Shown in pieces: positions 1-64,000 of a stretch of DNA of 64,000 nt. Positions within the stretch are counted from its first letter, which is position 1. The number at the start of each line of letters is the position of its first letter. The stretch covers positions 372,001 through 436,000 of the forward strand of contig NZ_AP018437.1 of assembly GCF_003966975.1 (NCBI RefSeq). The letters run 5' to 3'. Source of the stretch: Pelolinea submarina (lineage in GTDB: Bacteria; Chloroflexota; Anaerolineae; Anaerolineales; Anaerolineaceae). The notes beneath the pieces were generated by a model that saw only the letters and a program-made list of their open reading frames with translations, was not told where the DNA came from and did not search any database. The translations under genes were made by a program, and so were the position numbers.

Positions 1-113
1 GGTTCAAACACATCCAGAGCAAACATGCCGAGGAAAAGAGCGTAGGCAATGGCAGCAATGCGGGCAATGCGGATCAAGAGCGGGGGATGGGCAAACAGCT
101 TCTTTTGTGTCAT
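1..113 (-). CDS. Small integral membrane protein, N-terminal part only (DUF7670-like)
   Basis: The reverse strand gives 37 residues beginning MTQKKLFAHPPLLIRIARI before the window edge. A basic N-terminus is followed by a hydrophobic helix rich in Ala, Ile and Leu and the stretch ALDVFE, which resembles small two- to four-helix membrane proteins of the DUF7670 kind. An AGGAGG ribosome binding site lies at 121-126, seven bases before the ATG, so the start is well supported. The rest is outside the window and the function is unknown. It is divergent from the lipoprotein genes that follow. Confidence 0.6.
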   Translation of the reverse strand, partial: MTQKKLFAHPPLLIRIARIAAIAYALFLGMFALDVFE

Positions 114-187
114 ACTGATTCCTCCTGATTGAACGACTCCGCTTTGATTATAGCCGGATATACGTTCCTGCGGTCGTTTGATGCAGA

Positions 188-218
188 TTGTACAATCAAG
201 CCGCTAGGCAGTTATAAT
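188..218 (+). promoter_or_regulatory. Possible sigma-70 promoter for the tandem lipoproteins
   Basis: TTGTAC at 188-193 and a perfect TATAAT at 213-218 are separated by 19 bases. Transcription would start near 225, about 24 bases before the ATG at 249. The minus 10 box is perfect, but the spacing is longer than ideal. Confidence 0.35.
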
Positions 219-248
219 TTAGATATGCAAAAGAGTAGTGAGAAACCA

Positions 249-1433
249 ATGAAATCCTTTCTAACGAAATTGACCATTTTCCTGCTGCTGTTCGCGCTTC
301 TGGTTGGTTGTTCCGGGCAAAAGCCCATGGATACTCCCACGGCAGAAGAGCCTGCGGTAGAAGAAACCCAAATAATCGAAACTGTTCCGGCAGGGGAGGA
401 GCAGCCCGCCGCGGAAGAAACGCCGGCAGCGGCTGGGCCCTCGGAGGAAGCGGAAGGATCCGCTGAACCCGCTGATGAGTCTGCCGAAGCTCCGGCTGTT
501 CCAACCCCGCAGGCAGCCCCTGAAACTATTACGCTTACAAAGCAGCCTTATGTGTCGCCTTCCAATGCTTTCACGGTAAATTTCCCGGAAAACTGGAATT
601 GCAGTGAAACAGGCAAATATCGGGTGGATTGCCATAACCTTTCCAATACCAGCCAGGTGATCGTGCGTGTGACAACCACCGGTTATGAATTAGTCCAGGA
701 TGATTTTCTTGCCATGGCTCGGGCTGAACTGGTCAGCGACTACGCGGATGCAAAGGCTTATATTCAGGTTTCCGAGGAAGAATCGGAAGGTGTGCTGGTG
801 AATGAAGCCACCTGGCGCGTGGGTGACGTTTATTGGCAGGGTGTTGACCATTTTGTTCGTTCGGATGCGGCAATATACCAATTTTCTTTTGCCAGTGTCC
901 GGGATCAATTGGATCAGTATCGCCCCGCTTTCAATGAAATCCTGCAGCGGGCCATTCTGAATCCCAGCGCCATGTCGGGCGCGCCTCTCTATGCTTTCCG
1001 TAAGGAGTTTGTTCCCAGCGGAAGAATCTTCAACTTGCAGGTTCCGACCAGCTGGTCCAAGTTTGCCGATTCAGTCAGCATTGACCGCACGACTGTGGAG
1101 GGCTTTACCTCACCTGATGGCCGCGCCGGCGTGCAGGTGGCGGTGTTTGCCAAAGGTTCCAATATTTCCCAGGAGACTAAAGGCGTAAAAACCCTTGAGA
1201 TTATGCGCAAGTTGTATGGCTGGGATTTACGCGCTACCACCGATAAGGCGCTGCAGGATGGACGTGAACGGCTTGAATGGTACGGCACTATGAAAGATGT
1301 GCAGGGCATCACCTATTTCGATTCCAGCGGTACTTCCCTGTATATTTTTAGTGTGATTTGGGAACCGGCGACAGCCGATTTATACATACCGATTCTGCAA
1401 GAGGTTATTGATTCCTTCACATATGAAGAATAA
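249..1433 (+). CDS. Lipoprotein with two PsbP/Mog1-like repeats
   Basis: The 394-residue protein starts MKSFLTKLTIF and has a type II signal peptide ending in the lipobox LLVGC, so it should be lipid-anchored outside the cytoplasmic membrane. A low-complexity Pro/Glu/Ala linker of about 90 residues follows. Then come two related alpha/beta modules, each opening with an aromatic strand of the kind 'F.V..P..W' (near residues 145 and 300), typical of PsbP-like lipoproteins. An in-frame upstream ATG at 225 would put a charged stretch before the signal peptide, so 249 is preferred. The downstream gene is a paralogue and overlaps its stop. The molecular function is not known. Confidence 0.75.
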   Translation: MKSFLTKLTIFLLLFALLVGCSGQKPMDTPTAEEPAVEETQIIETVPAGEEQPAAEETPAAAGPSEEAEGSAEPADESAEAPAVPTPQAAPETITLTKQPYVSPSNAFTVNFPENWNCSETGKYRVDCHNLSNTSQVIVRVTTTGYELVQDDFLAMARAELVSDYADAKAYIQVSEEESEGVLVNEATWRVGDVYWQGVDHFVRSDAAIYQFSFASVRDQLDQYRPAFNEILQRAILNPSAMSGAPLYAFRKEFVPSGRIFNLQVPTSWSKFADSVSIDRTTVEGFTSPDGRAGVQVAVFAKGSNISQETKGVKTLEIMRKLYGWDLRATTDKALQDGRERLEWYGTMKDVQGITYFDSSGTSLYIFSVIWEPATADLYIPILQEVIDSFTYEE

Positions 1434-2556
1434 ACAGCATTTTGGATTAGCAGGGCGTTACATTTCCCGCGGACTGCATCTGGCAGCCCTTGGCCTGCTG
1501 TTGTTGGCCGGTTGTTCCGGCGGACCGCGCGTGAAAATGGCGCCTGGATATGAGAAGACGCCCACGCGCGCGCAAGCTCAATCTAACTTGATGGGCACAC
1601 CCGAAGCTACGGCTATCCCGCCCACACCGACCCCTGAGCCGCTTGCATTGGACGATACGCCTTACTCGCTGCCTTCCCAGGCGCTCAGTATTTCTGTACC
1701 TCTGGGCTGGAAAATGAGCGCGGAGGCGGATGATTATGTGCGCTTTGAAGCTCCCGACCAAAGCGCTTGGTTGGAAGCGGCCTTGGAATCCAGTGGGTAT
1801 CAGCTGGAACAGGTTGAGTTTGAGAATTACATGACAGCCATGATGAACGCGCTCTATGACGGCGCGGACAGCTACCAGTTGTTGGATAAACAAATCGCGG
1901 AAGGACAAGCAGTATATATTTCCTCCTATCAAAAAAACGGTTTCACCTGGTTCGCGCAGGATGTTTTTGTTCAGCGCAGTGAAGCTATCTATGCCTTTTC
2001 CTTCCAGGCATTGAGCAAGGTTTGGGATGCCTATCAGCCCGGTTTTCAGACAATCACTGAGAGTTTGGAAACCCGCACCGGCTATGTCAAAGAAGATATG
2101 ATTTACCGCTTTATGCGCGCCTATCTTGCCCCCAATAACCAGTTCAGTTTGACTGTTCCGATGGGTTGGACTTTCGCCCTGGGTCAGGAAGGCCCGCAGG
2201 GCGCTATTCTGGACACGATGGTATCACCGGACGGAGAAGCGGCAGTGGAAGTGATGGTTTATGATGCGGCTGAAGAACTGTTGAACACGGATATCGGCCA
2301 GATTTCCATCCCGTTAATGAAGGCGCAGGACGGCGAAGATATGCGCATCCGCGCTAATGATGTGCTGAATGATGGGCGTATCCGCGTGGATTGGCAGATT
2401 GATAAAGAATCCTTGTACGCTTTCAGCTTCTTCTGGCAGGATAATACGACTGTCTATATCTTCACCTTAAAATATACGGATGAACACTCCGGTACTTACG
2501 AAGAAACCCTCCGCAAAGTTGGTGATTCTTTCGCTTTTGTTGTCCCGAAGAATTAG
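1423..2556 (+). CDS. Paralogous lipoprotein, second copy of the tandem pair
   Basis: The 377-residue protein starts MKNKQHFGLAGRY and has a signal peptide with lipobox LLLAGC, followed by a short Thr/Pro linker. It carries the same two-module plan as its upstream neighbour, with modules starting near 'LSISVPLGWKM' and 'FSLTVPMGWTF'. The ATG at 1423 overlaps the upstream stop at 1431-1433, which suggests translational coupling. An in-frame ATG at 1408 is possible, but the signal peptide starts better at 1423. Its stop overlaps the stop of the convergent helicase gene. The pair looks like a local duplication. Function unknown; both are probably exported surface proteins. Confidence 0.75.
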   Translation: MKNKQHFGLAGRYISRGLHLAALGLLLLAGCSGGPRVKMAPGYEKTPTRAQAQSNLMGTPEATAIPPTPTPEPLALDDTPYSLPSQALSISVPLGWKMSAEADDYVRFEAPDQSAWLEAALESSGYQLEQVEFENYMTAMMNALYDGADSYQLLDKQIAEGQAVYISSYQKNGFTWFAQDVFVQRSEAIYAFSFQALSKVWDAYQPGFQTITESLETRTGYVKEDMIYRFMRAYLAPNNQFSLTVPMGWTFALGQEGPQGAILDTMVSPDGEAAVEVMVYDAAEELLNTDIGQISIPLMKAQDGEDMRIRANDVLNDGRIRVDWQIDKESLYAFSFFWQDNTTVYIFTLKYTDEHSGTYEETLRKVGDSFAFVVPKN

Positions 2557-4739
2557 CCTACTATTTCAAGGCGCGCAACCGAGGCTGCCAGGCGTTTCAG
2601 CCCCACAGACTCGAACATGACCGTGACAGTCTCGTCGTTGCCCAGAATACGCGTTTCCACCACCAGCCCGCTGCCCCAGGTGGAATGTGTTACCCGCATA
2701 CCGGCCTGGTAACGGGATTCCTTAGGTGTCTCTTTTTTGGGTGTGCTCCGTTCGTAAGAGGAAGGTTCCCAGCGCGGATGACTGAGCGGCGTAAGACGCT
2801 GCACGCCCAGACGCACGCCTTCGCGTTTGATTAGTTCTTCCGGGATGTCATCAATAAAACGTGATTCCATGGTGTATTCAAAGCGGCCGTAATTGCTGCG
2901 CTGACCGGCGCGCACCAGCGTGAGGTGGTTCTTGGCGCGCGTGATGCCCACGTAGAACAGGCGCCGTTCCTCGGCCATTTCCTCCGGGTCTTCCAGCGAG
3001 CGGCTGTGCGGCAGCAGGCCTTCATCCAGACCGACGATATAGACGTGTGAAAACTCCAGCCCTTTGGCTGCGTGCAGGGTTAACAGGGTGGGCGCGTCGT
3101 TCTCTTCCGGCACGGTATCCTGGTCGGAAACCAGAGCGATATTTTCTAAGAATTCCGTGATGCCGCGCTCTTCATATTCGTAAGCCAGGCGGCGCAGCTC
3201 CAGCACGTTTTCCCAGCGTCCGTCGCCCATCTCGGTGCCGTCATCGATGTACGCTTTGTAGCCAATGTCGGCCAGGATGCGGTCGAACAGGTCCGGCAGG
3301 GGATTGCTCTGGCCGAATTCGCGCCAGTTCATCAGCAGCGAACCGAAATGTGCCAGCATGCTTGCGCTGCGGCTGGAGAATGTATCCCAAAATGGGGATT
3401 TTTGTCCCAGCTCGCCCAGCGACAAGAGTACATCGCTGGAAGTCAGGTTGTTATTTTGAGCGATCTGGTCAAGGTCGAGCAAGGTCTTGCTGCCTACCCC
3501 GCGAGGCGGCACGTTGATGACGCGCGCCAGGCTGACCGAGTCATAGGTGTTGTGCACCAGACGCAGGAAGGAGATAATGTCTTTTACTTCACGGCGGCCG
3601 TAGAAACGTTGGGCGCCTACCAGCCTGTAAGGAATATTGGCGCGCAGGAAAGCTTCTTCCAGCAGACGGGATTGGGCGTTAGTGCGGTACATGATGGCAA
3701 ATTCCCCGCCTTCCTGCCCGGAAGCTATGCGATCGACGATATCGTCCACAACATAAGCTGCTTCAGCGTGGTCGTCTACCGCGTCGTACAGGCTGATCAG
3801 CGGACCCTCGCCGCGCTTGGAATACAGGTTCTTGGGCGTGCGGGATTTGTTTTGGTTGATGACCGCCTGGGCGGCATCCAGCACGTTCTGGGTGGAGCGA
3901 TAATTGCGCTCCAGCAGGATCTTTTCTGATTTGGGATAGTCGCTTTGGAAACGCAGCACGTTGCGGTAATCCGCCCCGCGCCAGCGGTAAATGGACTGGT
4001 CCTCATCGCCGACTACAAACAGGCAGTGATGCACCGAAGACAGGTGTTTGAGCAGCTCATACTGGGCCTGGTTGGTATCCTGGAATTCATCCACCAGCAC
4101 ATGTTCGAAGCGCTGGCCGTATTTTTCACGGATTTGCGGATTTTCTTCAAATAAGCGCACGCTCCACATCAACAGGTCGTCAAAATCGACCGCGTTGCTG
4201 CTGCGCAGGATCTTTTCGTATTGCTCATATACCCGTTTGGAAATCTCCTCACGGTAAGTGCGCGATTTTACCTGATCCGGGCCCTGCATGGCATTCTTGG
4301 CGTTGGAAATAACGTTATGGATGCTGGCCGGACGGTACAACTTATCGTCGATGTTCAAATCTTTAAGCACGCGTTTGATAATGGATTGCTGGTCGTCGGC
4401 GTCCATGATGACAAAGTTATTGTCGAATGGCAGCGCGTCGGCTTCGCTGCGCAGGATGCGCGCGCAAATGGCGTGGAAAGTACCCAGCCACAACGCGTTG
4501 ACGCCCTTGCCCAACATGCGTTCCAGGCGCGTGCGCATTTCGCGCGCGGCTTTGTTGGTGAAAGTGACTGCCAGAATGCTATGCGGGCTGACTTTGTTTT
4601 CGTTTACCAGGAAAGCGATGCGCTGCGTGAGCACGCGCGTCTTTCCGGAACCCGGCCCGGCCAGGACTAATAATTGTCTGGCGGAAGAGGTAACGGCTTC
4701 ATGTTGTTGGGGATTTAAGTTCTTAAGTGCGTCCATCAT
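2553..4739 (-). CDS. pcrA: ATP-dependent DNA helicase PcrA/UvrD
   Basis: This 728-residue superfamily 1A helicase unwinds DNA 3' to 5' in nucleotide excision repair, removal of RecA filaments and plasmid replication. Motifs appear in order: Walker A AGPGSGKT (near residue 27), motif II VDEFQDTN, motif III GDEDQSIYRWRGA, motif IV ERNYRST, motif V TLHAAKGLEF and motif VI RRLFYVGITRA. The C-terminal tail (YQAGMRVTHSTWGSG) is the Tudor-like RNA polymerase-binding module of PcrA, which favours PcrA over Rep. Two adjacent ATGs (4739 and 4736) are candidate starts. A TACAAT box at 4751-4756 (reverse strand) would make the transcript nearly leaderless. The stop TAA at 2553-2555 shares bases with the convergent TAG. 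Confidence 0.95.
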   Translation of the reverse strand: MMDALKNLNPQQHEAVTSSARQLLVLAGPGSGKTRVLTQRIAFLVNENKVSPHSILAVTFTNKAAREMRTRLERMLGKGVNALWLGTFHAICARILRSEADALPFDNNFVIMDADDQQSIIKRVLKDLNIDDKLYRPASIHNVISNAKNAMQGPDQVKSRTYREEISKRVYEQYEKILRSSNAVDFDDLLMWSVRLFEENPQIREKYGQRFEHVLVDEFQDTNQAQYELLKHLSSVHHCLFVVGDEDQSIYRWRGADYRNVLRFQSDYPKSEKILLERNYRSTQNVLDAAQAVINQNKSRTPKNLYSKRGEGPLISLYDAVDDHAEAAYVVDDIVDRIASGQEGGEFAIMYRTNAQSRLLEEAFLRANIPYRLVGAQRFYGRREVKDIISFLRLVHNTYDSVSLARVINVPPRGVGSKTLLDLDQIAQNNNLTSSDVLLSLGELGQKSPFWDTFSSRSASMLAHFGSLLMNWREFGQSNPLPDLFDRILADIGYKAYIDDGTEMGDGRWENVLELRRLAYEYEERGITEFLENIALVSDQDTVPEENDAPTLLTLHAAKGLEFSHVYIVGLDEGLLPHSRSLEDPEEMAEERRLFYVGITRAKNHLTLVRAGQRSNYGRFEYTMESRFIDDIPEELIKREGVRLGVQRLTPLSHPRWEPSSYERSTPKKETPKESRYQAGMRVTHSTWGSGLVVETRILGNDETVTVMFESVGLKRLAASVARLEIVG

Positions 4740-4767
4740 ATCGATTGATGATTGTACCCGAATAATC

Positions 4768-4783
4768 TAAAGCGATCGCTTTA
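4768..4783. promoter_or_regulatory. Perfect 16-bp palindrome upstream of pcrA
   Basis: TAAAGCGATCGCTTTA is fully symmetric and lies about 30 bases upstream of the pcrA start, between divergent genes. It could be an operator for either gene. It is also an instance of GCGATCGC, which is over-represented in some genomes, so its role is uncertain. Confidence 0.35.
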
Positions 4784-4960
4784 CCCCCCCTAATTTAACT
4801 TAAAAAATCCAAAATTTTTGGAAATGATAGAAAATTAGCTTGGGACAGGTCTCGGAAAAAAGATAGGAGCCGGCTAATGATGCAGGTTCAGACAGCTGCT
4901 CTCCCAAAAAGGCAATGGTTTTTTTATGCAATATAATTACCCCGAAAAGTCGGTCTGTTT

Positions 4961-7084
4961 ATGCAATTCATACGTCCTGTCACTAATTATTTAAAAAACC
5001 AAAAGCACAAGACCTTGTCTTTATTAATCGCGTCTGCTGGCGGTCTGCTGTTCTATATTTCATTTTTCCAACGAAATTTTTTTAGTAAAACATACCTGCT
5101 ATATACGCTGTTGGTCTTCATAGGATTGTTCTTCGTTTCCTTGAAATCGAATCAATTTATTAAGGAAAAACTAATCGGCAGATTTCCCGCGTCCGATTTC
5201 CGGCTATGCTTGTTTTCGGCTTTTCTGCTCAGCTTGCTGCTGGCACTGAATTTCAGTCCCATACCGCTGTATGTCTTGATGAAAGACAAGACTTTGCAGA
5301 TCGAGGTTCCCGTCAGCGCTTCCTCAAACCATGACCCGATTGGTTTGCTGTATCTCCGCAATCAACTCGGCTATATACCCTACTCCGAACTGCGAATTCC
5401 CGGAACCTGGCGAGAAGAAGCGGATCATCTGCTCTTGGAAAATGAGGGCGGGACTTTGTTGAGCTGGAGCGGGGATCTGGATGAGTTGTTGGAAATCGCA
5501 TTTCAACCCAGCGCATCACCGCAAATGATCAATGTCGTTGTGAATGGCACCATCCATGAGATCAACCTGCACGAGAATTCGATGGATGGCTATGTTGTTT
5601 TCCGTTATGAAGGCAAGCCTCCGCTCTTCAGCCAAATACCGTTCGTTTTTTCTTTTATCATCCTTTCAACCTACCTGCTGCTGAACCTGTTTACCCTCTT
5701 GTGTTCTTATCGGATAAAAACCGCAAATGAAAATGCGCCGCGCAGAAATGATTTCTTGTTGGGCATACCCTTGTTGGTCACGAGCGGCTTGGTTCTGCTT
5801 ACATTTTGGCCGGGAATGATGACCAATGATTCCATTAACCAATGGAAGGAAGTCGTTACGGGAAATTACACGGATTTGAATCCGATCCTGCACACGCTCC
5901 TATTATCCGGGCTTGTGAAAATTGCTTATTCCCCCGCGGTTGTGGCCATATTTCAAATAGCGGTTTTTTATCTGGTGCTGGTTTTTGGCTTTGGCACTTT
6001 GCGTAGAAGGGGAGTTTCCACACCTTTCCTGGTGGTCCTGTCCCTGATTTTCGCCCTGTGGCCTTTCAATTCCCTGATGGTTAATATCCTTTGGAAGGAT
6101 ATTCTCTACAGCCTGGCGCTGCTGCTGTTATTCATCTTTCTACTGGAAGCTGCGTGGACGAATGGAAATCTGCTGGAGAACAAAAAGAATTATTTATTGC
6201 TGGGAATAACAGCTTTCATGGTAGCCACGATCCGCCACAACGGTTTTCCGGTGGCATTTATTGTTTTAGGAATACTGCCGCTTGTCTATAAAAAATACTG
6301 GAAAGGTCTGCTCGTCACACTTTTGTTTGTCTTGTTGGTATGGGCAGGGGTCAAAGGCCCGCTGAAATCCAGAGTTTCCACAACGGAAAATAATACCAAC
6401 GCGCTGAATCTTACCTTGCTACACCATATATCCGCTCATTTTGACGCCGGAAGCGAACTGACGGAAGACCAAATTGATTATCTGAACGAGCTTTTGCCAA
6501 TCTCTCAATGGAAATATGACTGCTGCTACATGGGCAATATTTATACCCATCCTGATTTTGACCAGACCCTGTATATGGATAATTCATCCAATAACCTGCG
6601 CATGGCCTATGCTTTGTTTCTTCAAGATCCGGCTGTGGATATAAAAGATCAGTTATGCGCCAGTGAAATGGATTGGCGATTTGTAAATAACCAATGTACG
6701 CTTAAATCGCTCCACCCCTTTGACATCCAAGATGGCAAAATTACTGGCTGGATTCCCCAAAATAGTTTTGGACTCGTCGAGAATTCGCTCCTGCCCCAAT
6801 TCATCCCTGCCTATTATGCGGTTCTGGAAAGGATCGGTGTTTTTTCGGGAATATTAACCCCGCTGCTGCGCCCCGCGTTTTATTTGTTCTTTGCGCTGAT
6901 TGTTCTGATGAGCGCAAGCATCCGGTTGAAGAATAAGAAGATATTAATCGCGGGACTTCCGATTGTATTGCAGACGGGTATTCTAGCCTTGATTAACTTT
7001 GCTCCGGCTTTTCGCTACCAATACGGTATCTGCCTGGTTGGCTTGTTCTGTATAGGGCTGCTGTTTTTACCGCAAGGAAAATAA
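4961..7084 (+). CDS. Multi-spanning membrane protein of the DUF6020 type, probably GT-C-like glycosyltransferase
   Basis: The 707-residue protein has paired hydrophobic helices at the N-terminus (residues 22-65 and 85-105), an extracytoplasmic domain of about 115 residues, and about ten more membrane helices. The segment FWPGMMTNDSINQWKEV followed by 'LNPILHTLLLSG' matches the conserved Asp-containing extracytoplasmic loop of DUF6020 membrane proteins, which resemble lipid-linked GT-C glycosyltransferases. A second extracytoplasmic loop with several Cys residues (KYDCCYMG, then single Cys) lies near residues 500-590. A TATAAT box at 4932-4937 suggests its own promoter. It faces the convergent polysaccharide genes, so a role in surface glycan assembly is inferred. 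Confidence 0.7.
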   Translation: MQFIRPVTNYLKNQKHKTLSLLIASAGGLLFYISFFQRNFFSKTYLLYTLLVFIGLFFVSLKSNQFIKEKLIGRFPASDFRLCLFSAFLLSLLLALNFSPIPLYVLMKDKTLQIEVPVSASSNHDPIGLLYLRNQLGYIPYSELRIPGTWREEADHLLLENEGGTLLSWSGDLDELLEIAFQPSASPQMINVVVNGTIHEINLHENSMDGYVVFRYEGKPPLFSQIPFVFSFIILSTYLLLNLFTLLCSYRIKTANENAPRRNDFLLGIPLLVTSGLVLLTFWPGMMTNDSINQWKEVVTGNYTDLNPILHTLLLSGLVKIAYSPAVVAIFQIAVFYLVLVFGFGTLRRRGVSTPFLVVLSLIFALWPFNSLMVNILWKDILYSLALLLLFIFLLEAAWTNGNLLENKKNYLLLGITAFMVATIRHNGFPVAFIVLGILPLVYKKYWKGLLVTLLFVLLVWAGVKGPLKSRVSTTENNTNALNLTLLHHISAHFDAGSELTEDQIDYLNELLPISQWKYDCCYMGNIYTHPDFDQTLYMDNSSNNLRMAYALFLQDPAVDIKDQLCASEMDWRFVNNQCTLKSLHPFDIQDGKITGWIPQNSFGLVENSLLPQFIPAYYAVLERIGVFSGILTPLLRPAFYLFFALIVLMSASIRLKNKKILIAGLPIVLQTGILALINFAPAFRYQYGICLVGLFCIGLLFLPQGK

Positions 7085-7103
7085 GAATCCTGTTTCTCAA
7101 GAC

Positions 7104-8450
7104 TTACAAGTTGATTGAAAAAGCTTTGCGGCTGATCCAGATCAGGTACACCATGCTTAAGATATAAGTGCACATGGTTACCAGGCCCGCACCCACAATT
7201 CCCATGAGCGGGATCATAACGAGGTTCAACAATGCGTCCCCAATTACCAGCGCGAGGATGTAAAGCGTATATAAACCGGGGCGGTTACCCTGCATGATGA
7301 TCCCTCTCATCGCGCCGTACCCCGAATCGATCACGATGCCTATGACGATTACGGTAAAGATGATCCAACTTTCCAACAAATAAGAAGAATCGGCGAATAA
7401 TTTAACAATCAGCGGGTAGATAACCACGGAGATCCCCCCAACCGCGATCATGAGCGGGTAGAAAAACTTGCGGAAACTTTTCGATAAGGATTCGATCTCT
7501 GTCTTGTCGTTCTTGGAAAAAGCCCTGCCAATCATGGGATTTAACGACAATTGCGCCACTACGGTAATTTCGTATAATCCTTCGGCTAATACCGCAGCGA
7601 AACTGTAAATTCCAACGTGCACGTCTGTCAGGAAAACGCCGATCATCAACACATCCACTTTGGTGTTAATGCCGATCAGCAGCCCGCTCAAAAATCCTTT
7701 GGACCCGAAAGTCAGGTGTTCTTTTGCCAGCAGCCGGAAATTAGTCAGCCGCGAGAGCGGCAGCACTTTCCGGAAAGTATAAATCAGCAGACAGATGAAC
7801 AGAATAACTTCACAAACGCTCAAAGAAGCCGAGATATAACGGTTATCCAAGTTCAAGGCAATAATGATCCCGATAATCAGGAAAAGCAGAATATATCGGA
7901 GGGAACGAAAAAAAGAAAAAGCCTTCATTTCGTCCAGCCCATTGAGTACATTAATGAGCACTTTGTTTAATGAGAAGAAAACCAGGCTTGGCAGCGTTAG
8001 GAATAACCCGGTTGCCACGTCCGGGCTGTCAAGCAAGAATCCCAACGGCTTGATGAGCAGCAGGCTTATAACCGTCGCGGGAATTGAAATGACAATGATC
8101 AAGATCAATGCTGAAATGGTGATCTCGGAACAATATGAACGGTCTTGATTATGGTAGGAGACCAACCGCAGCACTGAATGGTGCAAACCGAACACGACAA
8201 TTTGGGAAAAGATCAGGTAGATCGCGTACACCTGGCTGAATACGCCCAGGGCTTCTTCACCCCGTGTATAGACGATCATGGCGTTCGTGATAAAACCGCT
8301 GGCCGCCAGAATGACCAGGCTCAACATATTCCAGGATAAACCCTGTCCCAACCGGCTGTTCATGGAGGTCTTGAGTTTTTCCGCGAGCTGAGGATTTTTT
8401 TTGCCAAGGAAATCGAATAATCTCGTTAGTAAATGATTGATGCTATCCAT
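7104..8450 (-). CDS. Polysaccharide/lipid-linked sugar flippase, Wzx/MOP superfamily
   Basis: The 448-residue protein has about 12 to 14 membrane helices, with the fold and composition of oligosaccharide flippases (Polysacc_synt / MATE-like). It would move undecaprenyl-linked sugars to the outer face of the membrane. The N-terminal 50 residues are amphipathic and cytoplasmic, followed by the characteristic 'GQGLSWNMLSLVILAASGFI' first helix. The longest reading frame starts at a TTG at 8489, overlapping the acetyltransferase gene. The ATG at 8450, preceded by GGA at a sensible distance, is preferred. It is the last gene of the leftward glycan cluster and stops 20 bases from the convergent DUF6020 gene. 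Confidence 0.85.
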   Translation of the reverse strand: MDSINHLLTRLFDFLGKKNPQLAEKLKTSMNSRLGQGLSWNMLSLVILAASGFITNAMIVYTRGEEALGVFSQVYAIYLIFSQIVVFGLHHSVLRLVSYHNQDRSYCSEITISALILIIVISIPATVISLLLIKPLGFLLDSPDVATGLFLTLPSLVFFSLNKVLINVLNGLDEMKAFSFFRSLRYILLFLIIGIIIALNLDNRYISASLSVCEVILFICLLIYTFRKVLPLSRLTNFRLLAKEHLTFGSKGFLSGLLIGINTKVDVLMIGVFLTDVHVGIYSFAAVLAEGLYEITVVAQLSLNPMIGRAFSKNDKTEIESLSKSFRKFFYPLMIAVGGISVVIYPLIVKLFADSSYLLESWIIFTVIVIGIVIDSGYGAMRGIIMQGNRPGLYTLYILALVIGDALLNLVMIPLMGIVGAGLVTMCTYILSMVYLIWISRKAFSINL

Positions 8451-8472
8451 GAAATGATCCAAACCATAAATA

Positions 8473-9024
8473 TTATTTTCGACTGCCAACTACTTTGCAG
8501 GGTGTGCCTACCGCGATGGAATAGGGCGGAACGTCGTCTGTGACAACAGAATTTGCCCCGATCACGGCACCATCGCCGATCTGAACGCCTTTTACGATGA
8601 CTACGTTTCCGGCGATCCATACATCGTTGCCAACTTCCACCGGGGCTTGCTTAAAGCCCTGATCTCGTATCAATGTCTTTGCGTCCGCGTACTCATGATC
8701 GGTGGTCAGGATCATCACATTGGGAGCAATGCGTACATCGTTGCCGATTTTCAGCCCCCCGTAAGCGGTCAAAGTGCATCTGGCGCCAATCGTTGAATGC
8801 GTGCCAATAGTCAGGTCCCAAGGGCAGAATACCGTTACACCTTCACCAATCGACGCGGATCTCATTTTCGCGCCAAATAACACCAGACAGGCAAAACGCA
8901 GATAATTACTCAAAGGAAAAGACAGGTTTTTAACCAGGCTGTAGAACAAATAAAACAGACCATTCCCCAGGTAGTTTTTAGTACTGCGCAATTCTTTTTT
9001 TTCAATATGCCTGATTTTGTTCAT
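8473..9024 (-). CDS. Left-handed beta-helix O-acetyltransferase (WcaF/CapG-like)
   Basis: The 183-residue protein shows the hexapeptide-repeat pattern from about residue 65 (IGEGVTVFCPWDLTIGTH), then GARCTLTAYGGLKIGNDV, VWIAGNVVIVKGVQIGDGAV and GANSVVTDDVPP, ending AVGTPCKVVG. This is typical of acetyl-CoA-dependent sugar O-acetyltransferases. The His of 'LTTDHEYAD' is the likely catalytic base position. A GAGGA site precedes the ATG by eight bases. Within the glycan cluster it probably decorates a sugar of the polymer. The donor and acceptor are inferred from the family only. Confidence 0.85.
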   Translation of the reverse strand: MNKIRHIEKKELRSTKNYLGNGLFYLFYSLVKNLSFPLSNYLRFACLVLFGAKMRSASIGEGVTVFCPWDLTIGTHSTIGARCTLTAYGGLKIGNDVRIAPNVMILTTDHEYADAKTLIRDQGFKQAPVEVGNDVWIAGNVVIVKGVQIGDGAVIGANSVVTDDVPPYSIAVGTPCKVVGSRK

Positions 9025-9101
9025 GGCTGAATCCTCTGACCGGTAGAGCGGAAGCGTTTTATATCGGGTTCTTTTGGAACTTCGGTAAACGAGGTTTTAT
9101 C

Positions 9102-10052
9102 TTATTGCCGCCTTTTGTTGTAATCCATGTCCATCCAGATGGCGAATAACATGGATTGAAAAGAAAAAGAAAAAATAAAGACCAGGATGATCAAGGTTGT
9201 CTGCGGGGCTTGACCATATCTATTGAAAAGAACAAAGAATCTCACCAACAGTGGAATTACCACGAAAAAGAACAGGAAGAATCCGAATCCGTAGAATAAT
9301 ACCAGGGGGTTGAAATCGCGCACGATGTAGCGTTTCCACAACCTGCGGAAAAACAACCGGATCAGCAATGCGCTGACCTCCGGGATGTATTTTCGCAACT
9401 TGATCTTGCTCTTCTCCTGTCCGTAAATAGGCCTGATCTCCACATCATCCACTTTGCAGCCCTGGATATTTAACATGCATAAAATATCAGCGTTATATCC
9501 AAACCCTTTTTTCATTTTTCGGATGGGGATCTTTGCCAGAGCAGTGTTCTTGATGACGGTATAACCGCATTGCGGATCCATAATGTAATAATATCCCGTC
9601 GCGAATTTGGTAAGAATCGTTAGGAGAGAATTGCCAAGGAGCCTGTAACGCGGCATCTTCTCGAACACATCCGGCTGCAGCAGACGGTTGCCTTTGACGT
9701 AATCAAGGTTTCTAATGATGATTGCTTCCAGTAATACCTTCAGGTCATCCGGATGCATCTGGTTGTCGCCGGCCATTACAGCTGTGTAATCAATTTCGGC
9801 ATCCTCCAAACTTTTGACGTAGCCATCAATGAGGGATTGCCCCAATCCTTGATTGACCTCATGGCGGATGAGGGTGATCTTGTCTGAATTCTTCATAAAG
9901 TCATTGACGATGGCAGGCGTTTTATCTGTGCTGCCGTCATCGATGACAATAATGCGGTCTACGTAATCGGGAATGCCTTTCAAAGTAAGAGGAAGCAGGA
10001 TCTCCTCATTCATGGCTGGAACAACTACGGCGATTCTCTTGGTCCTATACAT
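9102..10052 (-). CDS. Family 2 glycosyltransferase with C-terminal membrane helices
   Basis: The 316-residue protein starts MYRTKRIAVVVPAMNEE, the nucleotide-sugar-binding strand of GT2 enzymes. It has 'IIVIDDGSTDKTP' near residue 35 and the metal-binding 'VMAGDNQMHPDDL' (DxD-equivalent) near residue 93. Two hydrophobic segments at the C-terminus (near residues 250-280 and 285-305) anchor it to the membrane, as in DPM1/DPG synthase-like enzymes that build polyprenyl-phosphate sugars. It starts directly after the epimerase stop, so the two are co-transcribed. The sugar specificity cannot be read from the sequence. Confidence 0.88.
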   Translation of the reverse strand: MYRTKRIAVVVPAMNEEILLPLTLKGIPDYVDRIIVIDDGSTDKTPAIVNDFMKNSDKITLIRHEVNQGLGQSLIDGYVKSLEDAEIDYTAVMAGDNQMHPDDLKVLLEAIIIRNLDYVKGNRLLQPDVFEKMPRYRLLGNSLLTILTKFATGYYYIMDPQCGYTVIKNTALAKIPIRKMKKGFGYNADILCMLNIQGCKVDDVEIRPIYGQEKSKIKLRKYIPEVSALLIRLFFRRLWKRYIVRDFNPLVLFYGFGFFLFFFVVIPLLVRFFVLFNRYGQAPQTTLIILVFIFSFSFQSMLFAIWMDMDYNKRRQ

Positions 10053-10054
10053 GT

Positions 10055-11029
10055 CTAATTCTCAAAATCCTTGCTAAAGTAATCCTTTGACCATTCTATC
10101 GTCTTTGCCAGGCCTTTACTGAAATCGGTCAAAAAATCGATGCCAAGCCGTTCGCAGATCAAAGCGTTGTTAATATCGAATACTTTAATATCGCCCGGTG
10201 TCCAATCTTTATAAATGATTTCAAGTTCGTTGATACCAAGCTGCTCCGCTACCATGTCGGCCAATTCTTTGATGGTTACCTTGATGCCGGACGCGCAGTT
10301 GAAGACCATTCCCTTGGCCTCGCTCTTCTCGGCAGCCAAAATATTCGCTTTTACAACATCCTTTACATAAGTGAAGGAGCGCTCTTGAAGGCCGCTTCCG
10401 AAGATCACGATGGGTTCACCGTGCAGCATTTTCCGGACAAAGATGGAAACAACGCCGCCTACATCGGAGGATTCCTGCCGGGGCCCGTAGACGTGAAAAT
10501 AGCGCAAAACGGTCGTGTCCAAGCCGTAGATGTGCTCAAACACTTTTACATAACGTTCTCCAGCCAACTTTGAAACGCCGTAATAAGATGTGGGATTCAG
10601 CGGATGCTTTTCATCCTGCGGTTTATATTGCGGCTCGCCATATACGGAACCGGTGGAGGCGTGAACGAATTTTTTTACGCCGTGTTTGATTGACAGCTGG
10701 AGAAGATTTAACGTTCCACCGCCATTGATCTGTAAATCCATGCCAGGATCGCGCATGCAAATGGTTTTCTTGGATGCGGCCTCGTTGAAAATTACTTCAA
10801 CCCCCGGGAGTAGTTGGTCGAGTTTATCGTAATCTCGCGTATCACACTCAACTTCTTGAAAGTTCGGAAATTTTTTCAAGTGAGCAAGATTTTCGTGCTT
10901 TCCCGCGAAATAATTGTCTATGCTGATCGTTTCCACACCTAAATTGACCAGTTCTTCGACCAGATGGCTGCCAATGAAACCTGCTCCGCCAGTTACCAGC
11001 GCTTTCTTGAACCTGAATTGAGAATCCAT
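10055..11029 (-). CDS. NAD-dependent nucleotide-sugar epimerase/dehydratase (extended SDR)
   Basis: The 324-residue protein has the Rossmann glycine motif VTGGAGFIGSHLVEE at residues 12-26, an acidic residue at the end of strand 2 (SIDNYF) indicating NAD use, the catalytic Ser of 'HASTGSVYGE', and the YxxxK pair in 'SYYGVSKLAGERY'. Family members convert UDP- or other NDP-sugars (UDP-glucose 4-epimerase, UDP-glucuronate 4-epimerase or decarboxylase-like). It heads the leftward glycan operon with the glycosyltransferase two bases downstream. The 174-base gap to pepT is AT-rich and includes a reverse-strand TATAAT at 11080-11085. Confidence 0.9.
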   Translation of the reverse strand: MDSQFRFKKALVTGGAGFIGSHLVEELVNLGVETISIDNYFAGKHENLAHLKKFPNFQEVECDTRDYDKLDQLLPGVEVIFNEAASKKTICMRDPGMDLQINGGGTLNLLQLSIKHGVKKFVHASTGSVYGEPQYKPQDEKHPLNPTSYYGVSKLAGERYVKVFEHIYGLDTTVLRYFHVYGPRQESSDVGGVVSIFVRKMLHGEPIVIFGSGLQERSFTYVKDVVKANILAAEKSEAKGMVFNCASGIKVTIKELADMVAEQLGINELEIIYKDWTPGDIKVFDINNALICERLGIDFLTDFSKGLAKTIEWSKDYFSKDFEN

Positions 11030-11202
11030 ATTGAATAATTCCTAAAACTTCTTCCTTTCTATACTTTAATACTGAGTTAATTATAAGGATAATAATTGTG
11101 ATTGGATATCCGTTGCGCACAGAAATATTCCTTATAAATGTTTTTACATGGCATTTGCAAAAATCAACGACACGTATCTACCCGCTTGATTATCAAAACC
11201 GG

Positions 11203-12432
11203 CTATTTACTATACAACTCGATAATCTTCAATATCACCTGCACGGCCTTTTCCATAGTTTCCAGGTTAGCGTACTCGTAAGGCCCGTGGAAGTTGTGCC
11301 CGCCGGTGAACAGGTTGGGGGTGGGCAGACCCATATAGGAAAGCTGCGCGCCGTCCGTGCCGCCGCGGATGGGATTGTTGATGGGCGTGATGCCCAGTTC
11401 CAGCAGCGCCTGCTGGGCGGTTTCCACTACGTGGAAGACCGGTTCCAGTTTTTCGCGCATGTTGCGGTACTGCGGCTTGATCTTGACCTCAATGGTACCC
11501 TGACCGTACTTGCGGTTGATGAAGTCCGCGGCATCGCGCATGAGCGCTTCTTTGACGTCGAATTTTTTCGCGTCGTGGTCGCGGATCAAGTAAATGCCGG
11601 TGATCTCTTCGGTGCTGCCCTCGCTCATCTTGAGCAGGTGGAAAAAGCCTTCGCGCCCGGCGGTGAACTCAGGACGCTGTTCGATGGGCAGCATGGCATT
11701 GAATTCCATAAAGACCAGCTGCGCGTTGATCATCACGCCCTTGGCGTCGCCCGGATGCACGGATTTGCCGTGTACTGTCACGGTGGCCTGCGAAGCGTTG
11801 AAATTTTCGAACTCCAGCTCGCCCTGCTTGCCGCCGTCCAGCGTGTAGGCGAAATCAGCGCCGAAGGTGTCCACGTCGAAATGGGTGATGCCCATGCCGG
11901 TTTCCTCGTCGGGCGTGAAAGCCACGCGGATCTTGCCGTGCGGGATCTCCGGGTGGCCGAGTAAATAGGCCATGGCGGTAATGATTTCCGACACACCGGA
12001 TTTATCGTCCGCGCCCAACAGGGTAGTGCCGTCGGTGGTGATAAGCGTCTGTCCGACGTAATCGCTCAATTCCGGGAATTCTTTGGGGGACAGGACCATG
12101 CCGGCTTTGCCCTTCAGCGGAATGTCGCCGCCGTCGTAATGCTCGATGATCTGCGGCTTGATGCCTTCGCCATTGAAATCCGGGCTGGTGTCGATGTGCG
12201 CCAGGAAGCCGATCACCGGCAGTTTCTTGTCGGTTGTCGCTGGTAAGGTGGCGGTCAGGAAGCATTGCTCGTTCAATTCCACGTCCTGCAGGCCCAGGTC
12301 TTTCAACTCTTTCTCCAGCAGGCGTGCCAGATCCCATTGGACGTCGGTGGTGGGGGTGCGGTCGAGGATGAATTCATCCGATTGCGTGTTGATTTTGATG
12401 TAACGTAAAAAACGGTCGAGAACTTCCGTCAT
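11203..12432 (-). CDS. pepT: Peptidase T (tripeptide aminopeptidase)
   Basis: The 409-residue M20B metallopeptidase removes the N-terminal residue from tripeptides in the cytoplasm. Visible landmarks are the zinc ligand motif LAHIDTSPD (near residue 78), TTDGTTLLGADDKSG (second ligand Asp), catalytic Glu pair in 'FTPDEETGMG' (near 173), DVDTFGADFAYTLDGG, and the late 'GGTDGAQLSYMGLPTPNLF' with a ligand His in TGGHNFHG. Length and order match PepT over its whole length. It is transcribed leftward ahead of the glycan genes but separated from them by 173 bases. Confidence 0.95.
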   Translation of the reverse strand: MTEVLDRFLRYIKINTQSDEFILDRTPTTDVQWDLARLLEKELKDLGLQDVELNEQCFLTATLPATTDKKLPVIGFLAHIDTSPDFNGEGIKPQIIEHYDGGDIPLKGKAGMVLSPKEFPELSDYVGQTLITTDGTTLLGADDKSGVSEIITAMAYLLGHPEIPHGKIRVAFTPDEETGMGITHFDVDTFGADFAYTLDGGKQGELEFENFNASQATVTVHGKSVHPGDAKGVMINAQLVFMEFNAMLPIEQRPEFTAGREGFFHLLKMSEGSTEEITGIYLIRDHDAKKFDVKEALMRDAADFINRKYGQGTIEVKIKPQYRNMREKLEPVFHVVETAQQALLELGITPINNPIRGGTDGAQLSYMGLPTPNLFTGGHNFHGPYEYANLETMEKAVQVILKIIELYSK

Positions 12433-12538
12433 GATTGTTTTTCTCCTGTAACTTATGATGATTTATCTTATCCTCACTCCAATGAAATCGCAAGTTACAG
12501 CCCGCTAAGAATTGCGAAATTAAAGGCCATCGGCTACA

Positions 12539-13555
12539 ATGACAGGCATGACTTGGAATTTGATGGGACATGACTGGGCGGAGGAGATGCTGCGCCAACA
12601 TATCACCACCGGGCAGATGAGGCACGCTTATTTGTTCAGCGGGCCGCGCGGGGTTGGGCGGCGCAGTCTGGCGCTGCGATTCGCGCAGGCGATTAACTGT
12701 ATCCAGCCGACAGCGCCCGGGCAGCCCTGCGGGGAATGCCGTATCTGCCGCCAGATCGAGGCCATGCAGCAGGCCGATTTGAACATCCTGCAATCGGCCC
12801 AGGAGGGCGATACCCTCAAGGTCGAAGCTGTGCGCGAACTGCAGCACATGCTCTCGCTGGCGCCTTATGAAAGCAATTACCGCGTGGCTTTGCTGCTGCG
12901 CTTTGAAGAAGCCAATGATAGCGCCCAGAACGCGCTGCTGAAAACTCTGGAAGAACCCAACGCGCGTGTGGTCCTGCTGGTCACGGCCGATGACCCCGAA
13001 AATCTGCTGCCCACCATCACCTCGCGCTGTGAGCTGCTGCGCTTGCGCCCCATGGCGCCCGCCGCCCTTTCGGCTGAGCTGCAAACGCGCCGTTCGCTGG
13101 AACATGTACAGGCAGACCTGATCGCGCAGATTTCCGGCGGCCGGCCGGGTTATGCCTTGCGCCTGGTGGACACGCCTGACCTCTTAGCGGAGCGGCAACA
13201 GGCCATGCAAGACTGCCTAAACCTGCTGGGCCTTTCGCGCCTGGAACGCATGTCTTTCGTGGAGAGTCTGACAAAGAACCGCGTTCGTGCGGAAGCCAAA
13301 GGCGACCTGCGCGGCGAGCTGACGGCCTGGCTGTCTTTCTGGCGGGATGTGATGCTGGCCGGCTTGGATAATCCAACCCAGTTGACCAACCTGGATTACC
13401 AATCCGAAATCCAGCAAGTGGCTGCGCGCACTGACACGCAAGCTGCTGCGCGTCTGGTAGCCGCTCTGGAGCACAGCTTCGTGCGCCTCAATAATGCCAA
13501 CCTGCAGGTTATGCTGGATAATCTGCTGCTGGATTGGCCTTCGCTGAACATGTAG
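12539..13555 (+). CDS. holB: DNA polymerase III delta prime subunit
   Basis: The 338-residue AAA+ clamp-loader protein has the N-terminal Walker A region HAYLFSGPRGVGRRSLALRF (near residues 30-50), a Cys4 zinc module (C.....CGECRICR near 60-72), 'FEEANDSAQNALLKTLEEP' and the SRC motif 'TITSRCELLRL'. The P-loop has GRRS in place of GKT/S, so the Lys that binds phosphate is missing. That fits a stator-like delta prime subunit that does not hydrolyse ATP. An in-frame ATG at 12548 is an alternative start. No clear ribosome binding site is visible. It ends in a bidirectional terminator shared with the MFS gene. Confidence 0.85.
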   Translation: MTGMTWNLMGHDWAEEMLRQHITTGQMRHAYLFSGPRGVGRRSLALRFAQAINCIQPTAPGQPCGECRICRQIEAMQQADLNILQSAQEGDTLKVEAVRELQHMLSLAPYESNYRVALLLRFEEANDSAQNALLKTLEEPNARVVLLVTADDPENLLPTITSRCELLRLRPMAPAALSAELQTRRSLEHVQADLIAQISGGRPGYALRLVDTPDLLAERQQAMQDCLNLLGLSRLERMSFVESLTKNRVRAEAKGDLRGELTAWLSFWRDVMLAGLDNPTQLTNLDYQSEIQQVAARTDTQAAARLVAALEHSFVRLNNANLQVMLDNLLLDWPSLNM

Positions 13556-13566
13556 AAGAAATGAAT

Positions 13567-13600
13567 AAAAAAGCCGGCTGGAATTAGCCGGCTTTTTTAT
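13567..13600. terminator. Bidirectional rho-independent terminator between holB and the MFS gene
   Basis: AAAAAAGCCGGCT and AGCCGGCTTTTTT form a strong stem with loop GGAATT. A-run and T-run on opposite sides allow termination of both convergent genes. Confidence 0.9.
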
Positions 13601-13617
13601 TCAAGAATTGGTCTGGT

Positions 13618-14853
13618 CTATGCCTGCGGGGAGCTGTTTTTACGCTGGTTGTTGATGTAAAGCAGCATGCCGATGACGAAGCCGACGATGACGAAGTAAG
13701 CCATCTGGCGGAACAGCACCACCGAGCCGGAATGCTCATAGATAAAACCGCTGATGAGCGAGCCGGTGCCCACACCCAACCCCGAATAGATGCCGCCGCG
13801 GATGGCTTGCGCGGTGGTGCCCAACGATTTAGGCGCGCGCGCGTTGACGTAAGCCACGCCGCCGGATTGGATCAACGCATAGCCCGCGCCGCCAAAGACC
13901 TGGAAGAATGGAATCGCGTTGGGGTTTTTAATTACCGAAAGACCGAATAACCAGGCAAACAGGACCAGGAAAGAGAACAACATCATTTTCTGCGGGCCGA
14001 GTCTCCTTTGCAGTTTATCGGCAATGCTGAAGGTTACGATTTCACCGACCAGTGAGATGGATAAGGCAATACCCATCAGTGTGGAGCTGCCGCCCAGTGA
14101 CTGGATATGCAGGAATAGAAAATTTCCGATGGCGGACTCGCCGATGCCCCAAATGATGATCATGGCCAGGAATGGCAGGAACCCGGGCAGGCGTAGCATT
14201 TCCCAGATCATATTCAGCGTGGGTGATTTTTCGTCAGGGTCGCTGTGCTTCTTCTTTGTATCCGGCATGTTGATGGTGTTGATCAGGAACAGTCCCAGGA
14301 AGAAGATTTCCACGTAAAAAATGACTTTCAGCCCAATGCCGAGGTGGTCGATCAAAAAGCCGGTTACCAGTACCATCAACCCCCAACCGATAGAACCGCC
14401 TACGCGGATCTTGCCGTAATTTTGCGGGTTTTCCAGCGAAGTCAGTGTAGTCTGGTCCATGATCGAATTGAAGGGTGCGTTGATGATCGAATAGGCTACT
14501 ACAATGGGCAGGAAGGCTACAAAGGACTTGGCGATGGGGAAGACTGCCATCACCCCGATCAGACCTAAAGCACTTAGCCGCAGGACAGTCTTATGCTGCT
14601 TGGAGACATCCGACAGGAAGGCGAATAAAATGCTGCTGACCATGGAAATGAAATAGGGAATGCTGCTCAACTGCCCGATCTGGGTGCCTTTCAAGCTGAC
14701 ACTTTCGTAGTAAACGCTGATGTAGGGCATAAAAGCGGCCGCACCGGCCCAGAAGATAAAGTAGGAAATCCACAGGTTCAATTGAATCCCCTTGGGCGTA
14801 TTGAAAAAAGCTTTTCCGCGCGCGAATAAACCGGAGGATTGTGAAGGATGCAT
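13618..14853 (-). CDS. MFS transporter, LacY/3-phenylpropionate (MFS_1-like) type
   Basis: The 411-residue protein has 12 hydrophobic helices. The opening WISYFIFWAGAAAFMPYISV and 'LKGTQIGQLSSIPYF' match the branch of the major facilitator superfamily that includes 3-phenylpropionic acid and nucleoside/oligosaccharide symporters. The conserved loop between helices 2 and 3 reads AFLSDVSKQHK. A central cytoplasmic loop carries charged residues (KKKHSDPDEKS, near residue 200). The substrate cannot be assigned. It is monocistronic, with a terminator at its 3' end. Confidence 0.85.
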   Translation of the reverse strand: MHPSQSSGLFARGKAFFNTPKGIQLNLWISYFIFWAGAAAFMPYISVYYESVSLKGTQIGQLSSIPYFISMVSSILFAFLSDVSKQHKTVLRLSALGLIGVMAVFPIAKSFVAFLPIVVAYSIINAPFNSIMDQTTLTSLENPQNYGKIRVGGSIGWGLMVLVTGFLIDHLGIGLKVIFYVEIFFLGLFLINTINMPDTKKKHSDPDEKSPTLNMIWEMLRLPGFLPFLAMIIIWGIGESAIGNFLFLHIQSLGGSSTLMGIALSISLVGEIVTFSIADKLQRRLGPQKMMLFSFLVLFAWLFGLSVIKNPNAIPFFQVFGGAGYALIQSGGVAYVNARAPKSLGTTAQAIRGGIYSGLGVGTGSLISGFIYEHSGSVVLFRQMAYFVIVGFVIGMLLYINNQRKNSSPQA

Positions 14854-14900
14854 AATGTCTGGTACCTTTTTCTTCGATTAGGTTTTGCTCAAATGAATAA

Positions 14901-16298
14901 CTAAAATTCCACCACTTCGCCGTATTCGGGATAGCGCACAGGCTGAATGCCGGCTTCTTTCATTTTACCCATTAAAATAGCTGCTGCATCTTCTTCGCCG
15001 TGTATCAGGAAGATTTCCTGCAATCCGTTGGCATTGGCTGCCTGAGCGTATTTCAACAACATGGTTTGGCCGGCGTGCGCGGATAAGCCGCCGATGGTGG
15101 CAATTTCCGCTTTCACGGGCACTTCTTCGCCGAAGATGCGCACTTTGTTCTGGCGTTCGGCCAGGCGGCGGCCCAGGGTATAGGGCGCCTGCCAGGACAC
15201 GATGCAGATCGTGCTGCGAGGGTCTTCAATGTTGTGCACCAGGTGATGCAAAATGCGTCCGGTCTCAGCCATGCCGGAAGCGGAAATAATTACAGCCGGT
15301 CCCTCAAGGGTGTTAATGGCTTTGGATTCTTCCACGGAATGCGTGTAAGTCAGTCCCGGAAAATCCAGGGCGGGATGGCGGCCGGTCTGTATGAATTGGT
15401 GGGTTTCATCGTCGAAATAGTCGGGGTGTTTGCGGAAGATGTCGGAGGCACGCACGGCCAGCGGGCTGTCTACGAAAACCGGCAGGTGCGGAATCTCGCC
15501 CTCGGTAATCATACGGTTGAGGTCGTACACCAATTCCTGGGTGCGCCCAACCGCGAAAGCCGGGATCACGATCTTACCGCCGCGCGATTGGGTTTTTTTG
15601 ACCACGTCGCGGAACTCAATGTAAGCTTCATCCGGATCGCGGTGAGGCTTGTCGCCATAGGTGCATTCCATCAAGAGGATATTGACGTCCTCAGGCAGAA
15701 CCGGGTCAGCCAGCAGCGGCAGTTTGTAGCGGCCGATATCTCCGGAGAACCATAGCCGCTTTTTCTGCCCTTTCTCCTGGATATCCAGAACGACTGCGGC
15801 GGATCCCAGAATATGCCCTGCATCCACCAGACGGGCCGTCACACCCGGAATGGGCTCAAAAGGTGTGTTATATCCTACTTCCTGAAACAACTCAGGAACC
15901 CGTTCCGCATCGGCAATAGTATAGAGCGGTTCAACCAGCGGGTCGCCGTGTTTGCGTTTTTTCTTATTAATATATTCGGCATCTTCTTCGTAGATGTGCC
16001 CGGAATCGCGCAGCATGATGCTGGCCAGATCAGCCGTGGGCGGGGTGGTGTAGATGGGATTGTGATAGCCCTGTTTCACCAGGTTGGGCAAATTACCGGA
16101 GTGATCGATGTGCGCGTGCGAAAGGATCAGCGCGTCGATTTCGCGGGGATCAAAGGGAAAGGTTGCGTTGCGTTCGTAAAAATCACGCCGGCGCCCCTGG
16201 AAGATACCGCATTCCAAAAGCAGCTTCTTACCATTGATCTCCAGTAGATGCTGTGATCCGGTGACTGTCCGTGCCGCCCCGTAAAATCGTATTTTCAT
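14901..16298 (-). CDS. Beta-CASP metallo-beta-lactamase RNA nuclease (RNase J/CPSF73-like)
   Basis: The 465-residue protein has the MBL metal motif SHAHIDHSGNLP (near residue 59), a second His in 'AGHILGSA', the Asp of 'FSGDIGR', and beta-CASP motifs 'LLMECTYGD' (motif A), 'VDSPLA', 'IISASGMAETGR' (motif B) and 'LSAHAGQ' (motif C). Members of this group (Ysh1/CPSF-type bacterial proteins) cleave RNA. A PRK-type Rossmann-like tail with 'IFLIHGEEDAA' ends the protein. Its ATG overlaps the stop of the RNase D gene in ATGA, so two ribonucleases are translationally coupled. Confidence 0.92.
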   Translation of the reverse strand: MKIRFYGAARTVTGSQHLLEINGKKLLLECGIFQGRRRDFYERNATFPFDPREIDALILSHAHIDHSGNLPNLVKQGYHNPIYTTPPTADLASIMLRDSGHIYEEDAEYINKKKRKHGDPLVEPLYTIADAERVPELFQEVGYNTPFEPIPGVTARLVDAGHILGSAAVVLDIQEKGQKKRLWFSGDIGRYKLPLLADPVLPEDVNILLMECTYGDKPHRDPDEAYIEFRDVVKKTQSRGGKIVIPAFAVGRTQELVYDLNRMITEGEIPHLPVFVDSPLAVRASDIFRKHPDYFDDETHQFIQTGRHPALDFPGLTYTHSVEESKAINTLEGPAVIISASGMAETGRILHHLVHNIEDPRSTICIVSWQAPYTLGRRLAERQNKVRIFGEEVPVKAEIATIGGLSAHAGQTMLLKYAQAANANGLQEIFLIHGEEDAAAILMGKMKEAGIQPVRYPEYGEVVEF

Positions 16299-17440
16299 TT
16301 GCTTTTTTCCCGTTGAATAACTTCAAGAATATCCGCGCCGAAGTGTTCATAGCGCCAGGGAATTTCAGCCATGAGGGATTGTAATTCCTCTGAATTGGAT
16401 GGCTTAGCTCCAACAATGTTTTCCAGAATGTCGCGCGGAAGGATGATATCTGATTGTACGCCCATTTTCAAGCCCGCTTGCTTGCGCCATACTTTCATGG
16501 CATCCAGCCGGTTAAGGTAGGAAGACGATGGGCGTTTATGGGTCTTGATTTGAATAGGCGGTGCTTTCAAACCGGCGGTCACCACATCTAATATCCCATC
16601 GGCGTAGCGCTCGACCAGTTTCGGCGAAATTTCCTTAATGCACTTCAACTCATCCAGACTACGCGGGCAGGCCTGTGCTATTGCCAGAAGTGCGGAATTG
16701 CCGATCACTTTGAAAAGCGGGCGGTTGAATTTGCGCGCCAGTTTATCGCGGAATTGGCAAAGGGCTTCCAGAACACTCAACTGCTGCGGATCCAAGTGCT
16801 GGTAACCGCTCACTTGATTGTAGCAAAGCGCTTCTTTGTGATTGGGCTCAACGCGGCACAACCGCTCAAAATCCTCATGTGCCAGTTCCAGCAGGCCTTT
16901 TTCCACCAGAGCCTTATACAGGTAATCCCGCAGCGGCAGGAGAAAATGGGTGTCCATGCGTGCGTAATGCAGCATTTCTTCGCTTAAGGGGCGTTTACCC
17001 CAATTGGCTTTTTGAAAGCTCTTGCCCTGGTCGACACCAAATAATTCTTCCAGTAAATTGGAGAGCCCTAACTTGGATAAACCCAATATGCGTGCGGCTT
17101 GCATGGTGTCAAACAGGTTTCTAAAGGTGTAGCCGAAGTCGCGTTTCATGCACAGGATGTCATATTCTGCAGCGTGGAATATTTTTTCGATCGATTCATC
17201 TGCGAAGACGGCATCCAGTGATGGCAGGCCCATGTCGGCCAACCCGTCCAACACATAGTCTTCTCCATTTGCGGAAATCTGAATCAGACAAACCTGTTCC
17301 CGGTAGGCATACAGGCTGTTGGATTCGGTATCCACAGCAATTTGCTTTTCTCGTTTCAGGGTCTGCAGAGTTTCTGCCAATGCGGTGTCTTGATCGACCC
17401 AGATGACCGCGCTTTCCAATACACTATCCATACCAGCCAT
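16295..17440 (-). CDS. rnd: Ribonuclease D with HRDC domain
   Basis: The 381-residue protein has DEDD exonuclease motifs 'QIAVDTESNSLYAY' (Exo I, D and E), 'FHAAEYDILCMKRDFG' (Exo II) and 'EEMLHYARMDTHFLLPL' (Exo III, with Tyr and Asp). A helical HRDC domain follows near residues 205-290. RNase D trims the 3' ends of tRNA and other small RNAs. The longest frame starts at a TTG at 17458; ATGs at 17440 and 17431 are better starts. The stop overlaps the beta-CASP nuclease start. The terminator of the upstream gene lies immediately before it. Confidence 0.9.
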   Translation of the reverse strand: MAGMDSVLESAVIWVDQDTALAETLQTLKREKQIAVDTESNSLYAYREQVCLIQISANGEDYVLDGLADMGLPSLDAVFADESIEKIFHAAEYDILCMKRDFGYTFRNLFDTMQAARILGLSKLGLSNLLEELFGVDQGKSFQKANWGKRPLSEEMLHYARMDTHFLLPLRDYLYKALVEKGLLELAHEDFERLCRVEPNHKEALCYNQVSGYQHLDPQQLSVLEALCQFRDKLARKFNRPLFKVIGNSALLAIAQACPRSLDELKCIKEISPKLVERYADGILDVVTAGLKAPPIQIKTHKRPSSSYLNRLDAMKVWRKQAGLKMGVQSDIILPRDILENIVGAKPSNSEELQSLMAEIPWRYEHFGADILEVIQREKSK

Positions 17441-17456
17441 TATAGTATGGGTTGGC

Positions 17457-17489
17457 AAAAAAAATAGCCAGGCTGGTGGAAGCCTGGCT
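17457..17489 (-). terminator. Rho-independent terminator of the 17508-18158 gene
   Basis: On the reverse strand AGCCAGGCT, loop TCCACC and AGCCTGGCT form a nine-base stem, followed by ATTTTTTTT. It lies 19 bases after the stop codon and directly before rnd, so rnd must have its own promoter or depend on read-through. Confidence 0.85.
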
Positions 17490-17507
17490 GATTAAAAAAA
17501 TCTCGTT

Positions 17508-18158
17508 TTAGTAGCGGAATGGTTCGTTTTGTGATTTGGTTTGTGTGTTCAGCGGCTGAAATCCACTGGGCATGGGCTGCGGGTTGTCGTTGAAGCCGAA
17601 TGAACGTTTAGGCGTTCTGACGACTTTCTGAATTTTACTGACAGGCTGTTCCAACTTAGGGTTGAAGGCATAAATCAGAGAAGCGATGATCATAATGCGG
17701 ATGATCCACACACCCAGCGACACCAATACGGGAATGACGGTGACGAAGGTCAGCGGATCCAGCACCATAATGCTGTCAGCCGGTTGGTTGTAAAGCGTGA
17801 CACTGACACCCCACCAGGTCAACCCGGCGTTCATGGTGGCCGCTACGACCCAGGCGCCCAATAAGTACCAGCCGGCGCGATTGTTTTTATCGCTGGATCC
17901 CGATAGCAGGCTGGCGATGCCGGCGAAGTCCATGCCGCAGAAAGCCAGCGCCAGAATGGTGGACCAGCGCATTGCGCCCATACCGTTGCCGCCCAGCATT
18001 TCCCGCAGGGCGAAGTCGGTGGTGCTGAAATTAAATACTTCAAAAGCAAACAGGGCCGCGATCATGATCAGGGTATAAACGTTGATGGAGCGGCTGCGCA
18101 GGTCATCCAGGAATTTGGTGGACATGCGGTTGATTTTTTGGCTGGTGGTCAGGTTCAT
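17508..18158 (-). CDS. Four-helix membrane protein of unknown function
   Basis: The 216-residue protein has a basic N-terminus, then hydrophobic helices near residues 29-45, 64-85, 95-117 and 135-165, and a polar, Pro- and Gln-rich cytoplasmic tail of about 45 residues (PKRSFGFNDNPQPMPSG). No family was recognised. A GGAGG site lies seven bases before the ATG. The gene is monocistronic. Its consensus promoter is overlapped by a perfect palindrome, so it is probably switched by a repressor. The same operator half-site recurs at the phage-derived operon promoter near 27240. Confidence 0.65.
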   Translation of the reverse strand: MNLTTSQKINRMSTKFLDDLRSRSINVYTLIMIAALFAFEVFNFSTTDFALREMLGGNGMGAMRWSTILALAFCGMDFAGIASLLSGSSDKNNRAGWYLLGAWVVAATMNAGLTWWGVSVTLYNQPADSIMVLDPLTFVTVIPVLVSLGVWIIRIMIIASLIYAFNPKLEQPVSKIQKVVRTPKRSFGFNDNPQPMPSGFQPLNTQTKSQNEPFRY

Positions 18159-18181
18159 GGCATCCTCCGGTTTAGATAATA

Positions 18182-18220
18182 TGTTCTATTTCTGTTCTAT
18201 TATAGAACAGTCATTCTATT
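18182..18220. promoter_or_regulatory. Palindromic operator with extra half-sites
   Basis: CTGTTCTAT, a central T and ATAGAACAG (18192-18210) make a perfect 19-base palindrome. The half-site TGTTCTATT also occurs at 18182-18190, exactly 11 bases upstream of the copy at 18193-18201, and a degenerate ATTCTATT lies at 18213-18220. The layout (GTTC-N7-GAAC over the minus 10 box) is what a dimeric repressor such as a LexA- or Cro-like protein would need. Which regulator binds is unknown. Confidence 0.65.
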
Positions 18221-18228
18221 AAAGTCAA
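18199..18228 (-). promoter_or_regulatory. Sigma-70 promoter of the four-helix membrane protein
   Basis: On the reverse strand TTGACT (18223-18228) and TATAAT (18199-18204) are separated by 18 bases. The minus 10 box sits inside the palindrome at 18192-18210. Confidence 0.75.
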
Positions 18229-18253
18229 GCTCCACCACTGGGTTTTAAATGAA

Positions 18254-18279
18254 AGGCAGTCCCATATATGGGACTGCCT
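18254..18279 (-). terminator. Perfect 26-base hairpin after the lipoprotein gene
   Basis: AGGCAGTCCCATA and TATGGGACTGCCT are perfectly complementary, 34 bases beyond the stop of the leftward lipoprotein gene. The T-tract after it is short and interrupted, so it may be a terminator or an mRNA 3' stabiliser. Confidence 0.6.
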
Positions 18280-18313
18280 GTAGAAATCGAGGAAAAATTA
18301 TGGGAGCTGCGTT

Positions 18314-19138
18314 CTAAGAAGCGCTTTGCATCACGATATTGTCAAAGCTGTATGTGGCGCTGGCACCTTCTTTGGCGCTAACCAATAATTGAATGCCGTT
18401 GTTTGTCAACAAGCCGCCGGAAAATGTGTTGACCGGTTCGTCGTTGATGTAAAAACTAAAATCGCCGCCTTCCGCGACAACGGTCAGTTTATTCGGTTCT
18501 CCCGGCTGGATGCCGCCGAACACCCGTTGTGAAATGAGCGGGATCCAGTTGCCGTTCTCGTAAATCTCAAAGGCATAAGTTCCATCGTTATAAATCGAGA
18601 AAAGGAAAAAGCTGTCCATATTCTCGTCCGCCCGGAAGGCGATGCCCCAGCTATTACTCTGAAATTCGCTGTCCATCAAGGTGGTGACGGATAAGGCGAA
18701 ATCCTGGGCCTGGGTTACAGGGAACCAGCTCAAGGCGGTTTGCTTGAATTGCGCGAAAGCCTTGGCGGTATAGTCCAGCATGTAAGCGCCGTCCACTACG
18801 TCGATGCTGTAAGTGGAATAGGAATTGTCCTGGCTTTCGACCAGCCAATTATTCTGGTTGTCGTCGAAGGTCTCGCACAGCGTCACCGGCCAGTCTTTCT
18901 CGCTGGGCAGCGGCAGGCTGCATTCCAGCCCTGCGGGCGCGGCGGGGGTCTCACCGCTTTCAGCGATGGCGGCGTTAGAAGTCGCGGATGGTTCTGCGCC
19001 GGCAGGTTCGACAGTTTTGGATGGAACAACCTGCGTCCCGGTATTTACGCTGCCGGTCGGCGTTGCGCCGGCGGCGCTGCTGCAAGCAGTCAATATCAAG
19101 GCCAATAAAACGATTATGGATCGGGATTTGTGTATCAT
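18314..19138 (-). CDS. Lipoprotein with concanavalin A-like (DUF1080/laminin-G type) domain
   Basis: The 274-residue protein has a signal peptide with lipobox LILTAC, then a Ser/Thr/Pro/Ala-rich linker of about 50 residues. A beta-rich domain starts at 'VTLCETFDDNQNNWLV', includes 'GIAFRADENMDSFFLF' and 'NKLTVVAEGGDFSFYINDE', and ends 'YSFDNIVMQS'. This layout matches jelly-roll lectin-like domains seen in cell-surface lipoproteins and some serine/threonine kinases of Chloroflexota. Frame-consistent starts are GTG 19144 and ATGs at 19141 and 19138; the last has the best spacing to AAGGA. It may bind carbohydrate, but this is inferred from the fold only. Confidence 0.7.
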   Translation of the reverse strand: MIHKSRSIIVLLALILTACSSAAGATPTGSVNTGTQVVPSKTVEPAGAEPSATSNAAIAESGETPAAPAGLECSLPLPSEKDWPVTLCETFDDNQNNWLVESQDNSYSTYSIDVVDGAYMLDYTAKAFAQFKQTALSWFPVTQAQDFALSVTTLMDSEFQSNSWGIAFRADENMDSFFLFSIYNDGTYAFEIYENGNWIPLISQRVFGGIQPGEPNKLTVVAEGGDFSFYINDEPVNTFSGGLLTNNGIQLLVSAKEGASATYSFDNIVMQSAS

Positions 19139-19271
19139 CATCACTTCCTTATTTCTTGCCGAAATTATAGTGTCCTTTCAGGAGGGCTGTCAAACATCCA
19201 GTTTTAATAATATAAGGAGAATCGGACGGAATTTGCTTGCCAGCCGGGGCAGCTAATGACATAATTGGACC

Positions 19272-20825
19272 ATGACCGATACGATTATTGTCCTGGATTA
19301 TGGGTCGCAGTATGCCCAATTGATCGCACGCCGCGTGCGTGAATTGCAGGTGTATTGCGAGTTGTTTCATTGGAATACCCCGCCGGAAGAAATTCTGGCG
19401 TTGAACCCCAAGGGGTACATCCTTTCGGGCGGGCCGGCCTCGGTTTATGAGGAGGGTGCGCCCACACTGCCGGCTTACGTACTCGATTCCGGCCTGCCGG
19501 TGCTGGGCATCTGCTATGGTATGCAGTTGTTGACCCATGACCTGGGCGGCAAAGTGGCCCCCGGCGGTGAGCGCGAATACGGCCATGCCAAAGTGAATGT
19601 CAATGTGGACAACCCGCTCATGCCGCAGGGCGATTATGAAGTATGGATGTCGCACGGCGACCGCGTGGAAGGACTTCCGCCCGGCTTCGAGCTGCTGGGC
19701 AGCAGCGCCAACAGCCCCTGGGCTGTCATGGGAAACGCTGAACGGCGCATCTACGGCATTCAATTCCACCCCGAAGTGCACCACACCCCCCAGGGCATGA
19801 CCATCCTGGAGAATTTCGTGGATGCCATTTGCGGGGCTGAGCGGGATTGGACTCCCAAACACATCATCGAGAAATCCGTGGCGGACATCCGCGCCCAGGT
19901 GGGCGATGCGCGCGTGCTGGCGGCGGTCAGCGGTGGCGTGGATTCCAGCGTAGCGGCTGCCCTGGTTCATCGCGCCATTGGGGGGCAGTTGTGCGCTTTG
20001 TTCGTGGATAATGGGCTGCTGCGTCAGGGCGAATTGGAATCCGTCCAGGTTGCGCTGAATGAACACATGGACGGCAGCTTGAATGTGCTGGATGCCTCTC
20101 AGGATTTCCTGTCTGCGTTGAGCGGCGTAACCGAGCCGGAAGCCAAGCGGCGCGCCATCGGCGAGACTTTCATCCGCAAGTTTGAATCGTTCGCCCGCCA
20201 GCAGGAGAATATCGATTTCCTCATGCAGGGTACCATCTACCCGGACGTGATCGAATCGCGCGCGCCGGAACGCTCCGCCGCGCAGGTGATCAAGTCGCAC
20301 CACAATGTGGGTGGCCTGCCGAAAGACATGCATTTTGCGCTGGTGGAACCCCTGCGTTATTTATTCAAAGACGAAGTGCGCCGCATCGGCGCGGCGTTGG
20401 GCCTGCCGGATGAGCTCATCTGGCGCCAGCCTTTCCCCGGCCCCGGCCTGGCTGTGCGCTGCCTGGGCGAGGTAACGGCTGAACGCCTGGCCACCCTGCG
20501 CGCCGCGGACGCCATCTTCACCTCCGAGCTGCGCGCGGCGGAACTGCTGGAGCAGCCCGGCGGCAGCGATACCGGCATCGCGCAAGCTTTCGTCGCTTTG
20601 CTGCCGGTAAAGTCGGTGGGCGTGATGGGCGACCAGCGCACCTACCAGGAGACGGCCGTGCTGCGCGCCGTCAGCAGCCAGGATTTCATGACCGCCGATT
20701 GGGTGCGTCTGCCTTATGAGCTGCTGGCCAGGGTCTCCAGCCGCATCGTTAACGAGGTCAAAGGCGTCAACCGCGTGGTCTACGACCTGACCTCCAAACC
20801 ACCCGCCACCATTGAGTGGGAATAA
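19272..20825 (+). CDS. guaA: GMP synthase (glutamine-hydrolysing)
   Basis: The 517-residue protein converts XMP, ATP and glutamine to GMP. The class I glutaminase domain (residues 1-195) has the nucleophile motif [10 protein letters not shown] and the His/Glu pair in 'QFHPEVHHT'. The ATP-pyrophosphatase domain has the PP-loop [13 protein letters not shown] (near residue 217). The dimerisation domain has '[16 protein letters not shown]' and ends [13 protein letters not shown], as in canonical GuaA. No Shine-Dalgarno sequence is evident before the ATG. It meets the phage-derived operon tail to tail. Confidence 0.97.
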
Positions 20826-20852
20826 GGAAAACAAGTTATAAAAAATGTTCTT

Positions 20853-21722
20853 TTAGGCAGGATACCTTGAGATTCCATCTAGGAAGGTAATCCATTGACT
20901 ATGATAAATAACTAATCTCTCTATGTCATTTCCCAATATATTTTTTCCAAAATTATTGTCTGAAAGATTTTTATATAATTGGGATGCATCAGAGAACAGT
21001 TCCTCAAGTTTTATTTTTGGATATAGTTGGTTAGCTAAGATTTCGGCCACCATAATTCGGTGTGCTTCTTTGTTTAATTCAAGACGTATATTTGGATTTA
21101 ATCTAGTATCTCGATTTTTTTGACGAGAAAGTTCTGCAAACCCACCCCACACTTGCTGAATAACATTTCTCATGTGCATAGCAGATTGATCTACAGAAAT
21201 TATTTTATTTTTGCTTTTAATGAAGCTTGCATTTGCTTCAGTAAACATTTCTCCTAAATTAGTATTTATTCTGTTCAAATTTGCTGTTAATTGATCTCTT
21301 TTTTGAACACCATCTGTATATTCGGTTGTTGTCTTTAGTATGTTATCCACCCATTCAGGGTGTTGGTTATTTGGATTTATATATTGCATCGCAATATTTG
21401 TAGCATTAACAATATAAGGTCCTGTTGAACCTGCCGTACTTTCAATTGATTCAATGAATAAGGGTGAAATATCTGAAATAATGGGAAAAACCGAACCTAT
21501 TATTTCATCATTTTTATTTTCCCAGGTAAGGAGGCTTGGTGCTAATTCTTCAGCAATATCTTTTGGGAGTCCTTTAACAATTCTCAAATTTGTGATTTTT
21601 TCATCTTTGAATCTTTGAACATTAGGAATAATATTGTTCAGTTTTGATACTTTTTTTAGAATATCATCACTTTTATCAATGTCCTTCTGAAGTTTTCTTT
21701 CTAACTCATCAAGATCACTCAT
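20853..21722 (-). CDS. AT-rich helical protein of unknown function, cargo position at the end of the phage operon
   Basis: The 289-residue protein is rich in Asn, Ile and Lys and mostly helical. It begins MSDLDELERKLQKDIDKSDD with heptad-like spacing and ends GISRYPA. The ATG at 21722 has a perfect GGAGGGG site; the longer frame uses a TTG that lies upstream of that site. No family was recognised. Base and codon use are far more AT-rich than guaA and the phage genes beside it, so it was probably acquired separately. It lies 51 bases after the last phage-like gene on the same strand, the typical place for a moron (cargo) gene, many of which serve phage exclusion or lysogenic conversion. Confidence 0.6.
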   Translation of the reverse strand: MSDLDELERKLQKDIDKSDDILKKVSKLNNIIPNVQRFKDEKITNLRIVKGLPKDIAEELAPSLLTWENKNDEIIGSVFPIISDISPLFIESIESTAGSTGPYIVNATNIAMQYINPNNQHPEWVDNILKTTTEYTDGVQKRDQLTANLNRINTNLGEMFTEANASFIKSKNKIISVDQSAMHMRNVIQQVWGGFAELSRQKNRDTRLNPNIRLELNKEAHRIMVAEILANQLYPKIKLEELFSDASQLYKNLSDNNFGKNILGNDIERLVIYHSQWITFLDGISRYPA

Positions 21723-21773
21723 AATCCCCTCCAAAAAGTAAAGAAATACTACCGATAGAAATATTATAGCAAT

Positions 21774-22094
21774 CTAGTGGATTGTGGTGTTGATGCTGTC
21801 CATACTGGCCTGAATGGCATCCGCGTTGGTCGCATCCCCCTGCATGATCTTGTACCACAGGGCAAAGACCAGGTCCTGCAGGGAGATCCCGGAATCGAAA
21901 TAGGCTGCGATGCGTGCTTCTTCCGTCGATTGAGACGTATTGTGCGCTGCGATCACAGCCGCGGCAGTGATTTGCTCGGTCGTGGTGAGGTCGCGGGAAT
22001 AATCCACGCGCCCATCAGACGCAACACTGACCACCGGCAGCCCGGCAGCCAAAAGCTCCTGGTGCAATTTTGTGGGATTTACGGATGTTGTCAT
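21774..22094 (-). CDS. Small phage-associated protein
   Basis: The 106-residue protein starts MTTSVNPTKLHQELLAAG and contains 'GLPVVSVASDGRVDYSRDLTTTEQITAAAVIAAH', a pattern seen in small proteins beside tail-fibre genes, where a similar module recognises the C-terminal tail region or acts in assembly. It has an AGAGGA site before the ATG. It lies downstream of the tail-fibre-like gene, separated by a repeat-filled stretch of 355 bases. The precise role is unknown. Confidence 0.6.
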   Translation of the reverse strand: MTTSVNPTKLHQELLAAGLPVVSVASDGRVDYSRDLTTTEQITAAAVIAAHNTSQSTEEARIAAYFDSGISLQDLVFALWYKIMQGDATNADAIQASMDSINTTIH

Positions 22095-22110
22095 TTTTCC
22101 TCTTTTCTTT

Positions 22111-22287
22111 TAACCACAGATGGACACAGATAAAAGCTGAAAACCGATTTTTTTTGCTTGATGCACACAGATAGTGGTGGACATTGGACTACCTGTATTT
22201 CCAGCCTTTTTTCTTAATCACAGATGGACACGGATAAACACGGATAAACACAGAAAAGCCTTTTCTTTGGTTGATGAACACAGATAG
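22111..22287. repeat. ACAGATGGACACAGATAAA-type short tandem/intergenic repeat
   Basis: Copies of CACAGATGGACACAGATAAA and related CACGGATAAACACGGATAA units appear at 22114-22134 and 22218-22255, with GATGCACACAGAT at 22161-22173 and GATGAACACAGAT at 22273-22285. Similar units occur at 24183-24203 and 24290-24300, directly upstream of the lysozyme start. Repeats like this are scattered between genes in many bacteria. Together with the next entry they fill the 355-base gap 22095-22449, in which no gene is seen. Confidence 0.75.
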
Positions 22288-22303
22288 GGATTCCTGTTTC
22301 TAG

Positions 22304-22429
22304 TGTCATTCTGAACGAAGTGAAGAATCTCGGAGTGATTAATGCTCGCGCCAATTTATATTTTGGCCGAGATCCTCTTCCCCGAAGGGAATGCTGCGCG
22401 AACGCAGCCTTCGGCTGCTCAGGATGACA
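22304..22429. repeat. TGTCATTCTGA...TCAGGATGACA inverted-repeat element
   Basis: The stretch opens TGTCATTCTGAACGAAGTGA and closes CTGCTCAGGATGACA, giving imperfect inverted ends, with internal 'GAATCTCGG' and 'GAGATCCTCTTCCCCG' pairing partially. It is a dispersed palindromic element of the kind found between genes in many phyla. A related element lies at 24214-24458. Confidence 0.75.
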
Positions 22430-22449
22430 TTATCAGGCAATTTCTGTAA

Positions 22450-23748
22450 TCAACCCTCAATCGCCCCGATCGCGCCGGAATGGTCGACTTCCACGCTATT
22501 GACCGTATTGGACCCGTAGTAAGTAACGGCCGGCGAAGCGTACCCAATTTCCAGTAGCTGCAGAAAGTGAAAGCCAACACCCGGATAACCGGCATAAATA
22601 GCTTGCACACCGGCACGTTCGGCAACCGAAAACGCAGCCCAAAGGGAATCTTCAGAAGGCAAAATGACCGAATCCAGCCCAATACCGATAGAGCGGATAA
22701 TGGCTGAGGTTTCGTTGGTGCCGGAATGAAATTGAAGTTTTACTTCGACCTCATCCACACCAATCACAAATTCCACACGGTTGTCCTCGGAATTATTCCA
22801 TGCGCGCCAGGCACGCACGGAATACGTCCAGGATTGGGTGCTTTCGTGACGGTAGAGCGTGCGGGGCACGCGGTTGTAATAATTCCACACGAAGCGTTTC
22901 TCTTTGGTGTCGCAGATCGTGCCAGCCGCGGACGTGCGCACGGTGCCCAGGTAACGGCAATTCAAGGCGCCGCTCTTGCAGTAGATCCCGTCCTGGCGCA
23001 CGATGGCCGTGGCGCGCAGCGTGTCGTTGGACCAGGTCGAGCAGGCTAATGCCAGTGTGCCGGCATTATCGTACAGCCAGATATCCGCGTTCGTGTCGGC
23101 CGGCATGGACGAAAGATCCAGCGATAGCTCGCTGAAAGTGTACAAGCGCCAGCCACAGCCTGGCACGTACAAGGCGATCCGGTTGCCGGTGTGGGGTGTG
23201 AAGTACACGAACGAGGAAGCGGACACGTCGGTCGAAGGGACGCTCACGCCGGTGGAGACAGTCAAGCGCCCCTCGCAGATTTGCGGTTCCACATAACCGA
23301 GCAAGCTCTTGATGTGGACTGCTAATTCTGTTCGGATGCTGTCCTTCTCAATTTTGGCGCCGTCCCAATAAAAGCGGCCAACGCGGCGCTGGTTCTCCCC
23401 TTCCGTAGAAGACATTGACACACTGAGTGTAAAGGTGGTGGAATCATCCGCGCGGTTGGCGAAAATATAGTAGGTATTCTCCGTTCCGGAGGGCTTATGG
23501 TCTGTGGCCAGGTCAACGTTGGCCACTGCCTGAACCATATAGCCGGCAATCATGAGCGATACCGGTTCGGTGGCTGAGGCGACGATGCGCACCTGGTCGG
23601 TGTTGAGGCGTTCGATCTGCAGCCGGGTTTCGTAGCGTTCGAGCAGCGCGGCCAGGTTGACCGCATCGTCGCCGGATTGGCCGAGGAAAAGGGCGTCAGA
23701 ACGCAGGGAATTGTAATGACTGGCGAGGGTGGCATCGCCGGCGGACAC
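22450..23748 (-). CDS. Phage tail-fibre/receptor-binding-like protein, probably lacking its original N-terminus
   Basis: The 432-residue frame begins with a GTG giving SAGDATLASHYNSLRSDAL, a sequence usually found some 10-15 residues inside tail proteins after a 'W.dG..vsAgdas' opening. The middle is beta-rich with Trp and Tyr (CGWRLYTFSELSLDLSS), and the C-terminus is 'FHFLQLLEIGYAS...GAIG', typical of tail appendages that bind a host surface. There is no ribosome binding site, and a stop codon stands immediately upstream in this frame. The sequence therefore appears joined by deletion to the truncated lysozyme gene. Confidence 0.65.
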   Translation of the reverse strand: MSAGDATLASHYNSLRSDALFLGQSGDDAVNLAALLERYETRLQIERLNTDQVRIVASATEPVSLMIAGYMVQAVANVDLATDHKPSGTENTYYIFANRADDSTTFTLSVSMSSTEGENQRRVGRFYWDGAKIEKDSIRTELAVHIKSLLGYVEPQICEGRLTVSTGVSVPSTDVSASSFVYFTPHTGNRIALYVPGCGWRLYTFSELSLDLSSMPADTNADIWLYDNAGTLALACSTWSNDTLRATAIVRQDGIYCKSGALNCRYLGTVRTSAAGTICDTKEKRFVWNYYNRVPRTLYRHESTQSWTYSVRAWRAWNNSEDNRVEFVIGVDEVEVKLQFHSGTNETSAIIRSIGIGLDSVILPSEDSLWAAFSVAERAGVQAIYAGYPGVGFHFLQLLEIGYASPAVTYYGSNTVNSVEVDHSGAIGAIEG

Positions 23749-24169
23749 TGATCATGTAGGACTGCCAGAACCCGCCGGAGGAGTAGATGATCGGCTTGAC
23801 TTTGAGCTCATTCTCGATCACGTCGCAGAACGCTTTCACGTCCGCGCACAAGGCTGCCCCGCTCTTGCCGGCGACTTCGAGATCGATCACCGGCCGCATG
23901 GTGAATGGCAGGTCCCGCACCACACCGAGGAATCCGGCGGCTTGCACTTCCGGATCCACGTGGGTGCGGTAGAAGTGATACGGGGCGCTGTAGATGCCGT
24001 TCTCAGCACAGCCCCGGGCGTTGGCTTCGAGATTGTCATCCACATAGATTTCCGTTTTACCCAGCGGGTATTCGGTCGCTTTATAGAAACAAAAGACCAC
24101 GCCGGCGGCTTTTACTTTCGGCCAATCGATATCCGACTGCCAATGACTTACATCGATTCCTGGTTTCAT
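23696..24169 (-). pseudogene. GH25 (Chalaropsis-type) lysozyme, C-terminally truncated
   Basis: Residues 1-139 match glycoside hydrolase family 25: MKPGIDVSHWQSDIDW (first catalytic Asp), 'GVVFCFYKATEYPLG', 'YSAPYHFYRTHVDPEVQA' and the catalytic DLE in 'MRPVIDLEVAG'. The domain breaks off after IIYSSGGFWQSYM, whereas GH25 domains normally continue about 50 residues more with further strands. The remaining 17 residues (ISVRRRCHPRQS) are the tail-fibre sequence read in the wrong frame. The start has a good AAGGAAAAAA site. It was probably the phage endolysin, cleaving peptidoglycan glycan chains, and is likely inactive now. Confidence 0.75.
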
Positions 24170-24182
24170 TTTTTTCCTTTCT

Positions 24183-24531
24183 TAACCACAGATGCACACA
24201 GATAATTTCCTAATGTCATTCCGAGCAAAGCGAGGAATCTCGGCCAAATTTGAGATTACGCTTTCTGACGGTAGATTTTCCTTATTTGATGCACACAGAT
24301 TTGCGCTCCCTAGGCAATGCTCCCTGAGCCTGTCGAAGGGAGCAGGAGAGTCATTGCGCAACATTCCCTCGGGGAAGGAATCTCGGCCCGAATTGAAAAG
24401 ACGCGTACTTGCCGTGCCAGCCGAGATCCTTCGGTCGCTCTGCTCCTTCAGGATGACAATAAAGGGAGAGTTGTCATTGCGAGCTTTGCGCTCCCTGAGC
24501 TCGTCGAAGGGGCGCAAGGCGAAGCAATCTC
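24183..24531. repeat. Cluster of dispersed palindromic repeats between lysozyme and large terminase
   Basis: The 520-base gap 24170-24689 holds no gene. It starts with CACAGATGCACACAGATAA units. A large inverted element follows from TGTCATTCCGAGCAAAGCGA (24214) to CCTTCAGGATGACA (ending 24458), with an internal CCCTGAGCCTGTCGAAGGG. A partial copy follows, with TTGTCATTGCGAGC at 24471 and GCGAAGCAATCT ending at 24531. The DnaA-box array (24590-24689) fills the rest. Confidence 0.75.
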
Positions 24532-24589
24532 AGTTGCGTACTGGCTATTTCTGCTGATCGTGTAGAGTGCCTTATAGAATGGTTTGTGT

Positions 24590-24689
24590 TTATCCACGCT
24601 TTCTCCACGCCTTTTCCACAGGCTTATCGACAGCTTATACACAGGCTTTTCCACAGAGTTATCCACATTTCCATATAGAGTTATCAACA
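24590..24689 (+). other. Helically phased array of DnaA-box-like nonamers (origin-like or titration element)
   Basis: Eight nonamers related to the DnaA box TTATNCACA lie on the same strand: TTATCCACG (24590), TTCTCCACG (24601), TTTTCCACA (24612), TTATCGACA (24624), TTATACACA (24635), TTTTCCACA (24647), TTATCCACA (24659) and TTATCAACA (24681). The slot at 24670 is degenerate. Start-to-start steps are 11, 11, 12, 11, 12, 12 and then 22 (two steps), so all face one side of the helix. Copies 24635 and 24659 are exact matches. No dnaA, dnaN or obvious AT-rich unwinding element is adjacent. Confidence 0.6.
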
Positions 24690-26261
24690 TCAGAAACCCT
24701 TATCCAAGTCGTCCAAAGGGTCGCGCGCCTGGATGATGTAGGTCGGCCGGCTGACGGCCCATTTCTTCTTGTCCAGCTCGGCGCACAGGGCGGCGGAAAT
24801 GAGCAGGTCATCGTGCACCAGGTCACCGGTGGCGGGATCGCGGCGGCCGTCCGGGACACCCCAGCGGACGCGCTTCTGTGGGCCGGGCAGGATTTCGAAC
24901 TCGCAGAATTGAATCTGGTTCCAAAAGATATTCGCTTCCTGCTCCTGCAGGAAATCATTTTCCACAGCGAGGTCCACAGGGCCACTCACGCTGTAGTCTT
25001 TGTACCTGCCGGAGTCGATGATGCCGAGGAAGTCCCACAGGAGATCCGATTTTGTACGGACGTTGAACTCGAAGGGGATTACCTTATCGCCCAGCGAAGC
25101 GCTGAGAAAAGAAGTTAGGCCAGCGCCCACGCCGGTGCAGTCCACCACCAGGTAGCGCACGTTGAACAGTTCGGCCATAGCTTTGATAGCGCCGTATAGC
25201 GTGGAATGTTTTACTCCTACCCACTCGCGCCGCTGGACCACCTTGTAGGTGGGCTTGTTGATGAGCGGGTCGTCGACGCTGGCCAGGTCGACTTCGAAGA
25301 CAGTCAGGGCGGTACTGTCGCGCTTGGGGTTGGCCAGGCTCTCTACCTCGCCGCTTTCCGGGTCGGCGATCACGGCCTCATCTTCGCCGGCGACGTCCAG
25401 CGTCATGGCGTACAGCTTCCCGGGCAGCGGGGATACCTGGGGGGCATGCTCGCCTTTCATCATGGCCACGCGGGCCGGCGGGAACAGCCCGCCTTCGGCG
25501 TCAATCTCTTCCGAAAAATATTGTGTTTTGATCATGGGATGGTTACGCCCAAGGCGGGCAATCTGGCCGGCGACAAAGTCGCCGTATGCCGGTACTTCGC
25601 GGCTGACGTCGTCAGCGGTGAGCACGAACACGCGCCGCTGGCCGTCCTGTTTTTCGGCCTTGCGCGCTGCGCGCAGCTCACGGGCCAGCAGGGTGCGGCT
25701 GGTCCAGGCGGTGCCCCAGAACACGCGTGTGGCGTTGGTGCTGGCGGCCATGGGGGCGATGTCCTTGTCGAACTTGGCCGGCAGCACGTCCTGGGCTTCG
25801 TCCACTTCCAGCAGCACGTTGGCCGTGGCGCCCACGATGTTGGACCGTGGTTGTCCGGAGAAAAAGTAAATGCGCGCCTTTCCGCAGCGGTAGATATATC
25901 CGGATTCCTTGGTCCATAAGTGCTTGGCGATCAGGTTGGAATCCAGGACACGTTCCAGCCGGCGCATGGCGTTGAGGGTCTGGGGTTTCCAGGTGGGCGA
26001 GACTTTGACCAGTTCAGCGTTCATGAGGTAATAGCAGCAAAGTAAATAGGTTTCGAGCTGGGCCTGCAGCTCGTTCTTTCCGGATTGGCGCGGGAACATG
26101 ACCACGAACGAGCGCCCGGCGCCCTCCTGTACGGAGCGGAAGACCGCTTCGGCCACACCGCGCTGGTAGTCTCTTAACTTGATGGTTGAACACGTATCGA
26201 TGAATGTATCCACGTCGGCCATGGCGCGGCGCAGCTGCAGCAGTACCTGATTGTTTGTCAT
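24690..26261 (-). CDS. Phage terminase large subunit
   Basis: The 523-residue protein packages DNA into proheads. The N-terminal ATPase has a Walker A-like PRQSGKNE (near residue 58), Walker B 'VLLEVDEAQD' (near 150) and coupling motif 'VFWGTAWTSRTL'. The C-terminal RNase H-like nuclease shows the Asp-containing strands 'YAMTLDVAGEDEAV' (near 278), 'LVVDCTGVGAGL' (near 360) and the final 'VHDDLLISAALC' (near 490). ATPase and nuclease both look intact. It starts 12 bases after the holin-like gene stop. No portal or capsid gene follows, which is unusual and points to a remnant. Confidence 0.88.
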   Translation of the reverse strand: MTNNQVLLQLRRAMADVDTFIDTCSTIKLRDYQRGVAEAVFRSVQEGAGRSFVVMFPRQSGKNELQAQLETYLLCCYYLMNAELVKVSPTWKPQTLNAMRRLERVLDSNLIAKHLWTKESGYIYRCGKARIYFFSGQPRSNIVGATANVLLEVDEAQDVLPAKFDKDIAPMAASTNATRVFWGTAWTSRTLLARELRAARKAEKQDGQRRVFVLTADDVSREVPAYGDFVAGQIARLGRNHPMIKTQYFSEEIDAEGGLFPPARVAMMKGEHAPQVSPLPGKLYAMTLDVAGEDEAVIADPESGEVESLANPKRDSTALTVFEVDLASVDDPLINKPTYKVVQRREWVGVKHSTLYGAIKAMAELFNVRYLVVDCTGVGAGLTSFLSASLGDKVIPFEFNVRTKSDLLWDFLGIIDSGRYKDYSVSGPVDLAVENDFLQEQEANIFWNQIQFCEFEILPGPQKRVRWGVPDGRRDPATGDLVHDDLLISAALCAELDKKKWAVSRPTYIIQARDPLDDLDKGF

Positions 26262-26273
26262 TGGCGAGGGTGC

Positions 26274-26582
26274 TCACTTCTTCCCCCCGAGCCAGGCAGC
26301 GATCGCGGAAGCGATCAGGGTCAGGGCAGCCTGTCCGGCTTGGATGATTGTGGAGGTGGTTTTTCCGGAGATGACCGCGTCGTCGATGGTGCGGATGCGG
26401 TTCTCATGGTCGGCGACGTCGTTCTGGATTTCCTGCAGCTGGTTGCGGATGAAGTTCATCTTCTCAGCCTCCAGCTTGTCGTGGTGTTCGAGTTCTTTCT
26501 CGATCCGCCGAAAGCGCGACTCGATGCTGTCTTTCAGGCGGTTGAATTGCTCGCTCAGGAGCTGCGCTTGCAAATCGTCCAT
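26274..26582 (-). CDS. Coiled-coil protein with C-terminal membrane helix, XhlA-like holin accessory
   Basis: The 102-residue protein starts MDDLQAQLLSEQFNRLKDSI and is a continuous charged helix with heptad spacing to about residue 75, then a hydrophobic segment ALTLIASAIAAWLGG and a final KK. This plan matches XhlA/haemolysin-type phage lysis accessory proteins, which are anchored by one C-terminal helix and assist the holin. The position between small and large terminase is unusual for a lysis gene. No DNA-binding features are seen. Confidence 0.65.
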   Translation of the reverse strand: MDDLQAQLLSEQFNRLKDSIESRFRRIEKELEHHDKLEAEKMNFIRNQLQEIQNDVADHENRIRTIDDAVISGKTTSTIIQAGQAALTLIASAIAAWLGGKK

Positions 26583-26620
26583 AGAATCCCATTTCTACGC
26601 AGATGGTGGAGAGGGCGCGT

Positions 26621-27019
26621 TTAATTTCCAGCGGGGTCGCTGAGTCCAAGGTCATGGGCTACCTCTCCGATGGCTTGAGATAAGACGCTGATTACGTCGC
26701 CGTTGTCGCCGGCGATAAGCTGTTGGGTGCGCAGCAGGCCGGCCAGGCGGGTGGAAGCGGCGCCCAGTGTGTTGAGGGCCTGCGACCAGGTGTCGAGGCT
26801 TTGGGCGTCTGTGTCGGCATATTCGAAAACGCGGCGGATGATCACGCGCAGGAGAGCGATCTCATCGGTGAGGCCGTCGGACAAAGTGGTGCTGAGGTCT
26901 GCCAGTTCGAGGTTATTGAAGCGATGGGAATAAAACCCGTGCTTCAGGGCGTTGGTGTTGCCTGGCTGGCCGCCACGTTTGCGTTTGGCGGTGACGTTTG
27001 TTGTGACGTTTGCTGTCAT
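26621..27019 (-). CDS. Phage small terminase-like protein
   Basis: A protein of about 132 residues starts MTANVTTNVTAKRKRGGQPG and has the basic 'GGQPGNTNALKHGFYS' motif that opens many terminase small subunits and related phage proteins. A helical region (LSDGLTDEIALLRVIIRRVF) follows and the protein ends SDPAGN. The reading frame is open upstream to a GTG at 27124, but that stretch is Pro-rich and lacks similarity, so the ATG at 27019 is chosen; the start is not certain. It is the first gene after the operator-covered promoter, and the large terminase follows 12 bases after the next gene. Confidence 0.65.
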   Translation of the reverse strand: MTANVTTNVTAKRKRGGQPGNTNALKHGFYSHRFNNLELADLSTTLSDGLTDEIALLRVIIRRVFEYADTDAQSLDTWSQALNTLGAASTRLAGLLRTQQLIAGDNGDVISVLSQAIGEVAHDLGLSDPAGN

Positions 27020-27230
27020 GTTGGCTTCGTTGTGTGCTTCCTTGTTTATGACTTCCTTCGGTGCGGGCCGGCCCGGGCGGGTGGAGGGGTGCCTGGCGGG
27101 CGCCAGCGGCGCGGGAGGGGGCACGCCGCTGTGCCGCTGCGTTGTCTGGCTACTTGGTTTCCAGCCGCTCCCCGGTCCGGCTTGTGACCCTGTTCGGGCG
27201 CCGGCCCGCGGGGGAGGTGTGAAATAGAAT

Positions 27231-27253
27231 TAATGTTCTATTTACGAACATTA
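27231..27253. promoter_or_regulatory. Palindromic operator at the phage operon start site
   Basis: TAATGTTC and GAACATTA are perfect inverted eight-base arms separated by seven bases, over the predicted transcription start. The sequence shares the nine bases TGTTCTATT and the GTTC-N7-GAAC layout with the operator at 18192-18210. A further inverted half-site (AATAGAA) lies at 27223-27229. Confidence 0.65.
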
Positions 27254-27281
27254 AAATAGCAAAAATTACCGGTTTTGACAA
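27253..27281 (-). promoter_or_regulatory. Predicted promoter of the phage-derived operon
   Basis: On the reverse strand TTGTCA (27276-27281) and TATTTT (27253-27258) are separated by exactly 17 bases. The predicted start falls within the palindrome 27231-27253. A leader of over 200 bases would precede the small terminase. Confidence 0.55.
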
Positions 27282-27291
27282 CCTGTCAAAA
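27273..27291. promoter_or_regulatory. Second palindrome over the minus 35 region of the phage operon
   Basis: TTTTGACA, ACC, TGTCAAAA is a perfect inverted repeat overlapping the predicted minus 35 box on the reverse strand. It contains TTGACA on both strands, so it may be part of the promoter itself or a second operator. Confidence 0.55.
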
Positions 27292-27389
27292 GGTGAACGT
27301 GAGAAAAAGGGGGATGCTGAAGTGAGAGCTTCTGATAGTTTTAACCTCATAGAATGGTGTTCAATATCAATAATTTAAAGGAGTAAGCA

Positions 27390-27788
27390 ATGGAAGTTCC
27401 ACGCCATTGGAGATTACAAAAACAACGCTACAGCCTGACGGGTGAGGTCTGCCCGCATTGTGACGCGAAAATTTTTCCGGCCCGCGATGTCTGCCCCGAG
27501 TGCGGCGGCGAGGCCAAAGAACCCTTCCGCTTTAGCGGTAAGGGCGAAGTCTATTCCTACACTGTCATGAACAACGCTCCGGCCGGCTTCGAGCGCAGCT
27601 TGCCCTACACCGTCGCGCTGGTCAAACTGGCCGAAGGCCCCACCGTCACCGCCCAACTGACCGACCTGGGCGACACCCCCGTCAACATCGGCATGCCGGT
27701 TGAGATGGTCACCCGCCGCATCAAAGAAGACGGCGACGAGCGCGGCATGTTAATCTACGGTTACAAATTCCGCCCGGTATTGGGATAA
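27390..27788 (+). CDS. Zn-ribbon OB-fold protein (DUF35 / thiolase-accessory type)
   Basis: The 132-residue protein starts MEVPRHWRLQKQRYSL, has a rubredoxin-like zinc ribbon (CPHCDAKIFPARDVCPECGG, residues 21-40) and an OB-fold with 'GEVYSYTVMNNAPAGF'. This is the DUF35 architecture of acyl-CoA-associated proteins that partner thiolase-like HMG-CoA synthase or acetoacetyl-CoA enzymes. No thiolase or HMG-CoA synthase lies nearby, so its partner must be elsewhere. An AAGGAG site lies seven bases before the ATG. It ends in a strong terminator. Confidence 0.9.
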   Translation: MEVPRHWRLQKQRYSLTGEVCPHCDAKIFPARDVCPECGGEAKEPFRFSGKGEVYSYTVMNNAPAGFERSLPYTVALVKLAEGPTVTAQLTDLGDTPVNIGMPVEMVTRRIKEDGDERGMLIYGYKFRPVLG

Positions 27789-27802
27789 AGATTTGGAGTA
27801 TC

Positions 27803-27832
27803 TAAAAAGCCTTCCGAATGGAAGGCTTTTTT
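27803..27832 (+). terminator. Rho-independent terminator after the DUF35-type gene
   Basis: AAAAAGCCTTCC, GAAT and GGAAGGCTTTTTT form a strong hairpin with a T-run, 15 bases after the stop. Confidence 0.92.
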
Positions 27833-27851
27833 ATTTAACAAGCACGCTATT

Positions 27852-27980
27852 CCTCCCCCATAATGGAGTACCCATTATGGGGGAGGTTAGGAGGGGGCCG
27901 GGACAACATAGAAAAAATGGATGAGGCTAGGAGGTGGTAAGGACGGTGAAGAGAAAATGGGGGAGGTTACGAAGGAGCTC
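27852..27980. repeat. CCTCCCC...GGGGGAGG palindromic repeat, short form plus fragments
   Basis: CCTCCCCCATAATGG and CCATTATGGGGGAGG are a perfect 15-base inverted pair (27852-27885), followed by GTTAGGAGGGGGC and by two degenerate copies of ATGGGGGAGGTTAGGAGG up to 27980. It belongs to the same dispersed family as 29686, 30617, 38528, 38702 and 44190. Confidence 0.8.
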
Positions 27981-28042
27981 GGCTCAGATGCACGCATATG
28001 TATAATGAACAAAGATCATCTGTAAAGATAGAGGCAGAGAAA

Positions 28043-28600
28043 ATGGAAACCTATATAGCTTTAATTCGGGGCATCAACGTCGGCGGCAAGAACGCCCTAT
28101 CGATGGCCGACCTGAGAAAATTCCTGGAAGAACAGGGCTTTGTTGATGTCTCCACCTACATTGCCAGCGGGAATGTGATCTTGAGATCGAATAAACCTGC
28201 GTATGAGATCCGTGATTGCCTGGAAAAAGGCCTCCCCCAGAATTTTAAATTGGACGATGAATTCGTCAAAGTCCTGGTGCTGACTTCTGTCCAATTCCGG
28301 GCCGTGGTTGCCAACAAGCCTGAGGGATTCGGTGAACAGCCTGATCAATACCACAGCGATGCCATCTTCCTCATGGATATCGATGCCGCCGAAACGATGA
28401 GCGTCTTTAACCCACGCGAAGGCGTGGATCGCATCTGGCCGGGTGAGGGCGTGATCTACTCGCAGCGACTCAGCGCGCTGCGCACCAAGAGCCGCCTGAA
28501 CAAGATCATGAGCTCACCGGCTTATAAATCCATGACCATTCGTAATTGGAATACCGTCATGAAGTTGATGGAGATCCTGGGGAAAATGGAAGCGGAATAA
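28043..28600 (+). CDS. DUF1697 family protein
   Basis: The 185-residue protein starts METYIALIRGINVGGKN, the conserved signature of DUF1697. It continues with 'DVSTYIASGNVILRS' and ends with 'MTIRNWNTVMKLMEI', both typical of the family, so it is full length. The longer frame from 27998 adds residues not found in the family. These cytoplasmic proteins have a ferredoxin-like fold and no established biochemical role. It is flanked by palindromic repeats upstream and stands alone. Confidence 0.9.
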   Translation: METYIALIRGINVGGKNALSMADLRKFLEEQGFVDVSTYIASGNVILRSNKPAYEIRDCLEKGLPQNFKLDDEFVKVLVLTSVQFRAVVANKPEGFGEQPDQYHSDAIFLMDIDAAETMSVFNPREGVDRIWPGEGVIYSQRLSALRTKSRLNKIMSSPAYKSMTIRNWNTVMKLMEILGKMEAE

Positions 28601-28792
28601 AGGTTAGTTACTTGCTTGAATATTGCGCGAATCAACTTAAATATGGTTAATAATAAATTAAAAAAGAGAGGTCAGGAGGAGATATCAGAGCAAAAAAAGG
28701 GGCGGCTTGCCTGTCGAGATGGCCACGTGCAGCATCCTGCCCTTTCTGGCGCCACCAGTCTCTTGCACAATCGAATGAATCGGAAAGATTAA

Positions 28793-29593
28793 ATGAAATC
28801 AATTGGAACATTCCCGTTTGGGCAGTCAGTACATGAAGTCTCACAAAAAGACCGCACTTCGAAGGACGTGTTTGTTTTAGGCGTTTATGCAAGTGCAGTT
28901 CACGCACGTTGGATAAACAAAAGCCAGAAAACTGTTGTCAATGCTCTTGCTGTTGCGAGTGAACCATATATCTTTTGGCGTGGCGAAAATGCGGAATCCA
29001 TAATTCAGCAAATCGTCATTCCGGAAGAAATAGGGAGACTCATTCCAGCAAAACAAGATTTCAACGGCCCATCGGGAATTGCCCTTGATAAGTTGATCTT
29101 GCATCCTTTGGAATTGGAACGTCAAAATGTCTGGTTGTGTGATTTAGTGCCTCATAGTTGTGTAAATCCTTCTCAGCGTAAAGCTATTGAGCGAGCATAT
29201 TTACCGATTGCATCAAAATATGGATTAGCCAAACCCACTGTTCCACCTGTTCCAACGGTACTTGCTGATGATAATCGTCGAAAGGCGATTTTGGCTGAGA
29301 TAATTGAGTCAGAAGCAAAAATTCTAATATTGCTTGGCGATAAACCTATACAATGGTTTCTTTTTCCTTTTGATAATCGTTGGAGAAAACTCTCGGATTT
29401 TGGGCATGCTGGTCAGTCATACGGTCAACTACACAAGGCGCGAATAGGTGATAAGGAAATAGATGTTTTACCGCTCGCTCACCCCAGGCAAATTGCTCGG
29501 CTTGGTCAATCATCCGCTGTTTGGTACGATAATCATGAAAAATGGCTCAAGCAATCAGCAAGCAAGGTTGCACAGTATTTAAAATCTGGCTGA
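28793..29593 (+). CDS. Uracil-DNA glycosylase superfamily-like protein
   Basis: The 266-residue protein contains 'FVLGVYASAVHARW' near residue 27, resembling motif A (GxxPS/A) of the UDG superfamily, 'LCDLVPHSCVN' near residue 115, 'ILILLGDKPIQWFLFP' and a late 'LPLAHPRQIARLGQ' resembling the motif B H-P-S/R loop. The fold looks like the three-layer UDG sandwich, but family 4/5 iron-sulphur cysteines are not evident. It may remove damaged bases or act in defence against modified phage DNA; neither is shown. Confidence is moderate because motif A lacks the usual catalytic Asp/Glu. Confidence 0.55.
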   Translation: MKSIGTFPFGQSVHEVSQKDRTSKDVFVLGVYASAVHARWINKSQKTVVNALAVASEPYIFWRGENAESIIQQIVIPEEIGRLIPAKQDFNGPSGIALDKLILHPLELERQNVWLCDLVPHSCVNPSQRKAIERAYLPIASKYGLAKPTVPPVPTVLADDNRRKAILAEIIESEAKILILLGDKPIQWFLFPFDNRWRKLSDFGHAGQSYGQLHKARIGDKEIDVLPLAHPRQIARLGQSSAVWYDNHEKWLKQSASKVAQYLKSG

Positions 29594-29641
29594 CGCTGTG
29601 TCAACCAGGCGCGCTGCGTTAGGGTTGAATAGATGATCAAA

Positions 29642-29670
29642 CAAAGTCCCCATTCGGGGGTTTTGTTATT
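29642..29670 (+). terminator. Terminator-like hairpin after the UDG-like gene
   Basis: AAAGTCCCC, ATTC and GGGGGTTTT form a short GC stem with flanking A and T runs ending TTTTGTTATT, about 50 bases after the stop codon. Confidence 0.65.
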
Positions 29671-29685
29671 TAACAATCCTGCATT

Positions 29686-29789
29686 CCTCCCCTATTTTTC
29701 GAAGCTCTTTGCAAGAGCAAAGAGCGGAGATGCACATTCCTGAACAGCCTCGAGCTGTCCCCGGAATGGGTACTCCATTGTGGGGGAAG
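29686..29789. repeat. Palindromic repeat, long form (copy A)
   Basis: Outer arms CCTCCCC and GGGGGAAG enclose two inner hairpins: GCTCTTTG...CAAAGAGC and CATTCC..CAGCCTCGAGCTG..GGAATG. The same organisation is seen at 30617-30735 and 38528-38640 with substitutions in the stems, so a three-way junction is possible. Confidence 0.8.
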
Positions 29790-29810
29790 CCAGCGTTTTT
29801 TTCGAAAGCA

Positions 29811-30542
29811 TTATTCGGTTTTTGAGAATAGATGTTTGTGATAAAGGCCCGGATTCATTAAAAAGTCTTTGGTGATTTGATAATGCTCGGTCTCTTCATA
29901 AATAACCTTTGTAATCCGTTCTTGGTCAAAGCTGTAAATAATCGCTTCGGGATAACTGAGAATGATCGGCGAATGCGTGGCAATGATGAACTGCGCCTTT
30001 CCTGTCTTCTCAAGTTCATGCATCAGCACCAGAAAAGACAATTGCCTTTTCGGAGATAAGGCGGCTTCCGGTTCGTCCAATATATAAATACCTTTTTTGA
30101 ATTTATTTTCAAATAACGCCAGAAATGCTTCCCCATGGGACTGGCCGTGCAATGACTTGCCGCCATACGCGTCATACACGCCCGGTTCATCCGATTCCAG
30201 ATTGTCGATATATGTGGCAAAGTTGAAGAAGCTTTCCGCCCTCAGAAAGAAGCCATCCGTTACCTTGGGAAGCCAGGAAAACCGCAATATCGATCCAAGA
30301 TTGGATTCGGTCTTATGATATTGGTAATAATGGTTCCTGTTCCCGCCCGCTACATTGAACCCGCAGTTTTCAGCAATAGCCTCGAGCAGCGTCGATTTCC
30401 CGGATCCGTTTTCTCCCACAAAAAAAGTCACATTGCTGCTGAATTCCATGTTGATTCCTTCGGAGAAAGCCGGAATATTGAATGGATATTCTTGTGCGTT
30501 AGCGGTATTTTCGACAGTTCGAATTGAATTAAGGAAGGGCAT
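29811..30542 (-). CDS. AAA/ABC-type ATPase of the RecF/SbcC-like AAA_15 class
   Basis: The 243-residue protein has Walker A GENGSGKST (near residue 44), an ABC signature-like LHGQSHGEA (near 131), Walker B 'GIYILDEPEAALSP' and the switch His in 'FIIATHSPIILSYP'. It lacks a long coiled coil, so it is a compact head domain. Stand-alone ATPases of this type are common in Bacteria and some belong to defence operons such as retron or OLD-like systems, but here there is no recognisable effector next to it. It is bracketed on both sides by long-form palindromic repeats. Confidence 0.85.
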   Translation of the reverse strand: MPFLNSIRTVENTANAQEYPFNIPAFSEGINMEFSSNVTFFVGENGSGKSTLLEAIAENCGFNVAGGNRNHYYQYHKTESNLGSILRFSWLPKVTDGFFLRAESFFNFATYIDNLESDEPGVYDAYGGKSLHGQSHGEAFLALFENKFKKGIYILDEPEAALSPKRQLSFLVLMHELEKTGKAQFIIATHSPIILSYPEAIIYSFDQERITKVIYEETEHYQITKDFLMNPGLYHKHLFSKTE

Positions 30543-30616
30543 CTCGACCTCACGGATCGCTATTTTGTTTATCTGAATTGTACCTATAAAGAGTTAATCA
30601 ATCCTGACAATGATTT

Positions 30617-30735
30617 TCCCCCCTATTTTTCGAGGCTCTTTGTAAGAGCAAAGAGCGGAGATGCCCATTCCGGAACAGCCTCGAGCTGGTACAGGAATAG
30701 GTACTCCATTATGGAGGAGGCTAGGAGGGGGCGGG
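30617..30735. repeat. Palindromic repeat, long form (copy B)
   Basis: Near-identical to copy A over the inner hairpins (GCTCTTTG...CAAAGAGCGGAG and CATTCCGGAACAGCCTCGAG), closing with GGAGGAGGCTAGGAGGGGGC. Lies between the divergent AAA ATPase and the HEPN-like gene in a 307-base gap that holds no gene. Confidence 0.8.
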
Positions 30736-30849
30736 CAGCACAGTGATAATAGAGCAGTTAAGTGGGCGCTGGTATCAAAATGAATCTGTATAATTATGGA
30801 TGATTGATTTCTCTTTATCCAAGAATCTCTTGTTGAGAAAAGGAAAAAC

Positions 30850-31782
30850 ATGAAATTTCGGCCAGTTTATAACCTTGAATTTCCTTCTTGGTGTCCCGAA
30901 TTAAATATAGTTGGATATCGGTTTTTACGAGTGGATGATTACCAACAGAAATTGCAGAATCTTCAACACGTAATATCATACTCTTCCGAATTTGCTATTA
31001 AGAAGAATACAGGTACACATTCCTTAACAGCATTTGTTGAAATACCTAAGAATGAAGAAAAAGCGATTTTTAATTGGTCAGGAAGAGATAATATTGCTTT
31101 AATGGATGTTTTATTATTACTAACTCTTTTTACCGGCCGAGATGTGTTTACACTTGGACCTCAAACAGATAAGCAGATAATAAGGACTAGCGATGTAATT
31201 ATTGCTGATCCAAGAGTCTTTGATTGGGGTGGAACTCTCAGGTGTTCGATTCCTTATAAGAAACAGACAATTGACCCAGAACCTTATGGATATGATATTG
31301 GATTCGAGGAGGGGTTAAATAAGATTTACAAATTAATAAGCAGTAATGATTGGCAGAAAAAATATAAAGGTGGATATTTCCTATTATTAGCAAAGAGTGC
31401 TTTTAAACATCAAATACTTGAATCAGCATTTATTCAATGCTGGACGATTTGGGAGCATTTATTTGCTATTCTCAATTCTCAATGGCTTTCGGGCAAGAAA
31501 ATACAACAAATAGGTTCGGCAGACAAAATATCATTTCTTCTAGTGGAATTTGCTTTGACTGGTGATATAGACACCGCATCAAGAAAAAGAATTGAAACTT
31601 TGACTGAAATTAGAAATAGGTTAATTCATTTTGGGAGATTTCCAGAACGTAGCTCCTCGTATAATGATGCAGTTTTGTTCATACGATTGACTGAATTTAT
31701 TCTATCGAAAATTCTCGGCCTTTCACCATCAAACGTTTTTAACACTGTCAATAACCTTGAAAGGTTTTTAAGGAATGAATAA
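30850..31782 (+). CDS. HEPN-like protein of unknown function
   Basis: The 310-residue AT-rich protein has an N-terminal beta-rich region (MKFRPVYNLEFPSWCPE) and a mainly helical C-terminal half. The sequence 'LTEIRNRLIHFGRFPE' near residue 262 fits the HEPN RNase motif R-N-x3-H (Rx4-6H), as in ApeA and many toxin or defence nucleases. A central 'WEHLFAIL' helix is also typical of HEPN-type domains of DUF4145 or ApeA relatives. It probably cleaves RNA or is a derived, inactive relative. It heads three AT-rich genes on one strand. Confidence 0.55.
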   Translation: MKFRPVYNLEFPSWCPELNIVGYRFLRVDDYQQKLQNLQHVISYSSEFAIKKNTGTHSLTAFVEIPKNEEKAIFNWSGRDNIALMDVLLLLTLFTGRDVFTLGPQTDKQIIRTSDVIIADPRVFDWGGTLRCSIPYKKQTIDPEPYGYDIGFEEGLNKIYKLISSNDWQKKYKGGYFLLLAKSAFKHQILESAFIQCWTIWEHLFAILNSQWLSGKKIQQIGSADKISFLLVEFALTGDIDTASRKRIETLTEIRNRLIHFGRFPERSSSYNDAVLFIRLTEFILSKILGLSPSNVFNTVNNLERFLRNE

Positions 31783-31966
31783 TTGGTCAATCTTTGAATT
31801 TCATTTATAGTAATTTGGAATCTGGCATAAAATCAATTTCATTTAGTTGTTCAACCTGAATATTTACAGGAATGATCTAAACATACATTCAATAAAAAGT
31901 CTTGTTTATTGCGAATTATGTCTTATTTATAACAATTCTAAATAATTATTGTAAATCAAACGTCTG

Positions 31967-31990
31967 TATAATTGACTATAGAAAGTCAAT
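31967..31990 (+). promoter_or_regulatory. Promoter with overlapping palindrome before the DUF4145 gene
   Basis: TATAAT (31967-31972) is directly followed by ATTGACT, ATAGAA, AGTCAAT, a perfect seven-base inverted repeat (31971-31990) over the expected start site. A minus 35 box is not clear. The 239-base gap 31783-32021 otherwise shows nothing. Confidence 0.5.
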
Positions 31991-32021
31991 GAATAGAATA
32001 AAAATTCGTAGGGATTGAAAA

Positions 32022-32693
32022 ATGATTTGTCCTCATTGCGGGGTTGCGTTTCATGAAGATTGGAGTTTGGTTGCAAATGGTCCGGTTTGTTTCGATGGAA
32101 CTATTGGTACTGGGATTGAGTACGACATATGTCCAGAATGTAATGAACCTATCATAAGAGTTGTTCACGGGCCTGTTGAGAATGAAGACTTTTTGGAAGA
32201 CGATAATGAAGAGGTGATATTAGATGATAAAAAAATCGTCTACCCATATTCCATTGAAATAGGTTTATCTGAAGATATTCCTGATATCTACAAAGAGGAT
32301 TTTATTGAGGCTATGAAACTTATGTCCCAAAGCCCCAAAGCTTCTGCAGCATTAAGCCGTCGGCTATTGCAAAAACTTCTCATAGATGAAGCAAAAATTA
32401 AGGGAGCTTCATTAAGTATTCAAATAGAAAAATTCTGTTCTAATGATGACATACCTTCGGTATTAAAAGAATCTGTTGACGCAATTAGAAATATTGGTAA
32501 TTTTGCGGCACATCCGTTGAAAGATAAAAATACTGGTGAGATAATCGAAGTGGAACCTGGGGAGGCTGAATGGTCGTTAGATATTGTGCGTGGACTTTTT
32601 GATTATTTTTTTATACAACCTGCTCGTTTGCAGCGTAGAAGAGATGAACTAAACATCAAGCTGAAATCAATGGGGAAGCCTTTGCTGAAATAA
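32022..32693 (+). CDS. Zinc ribbon-DUF4145 protein
   Basis: The 223-residue protein has an N-terminal zinc ribbon (CPHC at residues 3-6, CPEC near 40) and an acidic linker, then a helical DUF4145 domain from about residue 90 with 'SPKASAALSRRLLQKLLI' and 'AIRNIGNFAAHPLKDKNTG' and the final 'WSLDIVRGLFDYFFIQP'. DUF4145 belongs to the HEPN-like all-helical group and occurs in restriction-modification systems and nucleic-acid-related proteins. It has its own promoter with a palindrome. It is AT-rich, like the genes on either side, and lies 239 bases after the HEPN-like gene. Confidence 0.85.
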   Translation: MICPHCGVAFHEDWSLVANGPVCFDGTIGTGIEYDICPECNEPIIRVVHGPVENEDFLEDDNEEVILDDKKIVYPYSIEIGLSEDIPDIYKEDFIEAMKLMSQSPKASAALSRRLLQKLLIDEAKIKGASLSIQIEKFCSNDDIPSVLKESVDAIRNIGNFAAHPLKDKNTGEIIEVEPGEAEWSLDIVRGLFDYFFIQPARLQRRRDELNIKLKSMGKPLLK

Positions 32694-32825
32694 ACCTCGA
32701 TCAAGGATATGTAAACCATCCTGAATTGATATGAAGATTGAATAGCAGAAATCCTTCAAAGATTTACTGTGCTGGAAAAAAGCATTACATAATTAGCATC
32801 ATTATGCCTTCAACCTTTAAAAAAC

Positions 32826-33758
32826 ATGAAACTATATAAATATTTCGGTCCCGATATTCTCGATAAAGCTTTTTCGTCTAAAAAATATTTATCATTAAAA
32901 TGTGGCTATCCTAAAGATTTTAATGATCCTTATGAACTATTCTTGACAATAGATTTTAATGAACAGCCAGAAATCCTAGCGTTCTATTCAGATATCATTG
33001 GTGAGATAGTCCAATTGCCTACTACTTGTTTTTCTCAATCACCATCCATTATTCCAATGTGGTCTCATTATGCCCAAAACCTAGCAGGATTTGTAATTGA
33101 GATTAATGAAGAAAATCTTGCAAAACAATTCCCGAAAAGCAGGTTTGGGGATGTGGATTACAGAGAAAAGCCAGATGATTCACTTCAATACAGTCTTCAT
33201 AAAGCTTTTACAACTTTAAAACCTCGGCACACTTATTCCCTTTTTAATGAAGTTTTAGGAATGGCATATTTTTCAAAGAATATTTGCTGGAACTATGAGC
33301 TAGAACGTCGCATGGTTATTGACCCCGATGAAACCAGAGAGAGTAATGGATTAATACTTATTGATATACCCATTAATTGCGTTAGTGCCATCATTTGTGG
33401 ACCTCGTGCTAATCTAAAAACGAAAGAAGCATTAAGTAAGCAAGCTAATAGATTTAAATGTAATTACTTCGAAATGAAAATTGGTCATAGTTCAATAACA
33501 CCATTCTTTGTAAATAGAACGGGTGACTCATATATTTTCAAGGAGGGGAAATTATTACCTCCATCAAAATTTTGCATAATGTGCAAAGAACCATTGGGAA
33601 ATACAGATACAAAAGTATGTTCTTGGTGCTCAATTAATGAATCAAATAGAGCTTCGGCAGCAGTTAAAAATCCATTCCGAATGCTTGATAGTATTGGATT
33701 GCTAGAGTCTTATCTCAGAGACATGGATGAAATTACCCAAGAACATCAGAAGAAATAA
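32826..33758 (+). CDS. DUF2971 protein with C-terminal zinc ribbon
   Basis: The 310-residue protein starts MKLYKYFGPDILDKAF and has the DUF2971 core 'YPKDFNDPYELFL' (near residue 36) and 'IPMWSHYAQNLAGFVIEI' (near 77). A later 'AYFSKNICWNYELERRM' fits the family. A zinc ribbon CIMC...CSWC (near residues 250-270) is appended, which many relatives lack. DUF2971 proteins are frequent in variable islands beside toxin or defence genes, and their activity is unknown. It lies 132 bases after the DUF4145 gene and is similarly AT-rich. Confidence 0.85.
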   Translation: MKLYKYFGPDILDKAFSSKKYLSLKCGYPKDFNDPYELFLTIDFNEQPEILAFYSDIIGEIVQLPTTCFSQSPSIIPMWSHYAQNLAGFVIEINEENLAKQFPKSRFGDVDYREKPDDSLQYSLHKAFTTLKPRHTYSLFNEVLGMAYFSKNICWNYELERRMVIDPDETRESNGLILIDIPINCVSAIICGPRANLKTKEALSKQANRFKCNYFEMKIGHSSITPFFVNRTGDSYIFKEGKLLPPSKFCIMCKEPLGNTDTKVCSWCSINESNRASAAVKNPFRMLDSIGLLESYLRDMDEITQEHQKK

Positions 33759-33927
33759 TTCTTAGATTGGCATTATGTTGATTTATAGAGTTTTTTTGTG
33801 TCAATTGTTATCTTTGATATTCGGAGAGTATACTTTCTCATTGGTAAATATATAAAGTCATTAATTTATAATTAAAACCGCTCCCTCTTATTTGTTTTCC
33901 ATAAGAAATATTGTAAGGAACTCACCC

Positions 33928-34740
33928 ATGCCCCCACAAACCTTCGACCACACCCTCTTCATCCCCAACGGCGACCACGAGGTCCCAGCCCGCATCGAAA
34001 AACCCGCAGCCGCTACACCCGCTAACCCCGTCCCTGCCGTGATCATCCTGCACGGCACCGGCACGCAGAAGGACGAAGTCGCCGGCAGCTACAAGCGTCT
34101 GGCTAAAATGCTGGCGCGCGAGGGCATTGCCAGCATCCGCATCGATTTCCTCGGGCACGGCGAAAGCGCCGGCCACGAGAAAGATTTCAATTTCGGCAAC
34201 GCCCGCGCGGACATCCTCGCGGCCACTGAGTACCTGCGCGGCTTGGACTGGGTGGCTGGCGAGCGCATTGGCCTGATCGGCTGGAGCCAGGGCGGCCTGC
34301 ATGCCTACCTGGCGGCCGCCAACGAACCCGGCTACAAATCCGTGGTCACCTGGGCCAGCGGTACCGGCTGGCCGATCTCGCTTCTAATCCCCCAGGAAGC
34401 CCGCGCGGAGGCCGAAGCCAATGGCTATGCCCGCATCGTCGAAAAGGAATGGGCGGGCCATGTACGCTACATGGGCTTGCAGTGGATGAAGGACATCGAG
34501 TCCGTCAATTTCCGCGAGGAACTGGCGAAAATGGAAGCGCCCTTGCTGGCCATCGTTGGCACCGAGGACTTCATGACGGTTGAGGACATCCAGCAGACCG
34601 TGGAAGTCTGCAAGAACCCGGACTCGCGTATGTACGTCATCCAGGGCGGCGACCACACCTTCCGCACCCTCACGCGCGACACGCGTGTCTTTTACCAGGC
34701 CGCAGCCGCCACGCTGATGTGGCTGAAAGAAACGCTCTAA
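33928..34740 (+). CDS. Alpha/beta hydrolase
   Basis: The 270-residue protein starts MPPQTFDHTLFIPNGDH with AAGGA at proper distance; the longer frame from 33892 lacks support. The oxyanion region is 'VIILHGTGTQKDE' (near residue 36), the nucleophile elbow 'IGLIGWSQGG' (GxSxGG, Ser near 117), the acid 'IVGTEDFMTVED' and the His 'GGDHTFRTL'. This is a serine esterase/peptidase of the dienelactone or acyl-transferring type. The gene is GC-rich again, so the AT-rich island ends before it. The HEAT-like gene follows after 11 bases. Substrate unknown. Confidence 0.88.
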   Translation: MPPQTFDHTLFIPNGDHEVPARIEKPAAATPANPVPAVIILHGTGTQKDEVAGSYKRLAKMLAREGIASIRIDFLGHGESAGHEKDFNFGNARADILAATEYLRGLDWVAGERIGLIGWSQGGLHAYLAAANEPGYKSVVTWASGTGWPISLLIPQEARAEAEANGYARIVEKEWAGHVRYMGLQWMKDIESVNFREELAKMEAPLLAIVGTEDFMTVEDIQQTVEVCKNPDSRMYVIQGGDHTFRTLTRDTRVFYQAAAATLMWLKETL

Positions 34741-34751
34741 GGTGAGAAACC

Positions 34752-35405
34752 ATGGAAAATAATGAGCTGATTGCAAAGATCGCGGTCAAAGATTTTGATT
34801 TGGAAGCCTTTGCGCGCTTGGCTGTTGAGGACAAGGGCATTCGTGATGAACTTGTCAGCCAAATGATCGCCAATCCGGATATCATGGTCTATTACCATTG
34901 CTATGAGGTGCTTTCCAAAGCCAGCCAGGCGGAGCCGCAGTTATTTTACCCATACTGGCCGGATATCGCGCCCTTATTGGATCATCCCAATTCTTATCAC
35001 CGCGATTTTGCTTTGACCATCCTGGCGAATTTAACCCAAGTAGATCACCAGGACCTGTTTGCTTCACTTGCTGACCAATACGTCGCGCATATTAATGACG
35101 CGAAGTTCTGCACCGGGCAGTACTGCGTGCGCAATTGTCAAAAGATCATTACCTACAAGCCCGAAACCCTGGATTTCTTTCTCGATCGTCTGTTCGATCT
35201 GGATACATATTGCGATTACCCGGCTAAACAAAAAGACTTGCTCAAATATGATGTGCTGGTCATTTTGGAGCAAGTCTATGACCAATCTCCCCGCAAGGAC
35301 CAGATCAATGCCTTTATCCGGACCGCTTCCAAGGCGGTGAGCCCCAAGACTAGAAAGAAGGCTGATGCGTTGGTGCGGAAGTTTTCAATTCAGGTCCTTG
35401 CCTGA
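34752..35405 (+). CDS. Helical HEAT-repeat-like protein
   Basis: The 217-residue protein starts MENNELIAKIAVKDFDLEAF and consists of amphipathic helix pairs with spacing like HEAT repeats (for example 'YYHCYEVLSKASQAEPQLF' and 'HRDFALTILANLTQVDHQD'). A three-Cys segment CTGQYCVRNC lies near residue 117. No catalytic motif was seen. It follows the hydrolase gene by 11 bases with GGTGAG before the ATG, so it is probably co-transcribed. The role is unknown, perhaps protein-protein interaction. Confidence 0.7.
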   Translation: MENNELIAKIAVKDFDLEAFARLAVEDKGIRDELVSQMIANPDIMVYYHCYEVLSKASQAEPQLFYPYWPDIAPLLDHPNSYHRDFALTILANLTQVDHQDLFASLADQYVAHINDAKFCTGQYCVRNCQKIITYKPETLDFFLDRLFDLDTYCDYPAKQKDLLKYDVLVILEQVYDQSPRKDQINAFIRTASKAVSPKTRKKADALVRKFSIQVLA

Positions 35406-35823
35406 TCGGTAGTTGTCTGGTTATTTTAAAGCCGGCAGCACATTGAAGATTTTAAAGAATTATTGCTTTAATTTTCCCGTCCCAGTATTCAACTCGAAAT
35501 TTACCGCTATGCCATGATCTACAGCATTTGCCTTGCTTGCCTGCCATCTGCTTATAAAAAACTTTCTATACACGACATTTTGCACGATTTTTGAACGCTC
35601 GATCTATACAATAAATCCCGGTGTATTCATTTAAAGTACTCGGAGGCGCTCTGGATGCCTGCCAGTCTATGGAAGCTGGTTTTTCATCTCCCAGACCGTC
35701 CTCCCCGGCGCTGGTCTTTCATGAAAATTCAGCAGTGTGGGTTTTCATGATCGTATGGCGATTTTGCAGAACATTCTGGATGAACACAAACCATAACCGG
35801 AGCAGAAAAAGGTAAAGGGCAAA
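35406..35823 (+). other. 418-base gap before the first propeller gene
   Basis: No gene or known RNA is seen. A possible TATACAAT box lies at 35605-35612, but no good minus 35 box was found at the right distance. The ribosome binding site region before 35824 reads GGTAAAGGGC. Confidence 0.5.
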
Positions 35824-37086
35824 ATGAAACGTAAATTTTATATATCTATTCCACAAATCCTGTTGATCGTCATCATTTCTGCGCTGCTAACGGCAGTGAC
35901 CGTTCTGGCCGCCAGCGGCACGACCGATGCGCCCGCCGCACCGGGCAGCACGACTTCCTACACCCTGGAGGATATCTACCAGCGCCTGATTAACGGGACA
36001 GCTGGCTCACAAAGCGCCTTCACCGAACCCGCGGTCGCCCCCGGAACGGGCAGCATGCATTCCCTCAATGATATTTACGCTGTCATCCCGGATGCCGGCA
36101 GCGATGTCGCTGGGGTGGATGGTTCCAGGACTGTCGATCTTCCCGATGGGATCTATCGCTCGAATTCAGCTACCTGCAACGACGCCAATCTGATCAGGGA
36201 CAATATCAAACATGGCGTGACCATTTTTGGCGTGACCGGTATCTACCTTAACGGCTGGTCCATATACAGTAGAGCAGAAGATCCCCTTCTTTCAGTATCT
36301 ATGCTCAGCGCTACGGATGGCTGGGCTGTAGGAGAAGGGGGCAATATCTATCATTACGATGGTACGACCTGGAGCAGACACACCACCACGGCAGAAAGAT
36401 CTGACCTATGGTCAGTCGACATGCTCAGCGCCACGGATGGCTGGGCCGTGGGATCTGGCGGCCGTATCTATCACTACGACGGTACGACCTGGAGCAGGCA
36501 TACCACCACGGCAGAAGGAAAAGCCCTTCACTCAGTTTTCATGGTCAGTGCCACGGATGGCTGGGCCGTGGGAGAAGGGGGCTATTTCTATCACTACGAC
36601 GGCTCGAACTGGAGCCTTCGCGCCACCACGGATGAGGGAATAACGCTTTGGTCGGTCTCCATGGTCAACGCCACAGATGGATGGGCTGTGGGAGAAGAGG
36701 GCAATTTCTATCACTACAACGGCTCGACCTGGAGTTGGGGCGAAAGCGTATCCCCTGGATTAACCATTTGGTCGGTCGACATGGTCAACGCCACGGCTGG
36801 CTGGGCCACGGCACGAGACGGCTGGATCTACCGCTACGACGGCTCGCATTGGAGAACGGACTATATGACTGTGGAGGGAACGAGCCTTTACTCGGTCGAC
36901 ATGCTCAGCGCCACGGATGGCTGGGCCGTGGGTGTTTACGGTATTATCTACCACTACGATGGCGTGGAATGGAGTCTGCACACCACCATTCCACAGAGGT
37001 CGATGCTTCGCTCAGTCTCCATGCTCAGCGCCACGGATGGCTGGGCCGTGGCAGATGATGGCCGCATCTATCATTTATTTGATTGA
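35824..37086 (+). CDS. Secreted seven-repeat beta-propeller-like protein, first copy
   Basis: The 420-residue protein has a signal peptide (IPQILLIVIISALLTAVTVL), then a conserved N-terminal module (SYTLEDIYQRLINGTAG, MHSLNDIYAVIPDAGSD) of about 140 residues found in secreted Chloroflexota proteins. Seven repeats of about 40 residues with the core 'SATDGWAVGEGGNIYHYDG' follow (from residue 155 onward); the last is shorter. Seven repeats of this length predict a seven-bladed propeller related to YCF48/BNR or sialidase-like blades. The blades are highly similar in DNA as well, so they arose by recent internal duplication. Likely exported; binding partner unknown. Confidence 0.8.
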   Translation: MKRKFYISIPQILLIVIISALLTAVTVLAASGTTDAPAAPGSTTSYTLEDIYQRLINGTAGSQSAFTEPAVAPGTGSMHSLNDIYAVIPDAGSDVAGVDGSRTVDLPDGIYRSNSATCNDANLIRDNIKHGVTIFGVTGIYLNGWSIYSRAEDPLLSVSMLSATDGWAVGEGGNIYHYDGTTWSRHTTTAERSDLWSVDMLSATDGWAVGSGGRIYHYDGTTWSRHTTTAEGKALHSVFMVSATDGWAVGEGGYFYHYDGSNWSLRATTDEGITLWSVSMVNATDGWAVGEEGNFYHYNGSTWSWGESVSPGLTIWSVDMVNATAGWATARDGWIYRYDGSHWRTDYMTVEGTSLYSVDMLSATDGWAVGVYGIIYHYDGVEWSLHTTIPQRSMLRSVSMLSATDGWAVADDGRIYHLFD

Positions 37087-37114
37087 CATATCATTAACAA
37101 ACTTGGGAGAATAC

Positions 37115-38395
37115 ATGGATAAACACCCTTCGGTCATGTGGAGACACTTCATCAAAGCCCTGCCGCTGACGCTGGTTGCCATGCTGCTAACGGCAGTGAC
37201 CGTTCTGGCTGCCTCCGGCACGACCGACGCGCCCGCCGCGCCGGGTAGCACGACTTCCTACACCCTGGAGGACATCTACCAGCGCCTGAGCAACGGGACA
37301 GCCGGCTCTCAAAGCACCTTCACCGAGCCTGCGGTTGCCCCGGGCACGGGAACTATGCATTCCCTCAACGATATCTATGCTGTCATCCCGGATGCCGGCA
37401 GCGACGTCGCTGGATCGGATGGTTCCAGGACTGTCGATCTTCCCAATGGGATCTATCGCTCGAATACGGCAACCTGCAACGACACCGACCTGGTCGCCGA
37501 AAACGTCAAACATGGCGTGACGCTGTTTGGGGTGACGGGCACCTATGAAGGTCCCGGATGGAATTTGTATAGCATCACGGCAGAAGGATCCCTCATTAGT
37601 TCAATTTCCATGCTCAGCGCCACGGATGGCTGGGCTGTGGGGGAGGGTGGCAGGATCTACCACTTTGACGGTTCAACTTGGAGCCTGCACACCACGACTC
37701 CGGAGGGAACGTCCCTTCTATCAATTTCCATGCTCAGCGCCACGGATGGCTGGGCTGCCGGAAATTGGGGCCATATTTATCACTACAACGGATCGAGCTG
37801 GAACCTGGATACCACTTATCCCGAAGCAAGCAGTATTTGGTCGATTGACATGCTCAGCGCCACGGATGGCTGGGCAGTGGGGTATTATGGCTATATCTAC
37901 CACTTTGATGGTTCAACCTGGAGCCTGCATACTACAACTCCGGAGGGATTACCCCTGATTTCTGTGTCCATGCTTAGCGCCACGGATGGCTGGGCTTCGG
38001 GGACGAGTGGCGGGATCTACCACTATGACGGTACCGACTGGTACCTGCACACCACTGCTCCGGAGGGAACGATCCTTCAATCAATTACCATGCGCAGCGC
38101 CACGGATGGCTGGGCTGCGGGGACGAGTGGCAGGATCTACCACTACGACGGTACCGACTGGTACCTGCACACCACGGCTCCGGAGGGAACGACCCTTCAA
38201 TCAATTTTCATGTTCAGCGCCACGGATGGCTGGGCCGTAGGGTTTTATGGCTATATCTACCATTACGACGGTTCAACCTGGAGCCTGCATACCAAAGTTC
38301 CGGGTTTTATAGACTTATATGCCGTCGACATGCTCAGCGCCTCGGATGGTTGGGCCGTCGGAGCATATGGCCGCATTTATCGTTACGTTGATTGA
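37115..38395 (+). CDS. Secreted seven-repeat beta-propeller-like protein, second copy
   Basis: The 426-residue protein starts MDKHPSVMWRHFIKALP with GGGAG six bases upstream, and the signal peptide region matches the first copy almost exactly (MLLTAVTVLAASGTTDAPA). The same N-terminal module is followed by seven repeats with core 'SATDGWAVGEGGRIYHFDG', some carrying 'HTTTPEGTSL' linkers. Two repeats (starting near 37941 and 38061) are nearly identical at DNA level. The longer frame from 36917 overlaps the first gene and is not used. The pair is a tandem duplication with shared secretion signal and fold. Confidence 0.8.
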   Translation: MDKHPSVMWRHFIKALPLTLVAMLLTAVTVLAASGTTDAPAAPGSTTSYTLEDIYQRLSNGTAGSQSTFTEPAVAPGTGTMHSLNDIYAVIPDAGSDVAGSDGSRTVDLPNGIYRSNTATCNDTDLVAENVKHGVTLFGVTGTYEGPGWNLYSITAEGSLISSISMLSATDGWAVGEGGRIYHFDGSTWSLHTTTPEGTSLLSISMLSATDGWAAGNWGHIYHYNGSSWNLDTTYPEASSIWSIDMLSATDGWAVGYYGYIYHFDGSTWSLHTTTPEGLPLISVSMLSATDGWASGTSGGIYHYDGTDWYLHTTAPEGTILQSITMRSATDGWAAGTSGRIYHYDGTDWYLHTTAPEGTTLQSIFMFSATDGWAVGFYGYIYHYDGSTWSLHTKVPGFIDLYAVDMLSASDGWAVGAYGRIYRYVD

Positions 38396-38527
38396 ACAAC
38401 TGGAAACAAGCTGACAATTGGGCTTGAAAACTCGCCTCGAGGGCATAGCACGTGACGTACGCGTCTTCTGCCGGGCCGCCGTCATGGAATTGAAAAGTAC
38501 TCATTGAGGGATGATTCTTCATTAACG

Positions 38528-38640
38528 CCTCCCTTATTTTTTGAAGCGTTTTGCGAGAGCAAAGATCGGAGATACCCATTCCGGAATAGCCTCGAGCTGT
38601 TACCGGAATGGACGCTCCATTATGGGTGAGGCTAGGAGCG
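38528..38640. repeat. Palindromic repeat, long form (copy C)
   Basis: CCTCCCTTATTTTTTGAAGC opens the copy, and the inner hairpins GCG.TTTGCGAGAGCAAAG.TCGG and CATTCCGGAATAGCCTCGAG..CCGGAATGG are recognisable with substitutions against copies A and B. It ends GAGGCTAGGAGCGG. The 38396-38958 gap also holds a short copy at 38702 and a terminator-like hairpin, and no gene. Confidence 0.75.
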
Positions 38641-38701
38641 GCAACACGATAAAGCCCCTCATGCTTGACCTTAAAATGTTGAATGAAATGTTTTAAGTAT
38701 T

Positions 38702-38750
38702 CCTCCCCTATTTTGCAAAGCAAAAATGGGGGAGGTTAGGAGGGGGCAGG
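38702..38750. repeat. Palindromic repeat, short form
   Basis: CCTCCCCTATTTTGC, AAA, GCAAAAATGGGGGAGG form a long hairpin (38702-38736) followed by TTAGGAGGGGGCAGG. It is the short version of the family, with the inner hairpins replaced by a minimal loop. Confidence 0.8.
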
Positions 38751-38883
38751 CACTGGCGTAGTGAAAATGGGGAGATTAAGTGGGGGCGAGAAATGTGTAG
38801 CGTTGAAAGAAAAACGCTCCAATTCGATCATTGGGTAGATGCCTTCATTTTTAGAACTCTCCATTTTTCTAGTACTACTGGTG

Positions 38884-38918
38884 AAAACACGCTCTCATTC
38901 AGAAGAGCGCGTTTTTGT
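38884..38918 (+). terminator. Terminator-like hairpin upstream of the MazF-like gene
   Basis: AAAACACGCTCT and AGAGCGCGTTTT pair with one mismatch, followed by TGTT. It stands 40 bases before the toxin gene, with no gene directly before it. Confidence 0.5.
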
Positions 38919-38958
38919 TATGGCATAATTGCTGATATTAAGAGGATATTCTGTTTCT

Positions 38959-39330
38959 ATGGTAATCAATCAGGGTGATATCTATTGGGTACCGCTGAAA
39001 GATCCGCGTGGGTCGGAAGCGGGCATTACCCATCCCCATGTGGTAATTCAGGAAAATGTCGTCAACCGCAGCCGTATCAACACCGTGGTTGTGTGTGCCT
39101 TGACGACCAATATGAAACGGGTGAGCATACCCGGCAACGTCCTGCTTGAGCCGGGGGAAGCGAATTTGCCCAGGCAGAGCATTGTGGCCGTTTCACAGGT
39201 CTCAACTGTGGATAAGACGCAATTGGGCGAATATATCGGCTCGTTGTCCGCGGAACGCGTCCGGCAGATATTGGCGGGATTGCGCCTTCAACAGCACATG
39301 ACTGCTCACCATGAAGAGGATGGAGAATAA
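38959..39330 (+). CDS. MazF/PemK-family endoribonuclease toxin, no antitoxin seen
   Basis: The 123-residue protein starts MVINQGDIYWVPLKDPRGSE and continues 'HPHVVIQENVVNRSRINTVVV', the SH3-like fold opening of MazF/PemK toxins. The later 'LEPGEANLPRQSIVAVSQVSTVDKTQLGEYIGSL' holds the conserved S/T and catalytic region. Family members cleave mRNA at short sequence motifs. A MazE-like AbrB or ribbon-helix-helix partner would be expected just upstream, yet the 560 bases before it show only repeats and a terminator. The VOC gene follows immediately, overlapping in the longest frame. Confidence 0.88.
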   Translation: MVINQGDIYWVPLKDPRGSEAGITHPHVVIQENVVNRSRINTVVVCALTTNMKRVSIPGNVLLEPGEANLPRQSIVAVSQVSTVDKTQLGEYIGSLSAERVRQILAGLRLQQHMTAHHEEDGE

Positions 39331-39331
39331 G

Positions 39332-39751
39332 ATGCGTCAATCCATTGTGCACGTCGCTCTGGTCGTGCGGGATTACGACGAAGCCATTGCCTTTTATACA
39401 CAGAAATTGCATTTCACTTTGGTGGAGGATACCTACCAACCCGCCCAGGATAAGCGCTGGGTAGTGGTGGCTCCCCCTGGTTCTTCCGGCACCACCCTGC
39501 TGCTGGCGCGCGCGTCCAAGCCGGAGCAGGAGCCCTTCATCGGTAACCAGACCGGCGGCCGTGTTTTCCTCTTCCTTAACTCGGACGATTTCTGGCGCGA
39601 TTATGACGAGATGGTCGCTAATGGCATTAAGTTTATTCGCCCTCCCAAAGAAGAATCTTATGGGATAGTGGCGGTCTTTGAAGACCTCTACGGGAACCTG
39701 TGGGACTTGCTGCAGTTGAATGAGAACCATCCCTTATCTGCACGGCTATGA
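39332..39751 (+). CDS. VOC-fold (glyoxalase/bleomycin resistance) protein
   Basis: The 139-residue protein starts MRQSIVHVALVVRDYDEAIAF, the metal-binding beta-alpha-beta opening of the VOC family with a conserved His (VHVAL). It continues 'KRWVVVAPPGSSGTTLLLA' and 'VAVFEDLYGNLWDLLQLNE', with the acidic metal ligand in the final strand. In-frame ATGs at 39311 and 39320 are alternative starts, but GGAG precedes 39332 best. Its start lies just beyond the toxin stop, so the two share a transcript. Substrate unknown. Confidence 0.88.
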   Translation: MRQSIVHVALVVRDYDEAIAFYTQKLHFTLVEDTYQPAQDKRWVVVAPPGSSGTTLLLARASKPEQEPFIGNQTGGRVFLFLNSDDFWRDYDEMVANGIKFIRPPKEESYGIVAVFEDLYGNLWDLLQLNENHPLSARL

Positions 39752-39855
39752 TGAATGAGATGGAATTTGATCGCGTGTAAATATTCAATGAAAACATAAT
39801 AAAGTCCGGTTTTTTGACAGCCGGGCTATGCTCAAATTGGACAGGAGGTTCTACC

Positions 39856-40524
39856 ATGTCGCTCAATCCGATCTGGGTTTTTCTCGAAATCGGCCAAACA
39901 CGCACCTTTGCGGTTGTTCCGCATTGGCCGGGCTGGTGCCGTAGCGGGGGCAGTGAGGACGCCGCTTTACGGGCTTTGCTGGAGTATGCCCCGCGCTATG
40001 CACAGGCCCTGACGGGCAGCGGATTGGAATTCCCGGATGCGCTTTCTTTGATCGACCTGCAGGTGGAGGGCAAAGTTGTTGGCAACGCCACCACCGATTT
40101 TGGCGCGCCTGCCATGCCCCTGCCGCCGGATGACCTGCTTGTAAGTGAAGATGAACTGGCGTACATGCAGGTCTTGCTCGCGGCTTCCTGGGCTGCTTTC
40201 GACCGTGCCGCGCAGGCTGCTGAAGGCAAATCTATGCGTACGGGGCCGCGCGGCGGCGGCCGCGACTTGGCCAAAATGGTTGCCCACGTGGGCGAAGCCG
40301 AGTTGGCTTACCTATCCAAACTGGGCGGGAAAATGCCGCTCGACAGCCGGGATGATCAGACCCGGCGGCGCGTCATGTTGGAGACGTTGGCGGCTTCCGT
40401 GCAGGGTGGGATTCCCGCAGTCGGACCACGCGGCGGGGGGCGTTGGACGCCGCGCTTCTTCGTGCGCCGTACCGCCTGGCATACCCTCGACCATGCCTGG
40501 GAGATCGAAGACCGCATCGAATGA
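39856..40524 (+). CDS. Conserved protein of the DinB-like type
   Basis: The 222-residue protein starts MSLNPIWVFLEIGQTRTFAV with a strong AGGAGG site. It has the conserved 'HWPGWCRSGGSEDAALRAL' opening, 'MRTGPRGGGRDLAKMVAHVGEAE' in the centre and a near-repeated 'VGPRGGGRWTPRFFVRRTAWHTLDHAWEIEDR' at the end. The last part, with His in 'HTLDHAWE', resembles the metal-site helix of DinB-type four-helix bundles. It is an uncharacterised cytoplasmic protein, found in other Chloroflexota and Actinobacteria in my recollection. Substrate unknown. Confidence 0.65.
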   Translation: MSLNPIWVFLEIGQTRTFAVVPHWPGWCRSGGSEDAALRALLEYAPRYAQALTGSGLEFPDALSLIDLQVEGKVVGNATTDFGAPAMPLPPDDLLVSEDELAYMQVLLAASWAAFDRAAQAAEGKSMRTGPRGGGRDLAKMVAHVGEAELAYLSKLGGKMPLDSRDDQTRRRVMLETLAASVQGGIPAVGPRGGGRWTPRFFVRRTAWHTLDHAWEIEDRIE

Positions 40525-40622
40525 TCCTTTTTTGAAAGAAAAAAAAACCTTGCTTTAAAGGTGTCCAATCCCAAAGGGTTGGATTAAACTTGGGAAAATA
40601 TTAAAAGTTGAAATGTGGTTCA

Positions 40623-41528
40623 ATGAATTTAAATCGCTTGATTCAATCTGCGGCTGAACATAAACTGAATATTCTGAATATCGTTGTCCGTCAGAATGGT
40701 GAGGTTGTGGCGGAACATGATTTCGCCGAAGAACAGCGGGTACTGCTTTGGTCCAACTCTAAGACTTTTACATCGATGGCAATTGGTATTGCGGAAGGTG
40801 AGGGTCTTTTGAAGGTAGAGGATCCTATCTCTAAATATTTCCAAATTCCATCAGAGCCTGAGTGGGAGAAGGTCAGCATTCGTGATTTGTTATGCATGGG
40901 GACAGGACAGGCGAATTGTCCCTTTACCGCAGCATGGCATGCCGGTGAACCGCTTGACGATGTGGAGGGCATTTTCTTTCGCGAACCGATCGTCTATGAA
41001 CCCGGCTCGCACTTTTTATACAATAACGCTGCCACCTACATGCTGTCCAAATTGATCAGCCTGACGACCGGCACTAACTTGAATGATTATTTATGTCCGC
41101 GAATTTTTGAACCTCTGGGGATCCAGGATGTGCATTGGGAACACAATCGCGACGGCGTCAATTTCGGTTGCTCCGGATTGCACTTAGCGGCCCATGAGGT
41201 TTCAAAATTCGGTCAATTGCTGTTGAATGAGGGCAAGTGGGAAAACGTTAGCCTTATTCCTGCGCAATATATCCGCGAGGCAACCGGCAAGCAAATTGAT
41301 AATTCGGATTTCGATGAATACTTCGCGACCCCCGATCACCGTGCGGGTTATGGATACCAGTTGTGGATGAACTCCTATCCCGGCTCTTATCGTCTGGATG
41401 GTTTGTATGGGCAATACACGGTAGTCATTCCAAAAAAACAGGCTGTTATCACGTATATTTCGAATGAACCCGAGAAGATGACAGCTATTCTTGAATTGAC
41501 TTGGGATTTTATCGTTGAACAATTGTAG
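40623..41528 (+). CDS. Serine beta-lactamase-like hydrolase (class C/DD-peptidase fold)
   Basis: The 301-residue protein has the SxxK motif in 'VLLWSNSKTFTSMAIG' (near residue 43), a YxN-type triad 'LYNNAATYMLSKLI' (near 134) and an 'HRAGYGYQLWMN' segment in place of a canonical KTG. These match serine hydrolases of the beta-lactamase/EstB class (COG1680). No signal peptide is seen, so it is probably cytoplasmic. The longer frame starts with a TTG; the ATG at 40623 is used. Substrate unknown; it is likely an esterase or amidase rather than a resistance enzyme. Confidence 0.85.
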   Translation: MNLNRLIQSAAEHKLNILNIVVRQNGEVVAEHDFAEEQRVLLWSNSKTFTSMAIGIAEGEGLLKVEDPISKYFQIPSEPEWEKVSIRDLLCMGTGQANCPFTAAWHAGEPLDDVEGIFFREPIVYEPGSHFLYNNAATYMLSKLISLTTGTNLNDYLCPRIFEPLGIQDVHWEHNRDGVNFGCSGLHLAAHEVSKFGQLLLNEGKWENVSLIPAQYIREATGKQIDNSDFDEYFATPDHRAGYGYQLWMNSYPGSYRLDGLYGQYTVVIPKKQAVITYISNEPEKMTAILELTWDFIVEQL

Positions 41529-41646
41529 CAATTGGGAATCCTTGGAAGTTGCCTGGTTTCTCAGTCTGTACACTTTTATCAGGATAAGGTAAATTGGAGC
41601 TGGACGATTTGCCAGTGGTTCATCTCTGAATGAGGAGGAAATTGGA

Positions 41647-42147
41647 ATGGGATCACTTTCGGATGCAATGAGCGAGTACCGCGCACAAATGCAAAAGGGC
41701 GCCATTCAACAGGCCTACCGCGGCTTGATGGAATACATGTCTGCCCTGAAGACACAGTTGAAAGCCAAATACCCCGAATATCAGGTGTCCGGCAGCCTGT
41801 ACTTCGGCTACATGGATATGACCTATTTCTCTTTTACACCACCGGCGTTGAAAGACAAAGGTCTGAAAATTGCTATCGTGTTTGTCCATGAGACCTTTGC
41901 CTTTGAAGTTTGGCTGTCTGCGGCCAACCGTGCAGTGCTGGCTCAGTATGCGCAGCTAATCGAGGATGCCGGTTGGGAGAAGTACCCCCGTGTAGACGCT
42001 GCGCAGAACCCGGACGCCATTCTGGAGCATACCATCACGGCCGACCCGGACTTCAGCAATCTGCTGGCCTTGTCCGCTCAAATCGAACGAGAAACGCTGG
42101 CCTTCTGCGCCGACGTGGAGACATTTTTGTCCACCGTGCGGGATTGA
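41647..42147 (+). CDS. DUF7000-like protein
   Basis: The 166-residue protein starts MGSLSDAMSEYRAQMQKG with an AGGAGG site, and contains 'AYRGLMEYMSALKTQLKAKY', 'GYMDMTYFSFTPPALKDKGLKIAIVF' and 'FEVWLSAANRAVL', a pattern known from small uncharacterised proteins (DUF7000 type). It resembles the fold of proteins that bind small molecules, but no catalytic residue is clear. It is monocistronic. Function unknown. Confidence 0.7.
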   Translation: MGSLSDAMSEYRAQMQKGAIQQAYRGLMEYMSALKTQLKAKYPEYQVSGSLYFGYMDMTYFSFTPPALKDKGLKIAIVFVHETFAFEVWLSAANRAVLAQYAQLIEDAGWEKYPRVDAAQNPDAILEHTITADPDFSNLLALSAQIERETLAFCADVETFLSTVRD

Positions 42148-42315
42148 CCTTGCCGTCTTTTTTCAATTCAGCGCACGAGGGTTGCGGTGTTTCATCCCTT
42201 TTGCGTTTACTCAAAACTATACTTGCAGAATTTATTAGTTATCTCTTTTTGAGATTAATGTATAATTTGATTCTGGGTGGAAAATTATCCCAAAATACTC
42301 AGCATAGAGGAAAAT

Positions 42316-42918
42316 ATGAAAATAAAGTTATTCGTTTTAATTCTGGTTCTGTTATCTGGCGCATTGTCGGCTTGCCAATCAGCTCCGACCTTGCCGACAC
42401 CTACGGCAACTGCCTTGCCAACAGACACCCCCGAACCCACCGCGGTTCCAACCCTGGAACCTACGGCAACGACTGTCCCTGAAATTGGAATGCCGGTCTC
42501 CAGTGAGAATTGGGAAGTGACCCTGTTGGGTGTCTCATTAATGGAGGAAGATGTCTATGACTCGGAGGTGAAGGGAAGAGTGTTGGCGAATGAAGGCAGT
42601 CGTTATCTTGCGGTTGCGTTCAGTGCAAAGCCTTTGGGTGAGAAAAAGTCAGTTTCGATCTCGGATGTTGTTGTAGTCGACGAAAATGGGCAGGTTCGGG
42701 GAGCCTATTATCTGGGCGCCCAGGAAGCTTCCAGCGAAATTGACCCGTTCAGCATCGAGGTCAAACGTTGCATGATGATGGCCATTACGGGCGAAGGTTT
42801 GGATATCCCCGTGGAAGAATACTTCCATATGATCTACCAGGTGGATGAGTCAAGCCTGGGCAAGCAAGTTACCTTTAATTTTGACGATGTACCTGCAATA
42901 CCGTTTATCGTTGAATAA
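42316..42918 (+). CDS. Lipoprotein with DUF4352-like domain
   Basis: The 200-residue protein starts MKIKLFVLILVLLSGALSAC, with lipobox ALSAC, followed by a short Thr/Pro linker (PTLPTPTATALPTDTPEP). An immunoglobulin-like beta domain from about residue 55 includes 'NWEVTLLGVSLMEE' and 'GSRYLAVAFSAKPLGEKKS', typical of DUF4352. An AGAGGA site precedes the ATG at five bases; the longer frame from 42277 lacks the signal start. It is exported and lipid-anchored. A strong terminator follows. Confidence 0.8.
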   Translation: MKIKLFVLILVLLSGALSACQSAPTLPTPTATALPTDTPEPTAVPTLEPTATTVPEIGMPVSSENWEVTLLGVSLMEEDVYDSEVKGRVLANEGSRYLAVAFSAKPLGEKKSVSISDVVVVDENGQVRGAYYLGAQEASSEIDPFSIEVKRCMMMAITGEGLDIPVEEYFHMIYQVDESSLGKQVTFNFDDVPAIPFIVE

Positions 42919-42973
42919 ATTTTGTTAAAGTTGCCGTACACCGGATTTGAAAACCCGGAAGATGAAAAAAAGG

Positions 42974-43003
42974 AAACTGCTCCGATTTCGGAGCAGTTTT
43001 TTG
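42974..43003 (+). terminator. Rho-independent terminator after the DUF4352-like lipoprotein
   Basis: AAACTGCTCCG, ATTT and CGGAGCAGTTTTTT form an 11-base stem with a T-run, 55 bases after the stop. Confidence 0.92.
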
Positions 43004-43077
43004 CGTTTGAAAAGGGGATAAGAAGATATAGATGAATCAGGGTTTGTTCAGGGTTTCTCTGGTCGCCGCAGAGAAAT

Positions 43078-44133
43078 TTAACCGCTGCAAAACGCAGTCA
43101 GGTTTTCCACCATGGTATCCATTTGCTTATGGCCGGTGCGCTGGTCGATGACCAATGTCAGCATGGTGTTGGCCATTTCCACCGCCGTGGCGTTGTCATT
43201 CAGGCGTGTGTCTTGCGCCAGTTCGGCCCAATGCGCTGTCAACCCGATGCCCGCCTCGCCCAGCTCATCCTGCAGCCAGTCGCGCTCGATCCCTTCCACG
43301 TATACCGGCAGCCCCAGCGGCATAATGTCTGCTTGCAGTTGCGGGAAGATCGGCCGCAGCGCCTTGATGCCGGCTATGGCTTCCAGCAGGTAGGTGTAAT
43401 TCTCGCGGCGCGCCTGGCGGATGCCGGCCCAATTCAGCCGCTCGATCTCAGCCTGCTCCAGCGGGTCGCCCAGCACCACCCTGTCGCTGTCATACAGTTC
43501 TTCCGCGCGTGCGTACAGTGCTTTCAGTTCATCGTAAGTATCCAGAGCCTGGTAAAGGTAATCCGCTAATTTTTCTCGATATTCCCGGATGACCGGCAAG
43601 CGCCGGTTGGGCAAATCCGAATATTTGGAGAGGATGGCGCTCACATCCATCTTTGTGGTCAGGTAACCCCCGTCGTGTGCGCAGAACTTGCGCAGGCTGT
43701 TAAAGGCAAAATCCCCGAATGGCTGCGGGTGGAAGGCAGCCTGGGCGTTATCCTCGACTACTAACTTGCCTTTCTCCTGCAAACTGCGTAAGGCTGCCTG
43801 CACTTCCAGCGGCTGGTTGAAGCCGAAATAGTTGATGAAGTACACCGCGCGCTGCCCCTGCGCTTGGCGTGCCAGGTCTTGCAGGTCGATGCTCAAATCC
43901 GGTTTCACTTGGTAAAAGGCGAAGGATAACCCGCACGGTACCAGCGCATTAAGAATGGATGGGCACAGGTAAGACGGCAGCAGTATTTCACGGATGCCCT
44001 GCGATACCAAATAATCGCCGATCACCGTCAGGCAGGCTTTCCCACCGTTCAGGAAAAGCGACCCCGAGGTGTCTATTGCCGGCTCATCCAACCGCCAGCG
44101 CTCATCCGCGTAAAACTCACCGCCCACATACAT
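43078..44133 (-). CDS. DegT/DnrJ/EryC1-like PLP-dependent protein
   Basis: The 351-residue protein has the fold pattern of DegT-type aminotransferases: 'LNGGKACLTVIGDYL' near residue 30, 'REILLPSYLCPSILNAL', 'YFINYFGFNQP', the PLP-phosphate/Asp region 'LVVEDNAQAAFHPQPFGDFAF' near 127, and 'NSLRKFCAHDGGYLTTK' containing the putative Lys. Such enzymes transaminate or dehydrate nucleotide sugars. The short N-terminus (MYVGGEFYADERW) differs from the standard family. It is isolated from the glycan cluster and monocistronic. Confidence 0.8.
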   Translation of the reverse strand: MYVGGEFYADERWRLDEPAIDTSGSLFLNGGKACLTVIGDYLVSQGIREILLPSYLCPSILNALVPCGLSFAFYQVKPDLSIDLQDLARQAQGQRAVYFINYFGFNQPLEVQAALRSLQEKGKLVVEDNAQAAFHPQPFGDFAFNSLRKFCAHDGGYLTTKMDVSAILSKYSDLPNRRLPVIREYREKLADYLYQALDTYDELKALYARAEELYDSDRVVLGDPLEQAEIERLNWAGIRQARRENYTYLLEAIAGIKALRPIFPQLQADIMPLGLPVYVEGIERDWLQDELGEAGIGLTAHWAELAQDTRLNDNATAVEMANTMLTLVIDQRTGHKQMDTMVENLTAFCSG

Positions 44134-44189
44134 ATAATATCTCTCCGCTGCTTATCAACATATTGCTCTAATTGTATTTCCAAAAATCA

Positions 44190-44300
44190 CCTCCCCTAAA
44201 GTCGTCAGACTTTGGGGGAGGAAGGGAGGGGGTGAAATGGGGGAGGTTAGGAGGGGGCGGGGAGGAAGGGAGGGGGCGAAAAAAGGGAGGTTAGGAAGCG
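44190..44300. repeat. Palindromic repeat, short form with tandem tails
   Basis: CCTCCCCTAAAGTC, GTCA and GACTTTGGGGGAGG form a hairpin (44190-44222), followed by several GGGAGG-rich tails such as ATGGGGGAGGTTAGGAGG and GAAGGGAGGGGGC. Copies pile up toward 44300. Confidence 0.75.
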
Positions 44301-44342
44301 CCAGACCGGGAACCAAAGCCTGCGATCATTCGTCATAAATAT

Positions 44343-45041
44343 ATGAATATAAATAAGACAATCGCCTTGTTAATTTCCCTGACGCTCTTTTCCTTGAGCG
44401 CCTGCCTGCCCCATCCCTCCGTGGACTCTGCACCCTTGCCTGTTGAGGAGACTCTTGCCCAGCCTTCGTTGAGCAGTACTTCACCTGCGGAGGACAACCA
44501 ATATACCAACACGGACTTTGGTCTCTCGTTTAACTATCCATCCGATTGGTTCGGGCCTGATGAATACGTGTCCGGCGATACCCTGAGGATTGCGATTGGG
44601 TCCGATGTAGTTTATCCCTACGGGACGGACCGCGCCGACCAGGCTTTGACCCAGCCGAATTCTTATTACATTGTGGTGCAATACACCAAAAATAACCGGA
44701 ACACCTACTGGCAGGATACTTACCAAAAACTGACTGCCATGCAGGACGGCGAGTCGCTCTCCGATACCAGAAGCCGCATCATTCGCGTGCGCCAGCTCAA
44801 CCTGGATGATTTACACGGATTTGAATACACTGCCACGCTTTCCGACACGGCTCAAACTGAACCTATCTACTCTCGCGAAGTGATTTTGGTGGATGACCAA
44901 TCCAACCTGCTGACAATATCCGGTTCACCCAACACCGTAGAAATTCCCGCCGGTGAAGATTGGCGGGATCTCTACCGCGCGGTGGATGAGCAATATCAGG
45001 ATGCTTTCCATGCCATTTTGGATTCCATACAATTGAATTAA
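44343..45041 (+). CDS. Lipoprotein with PsbP-like domain
   Basis: The 232-residue protein starts MNINKTIALLISLTLFSLSAC with lipobox SLSAC, then a Ser/Pro linker, and a domain beginning 'YTNTDFGLSFNYPSDWFG' near residue 57, the PsbP-like opening also seen in the lipoproteins at 249-2556. It continues 'DDLHGFEYTATLSDTAQ' and ends 'FHAILDSIQLN'. It is probably a surface lipoprotein; the role of the domain is not known. The palindromic repeat cluster lies directly upstream. Confidence 0.78.
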   Translation: MNINKTIALLISLTLFSLSACLPHPSVDSAPLPVEETLAQPSLSSTSPAEDNQYTNTDFGLSFNYPSDWFGPDEYVSGDTLRIAIGSDVVYPYGTDRADQALTQPNSYYIVVQYTKNNRNTYWQDTYQKLTAMQDGESLSDTRSRIIRVRQLNLDDLHGFEYTATLSDTAQTEPIYSREVILVDDQSNLLTISGSPNTVEIPAGEDWRDLYRAVDEQYQDAFHAILDSIQLN

Positions 45042-45100
45042 AGCTTTAACCCTTCCCCCAGTATTAGGCTTTAGGGAAGGCTGGAATGGGACTGGAGGGA

Positions 45101-45808
45101 TCAGGCATCCTTACTTCTTGTTTTGATCAGGAATTGCAGTCCGGATAACAATCCCAATGCTATGAAAGTGGAAGTATATAGTTTCGCAGATTCTTCGAAA
45201 ATGTAAGATGCCGTTGTTGGAGGTCTGAAACTTGCGTCAATGGTTGTGTGGATGACATAACAGACGAAAGCGATAACAAAATACTCCGCAATATAGGGGA
45301 CTTCAAATACGGTTGGTAAAACGTAAATCAGGACGGGCAGGGCAACCAGACCGTAAATAATGATGATCATATCGTTCCAGCTGTGGACGCCGGTCCAGGC
45401 AATCAGTTTCCTGAAAAAACGGATGTGATCTAGATTTGTCCCAATGTTTTCATGGAATTGCATTACCTCATCCACGGCCAGATAGGTTAACGCAATAGCA
45501 GCGATCAGAAAAAAAACCTTCTGTTTCCTTTTTGCATTGGGGCTGATAAAAAAGCAAGTATAAGCAATCAGCGCGGAGGTTGTTAATACTGTCGCGGAAA
45601 GGATACTGATCGACCCCACTTCCAAGTAAAAATTGTAACAAAAACGTTCTCCTTCAGGATGAATAAAAACCGAGAAGGATATGAAAGCGAAAACGGCAGC
45701 TAATATGATCCCGGAGAATAAAAATATATCCGGTTTAATTTGCCTGGGGCGATTTCTATATGCTGTTTTGATTTTTTCGACGTAATTTAAAGAACTGATT
45801 TTTGCCAC
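45101..45808 (-). CDS. Six-helix membrane protein of unknown function
   Basis: The 235-residue protein has hydrophobic helices near residues 29-50, 67-90, 97-115, 140-165, 170-190 and 210-228, and the conserved-looking polar motif 'YLAVDEVMQFHENIG' (residues 109-123) with Asp, Glu and His facing the membrane core. A similar DE...HE motif is found in uncharacterised bacterial membrane proteins; a metal site is possible, but unproven. A late 'SYIFEESAKLY' adds two acids. Monocistronic. No clear ribosome binding site. Confidence 0.65.
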   Translation of the reverse strand: MAKISSLNYVEKIKTAYRNRPRQIKPDIFLFSGIILAAVFAFISFSVFIHPEGERFCYNFYLEVGSISILSATVLTTSALIAYTCFFISPNAKRKQKVFFLIAAIALTYLAVDEVMQFHENIGTNLDHIRFFRKLIAWTGVHSWNDMIIIIYGLVALPVLIYVLPTVFEVPYIAEYFVIAFVCYVIHTTIDASFRPPTTASYIFEESAKLYTSTFIALGLLSGLQFLIKTRSKDA

Positions 45809-46084
45809 CTATCTATTCATTGAAATAACATTATCTATTGGAATTAACCAGGATATCTTCGGCCTGTCTGCTATGCGATTGGATCCCTGCGGTCTGAAGG
45901 ATATGCTTTGGTTATTCGAAATTTCCGGCATTATATCCTCTTAACGTTTTATCGTCTTTGTTTTTAATGTTTTGGGGATATTTCAAAAAATTAATATTTT
46001 TACAGGGAAGTCGGAGAAGAATGTATTGAAAATCCATCTATAATTAGATTTTCCTAAAAAGATTGATAAAGGAGGGCAAGTTTA

Positions 46085-46582
46085 ATGAAACCGGCACTGA
46101 TTGTTATCGATGTTCAGAAGGATTTCTTTCATATCAGCGACATAACCACGCAGAGTCTTCATGCGGCTATCGAGGTTATCAATGCTGCTATTGCGCTTTT
46201 CCGCGAAAAGGGATTTCCGGTAATCAGTGTCCAGCATATTGAAGAAGCGGATGGGTTAAAACCGGGCAGCCCCGGGTTCGACCTTCCCGATGAATTGGAA
46301 ATTGCTGCGGACGATCTCCACATTCATAAATATTACGGCAATGCCTTCAACAAGACCTGTTTGGCTGAACACCTGCATACATTGCAAGCCGATCCGCTTA
46401 TCCTGGCGGGGTTCTGCGCCGAGTTTTGCGTGTTATCCACCTATCGGGGCGCTTTGGATCAGGACTTTAAACCGATTATGCTACAGGGTGGATTAGCCAG
46501 CGAGACGCCGGAACATATCCGTTTTGTTGAACAAATCAGCGATGGAGTCACCTACGGGGCTTTGAAAAACTTATTGCGATAA
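46085..46582 (+). CDS. Isochorismatase-like cysteine hydrolase
   Basis: The 165-residue protein starts MKPALIVIDVQKDFFHIS with the catalytic Asp of this family. It has 'HIHKYYGNAFNKTCL' with the Lys (residue 79 region) and the nucleophile Cys in 'LAGFCAEFCVLSTYRGALDQ', which completes the Asp-Lys-Cys triad. Members hydrolyse isochorismate, nicotinamide or similar amides. An AGGAGGG site lies eight bases before the ATG. Monocistronic, substrate unknown. Confidence 0.88.
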   Translation: MKPALIVIDVQKDFFHISDITTQSLHAAIEVINAAIALFREKGFPVISVQHIEEADGLKPGSPGFDLPDELEIAADDLHIHKYYGNAFNKTCLAEHLHTLQADPLILAGFCAEFCVLSTYRGALDQDFKPIMLQGGLASETPEHIRFVEQISDGVTYGALKNLLR

Positions 46583-46716
46583 CCGAAGGTTATAATGATA
46601 CGCAATAGGCAGATGATTTCTGCCGAATTTGAAAAAGAGGGTGAAATATTTTACACGGCGTTAGTTGTTATATATAATTGATATGACTCTCTTATTTGTT
46701 AGCCAAGTGAATAACC

Positions 46717-48273
46717 TTGAAATCTTTCCACCGTAAATTACTTTGGGCATTTTGCTCCGTTGTTTCATTCGGGGTGCTGTTCCTTCTCCTCTATCTTCCG
46801 GTTCAGCCGAAAGGGAATATCTTTTCGGAAGGTTGGGAAATGAAAGTGGGGGATGAATGGCGTCCGGTTACCTTCCCTTTTCAATACTCAATCACAGAAA
46901 TGACCACGCTGGTCTTTAGAACTGAAATATCTTATCCGGCCGGGGATGCAATGATCCTGACCGGGTTGAAAGGTCAGGCCGTTCGCATCGATTTAGATGG
47001 TAATTCTGTTATCGCTTTGGGCGATCTGGAAGCTCCTACGGCAAATATTTGGAATAAGACTTTCATAGTACCTTTACCGGAAGAAGGATCTCCATCTTCG
47101 GAAATGGAAATTCAACTGAGCAGCGCATCATTTCCCATCAGTATATCCATACCTCCCTACACGATAGATAAAAAATCGGCGGCTTTACGGGTCATGTGGA
47201 TTGATTTTATTTATAACGATATCCTGCTCACCTCTGTTGGCGCCGCCCTGTTAATTGGTTTACTTCTGATTGTTCTTTCGTTGATACGCCGTCGAACATT
47301 CAGCGCCGAAATATATTTTGGCTTGGCGTCCGTTATGGGGGCGATTGAAACTTTCGACTTCCAATTTCGGGTTTCGACTGGAACGCTGGGTGACTTTCTA
47401 GTTATAAAGAAAATTTTGATGATCGCGGGTTACCTGGCTGCCTTTCTGTTTATGGTTGGTATGGAAAAATATTTCCAGGATCGGCTGCGCGTCAGCAAAT
47501 ACCTGGCAGCACCTTCTATCGTTTCCGTATTCATTGTCCTCATCCAGCCGGATCTGATCAGATTATCTCAAACACTGACGTATTTAAACATGGTCACGCT
47601 GATTGACCTGGTGGGTGCAGTCTACTTTATTTTCAAAGATGCCGGGAAGAAAAACTGGCTGGTTCTTCCGGCAATCTGGTTGATCTTGGGCCTTTTGGAA
47701 ATTCTCGCTGTTCAAATCTTCCATTTTTCCTGGCCGTATGTCATGGCCTATATTATCCTTCTGAGCACTATTCTCTTTGGCGTTAATCTGTTGATTGAAT
47801 TTAATCAGGTGTTTTTGGAAAAAGAGGATTTAGAGAAGAGAATTGATATTGATACGCTCACAACTGCCTATAATCGCAATGTGCTGGGGAAAGCTTCCAA
47901 AAATCAATACAATGTTCTTATTCTTATGGATCTGGATAATTTCAAATCCTATAATGATCGCCACGGACACCAAAAAGGGGATCGCATCCTGGTTCAGTTT
48001 GCTGAAATTGTAAAAAATAATCTTCGCCAGAATGACCTGGTTGTGCGCTACGGCGGTGATGAATTTTTAGTGTTGTTGAGTGATATCGGTATAATAGATG
48101 CTGAACGGGTTGCGGACCGGATACGTAAAGAATTTGAGGAATTAACAATTGAAGATCATTTAAGTGTGTCCTACGGCATCGAAAAGATCGTTCAATCTAT
48201 TAACTCTGATCTGACAAAAGCAGATCGCTTGATGTATGCCATGAAACAGGCCAAGCGAGAGCGAAAAATATAA
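46717..48273 (+). CDS. Membrane diguanylate cyclase with extracytoplasmic sensory domain
   Basis: The 518-residue protein has an N-terminal membrane helix (near residues 8-28), a beta-rich extracytoplasmic region (about residues 35-150) and seven membrane helices (about 165-365), reminiscent of 7TMR-DISM receptors. A GGDEF domain follows (about 375-518) with 'IDTLTTAYNRN', 'LILMDLDNFKSYNDRHGH' and the active-site GGDEF. The inhibitory I-site RQND lies five residues before GGDEF, so product inhibition is expected. The start is a TTG, because the next ATG falls inside the mature domain and an in-frame stop lies nine bases upstream. The B3/4 gene follows. Confidence 0.88.
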   Translation: MKSFHRKLLWAFCSVVSFGVLFLLLYLPVQPKGNIFSEGWEMKVGDEWRPVTFPFQYSITEMTTLVFRTEISYPAGDAMILTGLKGQAVRIDLDGNSVIALGDLEAPTANIWNKTFIVPLPEEGSPSSEMEIQLSSASFPISISIPPYTIDKKSAALRVMWIDFIYNDILLTSVGAALLIGLLLIVLSLIRRRTFSAEIYFGLASVMGAIETFDFQFRVSTGTLGDFLVIKKILMIAGYLAAFLFMVGMEKYFQDRLRVSKYLAAPSIVSVFIVLIQPDLIRLSQTLTYLNMVTLIDLVGAVYFIFKDAGKKNWLVLPAIWLILGLLEILAVQIFHFSWPYVMAYIILLSTILFGVNLLIEFNQVFLEKEDLEKRIDIDTLTTAYNRNVLGKASKNQYNVLILMDLDNFKSYNDRHGHQKGDRILVQFAEIVKNNLRQNDLVVRYGGDEFLVLLSDIGIIDAERVADRIRKEFEELTIEDHLSVSYGIEKIVQSINSDLTKADRLMYAMKQAKRERKI

Positions 48274-48290
48274 TTACCGATAGGATCAAT

Positions 48291-49007
48291 ATGAAAACAA
48301 TACAGTACTCGATAGCTCCCCAGGTTTTCGAAAAATTTCCCGATTATATTCGCGGGGTTGTGCTGGCTGTGGGTGTGTCCAATGGCAAGTCCTCGCCTGA
48401 ACTGGTTCAACTATTGCGTGATGAAGAAAAATCGCTACAGCAGCGCTTGAATGTGGAAGAGATTACTGACTATCCCAAGGTGAATTCCTGGCGTGAGGCT
48501 TTCCGTTCGCTTGGCATCAAACCCAGCGAATACCGCTCTTCCATCGAAGCCATGTCGCGGCGTGTCCTGCGCGGTAATGAACTGCCTTCCATCAATGCTT
48601 TGGTGGATATTGGAAACATCCTTTCACTGCGTCATCTGGTTCCCACCGGCGGGCATGCGCTGGATGCAATCCAGGCAGATATCTCTCTGCGTCCGGCCGA
48701 CGGTTCGGAGGAGTTTGTTCCCTTCGGATCGGAAGAGATGGAACATCCCGACCCGGATGAATTCGTTTTTGTGGAAGGAAATACGGTGCTCACCCGCCGT
48801 TGGAGCTGGCGCCAGGCGAACCATTCGCTTACGCTGCCTTCCACCAAGATCATTGAGTTCAATATCGACGGCCTTCCTCCGGTATCGATGGAGGAAGTAG
48901 AACTGGTGGCCAAGGATATGTTCGAATTGGTGAGTCGTTTCTGCGGCGGTGAACTTTCTGTTCAATACATCACACGCGATAATCCTTCCATCTCATTGAC
49001 ATTCTAA
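48291..49007 (+). CDS. B3/B4 tRNA-editing-domain protein
   Basis: The 238-residue protein is of the PheRS beta B3/B4 type: 'VNSWREAFRSLGIKPSEYRSSIEAM' and 'VDIGNILSLRHLVPTGGHALDAI' are the landmark helices and strands. Free-standing members are thought to edit or sense misacylated tRNA; the precise target here is not known. The C-terminal 'CGGELSVQYITRDNPSISL' is typical. It starts 17 bases after the diguanylate cyclase stop and ends before a strong terminator. Confidence 0.88.
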   Translation: MKTIQYSIAPQVFEKFPDYIRGVVLAVGVSNGKSSPELVQLLRDEEKSLQQRLNVEEITDYPKVNSWREAFRSLGIKPSEYRSSIEAMSRRVLRGNELPSINALVDIGNILSLRHLVPTGGHALDAIQADISLRPADGSEEFVPFGSEEMEHPDPDEFVFVEGNTVLTRRWSWRQANHSLTLPSTKIIEFNIDGLPPVSMEEVELVAKDMFELVSRFCGGELSVQYITRDNPSISLTF

Positions 49008-49035
49008 GGTCCGTTTTCACTTACCACACACATAA

Positions 49036-49070
49036 AACAATCTCCCGAATTTCGGGAGATTGTTATTATT
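49036..49070 (+). terminator. Rho-independent terminator after the B3/B4 gene
   Basis: AACAATCTCCCGAA and TTCGGGAGATTGTT form a 14-base inverted pair followed by ATTATTT. It sits between convergent genes. Confidence 0.88.
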
Positions 49071-49093
49071 TAACTAACTGACCTGACAAAATT

Positions 49094-49816
49094 TTATTCG
49101 ATATCTTGTCCGGGCAAGGCTGCCTTCTCATTCCCGTTTCTTAAGAAGATGGCAGACAGGATGCGGTAAGTGGTCAAAAAGACTATGCTGGCCGCGCTGC
49201 TCCAATACAGAATTTGCATGCCGGCAGTTCCGGTATCGCTGCCCGCGCTGATGCCGTGCAACAGCACCATCCAAAAGACCCCGAAACTCAGATAGTGCAG
49301 TACGCGCCAGGTGGCTCGTCCAATGGATTTGCGCACATAGGAACTGAACACCAACGCAATCCATAAATAGAGACTGATCTGCCCGGCACCGACACTCAAA
49401 GGTTGATAGTTGAACACCGTAAAAGGTACCACCAGTTGCAAAGGCGTCATGTTGATGTACGGATCCCAAAGCAGGATCACTCCGTGGAAAAGCGTGAAGA
49501 ATAATCCGTAAAGGCTGACAAATTGATGCAGGTCGTTGCCAATGGCGAACCCCCGGCCTTTCGGCAGGCTGCGGGTGCTCATCAGCAGGCCCAGCACCAT
49601 GGATACCCATAAGAAGACAAAGGCAATGATGCCGCTGGCCCGCGACAGGTACCAGAATGTATGCGTGTCCGCTGCGGCGCCGGACTGTGCCAGGGCAGGC
49701 AGCATCAGAGCGCCCAGGAAAAAGGCCAGCATCCCGCCGGCCAGGATTAGGCCCGTCCGTAAGATTCTCTTGAAGAGTCTTTCCTCAAATTGGTTCGACC
49801 AGGATATTTCTTTCAT
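49094..49816 (-). CDS. Ferric-reductase-like transmembrane protein, bis-haem type
   Basis: The 240-residue protein has six or seven membrane helices and two His pairs: H in 'NDLHQFVSLYGLFFTLFHGVIL' (residues about 97 and 110) and 'WRVLHYLSFGVFWMVLLHGI' (about 175 and 189), as in the FRD/MsrQ haem b family. It would pass electrons across the membrane. It overlaps the ApbE gene by 32 bases and is the last gene of the leftward PepSY-small protein-ApbE-reductase group. Soluble FAD/NADPH domains are absent, so it needs a partner. Confidence 0.85.
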   Translation of the reverse strand: MKEISWSNQFEERLFKRILRTGLILAGGMLAFFLGALMLPALAQSGAAADTHTFWYLSRASGIIAFVFLWVSMVLGLLMSTRSLPKGRGFAIGNDLHQFVSLYGLFFTLFHGVILLWDPYINMTPLQLVVPFTVFNYQPLSVGAGQISLYLWIALVFSSYVRKSIGRATWRVLHYLSFGVFWMVLLHGISAGSDTGTAGMQILYWSSAASIVFLTTYRILSAIFLRNGNEKAALPGQDIE

Positions 49817-50744
49817 ATTCTTTCACCAGATAAGATTCCATATTATTTGATAATGCGATAATTCCATTTTGCAGCACAAACAGGCCCGCGTTTCCGCTGC
49901 GCTGCCTGAGCCACTGCATGCCTTGCTCAGACCCCAAAATCAGGCAGGTCTTGGCCGCCATTTCGGCTTCCATCAGGTTGGGCGCGATCACGGTCGCGCT
50001 CAACACGTCGCTTTCCACCGGCGCGTTGCTGCGCGGGTCAATGATGTGCGTGCGCCATTCGCCGTCCTGCTCCCAGTGCCGGTGATCCGTGCCGGAGGTG
50101 GCTACGCCGCCTTCGCGCAGGCTGATGCGCGCGATCTCCGCTTCCAGGTTGAAGGGATCCTTTATGCCGATTTGCCAGCTTTGGGCTGGCCCGCTGCGCG
50201 GGGTCAGGGCGATGTCGCCGCCTGCGCTGACCAAAGCCGGGGCGTATTCCGCCAGGCGCTGCGCGGCTTGATGCGCGGCCCAGCCTTTGGCGCTGCCGCC
50301 GAAATCCAACCGCAACCCTTCCGGCAGCAGCACCTTGTGTTTATCCGTGTCCACGGCAATGTCGTCCAGGCTTGCGGCTGAGTTTATAAAGGAGAAATGA
50401 GCACCCAACATGCCGGCGCTGTTTTCCAGCAGCTCGAAGCTGCGGTCGTATCCGGCCGCTTCCAGCGCGTCCAGCACAGCCGGTGTGACCAACCCGCGGC
50501 TGTCCTCGGCTGCTTCCAGGGCGACCTGCAGCACATCCCACAACACCGGGCTGACCGACACAGCCTCTCCCTGGCTGCGGTTGAGTTGGCTCAGTTCACT
50601 GTCCCAGCGGAAACGGCTCAGGTGCTGTTCCCATTCTTCGAACCAGGCCGGCACCTGCTCCAGCAGCGAGCGTGCCTGTTCGGATTCCGAATCGATCAGC
50701 GCTTCGACCTCGCTGCCCATTGCGTGAAAACGGATCTTATACAT
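49785..50744 (-). CDS. apbE: FAD:protein FMN transferase
   Basis: The 319-residue protein transfers FMN from FAD to a Thr/Ser of a target protein in flavinylated electron-transfer chains. Landmarks: 'AMGSEVEALI' near residue 9, 'LRLDFGGSAKGWAAHQ' near 155, 'LVSAGGDIALTP' near 178, 'GGVATSGTDHRHWEQD' and 'THIIDPRSNAPVESDVLSATVIAPN', with the metal-binding Asp. No signal peptide with lipobox is seen, unlike many ApbE proteins. The start ATG overlaps the stop of the small anchored protein (TAATG). Confidence 0.9.
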   Translation of the reverse strand: MYKIRFHAMGSEVEALIDSESEQARSLLEQVPAWFEEWEQHLSRFRWDSELSQLNRSQGEAVSVSPVLWDVLQVALEAAEDSRGLVTPAVLDALEAAGYDRSFELLENSAGMLGAHFSFINSAASLDDIAVDTDKHKVLLPEGLRLDFGGSAKGWAAHQAAQRLAEYAPALVSAGGDIALTPRSGPAQSWQIGIKDPFNLEAEIARISLREGGVATSGTDHRHWEQDGEWRTHIIDPRSNAPVESDVLSATVIAPNLMEAEMAAKTCLILGSEQGMQWLRQRSGNAGLFVLQNGIIALSNNMESYLVKEYERNILVEPI

Positions 50745-51121
50745 TAGCTTGACGATGTTTTGGCTGCCGGGGCGCCGCCGCCGGAGCCGCCAGAGCCGCC
50801 GGAAGAACCGATCACTACCCGCTCGATCACCGGCGCGGCGGTGGGTTCGGCTTGCTGTACGGTGACCTGCGCCAGCTCCTGGCTGCTTTGACTGGTACTT
50901 GTATTGTCCAATGCAGAGGGCACCAGTGTGGGCAGCGCGGTGTTCAAAGCGTTCGTATTGTCGACTGTGGTGTTATCCGCCTCCGCGCTGGCTTCCTGGG
51001 TGCTTTTGCTGAACAGATTCCACAATCCGAACAGCGATGTAACGGAAAGCGAAGCCAGAAAGACTTTTATCGCGGTTGCCCAGTTTTTACCTTGTTTGTT
51101 ATTCGGGGTATTCATTCTCAT
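50744..51121 (-). CDS. Small anchored Ser/Thr/Gly-rich protein
   Basis: The 125-residue protein has a short basic N-terminus, one hydrophobic helix (residues about 16-38: VFLASLSVTSLFGLWNLF), then a low-complexity Asn/Thr/Ser/Ala stretch and a Gly/Ser-rich end (SSGGSGGSGGGAPAAKTSSS). No domain was recognised. The stop is fused to the ApbE start in TAATG, so they are translationally coupled. It could be an exported partner of ApbE or a spacer, but the usual FMN-attachment motif (around 'DGAT') is not seen. Confidence 0.6.
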   Translation of the reverse strand: MRMNTPNNKQGKNWATAIKVFLASLSVTSLFGLWNLFSKSTQEASAEADNTTVDNTNALNTALPTLVPSALDNTSTSQSSQELAQVTVQQAEPTAAPVIERVVIGSSGGSGGSGGGAPAAKTSSS

Positions 51122-51148
51122 TTCTCAATTCCGTATTGTCCAAGCGAA

Positions 51149-51862
51149 CTAATCGTCGTCATGCTCGTCCTCGCGCTCGTCCTCATGCTCGCGCTCACCG
51201 CTTTCACGCGAAGAAGATGAGCCGGAGGAGCTGGAACTGGTCGAGGTATATTGGATTACCTGTACCTTTGTAATATTTCCATACGCATCGATGTAAAACA
51301 CATAGTTGCTCAAAGTGACTTTATAGAATTCAGCGCCATCCACCACCACCGTTTGTACGTTCGCTTTGGATGTATCACTGACCTGCAAATAGTCCGCGGC
51401 GATTTGCACCGCTTGCTGGTTGTCGATTTTTATCGGAATGCTGCTGTACAATACCTCGCCGTTGAACGCGTCCACATATACGGTCCCGCTGGTGAAATTG
51501 ACGCTGTAAACCGTCTGGCCCTCAAAACTGGCCAATTCGGGAACGCCTTTCAGGTAATCCTCGCTGTCCGCGCTTTGCTGGGCGGCCGCCACGGCTTCAT
51601 CCACGCTGATGGTTTGCTGCCCATTGACGATTTCTTTTCCGTCCTGCAGCGCGTTGACTTGCTCATTCAAGGTCTGGATCTGGTTGTTGGCCTGCGCGAT
51701 CAGGTCGTTGTAGGCCGCTTCGCGCGTGGCGATTTGCGCCTGCACTTCGGGGCTGAGCTCATTGGCATTGGTGTTGTTGGCTGCCCGGATGAATCCGATT
51801 ACCCCGCCGATGACGAACAGGGAGATCAGAGTGGATGCGATCAGAATGGTTTTTTGTCTCAT
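51149..51862 (-). CDS. Membrane-anchored PepSY-domain protein with acidic tail
   Basis: The 237-residue protein starts MRQKTILIASTLISLFVIGG (signal anchor), then a helical, Gln/Asn-rich segment 'DLIAQANNQIQTLNEQVNALQ' and two beta-alpha PepSY-like modules, of which 'NQQAVQIAADYLQV' near residue 145 is the clearer. It ends with a Ser-rich linker and a Glu/Asp/His-rich acidic tail (EREHEDEREDEHDDD). An AGGAG site precedes the ATG; the longer frame from 51958 is not used. Divergent from the response regulator. Acidic tails of this kind may bind cations. Confidence 0.75.
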   Translation of the reverse strand: MRQKTILIASTLISLFVIGGVIGFIRAANNTNANELSPEVQAQIATREAAYNDLIAQANNQIQTLNEQVNALQDGKEIVNGQQTISVDEAVAAAQQSADSEDYLKGVPELASFEGQTVYSVNFTSGTVYVDAFNGEVLYSSIPIKIDNQQAVQIAADYLQVSDTSKANVQTVVVDGAEFYKVTLSNYVFYIDAYGNITKVQVIQYTSTSSSSSGSSSSRESGEREHEDEREDEHDDD

Positions 51863-52016
51863 GTTTACTCCTGTGTAATATACTAATAAGACCAAATATA
51901 TCCTATTAACCTTGTGGTTTTCTGAAAAAACAGGGCTATTTTTCCAATGAAATTCCAATCTTTGTAAAATAAAATTGACCTACAATGAAGGTGATAAGGA
52001 TTAAAAAGGTTGAGGA

Positions 52017-52700
52017 ATGTTGGTACTGATCATAGAAGACGATAAGCGCCTGGCCAGGCTGATCGCGGACGTGCTTGAGGAAGAGCATATTCGCGTGGAA
52101 GTTAGCCATGATGGCAATGAAGGGCTGGAAATGGCCATGAGTGGAAAATACGATGTGGCGGTCATCGATTGGATGCTGCCCGGCCGCGATGGGCCTTCGA
52201 TCTGCCGCAAACTGCGTTCCGCGCATATCGCCACCGCCTTGCTGATCCTGACCGCCCGCGGCCAGGTGGAGGACCGTGTGGCGGGTTTGGATAGCGGCGC
52301 GGATGATTATTTGGTCAAGCCTTTTTCATTTGACGAACTTCTGGCCCGTTTGCGTGCCCTGTCGCGCCGCAACCTGCCCGCGGGCAGCGACAACTGGGAG
52401 CTCCGCATTGGGCATATTGTCATGGATTTAAAAGCCCACACCATGCGCCGCGGAGAAAAAGCTATCGATTTATCCAGAACGGAATGGGATTTGCTGGAAT
52501 ATCTGCTGCGCAACAGCGGACAAACCCTGCCCCGCCAGAATATTCTGGAATACATCTGGTCCAATGATTCGGCTGTCAAACCGGAGCTGGTGGACGTGTA
52601 CATCTCCTACCTGCGTAAGAAATTGAACGTTCCCGGTTTGCCCGATCCGCTGCAAACTGTACGCGGAGTGGGTTACCGTTTGGATGGCGAAAATGCTTAG
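52017..52700 (+). CDS. OmpR-family response regulator
   Basis: The 227-residue protein has a receiver domain (residues 1-120) with acidic pair 'IIEDDKRLARLI', phospho-acceptor Asp in 'VAVIDWMLPGRDG' (near 51) and the Lys in 'DDYLVKPFS' (near 101). A winged-helix DNA-binding domain follows, with 'LSRTEWDLLEYLLRNSGQTLPR' and the final 'LPDPLQTVRGVGYRLDG'. It would regulate target promoters, quite possibly the divergent PepSY-ApbE-reductase genes, although this is inferred from position only. The kinase gene overlaps its 3' end by 17 bases. GAGGA lies immediately before the ATG. Confidence 0.95.
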   Translation: MLVLIIEDDKRLARLIADVLEEEHIRVEVSHDGNEGLEMAMSGKYDVAVIDWMLPGRDGPSICRKLRSAHIATALLILTARGQVEDRVAGLDSGADDYLVKPFSFDELLARLRALSRRNLPAGSDNWELRIGHIVMDLKAHTMRRGEKAIDLSRTEWDLLEYLLRNSGQTLPRQNILEYIWSNDSAVKPELVDVYISYLRKKLNVPGLPDPLQTVRGVGYRLDGENA

Positions 52701-54006
52701 CCGTCTGCGTCTGCGCCTGACGCTGATCTACCTGTTGGTGGGTATGCTCTTGGTAGCGATTCTGGGCGGCAGCACCTATTCGGTCCTGTATTATTATTTC
52801 CAAAATGCCAATGACCAGGCATTGCAGGCTAAATTGGTCACTGTCCTGGATGGCATTGATGTTCCCCTGCCGAGGAGTCTGAATAGCGAAGAGGAGTCAG
52901 ACAAAGAGGAAAAGGACGATGATCACGAGCTGCGTGCCAACGAGATCTATGAAGGTGAGCAATCCACTGTTTTTATCCTCCCGTTGGATTCTTCCGGGGA
53001 GCTGCTTTTTAATCCCAACCCGTACGAATTGCCCATGCAGCCGGACATGGCCGCAGTGGCAGCCGCACAGCAGAGCGGCAGCCTGGATTATCGGAATGTT
53101 ACCCTGACTGACGGCACCTCCGCGCGTCTGTTGACCTATGCCCTCCCGGATCAGGCGGGTATCGATGTCGTCCAATTGGGAAAATCCATCAGCGGCCAAA
53201 TGAACATCCTGAACCAATTCCTGACCAGTTTGTTGATTATCGGTGCCCTTTCTATCGTGATTTTAGGTTTGGGCAGCTGGTGGATCGCAGGGCGCTCTTT
53301 GTCGGCGCACCAGCAGGCTTGGGATAACCAACAAGCTTTCATCGCCAATGCCAGTCACGAATTGCGCACCCCCCTCACGCTGATCCGGGCCAGTGCGGAA
53401 GCAGGCCAGCGCCGGGTCAAGACGGATAAGAAGCTGAACAGTTACCTGGGGGATGTCATTACCGAGACGGATCACATGTGCAACCTGGTGGAAGACCTGC
53501 TGCTGCTTTCCCGCTTGGACGCCGGCCAGTTGAAATTGGACTTTGCTGCGATTGATCTGGCTGACCTGATTGGGAATATTGAGCGCGAGTTTGGCCGGCT
53601 GGCGGTGGTCAGGTCCATTCAATTTGAAGCGCAGGCACCCGCATTGGAACTAGTCAGCGATAAGACCCGCCTGCGCCAGGTGCTGTTGATCATGCTGGAT
53701 AATGCTTTCCAGCACACGCCTGCCGGTGGTGCGGTAACCCTGTCCGTGGAAGCGGACGCGCACCAAGCATATTTCAAGGTTGAGGATACCGGAGAGGGTA
53801 TTCCGCCGGAAAGCCTGTCGCTGGTATTCGACCGCTTCTATCAGGTCGACAGCGCTCGCAGCGGTGAGAACCACGGCAGCGGTCTGGGGCTTTCCATCGC
53901 CAAATCCATCACGGAAGCCTTGGGCGGCCGCATTGCCATCACCAGTGACCCGGGCCGTGGAACACAGGTATTGGTCAGTTTGCCGTTGAAACCTAAAAAG
54001 CGCTGA
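52684..54006 (+). CDS. Sensor histidine kinase
   Basis: The 440-residue protein has an N-terminal membrane helix (about residues 12-34), an extracytoplasmic sensor region with a charged insert (EEESDKEEKDDDHE near 65), a second helix (about 178-198), then a HisKA domain with the phospho-acceptor His in 'IANASHELRTPLTLI' (near 224). The ATPase domain shows N-box 'LLIMLDNAFQHTPAG', 'VEDTGEGIPPESL' and 'NHGSGLGLSIAKSI'. It overlaps the response regulator gene. An alternative ATG at 52693 removes three residues. Confidence 0.95.
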   Translation: MAKMLSRLRLRLTLIYLLVGMLLVAILGGSTYSVLYYYFQNANDQALQAKLVTVLDGIDVPLPRSLNSEEESDKEEKDDDHELRANEIYEGEQSTVFILPLDSSGELLFNPNPYELPMQPDMAAVAAAQQSGSLDYRNVTLTDGTSARLLTYALPDQAGIDVVQLGKSISGQMNILNQFLTSLLIIGALSIVILGLGSWWIAGRSLSAHQQAWDNQQAFIANASHELRTPLTLIRASAEAGQRRVKTDKKLNSYLGDVITETDHMCNLVEDLLLLSRLDAGQLKLDFAAIDLADLIGNIEREFGRLAVVRSIQFEAQAPALELVSDKTRLRQVLLIMLDNAFQHTPAGGAVTLSVEADAHQAYFKVEDTGEGIPPESLSLVFDRFYQVDSARSGENHGSGLGLSIAKSITEALGGRIAITSDPGRGTQVLVSLPLKPKKR

Positions 54007-54078
54007 ATACATGGAACCGCGCGACCTGCGCGGAGCAAATTCGTATATAAAGCAGGTCATTCAAAAAGGAAAGTTATC

Positions 54079-54333
54079 ATGAGCACTGAAAAAGTTCATA
54101 CCGAAGAAATACCTGTTACCGGGGAAGAATTGCTAGGTAAGGTCAAGGAATTGGTTCACGAAGGCAATATCCGCCGTGTGGTCATTCGCAACGCGGAAGG
54201 CCGCACGCTGATCGACATTCCCCTCACCATTGGTGTGGTGGGCGTGTGGCTGGCTCCTCAACTGGCTGCCATTGGCGCCATTGCAGCCCTGTTGGGCAGC
54301 GGTAGCATCCTGGTTGAAAAAGTCGAAGAATAA
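54079..54333 (+). CDS. DUF4342 protein
   Basis: The 84-residue protein starts MSTEKVHTEEIPVTGEELLG and continues 'EGNIRRVVIRNAEGRTLIDIPLTIGVVGV', the DUF4342 pattern: a short UBA-like helix followed by a hydrophobic 'GVWLAPQLAAIGAIAALLG' segment that may associate with membrane. AAAGGAAAG precedes the ATG. It follows the kinase by 72 bases and may share its transcript. Its role is unknown. Confidence 0.88.
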   Translation: MSTEKVHTEEIPVTGEELLGKVKELVHEGNIRRVVIRNAEGRTLIDIPLTIGVVGVWLAPQLAAIGAIAALLGSGSILVEKVEE

Positions 54334-54414
54334 ATCCTCTAAATTTTCCGGATTGCGCTAATTAAAACCAATATCCGGTGATAATATTTGAGAACTTCAT
54401 GAGGAATATTATCG

Positions 54415-55074
54415 ATGGATACTATGGATGCAGCCGTCCGGCGATTCAATCAAGGCCTGACTCCGCAAGAATTAAACCTGATGGACAGCCTGCGCACACC
54501 CGCACAGGTACAGGCTTTTTTGGACGAAACCCGTTACCCCGGCGGAGAAGAAAACCGCTCGCCGCAGGAAGTGTTGCGCCAGCGCCAGGCCCACTGCCTG
54601 GATGGCGGCTTGTTCGCCGCGGCTGCGTTGCGTCGTATCGGCTTTCCACCGCTGATCGTGGATTTGCAACCCGATCCCGGCATGGATGACGACCACGTGC
54701 TGGCGGTGTATAAAATCAATAATTTTTGGGGTGCGGTGGCCAAGTCGAATTACAGCGGTTTGCGTTTCCGTGAGCCGGTTTATCGAAATCTGCGGGAACT
54801 GGTCATGTCCTATTTCGAGGACTTTTTCAATGTGAATGGAGTTAAAACCTTGCGTTACTATACCCGTCCTATTAACCTGAAAAGGTTTGATCGGGCAGAT
54901 TGGATGAACACTTCCGCGGGAGTGGATTGGATCGAGGTATATTTAAAATCAGTCAAGTTAGTCCCTTTGATCCCAGCGGCTCAGACAGCATTACTCAGCC
55001 CTATGGATCAACGTTCCATTGCGGCCGGTACGCTGGGCATTAATCCCGAAGGGACTTTTCATCCGAAATCATAG
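54415..55074 (+). CDS. Transglutaminase-like cysteine protein
   Basis: The 219-residue protein has a papain-like/transglutaminase arrangement with the nucleophile Cys in 'RQRQAHCLDGGLFAAAALRR' (near residue 61), an Asp-rich His segment 'DPGMDDDHVLAVYKINN' (His near residue 91) and a later 'WGAVAKSNYSGL' strand. Such proteins can crosslink or hydrolyse peptide bonds; the substrate is not known. No signal peptide is seen. GAGGAA precedes the ATG by ten bases. Confidence 0.7.
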   Translation: MDTMDAAVRRFNQGLTPQELNLMDSLRTPAQVQAFLDETRYPGGEENRSPQEVLRQRQAHCLDGGLFAAAALRRIGFPPLIVDLQPDPGMDDDHVLAVYKINNFWGAVAKSNYSGLRFREPVYRNLRELVMSYFEDFFNVNGVKTLRYYTRPINLKRFDRADWMNTSAGVDWIEVYLKSVKLVPLIPAAQTALLSPMDQRSIAAGTLGINPEGTFHPKS

Positions 55075-55103
55075 GAAAAACAAGAAACTGAAAGGCGAAT
55101 TAA

Positions 55104-55715
55104 ATGGAACTGAAAAAAGTGTGTGTTTATTGTGGCTCCAGTCCGGGAAAAAGACCGGAATATTTATCGGCTGCACGTGCAATGGGAACTGAGCTGGCAA
55201 ACCGCAATATTACCCTTGTTTATGGCGGCGGCCGGGTTGGACTGATGGGGGAAGTGGCCCGCGCGACTTTGGCGAATGGCGGCCAGGTGATTGGTGTGAT
55301 TCCTAAAGCGTTGAGCGATCAGGAATTGGCTTTTGATGAGTTGGCGGAATTACACGTGGTGGATTCCATGCATGAGCGTAAAGCGCTTATGGCGGAATTG
55401 TCTGATGGTTTTGTTGCCCTCCCGGGCGGGTACGGTACTCTGGAAGAGATCTTTGAGGTGCTTACCTGGGAGCAGTTGGGTTTCCATACCAAACCCTGCG
55501 GTGTGCTCAATATCGATCATTACTACGACCATTTGTTGGAGTTCCTGGATTATTCCGTTGCGGAGCAGTTCATTTACCAGCCGCATCGGGATTTGATTCT
55601 ACAGGCTTTGGAACCTGCCGACTTGATTGATCGATTTCTAGCCTATCAACCGGTTAAAATGAACAAGGCTGAATGGGTACACAATCTGGAACAATCCGCC
55701 GGAAAAAAATTGTAA
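55104..55715 (+). CDS. LOG-family (TIGR00730) nucleotide 5'-monophosphate phosphoribohydrolase
   Basis: The 203-residue protein starts MELKKVCVYCGSSPGKRPEY and has 'LVYGGGRVGLMGEVA' (near residue 38) and 'VALPGGYGTLEEIFE' (near residue 107), the two signature motifs of the lysine-decarboxylase-like LOG family, whose members hydrolyse nucleoside monophosphates including cytokinin ribotides. Full length; a terminator follows directly. Physiological substrate in this organism is unknown. Confidence 0.92.
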   Translation: MELKKVCVYCGSSPGKRPEYLSAARAMGTELANRNITLVYGGGRVGLMGEVARATLANGGQVIGVIPKALSDQELAFDELAELHVVDSMHERKALMAELSDGFVALPGGYGTLEEIFEVLTWEQLGFHTKPCGVLNIDHYYDHLLEFLDYSVAEQFIYQPHRDLILQALEPADLIDRFLAYQPVKMNKAEWVHNLEQSAGKKL

Positions 55716-55719
55716 AACA

Positions 55720-55750
55720 AACGCTCGGGCTGAAGCCCGAGCGTTCTTCT
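55720..55750 (+). terminator. Rho-independent terminator after the LOG-family gene
   Basis: AACGCTCGGGC, TGAA and GCCCGAGCGTT form an 11-base stem, followed by CTTCT. Stands between convergent genes. Confidence 0.88.
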
Positions 55751-55773
55751 ATTAATTCTATAAGGTATCTGTT

Positions 55774-56289
55774 TCAGGATTGCTTTTTCAATTCCCTAAC
55801 CCGTTGGTAGCCTTTGATGATGGTCATCAGAAAAATAACCAGCGAAAGCACATAAACGACCAATAAAAGTTCGCGGAAAGGGGGGCTGGCGTGATTGCCG
55901 AACAAGGGAAACCACAGGGTCATCAGCGGGACAAAACTGCCCATAATGGATAGCTGGTGGGTAAGTTTGTCGATCTTGGGTTGAACACTCAATTCTGGCA
56001 ATTGGTTGCCGGAAGCAGGCAGTGGTTTGCTGAAATACAGCCATCCATTTAACTTGGTGATGAATTCCCAGCCGTCATCAAGAAAAGTATCCAGATAAGC
56101 GTTCATGCCGATCTTTTGCCGGTTGTGATAATCCAGCCGATAGGTGATGGCTGCCGGGGGGATGCTTTCAAAGGAGAACAAGCCCGGCAGGGGGATTGTG
56201 CTCAATTTCCATCCGGACAGTGCCATCTCTTGCAACCAGTTCTCGATTTTTTCGTCCTGCCAGCTCCAGAACCATTTAAATTTCTTCAA
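55774..56289 (-). CDS. DUF2812 membrane protein
   Basis: The 171-residue protein starts MKKFKWFWSWQDEKIENWLQ and has the DUF2812 pattern 'EMALSGWKLSTIPLPGLFSFE' and 'YLDTFLDDGWEFITKLNGWLYF', followed by two hydrophobic helices (about residues 113-155). Such proteins are often partners of PadR-type regulators, but none is visible here. Membrane protein of unknown function, monocistronic. Confidence 0.85.
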   Translation of the reverse strand: MKKFKWFWSWQDEKIENWLQEMALSGWKLSTIPLPGLFSFESIPPAAITYRLDYHNRQKIGMNAYLDTFLDDGWEFITKLNGWLYFSKPLPASGNQLPELSVQPKIDKLTHQLSIMGSFVPLMTLWFPLFGNHASPPFRELLLVVYVLSLVIFLMTIIKGYQRVRELKKQS

Positions 56290-56484
56290 AAGGCATTCTC
56301 CCTGCGTTTGTGAATCTATTTCGATAAAATTTCTGCTATCTTAAAATTAATCAGATACAGATTATAAAGCATCGCTTTTAAAAGGAAAATTCGCTCGCGG
56401 CACATCGTAAATTCCCCGGTTTGAATATATAATTCACATATGGGTGCATTGGATAAAATTAACTAACCATTTTTAAAAACACAA

Positions 56485-58101
56485 ATGAAATATATTCTTA
56501 CCCCTTATGCAATTGCCCAATTCACATCGGCAATTGTGTCCTTAATGGTTGTGATTACCTTATGGAAAAGGCGCTTTGACCGTGGTGGTTTTGAGCTCTT
56601 TTTTCTATTTGTTGCGTTAACTGAATGGACATTCTGTAATGGAATGGAAGCGGCAGCAGTCACACTTCGATTAAAAATTATCTGGTCTCAGTGGGCATAT
56701 ATTGGTACCCAGACAGCACCGGTGTTTATATTTCTTTTTGCCCTCAAATATAGTAGAAAAACCAAGGATATTTCGATTGGTAAAGCTGCCCTGCTTTTTA
56801 TCGTTCCGATGATTATTTTTCTTCTGGCAGCCACAAATAATCAACACCATTTAGTTTGGTCCTCGTACTCTCTTGGCCAAATTGGAACCAACAGCATTAT
56901 TTACAACCATGGTCCGGCTTTTTGGGTGGGAATTGTATATATATTTACACTAGTGGCAATTTCTACTACTTTATTATTTCTTTCCTCCGTAAAATCCCAA
57001 AAGGTTTATCGTATTCAAAACGTGATTTTAATTCTAGCTTCTATAACACCCTGGTTAATTTCGGTTCTTTATATAACCAGACTAAACCCCTTTCCGGGAT
57101 TGGATATTTCTTCACTCGGTTTCTTTTTCACCGGTGTTCTGATTTTGATCGGAATTCGGCAGGCCAATCTATTAGACTATTCTCCTATCGCGCACGAGTT
57201 GCTTTTTGAAAATATTAATGATGGCGTCCTTGTTTTTAACGAAAACAAAAAAGTGATTGATATGAATCCGGGAGCTGAGCGATTGATAGGTATGAATTTC
57301 GCTCAAGTAATTGCGCAAGAGAGTACTACTCTAATAAAGTGTTGGAATTTATATGATGATCACTTTTCCAGGACAGAAAACAGCCGCTTTGAGATTGTCT
57401 CTCCATTTAATAACCGCACTTGGTTGAATATTAGTATTTCTCCCCTTAAGAATAAAAAAGGCATTTTCCTGGGATGGGTGGCTATTATGGAAGATATTAC
57501 CCTCCGGAAGGAAACGGAAAAAGAACTGCAACGGATTAATCAACGCCTGGCAAGTCAGTTGGATGAGAACCGTCAGTTGGAAAAACAGCTGCGTGAACAA
57601 GCCAATCGGGATGCGATGACGGGAGTGTATAATCGAGCCTGTCTAAAAGAATCCCTGGCAAGTGAAATTTTATATGCCGAACAACAAAATCAACCTTTAA
57701 GTATCGTGATGATTGATGTTGATCATTTTAAAAATATCAACGATACCTACGGCCATAAAGCTGGGGATGATGTCCTCATTGCTCTTGGGAAACTATTATT
57801 GTCTCAAACACGGGATAGTGATTTTGTCAGCCGTTTTGGTGGGGATGAATTTGTCTTATTTCTTCCAGGCATGAATTGCGATGCGGCTTTCCAACGGGCA
57901 GAATCATGGCGAAAAACCTGCAAAAAATTAAAAATTCCGGATCTCTCGGAGAGTATTAACGTGAATATCTCAATTGGCATTGCTGTTTACCCCGATAATG
58001 CCCGTACGATGGATGCTTTGTTATCGGAAGCGGATCGCGCACTCTACCAGGCTAAACAGTCTGGCCGGGATTGTACTAAAGTATCTGAATTTGCTTGTTA
58101 A
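56485..58101 (+). CDS. 7TM-PAS-GGDEF membrane diguanylate cyclase
   Basis: The 538-residue protein has seven or eight membrane helices (about residues 7-230) of the histidine kinase N-terminal 7TM type, a PAS domain (about 235-355: LFENINDGVLVFNENKKVI), a short coiled coil (LQRINQRLASQLDENRQLEK) and a GGDEF domain with 'RDAMTGVYNRACLKESL', 'MIDVDHFKNINDTYGH' and active site GGDEF. The inhibitory I-site RDSD lies five residues before it. The product would be c-di-GMP. The next gene encodes a related protein with GAF domains. It is the better-conserved start at 56485; no clear ribosome binding site. Confidence 0.9.
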   Translation: MKYILTPYAIAQFTSAIVSLMVVITLWKRRFDRGGFELFFLFVALTEWTFCNGMEAAAVTLRLKIIWSQWAYIGTQTAPVFIFLFALKYSRKTKDISIGKAALLFIVPMIIFLLAATNNQHHLVWSSYSLGQIGTNSIIYNHGPAFWVGIVYIFTLVAISTTLLFLSSVKSQKVYRIQNVILILASITPWLISVLYITRLNPFPGLDISSLGFFFTGVLILIGIRQANLLDYSPIAHELLFENINDGVLVFNENKKVIDMNPGAERLIGMNFAQVIAQESTTLIKCWNLYDDHFSRTENSRFEIVSPFNNRTWLNISISPLKNKKGIFLGWVAIMEDITLRKETEKELQRINQRLASQLDENRQLEKQLREQANRDAMTGVYNRACLKESLASEILYAEQQNQPLSIVMIDVDHFKNINDTYGHKAGDDVLIALGKLLLSQTRDSDFVSRFGGDEFVLFLPGMNCDAAFQRAESWRKTCKKLKIPDLSESINVNISIGIAVYPDNARTMDALLSEADRALYQAKQSGRDCTKVSEFAC

Positions 58102-58237
58102 TCATTGCTTACTCTTTTTCCATTATTAAAAAAGCATCCCCAATTTATTAAGTTAATAAAAAACCCTTGATTTATTAGTAAAATATATTATAGGTGTGAT
58201 GTGATCTCGTATAAAAAAGACAGGAGGGTAGCTCCCT

Positions 58238-60823
58238 ATGAGGTATGACTTCCCCGATTTTGCTTTGGTGTACGTCATAGCCTCTTTGTTTTCATTAATT
58301 ACCGCTGCAATGACGTGGCGGCGTCGCTCGAATCCTGGCAATGTCCCATTTTCCATTCTGATGCTTTCTCTTTGTACATGGAGTTTCGCTTCTATTTTTG
58401 AGGCAGGGGCTTTATCTCTGGAGGGAAAATTATTCTGGTCCAAATGGCAGTATATCGGTATTGCCTCCCTTCCGCCTCTTTGGCTGCTTTTTGCTGCGGA
58501 ATTTACCGGCCATAAATTATTTAAAGAAAAGACGCGTTGGCTCATCCTAATCATTCCCATTATTACGCTACTTATGGCTTTCACCAACGAGCACCATCAT
58601 CTGTTATGGTTGGATATTATCTTACAACCAAACCTGTTTAATATCGCGCTCTACATACACGGCCCCTGGTTTTATGTTCATATTATTTATAGCTATTTAT
58701 TATTGTTCATTGGAACTTTTTGGCTGTTAAAAGGACTGCTGGTTTTTTCTCGACAGAAACGAAAACAAATTGTTATTATCGTTTCTGGCGTAATTATCGG
58801 CTGGACCTCCAATATCTTATATGTTTTAGGTCTATTTCCTGTCACGGGTTTGGATATAACCCCGCTTTCATTTACCTTCATTGCCATTGTACTTTCCTGG
58901 AATACATTCCAATTTCGTTTATTTGATATTTTGCCTATCGCGCGGGATTTGCTTTTGGAAAATATGGTTGACGGTGTTTTGGTACTCGATCCGCAGGATA
59001 CAATAATCGACATTAATCCGGCAGCTTTAGCTATTCTAAAACACAAAAAAATTCATTCTCCGATGGGACATTCCATACGGAACGTTTTTGATCATGAATC
59101 ACCCATACTCCATGAGTTGGATAATAAGAATGACTTTCAATCTGAATTATGCCTTTCAGAAAAGCCGCTTCAATATGTGAATTTTAGTGTGTCATCGATT
59201 TACGATCAAAGCCATAATTTCATTGGTAAAGTGCTGATATTTCATGACATTACCAAGCGAAAATTAATTGAGATTAAAGAACAAGAGCAGCGTGAATTAG
59301 CTGAGGCATTGGCAGATACCGCAGCTGTGATTAACAGCACCTTGAACCTGGATGAGGTCTTGGAAAATATATTAACCAATGTCGGCAGAGTTGTCCCACA
59401 TGATACTGCCAATATTGCTCTAATCGAAATAAATGATATGGTCCGTTTTGTACGTACCAGAGGGTATGAAAAATATGGAACACAGGACATTGTTCCCCAA
59501 ATAAAATGCAAACTGAGTGATATTCCTAACCTGAAAAAAATGGCTGAAACAGGCCAACCTTGTTTTAATCCGGATACCGACAATGATCCGGAATGGAGCC
59601 GAGATATTCCAGGTTCGAGTTGGATAAAATCCTACATGGGTGCGCCAATTATTGGGAAAGGCCGGGTGCATGGCTTTATTAACCTCGATGCAGGTACTCC
59701 CAATTTCTTTAAAGAGGAATACATCCCGCGCCTGCAGGTTTTCGCAAACCAGGCAGCCGTTGCTATCCAAAATGCACAGCTCTTCAGCGAAGTTGCCAAG
59801 AGTGCCGAAGAAATGAAGATCCTATATGAGGTGAGTTCGGAAATTACTGAAAGGCTGAACTTGGAAGGTGTTATCAAGACCTTATTTGATAAATTGAAAA
59901 TTGTCACGCCAATCGATTTGTTCAATGTGGCGATTTTAAATGAAACCGAAGGTATAGCCACCTTCCATATGTATCAGGAGAATGAGGAACAGATTGCATT
60001 AGGACCGATTTCCGTAGTTGATCAACCTTCATTTACCCGTTATGTTCTGGAGAAGGGCAAGCTTGTATATATACCCGACTCCTTTGACGACAACAGCGAA
60101 TTTCCTCAAATGAATATTGTGAAAGCCCCTGGTCATAACGAGCGCAGCATCCTGGGTATCCCGTTGATGTTGGGGAAAGAAAAGATTGGTGTGTTGTCCT
60201 TGTGGGCGGGAAGGCCGAATGCTTATAGCGACGATCAAATTCGCCTGGTTGAAACCATTGCGCACCAGGCCAGCATTTCCATTAGCAACGCTCAAATGTT
60301 TGAGAAGATCCAAAGCATGGCAATTTTGGATACTCTTACCGGCGTTTATAACCGCCGCTACTTCTACGAGTATGCGGAAAATGAAATTATCCGTTCACAA
60401 CGGTATAACAATGAAATGTCGCTGATTATGCTGGATATCGACCACTTTAAGTTGGTCAACGACCGCTTTGGCCATCTCATTGGCGATGAAACCTTGAAGA
60501 TGATCGTAAATACCTGTTTGAGTGTTCTGCGCAAATCAGATGTTTTGTGCCGCTTTGGCGGTGAGGAATTCCTTGTGCTGCTGCCCGAAACGAGCCAGCA
60601 GGATGCTGTTATCGCAGCCCAGCGTATTTGCCAGACGATTGCTCAGCAAAGCCTCCCGACAAACAGCGACCTGGGCCCCGTAACAGTGACCGTCAGCATT
60701 GGGGTGACCCAGCTTAAAAGTAAGGAAGATTCTCTGCAAGATCTGATCGACGAGGCGGACCATGCATTGTATGAAGCCAAGCAATCCGGCCGCAACCGCG
60801 TGTGTGTCTTTCAGCGTAAATAA
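58238..60823 (+). CDS. 7TM-PAS-GAF-GAF-GGDEF diguanylate cyclase
   Basis: The 861-residue protein has seven membrane helices like its neighbour (about residues 1-230), a PAS domain (about 235-350), two GAF domains (about 375-520 with 'VPHDTANIALIEIND', and about 550-690 with 'LFNVAILNETEGIATF'), and a GGDEF domain with 'LDTLTGVYNRRYF', 'LIMLDIDHFKLVNDRFGH' and the GGEEF active site. The inhibitory I-site RKSD lies five residues before GGEEF. GAGG precedes the ATG within AGGAGGGTAGCTCCCT. GAF domains imply control by small molecules. The AT-rich gap 58102-58237 separates it from the related gene. Confidence 0.92.
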   Translation: MRYDFPDFALVYVIASLFSLITAAMTWRRRSNPGNVPFSILMLSLCTWSFASIFEAGALSLEGKLFWSKWQYIGIASLPPLWLLFAAEFTGHKLFKEKTRWLILIIPIITLLMAFTNEHHHLLWLDIILQPNLFNIALYIHGPWFYVHIIYSYLLLFIGTFWLLKGLLVFSRQKRKQIVIIVSGVIIGWTSNILYVLGLFPVTGLDITPLSFTFIAIVLSWNTFQFRLFDILPIARDLLLENMVDGVLVLDPQDTIIDINPAALAILKHKKIHSPMGHSIRNVFDHESPILHELDNKNDFQSELCLSEKPLQYVNFSVSSIYDQSHNFIGKVLIFHDITKRKLIEIKEQEQRELAEALADTAAVINSTLNLDEVLENILTNVGRVVPHDTANIALIEINDMVRFVRTRGYEKYGTQDIVPQIKCKLSDIPNLKKMAETGQPCFNPDTDNDPEWSRDIPGSSWIKSYMGAPIIGKGRVHGFINLDAGTPNFFKEEYIPRLQVFANQAAVAIQNAQLFSEVAKSAEEMKILYEVSSEITERLNLEGVIKTLFDKLKIVTPIDLFNVAILNETEGIATFHMYQENEEQIALGPISVVDQPSFTRYVLEKGKLVYIPDSFDDNSEFPQMNIVKAPGHNERSILGIPLMLGKEKIGVLSLWAGRPNAYSDDQIRLVETIAHQASISISNAQMFEKIQSMAILDTLTGVYNRRYFYEYAENEIIRSQRYNNEMSLIMLDIDHFKLVNDRFGHLIGDETLKMIVNTCLSVLRKSDVLCRFGGEEFLVLLPETSQQDAVIAAQRICQTIAQQSLPTNSDLGPVTVTVSIGVTQLKSKEDSLQDLIDEADHALYEAKQSGRNRVCVFQRK

Positions 60824-60980
60824 TCTATCCATCGATCTGATTTCTAAAAAACTACTTCTGCCTATAAAAACTGGGAAGGCCGGATAGCGTAGAGCATGCT
60901 TACTAACAGTTTATTCTGATCGAAGTTAGGAAGTTGATGGTACTTCAATCATCTTCTCGAAAAGGATATACTTCATACGT

Positions 60981-61436
60981 ATGAATATCCCCATTTCCCT
61001 GTCTCCCTTTCACCCTTCCGACCAGGAGGAAGTTAAAGCGCTGGTGCTGGCCGGACTGGTGGACCATTGGGGCAAACTTGACCCAACCCTGAACCTGGAC
61101 CTGAACAACATCGCGGAATCTTATCGTGACGCGGTTTTCCTGGTAGCCAAACAGGACGGACGAGTGGTGGGCTGCGGGGCGCTGGTACCGCATGACGGGC
61201 ACACGGCTGAGATCAAGCGCATGTCAGTGGCAGCCTCCCTGCGCCGGCAGGGCCTCGGCCGCCGTATCCTGACAGCCTTGTGTGACGAGGCCAGGGGGCG
61301 CGGCTTCCAGCATATCATCCTGGAAACCACCGAAACCTGGGATGAGGTGATTGCCTTCTATCTGGATTTTGGTTTTCGCTTTACACACCATCAAGATGGC
61401 GACGTTTATTTCAAACTGGATCTCTCACAGGAATGA
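60981..61436 (+). CDS. GNAT N-acetyltransferase
   Basis: The 151-residue protein has the acetyl-CoA-binding signature 'AASLRRQGLGRRILTAL' (Q/RxxGxG/A, residues about 86-102) preceded by 'AEIKRMSVA', and the final 'ETTETWDEVIAFYLDFGFR' of motif B. It would acetylate an amine; the substrate is unknown. Monocistronic, no clear ribosome binding site. Confidence 0.9.
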   Translation: MNIPISLSPFHPSDQEEVKALVLAGLVDHWGKLDPTLNLDLNNIAESYRDAVFLVAKQDGRVVGCGALVPHDGHTAEIKRMSVAASLRRQGLGRRILTALCDEARGRGFQHIILETTETWDEVIAFYLDFGFRFTHHQDGDVYFKLDLSQE

Positions 61437-61615
61437 GGATGGTTTTACTATCTTGGATATTCCTACTACATCCTTAAATAATCAGGATTCATCTCAAAAG
61501 ATTCGTCCATACATTAACTTTTTGGTTTAGAATAGGTATCTGTGTAGATTATCCGGGCACCGCTCTACAATTGCGTGGTTTCCCGGCCACCCCGCCTAAA
61601 AGAAAGGTAAAAATT

Positions 61616-62176
61616 ATGGAAACCTCGCGCCATTTTCCTTATGGTTTCATGCAGCGTGAAATTATTTCGGCGAAGGATATCAATACTCGCGTAAAAGCCC
61701 TCGGTGAAACCATTACCCAAGACTACCAGGATTCAGAAAAGCTGCTGCTGCTGGGATTGCTGCGCGGCAGCGTAGTTTTCCTCACTGACCTGATGCGCGA
61801 AATCCGCCGGCCCATTACCATGGACTTCATGTCCATTTCTTCCTACAATAAATCCGAATCCACCGGTTTCGTGCGTATCGAGGCCGACCATAAAACCAAC
61901 ATCCAGGGATGGGACGTGATCCTGATCGACGACATCATCGATTCCGGCTACACCATCCGCACCGTGCGCAAGCTGCTGCTCGATCGTGATCCGCGCAGCC
62001 TGAAAGTATGCGCCCTGCTGGATAAACCCGAACGCCATAAAGTGGACATCACCATCGATTATCTGGGTTTTTCCATTCCGGATTATTTTGTGGTTGGGTA
62101 TGGGCTGGACTATGATGAAAAAGGCCGCAACCTGCCGTATATCGCAGCTATCGATATCTCAAAAGAAGAGGAGTAA
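61616..62176 (+). CDS. hpt: Hypoxanthine phosphoribosyltransferase
   Basis: The 186-residue protein has the PRPP-binding motif 'VILIDDIIDSGYTIRTV' (residues about 105-121), 'LLGLLRGSVVFLTDLMRE' near residue 44 and the base-binding 'CALLDKPERHKVDI'. It recycles hypoxanthine (and often guanine) to IMP or GMP. A candidate AAAGG site stands nine bases before the ATG at 61616; the longer frame from 61571 is not used. The purA gene follows three bases after its stop, so purine salvage and the AMP branch share a transcript. Confidence 0.93.
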   Translation: METSRHFPYGFMQREIISAKDINTRVKALGETITQDYQDSEKLLLLGLLRGSVVFLTDLMREIRRPITMDFMSISSYNKSESTGFVRIEADHKTNIQGWDVILIDDIIDSGYTIRTVRKLLLDRDPRSLKVCALLDKPERHKVDITIDYLGFSIPDYFVVGYGLDYDEKGRNLPYIAAIDISKEEE

Positions 62177-62179
62177 GGC

Positions 62180-63478
62180 ATGCCTTTGGATTTGGTGATC
62201 GGCGCCCAATGGGGCGATGAGGGCAAGGGCCGTGTGGTCGACCTGCTGGCTGAGAAATCCGATATCGTTGCGCGTTACAATGGCGGCGATAACGCCGGGC
62301 ACACCGTTACGGTCGGCGAAAAAATCTACAAATTGCATGTTATTCCTACCGGCCTTATTCACCCGGGTGTCACCGGCGTGATCGGCAGCGGTATGGTGCT
62401 CAATCCGCATACGTTGGTGGAAGAAATGACCCAACTGCGCGAGGCCGGCATCCAAATCACCCCGGAGCGGCTGTGGATCTCGGACGCTGTCCAATTGATA
62501 ACCCCCGCGCATCGATTACTGGACCGTGCCAAAGACGCCGCCCTGGGCCGGGATAAGATTGGCACCACCGGGCGCGGCATCGGCCCGGCTTATACCGACA
62601 AGGCCGCCCGCTCTGGGCTGCGCGCCGGTGAAATGCTTGACCCGACCTACTTCGCCGAACGCGTGGGCGAACACCTGGAAGAAGCCAACCGCCTGCTGGT
62701 CGAATGGTATCACCAGGAGGGTATGGATATCCAGGCGGTTTTGAAAGAATACCTGGCCGCGGTGGAACAGCTGCGGCCTTACGTGCGCCGTGTAGGCCCG
62801 CTGGTGCAGCAGGCTTTGAACGAAGGCAAGAATGTCCTGGCCGAAGGCGCGCAGGGCACACTGCTTGACCTGGAGCAGGGCACCTACCCGTATGTCACCA
62901 GTTCCTGCACCACTGCCGCCGGCATCTTCAGCGGCCTGGGCATCGGCGTGCAACCGGTGCGTTCCATCGTGGGCGTGACCAAAGCCTTCCAAACACGCGT
63001 GGGTGCCGGGCCCTTCCCGACTGAGTTGGAAGGCGAGCTGGCGCAGTTCCTGCGCGGTACGGGAGAGAACCCCTGGGATGAATTCGGCACCACCACCGGC
63101 CGCCCGCGTCGGGTGGGCTGCCTCGACCTGGTGCTGCTCAACTACGCGCGCGAAATCAACGGCTTCACCGAATTGTTCCTGACCAAGCTGGATATCCTTT
63201 CGGGCTTGTCGGAAATTCCGGTGTGCGTGGCTTACCGCTGCGGTGATAAAACCCTGACGGCGCTGGATTTCTCCGGCGACGCGCGCCTGCTGGCGGAATG
63301 CAGCCCCATGTACGAAGTCCTGCCGGGTTGGGAAGAGGACCTGCGCGACGTAACGCGCTGGGAGGACCTGCCCGCCAATGCGCAGGCTTACGTGCAGTTC
63401 ATCGAAAAGCGTACCGGCCTGCCGGTGCGCAGTGTCTCGGTTGGGCCGGAGCGTTCGGCTCTGTTATACAAGGATTAA
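62180..63478 (+). CDS. purA: Adenylosuccinate synthetase
   Basis: The 432-residue protein converts IMP, aspartate and GTP into adenylosuccinate. It has the P-loop-like 'IGAQWGDEGKGRVVD' at the start, 'VARYNGGDNAGHTV' with the catalytic His, 'KIGTTGRGIGPAYTDKAAR' and 'LAEGAQGTLLDLEQGTYPYVTSS' with the IMP-binding Thr, all in order. 'GAGPFPTELEG' and 'TGRPRRVGCLDLV' close the active site. GAGGAGT before the ATG is a strong ribosome binding site. The purB gene begins three bases after the stop. Confidence 0.97.
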   Translation: MPLDLVIGAQWGDEGKGRVVDLLAEKSDIVARYNGGDNAGHTVTVGEKIYKLHVIPTGLIHPGVTGVIGSGMVLNPHTLVEEMTQLREAGIQITPERLWISDAVQLITPAHRLLDRAKDAALGRDKIGTTGRGIGPAYTDKAARSGLRAGEMLDPTYFAERVGEHLEEANRLLVEWYHQEGMDIQAVLKEYLAAVEQLRPYVRRVGPLVQQALNEGKNVLAEGAQGTLLDLEQGTYPYVTSSCTTAAGIFSGLGIGVQPVRSIVGVTKAFQTRVGAGPFPTELEGELAQFLRGTGENPWDEFGTTTGRPRRVGCLDLVLLNYAREINGFTELFLTKLDILSGLSEIPVCVAYRCGDKTLTALDFSGDARLLAECSPMYEVLPGWEEDLRDVTRWEDLPANAQAYVQFIEKRTGLPVRSVSVGPERSALLYKD

Positions 63479-63481
63479 GCT

Positions 63482-64000
63482 ATGGATGCCTTCGCGCGTT
63501 ACCAAAGTCCGTTCAGTTGGCGCTATGGCTCGCCGGAAATGCGCGCCGTGTGGAGCGAGGAGAACAAACGCCGGCTTTGGCGCGCGCTATGGGTAGCCCT
63601 GGCCGAAGCTCAGGTCGAATTTGACCTGGTGACCCCCGCGCAGTTGGATGAACTGAAAGCGCACGCGGATGATGTGGACGTGGCGCGCGCGCTGGAGATC
63701 GAAGCTGTCAACCAGCACGACCTGATGGCCGAGCTGCAGGTCTACGCCGCGCAGTGCCCGACGGCCGGCGGCGTGCTGCACCTGGGCGCCACCTCCATGG
63801 ACATCAAGGACAACGCCGAAGTGCTGCAAATGCGCCAGTCGCTCGACCTACTAATCCCCAAGCTGACTGCGGTGCTGAACGCTTTGGCTGATAAGGTGGA
63901 AACCTACGCTGACCAGCCCGTCATGGCCTTCACCCATTTACAGCCGGCCGAACCCACGACTTTAGGCTACCGCCTGGCTGCCACCGCCCAGGACTTGCTG
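63482..64000 (+). CDS. purB: Adenylosuccinate lyase, N-terminal part (runs off the window)
   Basis: Only 173 codons are present. The start MDAFARYQSPFSWRYGSPEM fits PurB, and the visible lyase helices include 'HDLMAELQVYAAQ' (His/Asp of the first active-site region), 'GGVLHLGATSMDIKDNAEVL' with the conserved TS and 'FTHLQPAEPTTLGYRLA', the signature of the second region. It cleaves adenylosuccinate to AMP and SAICAR to AICAR. Tight spacing with purA shows co-transcription. The C-terminal signature loop is outside the window. Confidence 0.95.
   Translation, partial: MDAFARYQSPFSWRYGSPEMRAVWSEENKRRLWRALWVALAEAQVEFDLVTPAQLDELKAHADDVDVARALEIEAVNQHDLMAELQVYAAQCPTAGGVLHLGATSMDIKDNAEVLQMRQSLDLLIPKLTAVLNALADKVETYADQPVMAFTHLQPAEPTTLGYRLAATAQDLL

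Follow-up and report, generated by a model that had tools for sequence, protein, structure and literature searches.

What is a row of DnaA-box-like nonamers doing directly behind a phage terminase gene in the chromosome of Pelolinea submarina? The genome (G000) is a single 3,519,887-bp contig, and the window, the whole 64,000-nucleotide stretch analyzed, covers its positions 372,001-436,000. A first-pass annotation proposed that the array might be the replication origin of an integrated element, a DnaA titration site, or a simple repeat with no function. We consider, with moderate confidence drawn from comparing sequences, that the array would be a platform for a DnaA oligomer at the origin site of an immobilised, probably vertically inherited element derived from a prophage.

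The array and its conservation

The row of nonamers in 11-12 base steps, with two exact boxes and one degenerate slot, is present as first described (Table 1). Seven nonamers are within one mismatch of TTATNCACA, the eighth has two mismatches, and the successive steps are 11, 11, 12, 11, 12, 12, 11 and 11 bp. The boxes had been thought to lie on one helix face, which is incorrect, because the mean step of 11.4 bp drifts by ~0.9 bp per step relative to a 10.5-bp helix. Head-to-tail contacts between DnaA molecules are favored by spacings of 2-4 bp in E. coli oriC (PMC5742627) and of 2 bp in T. maritima (PMC10316083), and the 2-3 bp spacers of the array match this favorable range. Its sequence and spacing are compatible with holding a predicted DnaA oligomer.

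Table 1. Features of the array and the surrounding element, in window coordinates.
Feature	Position	Strand	Remarks
Host guaA	19272..20825	+	Left flank common to G001 and G003
Final small gene of element before host guaA	21774..22094	-	
Conserved structural gene of element	22450..23748	-	Possible tail or adsorption protein
GH25 lysozyme (endolysin)	23696..24169	-	Truncated by deletion
Deletion junction	23748..23749		7,987 bp missing relative to L252 3261/11248: rest of lysozyme, portal, capsid, others
Remaining terL-lysozyme gap	24170..24589		Dispersed genomic repeats; iterons and AT-rich core there in relatives
DnaA-box array	24590..24689	+	Eight nonamers and one degenerate slot, same strand, 2-3 bp spacers
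Nonamer TTATCCACG	start 24590	+	
Nonamer TTCTCCACG	start 24601	+	Two mismatches
Nonamer TTTTCCACA	starts 24612 and 24647	+	
Nonamer TTATCGACA	start 24624	+	
Exact DnaA box TTATACACA	24635..24643	+	TTATGCACA in L252 and L253, differing at the N position only
Exact DnaA box TTATCCACA	24659..24667	+	Unchanged in L252 and L253
Degenerate slot TCCATATAG	24670..24678	+	4/9 bases differ in each relative (L252, L253)
Nonamer TTATCAACA	start 24681	+	
TerL, intact	24690..26261	-	PHROG terminase large subunit
Small conserved phage gene, 102 aa	26274..26582	-	Between TerS-like gene and TerL
Terminase small subunit-like gene	26621..27124	-	Weak PHROG hits
Host OB-fold (ChsH2-like) gene	27390..27788	+	Right flank, also in G003

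The array holds seven same-strand boxes within 100 bp; when the window was shuffled 200 times with dinucleotides preserved, the count never exceeded three. A genome-wide search for other phased clusters, which had been suggested as a check, leaves it standing alone: the genome has five phased box pairs, four of which belong to it, and there is no second such array in the 3.52-Mb sequence. An 80-aa open reading frame on the minus strand (24448-24690) begins at the terL stop and spans the array, but a coding reason for the boxes was rejected since they shift frame, the frame stops early in L253, and no family matched. An RNA element was rejected as well, as an Rfam search at the array matched no family.

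Two metagenomic IMG/VR contigs, L252 and L253, have intact head clusters and TerL proteins 94% identical to that of Pelolinea; such contigs carry no host name. Both have the array at the same place, after the terL stop. The first ~95 nt past this stop align without gaps among the three sequences, and beyond that the alignment of the gap between terL and the lysozyme gene breaks down, the rest having been rebuilt by dispersed repeats. Among the seven nonamers compared, 5/63 positions differ in L252 and 1/63 in L253. This corresponds to 92% and 98% identity to the window, compared to 77-79% at terL fourfold sites, and measured against that divergence of 21-23%, for which fourfold sites are an imperfect neutral yardstick, the conservation has P = 0.005 (L252) and 1e-6 (L253).

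These comparisons with relatives bear directly on whether the array is a neutral expansion of a short tandem repeat that resembles DnaA boxes by chance. Tandem Repeats Finder does detect a weak 11-12 bp periodicity, and the spacers are conserved along with the boxes (1/17 changed). However, a neutral repeat is improbable because the phasing and the nonamers persist in both relatives, where the degenerate slot varies at 4/9 bases and one nonamer substitution falls at the free N position. In addition, boxes return at the same terL-lysozyme gap in diverged lineages.

The chromosomal origin

GC skew was followed over sampled stretches plus the complete 200-528 kb and 2.02-2.18 Mb. Over 200-528 kb it reaches its minimum at 327,024, and the opposite switch is at ~2.06-2.10 Mb, half a genome off. 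The predicted oriC has five DnaA boxes at 326,618-326,694, and the 40 bp that are weakest in this region lie at 326,917. The same gene neighborhood also accompanies box clusters in many other members of the family. The array (396.6 kb) is a second box cluster, separate from oriC (326.6-327.0 kb) by 70 kb. No AT-rich unwinding region was found near the array in G000, L252 or L253, where the weakest 40 bp equal the genome median. The skew profile, put forward earlier as a way of seeing replication start at the array, has no change at that point.

That the array is itself the chromosomal origin might be argued from its having more boxes than the predicted oriC and from dnaA adjoining neither of them. 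However, the skew minimum, the five boxes and the weakest 40 bp are all away from the array, and it is the predicted-oriC neighborhood that carries box clusters across the family. We rejected this explanation on the skew and the separate cluster, and it is extremely improbable. The first-pass annotation was thus right that this is not the ordinary oriC arrangement and that dnaA is not adjacent, the gene being at contig position 431, ~396 kb away. A tie between the array and the dnaA promoter was also rejected, as dnaA at the contig start has no box cluster beside it.

Second DnaA-box clusters, which are possible titration sites, were also seen in G081, G013 and G080 (L156, L158 and L155, respectively). 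In the first two genomes the cluster is ~29 kb from oriC, with a VWA gene on one side and a gene for an ABC-type ATPase on the other.

The head cluster and its phage-type module

The array starts at the first base past the stop codon of terL, which belongs to a prophage-derived head cluster with the order TerS-like gene, 102-aa gene, TerL, lysozyme, portal, protease-capsid fusion, then others. Structural genes had been noted as missing here, and they are, because 7,987 bp between the lysozyme gene and a later gene have been lost relative to L252. TerL is present in 100/147 genomes of the family and in 55 of the 64 good genomes, nearly always in single copy (exceptions with several terL matches include G010 and G166). 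G000, G001 and G003 have flanking host genes in common, and the head cluster of G003 has a deletion differing from that of G000. No integrase was seen among the annotated open reading frames of L079, and GenBank yielded a single free phage, with a TerL identity of 30%. Judged from its genes, the best explanation is an immobilised, probably vertically inherited, prophage-derived element that may resemble a gene transfer agent in Pelolinea-related Anaerolineaceae. Our literature searches found nothing relevant on gene transfer agents in Chloroflexota and no paper on this head cluster, which the locus brings to attention in most Anaerolineaceae.

The window has other features of note. Dispersed intergenic repeats (TTAACCACAGATGCACACAGATAA, CCTGAGC..GTCGAAGG, CATTCCGAGCAAAGCGAGGAATCTC) fill the two gaps at 22100-22260 and 24182-24560. 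Next to the element, 28793-33758 is a candidate defence island with UDG-family, AriA/PtuA-like AAA ATPase, DUF4145 (PD-T7-4-like) and DUF2971 (PDC-S31-like) genes, and the genes at 36301-38303 are built of 120-bp tandem units (SATDGWAVGEGGNIYHYDGTTWS repeats).

Found at the terL-lysozyme gap in other relatives is a module of palindromic iterons around an AT-rich core, accompanied by trinucleotide repeats and, at some loci, by DnaA boxes. In G001, G002, L254, L255, L257-L260, L264 and L283, the gaps contain palindromes such as AATCGGAAAAATTCCGATT and the order CTGCTGCTACTGCT / AT-rich / AAGCAGCAGCAG, although some loci miss pieces; L261 has different palindromes in the same layout. Of the matches to the iteron TCGGARAAAYTCCG in G001 and G002, 6/6 fall in the gap. 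Iterons occur together with DnaA boxes in G002 (4 boxes), L264 (5-6), L254 (2) and L255 (1), and boxes occur without iterons in L256 (3, opposite orientation) and in L263 and L265 (2). Iterons flanking an AT-rich core are absent from G000, L252 and L253, and the remaining gap in G000 has no stretch resembling an unwinding region. In the TerL tree these three form a clade that is sister to L254/L255, which retain iterons and 1-2 boxes.

The boxes are enriched at this site: at least two strict boxes are found in 9/17 terL-lysozyme gaps, whereas control windows reach this number in 2/1631 cases and windows from other parts of the relatives' contigs in 0/327. In most family members terL has no boxes nearby, and Leptolinea, G012 and G159 have box clusters elsewhere within the head cluster. 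Same-strand triple clusters in the element number five, against an expectation of 0.3 that counts every cluster as background and takes each genome as 3 Mb. In G083 terL is ~590 kb from oriC, and in G016 it is ~2 kb from a box cluster.

Further arrangements were seen. In G159 (L139 5575-5618) four DnaA boxes of alternating orientation lie inside the terL coding sequence, and L215 and L251 have a similar cluster. In G016 (L084 9956-14330) a box cluster that is the putative oriC of that genome is ~2.4 kb from terL, with the head cluster rearranged around it.

The same module is also found inside genes. L267 is an 18.8-kb circular contig (123-bp terminal overlap) with an integrase gene and the same head genes, and its 221-aa gene (7266-7931) has the palindrome GAGTCGGAGAAACTCCGACTC and another of its kind, along with TAG repeats and AT-rich DNA. 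Homologous genes in L282, L284, G010 and G034 have this iteron/trinucleotide/AT-rich layout as well, and these modules can be aligned to those in the terL-lysozyme gaps of immobile elements. Across 161 loci, a search for AT-rich DNA bracketed by two similar palindromes gave 10 hits, of which four are in such genes, four in terL-lysozyme gaps and two elsewhere. The encoded proteins have a winged helix. Because their matches to phage replication proteins are weak, we infer an initiator role from layout and fold; the palindromes could instead be operators or RNA hairpins. Few family genomes have the initiator-like gene. It was not found in G000-G003; for MAGs, which are incomplete, such absence is no proof. 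Since G001 and G002 retain iterons without it, another factor may use them. Separately, the initiator-like protein of L272 (1158-2045) carries additional C-terminal sequence that weakly matches the N-terminal domain of DnaA (E 0.049).

Operators would fit an alternative in which DnaA bound to the array decides how far transcription runs on from terL into the lysozyme-portal-capsid genes, coupling particle production to the DnaA level. The array is in the gap ahead of this run, and the boxes in Leptolinea are immediately before the capsid gene. However, neither within the array nor past it is there a promoter-like site on the strand that is read (2 found in the region against 1.5 expected), the G159 cluster is within terL, and in G000 the array is still present with the downstream genes deleted. 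We consider such a switch unlikely.

A second alternative is that the array acts as a sink that titrates or inactivates ATP-DnaA soon after initiation, its location in a phage remnant being incidental. Early copying would be expected because the array is 70 kb from oriC. Same-direction boxes without an unwinding region fit this role, and so do the precedents: datA has same-direction boxes near oriC, and initiation is held back by clusters of boxes in B. subtilis and Streptomyces (PMC5742627). In some relatives, moreover, another box cluster is found outside the element at 20-30 kb from oriC. However, the array is bound to the phage element and not to a chromosomal distance, recurring in the head cluster of other genera, and its site coincides with the origin-like module of relatives. 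On balance a sink seems less likely than a remnant origin.

A proposed remnant origin and its known counterparts

In our reading, the element's origin survives in G000 as its DnaA half, the array, with the phage initiator, iterons and unwinding region lost. A DnaA array at the very site where related immobile prophages keep a putative phage-type origin suggests that the host initiator took the origin over. The proposal of an origin of an integrated element gains weight for the locus, where relatives have a phage-type module and the array is conserved, and is weaker for the G000 copy, which has no AT-rich unwinding region, iterons, initiator gene or skew switch.

The relatives present several states, namely iterons only, iterons plus DnaA boxes, and DnaA boxes only. 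The simplest history would start with an ancestral phage whose origin lay inside its replication-initiator gene as a pair of palindromic iterons enclosing trinucleotide repeats and an AT-rich core. The immobile elements would have come to carry the module between terL and the lysozyme gene without an initiator gene, DnaA boxes would have accumulated there, and in the clade of G000 the iterons and core would then have gone, leaving 7-8 boxes. ATP-DnaA is predicted to bind head to tail along the boxes, with their 2-3 bp spacing. In intact relatives, replication may fire from the gap and the boxes may have replaced the initiator; the platform could assist a local start of replication and in this way provide DNA to be packaged. 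In G000, binding without firing is likely because no unwinding region is left, and because 8 kb of head genes are deleted as well, this copy probably only collects DnaA.

A fuller model is that the origin of a domesticated prophage swapped initiators, losing that of the phage and being rebuilt on host DnaA boxes, such that a gene-transfer-agent-like element is amplified under DnaA control. We put this forward tentatively, as a possibility. If true, it would reveal how an origin of replication can pass from one initiator to another. We found no literature joining phage, DnaA box, terminase and iterons. The natural variants of the cluster could also be used to study DnaA cooperation and titration outside model bacteria.

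In lambda-type phage origins, the gene of the O initiator itself contains the iterons and the AT-rich DNA. The relatives L267, L282, L284, G010 and G034 have the same arrangement, an AT-rich core between palindromic iterons within an initiator-like gene, whereas the Pelolinea elements have the module between terL and the lysozyme gene with no initiator gene around it, and G000 retains only DnaA boxes. Repression of initiation, or hydrolysis of DnaA-ATP with a bending protein, is characteristic of datA-like sites. In its sequence the array resembles datA and the B. subtilis and Streptomyces clusters as a non-origin group of same-direction boxes near oriC, but its place is in a prophage-derived element, together with which it recurs. 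With the oriC arrays of E. coli and T. maritima it has in common same-direction boxes at a spacing that favors DnaA oligomers (PMC5742627, PMC10316083), whereas the G000 array has no unwinding region or skew switch and the chromosome has its own oriC.

The proposed analogue is the Bartonella gene transfer agent, in which domesticated phage head genes are accompanied by a phage-derived origin that amplifies nearby DNA by run-off replication (PMC2697382). That origin adjoins a phage helicase gene, and the paper does not mention DnaA (PMC2697382), whereas the element described here is known through its genes and has predicted boxes for the host initiator between terL and the lysozyme gene. If the intact elements amplify from this site, they would add to Bartonella a second example of a domesticated phage joined to an origin of its own, and this one would be run by DnaA.

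Follow-up and report, generated by a model that had tools for sequence, protein, structure and literature searches.

A leftward promoter in front of a phage-derived operon in the chromosome of Pelolinea submarina carries two different perfect palindromes, and this raises the question of which regulator acts there and what kind of element it controls. The analysis covers the window, i.e. the whole stretch of DNA analysed (64,000 nucleotides, to which coordinates given without a further label refer), and related genomes of the same order. We consider it highly likely, on the basis of sequence comparison, that this site (site 2) serves as a LexA (SOS) operator and that the promoter belongs to a domesticated cluster of packaging and capsid genes of phage origin, which is probably a gene transfer agent (GTA).

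Inverted repeats at the operon promoter

The palindromes named in a preliminary description of this DNA, TAATGTTC-N7-GAACATTA at 27231-27253 (palindrome 1) and TTTTGACA-ACC-TGTCAAAA at 27273-27291 (palindrome 2), are both perfect, and the 17-base-spaced reverse-strand promoter proposed with them was recovered by a promoter scan as TTGTCA-N17-TATTTT with a TG preceding the -10. A third perfect repeat, absent from that description, is centred on a LexA-type box. The features of site 2 are the following:

27222-27243, no strand assigned: third perfect repeat AAATAGAA-N6-TTCTATTT with 8-bp arms, centred on the LexA-type box
27225-27240, minus strand: predicted LexA-type operator TAGAATTAATGTTCTA (minus-strand reading TAGAACATTAATTCTA), 1 mismatch to TAGAAC-N4-GTTCTA
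27230-27254, no strand assigned: palindrome 1 with extended 9-bp arms, TTAATGTTC-N7-GAACATTAA, from the inverted-repeat search
27253-27261, minus strand: extended -10 TGCTATTTT (-10 hexamer 27253-27258), from the promoter scan
27273-27291, no strand assigned: palindrome 2, its palindromic completion private to this genome among 68 promoters
27279-27291, minus strand: conserved non-palindromic element TTTTGACAGGTTG, approximately 25 nt upstream of the -10 (our count)

When arms of ≥8 bp and spacers of up to 20 are required, 3 inverted-repeat centres are found in the 111 bp at 27200-27310 and 35 in the entire 64-kb window. As a chance control the 111-bp segment was subjected to 2000 dinucleotide shuffles, which gave a mean of 0.038 centres, two centres in 2 shuffles and three in none; the number of repeats in this segment is above chance. 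An Rfam search of 20000-30000 gave no match.

As conserved operator units the palindromes fail, being rare or private to this genome. Palindrome 1 consists of one half of the LexA-type box and an adjacent GTTC half-site, and the N7 palindrome was ruled out as an operator unit with GTTC-N7-GAAC present in 3 of 68 aligned promoters. The pattern TTTTGACA-N3-TGTCAAAA was likewise ruled out as a conserved palindrome, as no other of the 68 promoters has it at ≤2 mismatches.

The LexA-type box and the LexA of the genome

The box at 27225-27240, one arm of which has GAAT in place of GAAC, follows the extended -10 at a distance of approximately 12 nt; in many relatives a -10-like sequence is seen, judged by eye, at a comparable distance before the box. 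Site 2 and a second site in the window (site 1, see below) have TAGAA[C/T]-N4-[G/A]TTCTA in common, an extended-arm version of the GAAC-N4-GTTC dyad. The available text of PMC3323433 describes GAAC-N4-GTTC as the LexA motif, first in Bacillus subtilis and then extended to Gram-positive bacteria.

A cognate repressor gene had been suggested as something to look for elsewhere in the genome, and the genome does encode LexA (G000:C1:95051), which has its two Pfam domains (PF01726 and PF00717) and scores 151.9 bits against TIGR00498 (cut-off 110.95). In the genome's own recA promoter, TAGAACATTTATGCTA runs into TATAAT, and the 16-mer TAGAACATTTATGCTATAATA there resembles the operon box, with 2 mismatches to TAGAAC-N4-GTTCTA. 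The genome's lexA promoter contains TTGACACAGAACTAATGTTCGTGTATAGT, where the box CAGAACTAATGTTCGT has the core of the operon box and different outer bases (3 mismatches). Among the family's lexA promoters the box is present in all 69 examined, in 57 as perfect GAAC-N4-GTTC and in 12 in a relaxed form.

That the box belongs to some other repressor with a similar dyad, e.g. one of phage type encoded elsewhere, is improbable. The outer bases TA...TA, which are unlike those of lexA's own box, and a second S24-peptidase protein encoded at G000:C1:2189616 would fit such a repressor, and it is opposed by the boxes of GAAC-N4-GTTC type in promoter position of the genome's recA and of every family lexA gene examined, as well as by the identity of this dyad with the B. 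subtilis motif published in PMC3323433 (available text). The idea that a host or distant prophage regulator controls the operon is supported in its host part, with LexA as the most likely regulator. The likeness to the Gram-positive operator consists of the core dyad and its occurrence in lexA and recA promoters (PMC3323433, available text); the present site differs in having the extended TAGAAC-N4-GTTCTA and in following the -10 of a promoter that serves a cluster of phage origin. The literature searched yielded no account of a LexA regulon in Chloroflexota.

Counting boxes across the whole genome was uninformative, with no excess over expectation: ≤1 mismatch to TAGAAC-N4-GTTCTA was found at 11 places against approximately 8 expected from a uniform-base estimate, and up to 2 mismatches at 64 places against 148 for a reversed control pattern. 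It is thus the comparison between genomes, and not the palindromes alone, that carries the case.

We propose that LexA bound to TAGAATTAATGTTCTA, over or just after the predicted start site, would block leftward transcription into terS-terL. After DNA damage, activated RecA would induce self-cleavage of LexA, and expression of the cluster would follow.

Conservation of the box upstream of homologous terminase genes

The large terminase (TerL) of the operon was searched for in 301 genomes of the order, 77 of which had a match. The box test used the 450 nt preceding TerS in 45 family promoters, drawn from 46 loci of the genomes in this search. Within 450 nt the best match had 0, 1 and 2 mismatches in 13, 18 and 9 promoters, respectively (40 of 45), a level of ≤2 mismatches that approximately 1.2% of dinucleotide shuffles reach; four control palindromes were found in 1, 0, 1 and 0 of the same 45 promoters. 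The box of the other five promoters lies outside the 450-nt stretch, so that 45 of the 46 family loci have it at ≤2 mismatches when the region 200-1450 nt upstream of TerL is scanned for the best match, and the 46th locus is truncated at a contig end. The match counted for one locus (L109 of genome G174) is doubtful and may be due to chance, being located far upstream in a repeat-like stretch. In another family of the same order the box is present with 1 mismatch at three loci (L136, L139 and L140), and loci outside the family without it include L100, L108, L141 and L144.

This conservation supports the view that a predicted regulatory site lies on the minus-strand promoter of the phage-derived operon. 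Nothing indicates that the operon has lost a repressor gene of its own, as had been proposed; throughout the family, and at some loci outside it, the box is found ahead of the cluster. If the A+T-rich palindromes were clustered by chance, or the promoter had no operator function, the poor conservation of the two palindromes as originally drawn would be explained; this reading is very improbable given that no shuffle produced three repeats and that a conserved box occupies the corresponding place in the relatives (40 of 45 within 450 nt).

A second conserved promoter element

The element TTTTGACAGGTTG is the part of palindrome 2 that is conserved among relatives. Of 68 box-aligned promoters, 38 have it, with at least 9 of 13 matches, at a distance of 47-52 nt upstream of the box; its core TTTTGAC (at least 6 of 7) is present in 40 of the 68 compared with 3 of 68 at control offsets. 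We suggest that it is probably the site of a further regulator, which would act at 27279-27291, upstream of the -10. Of the earlier idea of tight, possibly dual control, the dual part is plausible, because two separate conserved elements are present on the promoter; the palindromes as the units of that control are not retained.

Strong inverted repeats 51-160 nt upstream of the box, considered as a possible additional operator common to the promoters, occur in 13 of 45 promoters, compared with 1.6% of shuffles, and are not uniform. Those at L099, L103 and L127 (score 12) lie 70-96 nt upstream of the box, and at L127 the repeat arm GGCAGGTT recurs within the second conserved element of the same promoter.

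A membrane-protein gene with the same type of box

Site 2 had been described as the second site of a shared operator, and site 1 (18173-18218) is indeed located upstream of a minus-strand ORF:

17508-18158, minus strand: gene behind site 1, encoding a 216-aa membrane protein
18173-18188, no strand assigned: second, weaker box of site 1, 2 mismatches
18203-18218, minus strand: LexA-type box of site 1, TAGAATGACTGTTCTA, between TTGACT (18223-18228) and TATAAT (18199-18204)

The 216-aa protein had no match in Pfam or NCBIfam and has homologs in 88 of the 147 family genomes. At all of the best-scoring 30 homolog loci a box (≤2 mismatches) is present within 103 nt of the inferred start, and this uncharacterised gene probably belongs to the SOS core of the family, as far as promoter comparison can tell.

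The gene cluster in relatives

Intact relatives have a compact cluster that encodes TerS, a small coiled protein, TerL, a GH25 endolysin, a portal protein and a protease-capsid fusion, followed by further genes for a holin-like protein, C7 and then either the pair C10-C8 or the pair C9-C5. At one representative locus (L090) the portal matches PHROG 10963 (2.9e-34) and the protease-capsid fusion PF25209 (1.5e-26). TerL, portal and capsid gene (MCP) are found together at 37 of the 46 family loci, and one of the two late pairs is present at 35 loci with these three genes; several of the remaining 9 loci are short or truncated by contig ends. In these intact relatives the particle genes would be expressed along with terS-terL.

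Compared with a phage collection, TerL has no near counterpart, the closest being 30% identical. The predicted structure of C10 is a good model (mean pLDDT 90.8) whose best match is the tail tip of mycobacteriophage Bxb1 (E 2.6e-7, with a TM-score of just 0.31), a hint that C10 might be a tail component. The model of C5 was poor (mean pLDDT 57.7) and was set aside. No tape measure or tail-tube protein was recognised among the nine L090 proteins scanned.

Frequency, inheritance, selection and integrases

Of the 147 family genomes, 103 have TerL and 101 have the capsid gene; for the 64 good genomes (completeness ≥90%, contamination ≤5%) the numbers are 57 and 50, respectively, with mostly one TerL match each. 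TerL and LexA distances were compared for 44 genomes and are correlated (Mantel r 0.73, reached in 0 of 2000 permutations), and 7 of 8 multi-member genera are monophyletic in the TerL tree and 8 of 8 in the LexA tree. The exception involves G174, which has two copies, L109, used for the tree, and L135; since L109 falls outside its genus, the tree indicates that some horizontal movement of TerL occurs.

For eight close pairs the dN/dS ratios of the cluster genes are mostly 0.05-0.3, the highest being 0.43 (TerS, one pair); these ratios are rough, with many dS values above 1 and five comparisons saturated. Judging from these values the cluster is under purifying selection.

The scan for mobility genes covered tyrosine integrases. 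One of 20 genomes has a tyrosine integrase within 20 kb of TerL (G213, at 17 kb; some contigs end before that distance). For 15 of the 20 the contig with TerL has no listed tyrosine integrase, and more than 90 kb separate TerL from the nearest one in G000, G027, G234 and G263. Within each of the genera g1 and g3 the cluster has a shared host neighbourhood, and four g3 loci have host genes downstream in common. Apart from the tyrosine integrase of G213, neither an integrase beside the cluster nor variable insertion sites, as expected for an active prophage, were seen, with insertion sites compared within g1 and g3.

These data bear on the possibility that we are dealing with an ordinary family of LexA-induced prophages, mobile or recently decayed, where the box would be the phage's induction switch in the manner of GIL01 and the cluster would be a widespread prophage of Anaerolineales with no host function. 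Such prophages would explain the 39 IMG/VR contigs that have the TerL, the two TerL copies in a few genomes, the integrase 17 kb from TerL in G213 and an integrase-like ORF on contig L180 (our own reading of its translation), and direct repression by the host LexA is known for GIL01 from the available text on that phage. We nevertheless regard this as rather unlikely in view of the presence of TerL in 57 of the 64 good genomes, mostly as a single match, the congruence of the TerL tree with the host, the host flanks in common within g1 and g3, the near absence of integrases within 20 kb (1 of 20 genomes) and one genome, G040, in which TerL and the capsid gene lie 1.75 Mb apart on one contig. 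The reading as a domesticated cluster, inherited with the chromosome in the relatives and most likely acting as a gene transfer agent, would account for these observations.

The copy in the window

The window carries an incomplete version of the cluster, all on the minus strand:

26621-27124, minus strand: TerS-like protein with the RGGQPGNTNALKHG motif, weak PHROG matches, dN/dS approximately 0.31 versus L148; the ATG at 27019 is the more likely start
26274-26582, minus strand: C6, short coiled protein with a hydrophobic C-terminal end, the cluster's second gene at some loci
24690-26261, minus strand: TerL, large terminase, intact ORF, dN/dS approximately 0.11 versus L148
23696-24169, minus strand: GH25 endolysin, truncated, reading into the deletion junction near 23749
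22450-23748, minus strand: C5, late cluster gene, first codons seemingly lost at the junction
21774-22094, minus strand: C61, last small cluster gene in the window's genus

Compared with the metagenomic contig L148, whose TerL is 94% identical, approximately 8 kb is absent between the GH25 gene and C5. A search for the capsid gene across the window's genome found none, a meaningful absence because the same query matched in 101 of the 147 family genomes. Portal and capsid genes are thus deleted while terS and terL are still open, and for this reason the operator in the window's genome probably drives an incomplete remnant. In this genome the deletion of portal, capsid and neighbouring genes would have left a terminase remnant under SOS control.

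Two members of the genus are intact (G357 and G358), with the whole cluster and a box at 1 mismatch, and two, the window's genome and G249, have different deletions. In both of the latter the cluster is flanked by an OB-fold gene and, at the opposite end, by guaA, a lipoprotein-like gene and the gene for the 216-aa membrane protein. In G358 guaA adjoins the end of the cluster, and G357 has the lipoprotein-like and membrane-protein genes and no guaA in the stretch examined.

Between TerL and the endolysin remnant the window has a repeat-like insert (24205-24590), whose reading frames are of the "RFARND" type known from short interspersed repeats.

Separated terminase and capsid genes in one genus

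In genus g4 the terminase and capsid genes are not neighbours (L342-L350; L106, L107 and L147). The distance of 1.75 Mb comes from G040; in G259 and G327 no TerL is present on the capsid contig in 28 and 132 kb upstream, respectively. In one of the remaining g4 genomes, G180 (Flexilinea flocculi), the two genes lie on contigs whose ends might even be adjacent. A separate box (≤2 mismatches) is found at the start of the g4 capsid gene at 7 of 9 loci, compared with 32 of 2700 shuffles; G259 has it with 1 mismatch and G327 with 2, and the copy at L349 has 3. A box heading the separated capsid half is what would be expected of LexA control kept by selection, and G040 is without it, as its capsid half has no convincing box (best 3 mismatches).

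A wider reading is that the Anaerolineaceae have a GTA of independent origin whose structural genes belong to the SOS regulon under direct LexA control, with a second LexA site at the separated capsid genes, and that it is being lost in the window's genus. We put this forward tentatively, at somewhat less than even chances, because no clear box heads the capsid genes of G040, the one genome in which a single contig holds both halves. If it is true, DNA damage would trigger packaging and export of host DNA, and the window's genus would keep a capsid-less, SOS-inducible terminase.

Three g4 genomes (G253, G323 and G327) have 6-10 TerL matches each, mostly distant (approximately 35-43% identity, fragments included), which may represent either numerous decayed copies or another relative of greater mobility.

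Comparison with known systems

According to the available text of PMC11841831, the experimentally known GTAs are those of Alphaproteobacteria, Brachyspira, Desulfovibrio and Methanococcus. Known GTAs (Rhodobacter, Caulobacter, Bartonella, Brachyspira, Desulfovibrio, Methanococcus) likewise have packaging and structural genes, inherited congruently with the host and sometimes located at several loci, as here (PMC11841831, same text). The present cluster, a candidate GTA, differs in its Chloroflexota host and its distant terminase (best 30%). The same source states that homology, synteny and gene content are not yet definitive for new GTAs, and that induction protocols are missing for most.

GTAs are described in general terms as SOS-inducible in the accessible texts, where the Rhodobacter and Caulobacter GTAs appear with GafA, CtrA and the LexA-like RogA; in the present case the LexA-type box is located on the structural cluster itself. 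Our literature search, mostly without subscription journals, retrieved no Chloroflexota GTA and no LexA box directly on a GTA structural promoter, and the available parts of PMC8597652, PMC9377139 and PMC12946183 hold nothing about a Chloroflexota GTA.

Among phages, GIL01 is repressed directly by the host LexA, and the promoter of the CTX prophage by the host LexA together with RstR, as far as the accessible texts describe them. Both are mobile phages, whereas the present cluster is chromosomal and present in most good family genomes, with an integrase within 20 kb in 1 of 20. PBSX is a defective prophage, a particle-making chromosomal element that is linked to DNA damage and has its own repressor; in contrast, the cluster studied here has a LexA-type box on its structural promoter.

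If the preferred reading is correct, most good genomes of the family, and cultured strains such as Leptolinea tardivitalis YMTK-2 and Longilinea arvoryzae KOME-1, offer a candidate GTA for which DNA damage is the predicted inducer. The box would provide a regulatory signature that helps to tell domesticated from mobile clusters, and horizontal gene transfer would be linked to DNA damage in one more phylum.

Additional observations

The 22-kb IMG/VR contig L180, with a 50%-identical TerL and the integrase-like ORF at 3635-4483, had no box that we could find and is possibly a true phage relative. Elsewhere in the genome, at L021 (G000:C1:3347149), a LexA-type box directly precedes a gene that may also belong to the SOS response. 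Its product is a radical-SAM protein whose similarity to TIGR03916 (putative DNA repair) does not reach the cut-off of that family. In the window, near-identical 22-bp palindromes, GCTCTTTG-N6-CAAAGAGC, at 29704-29725 and 30635-30656 flank a minus-strand ATPase-like ORF (29811-30542).
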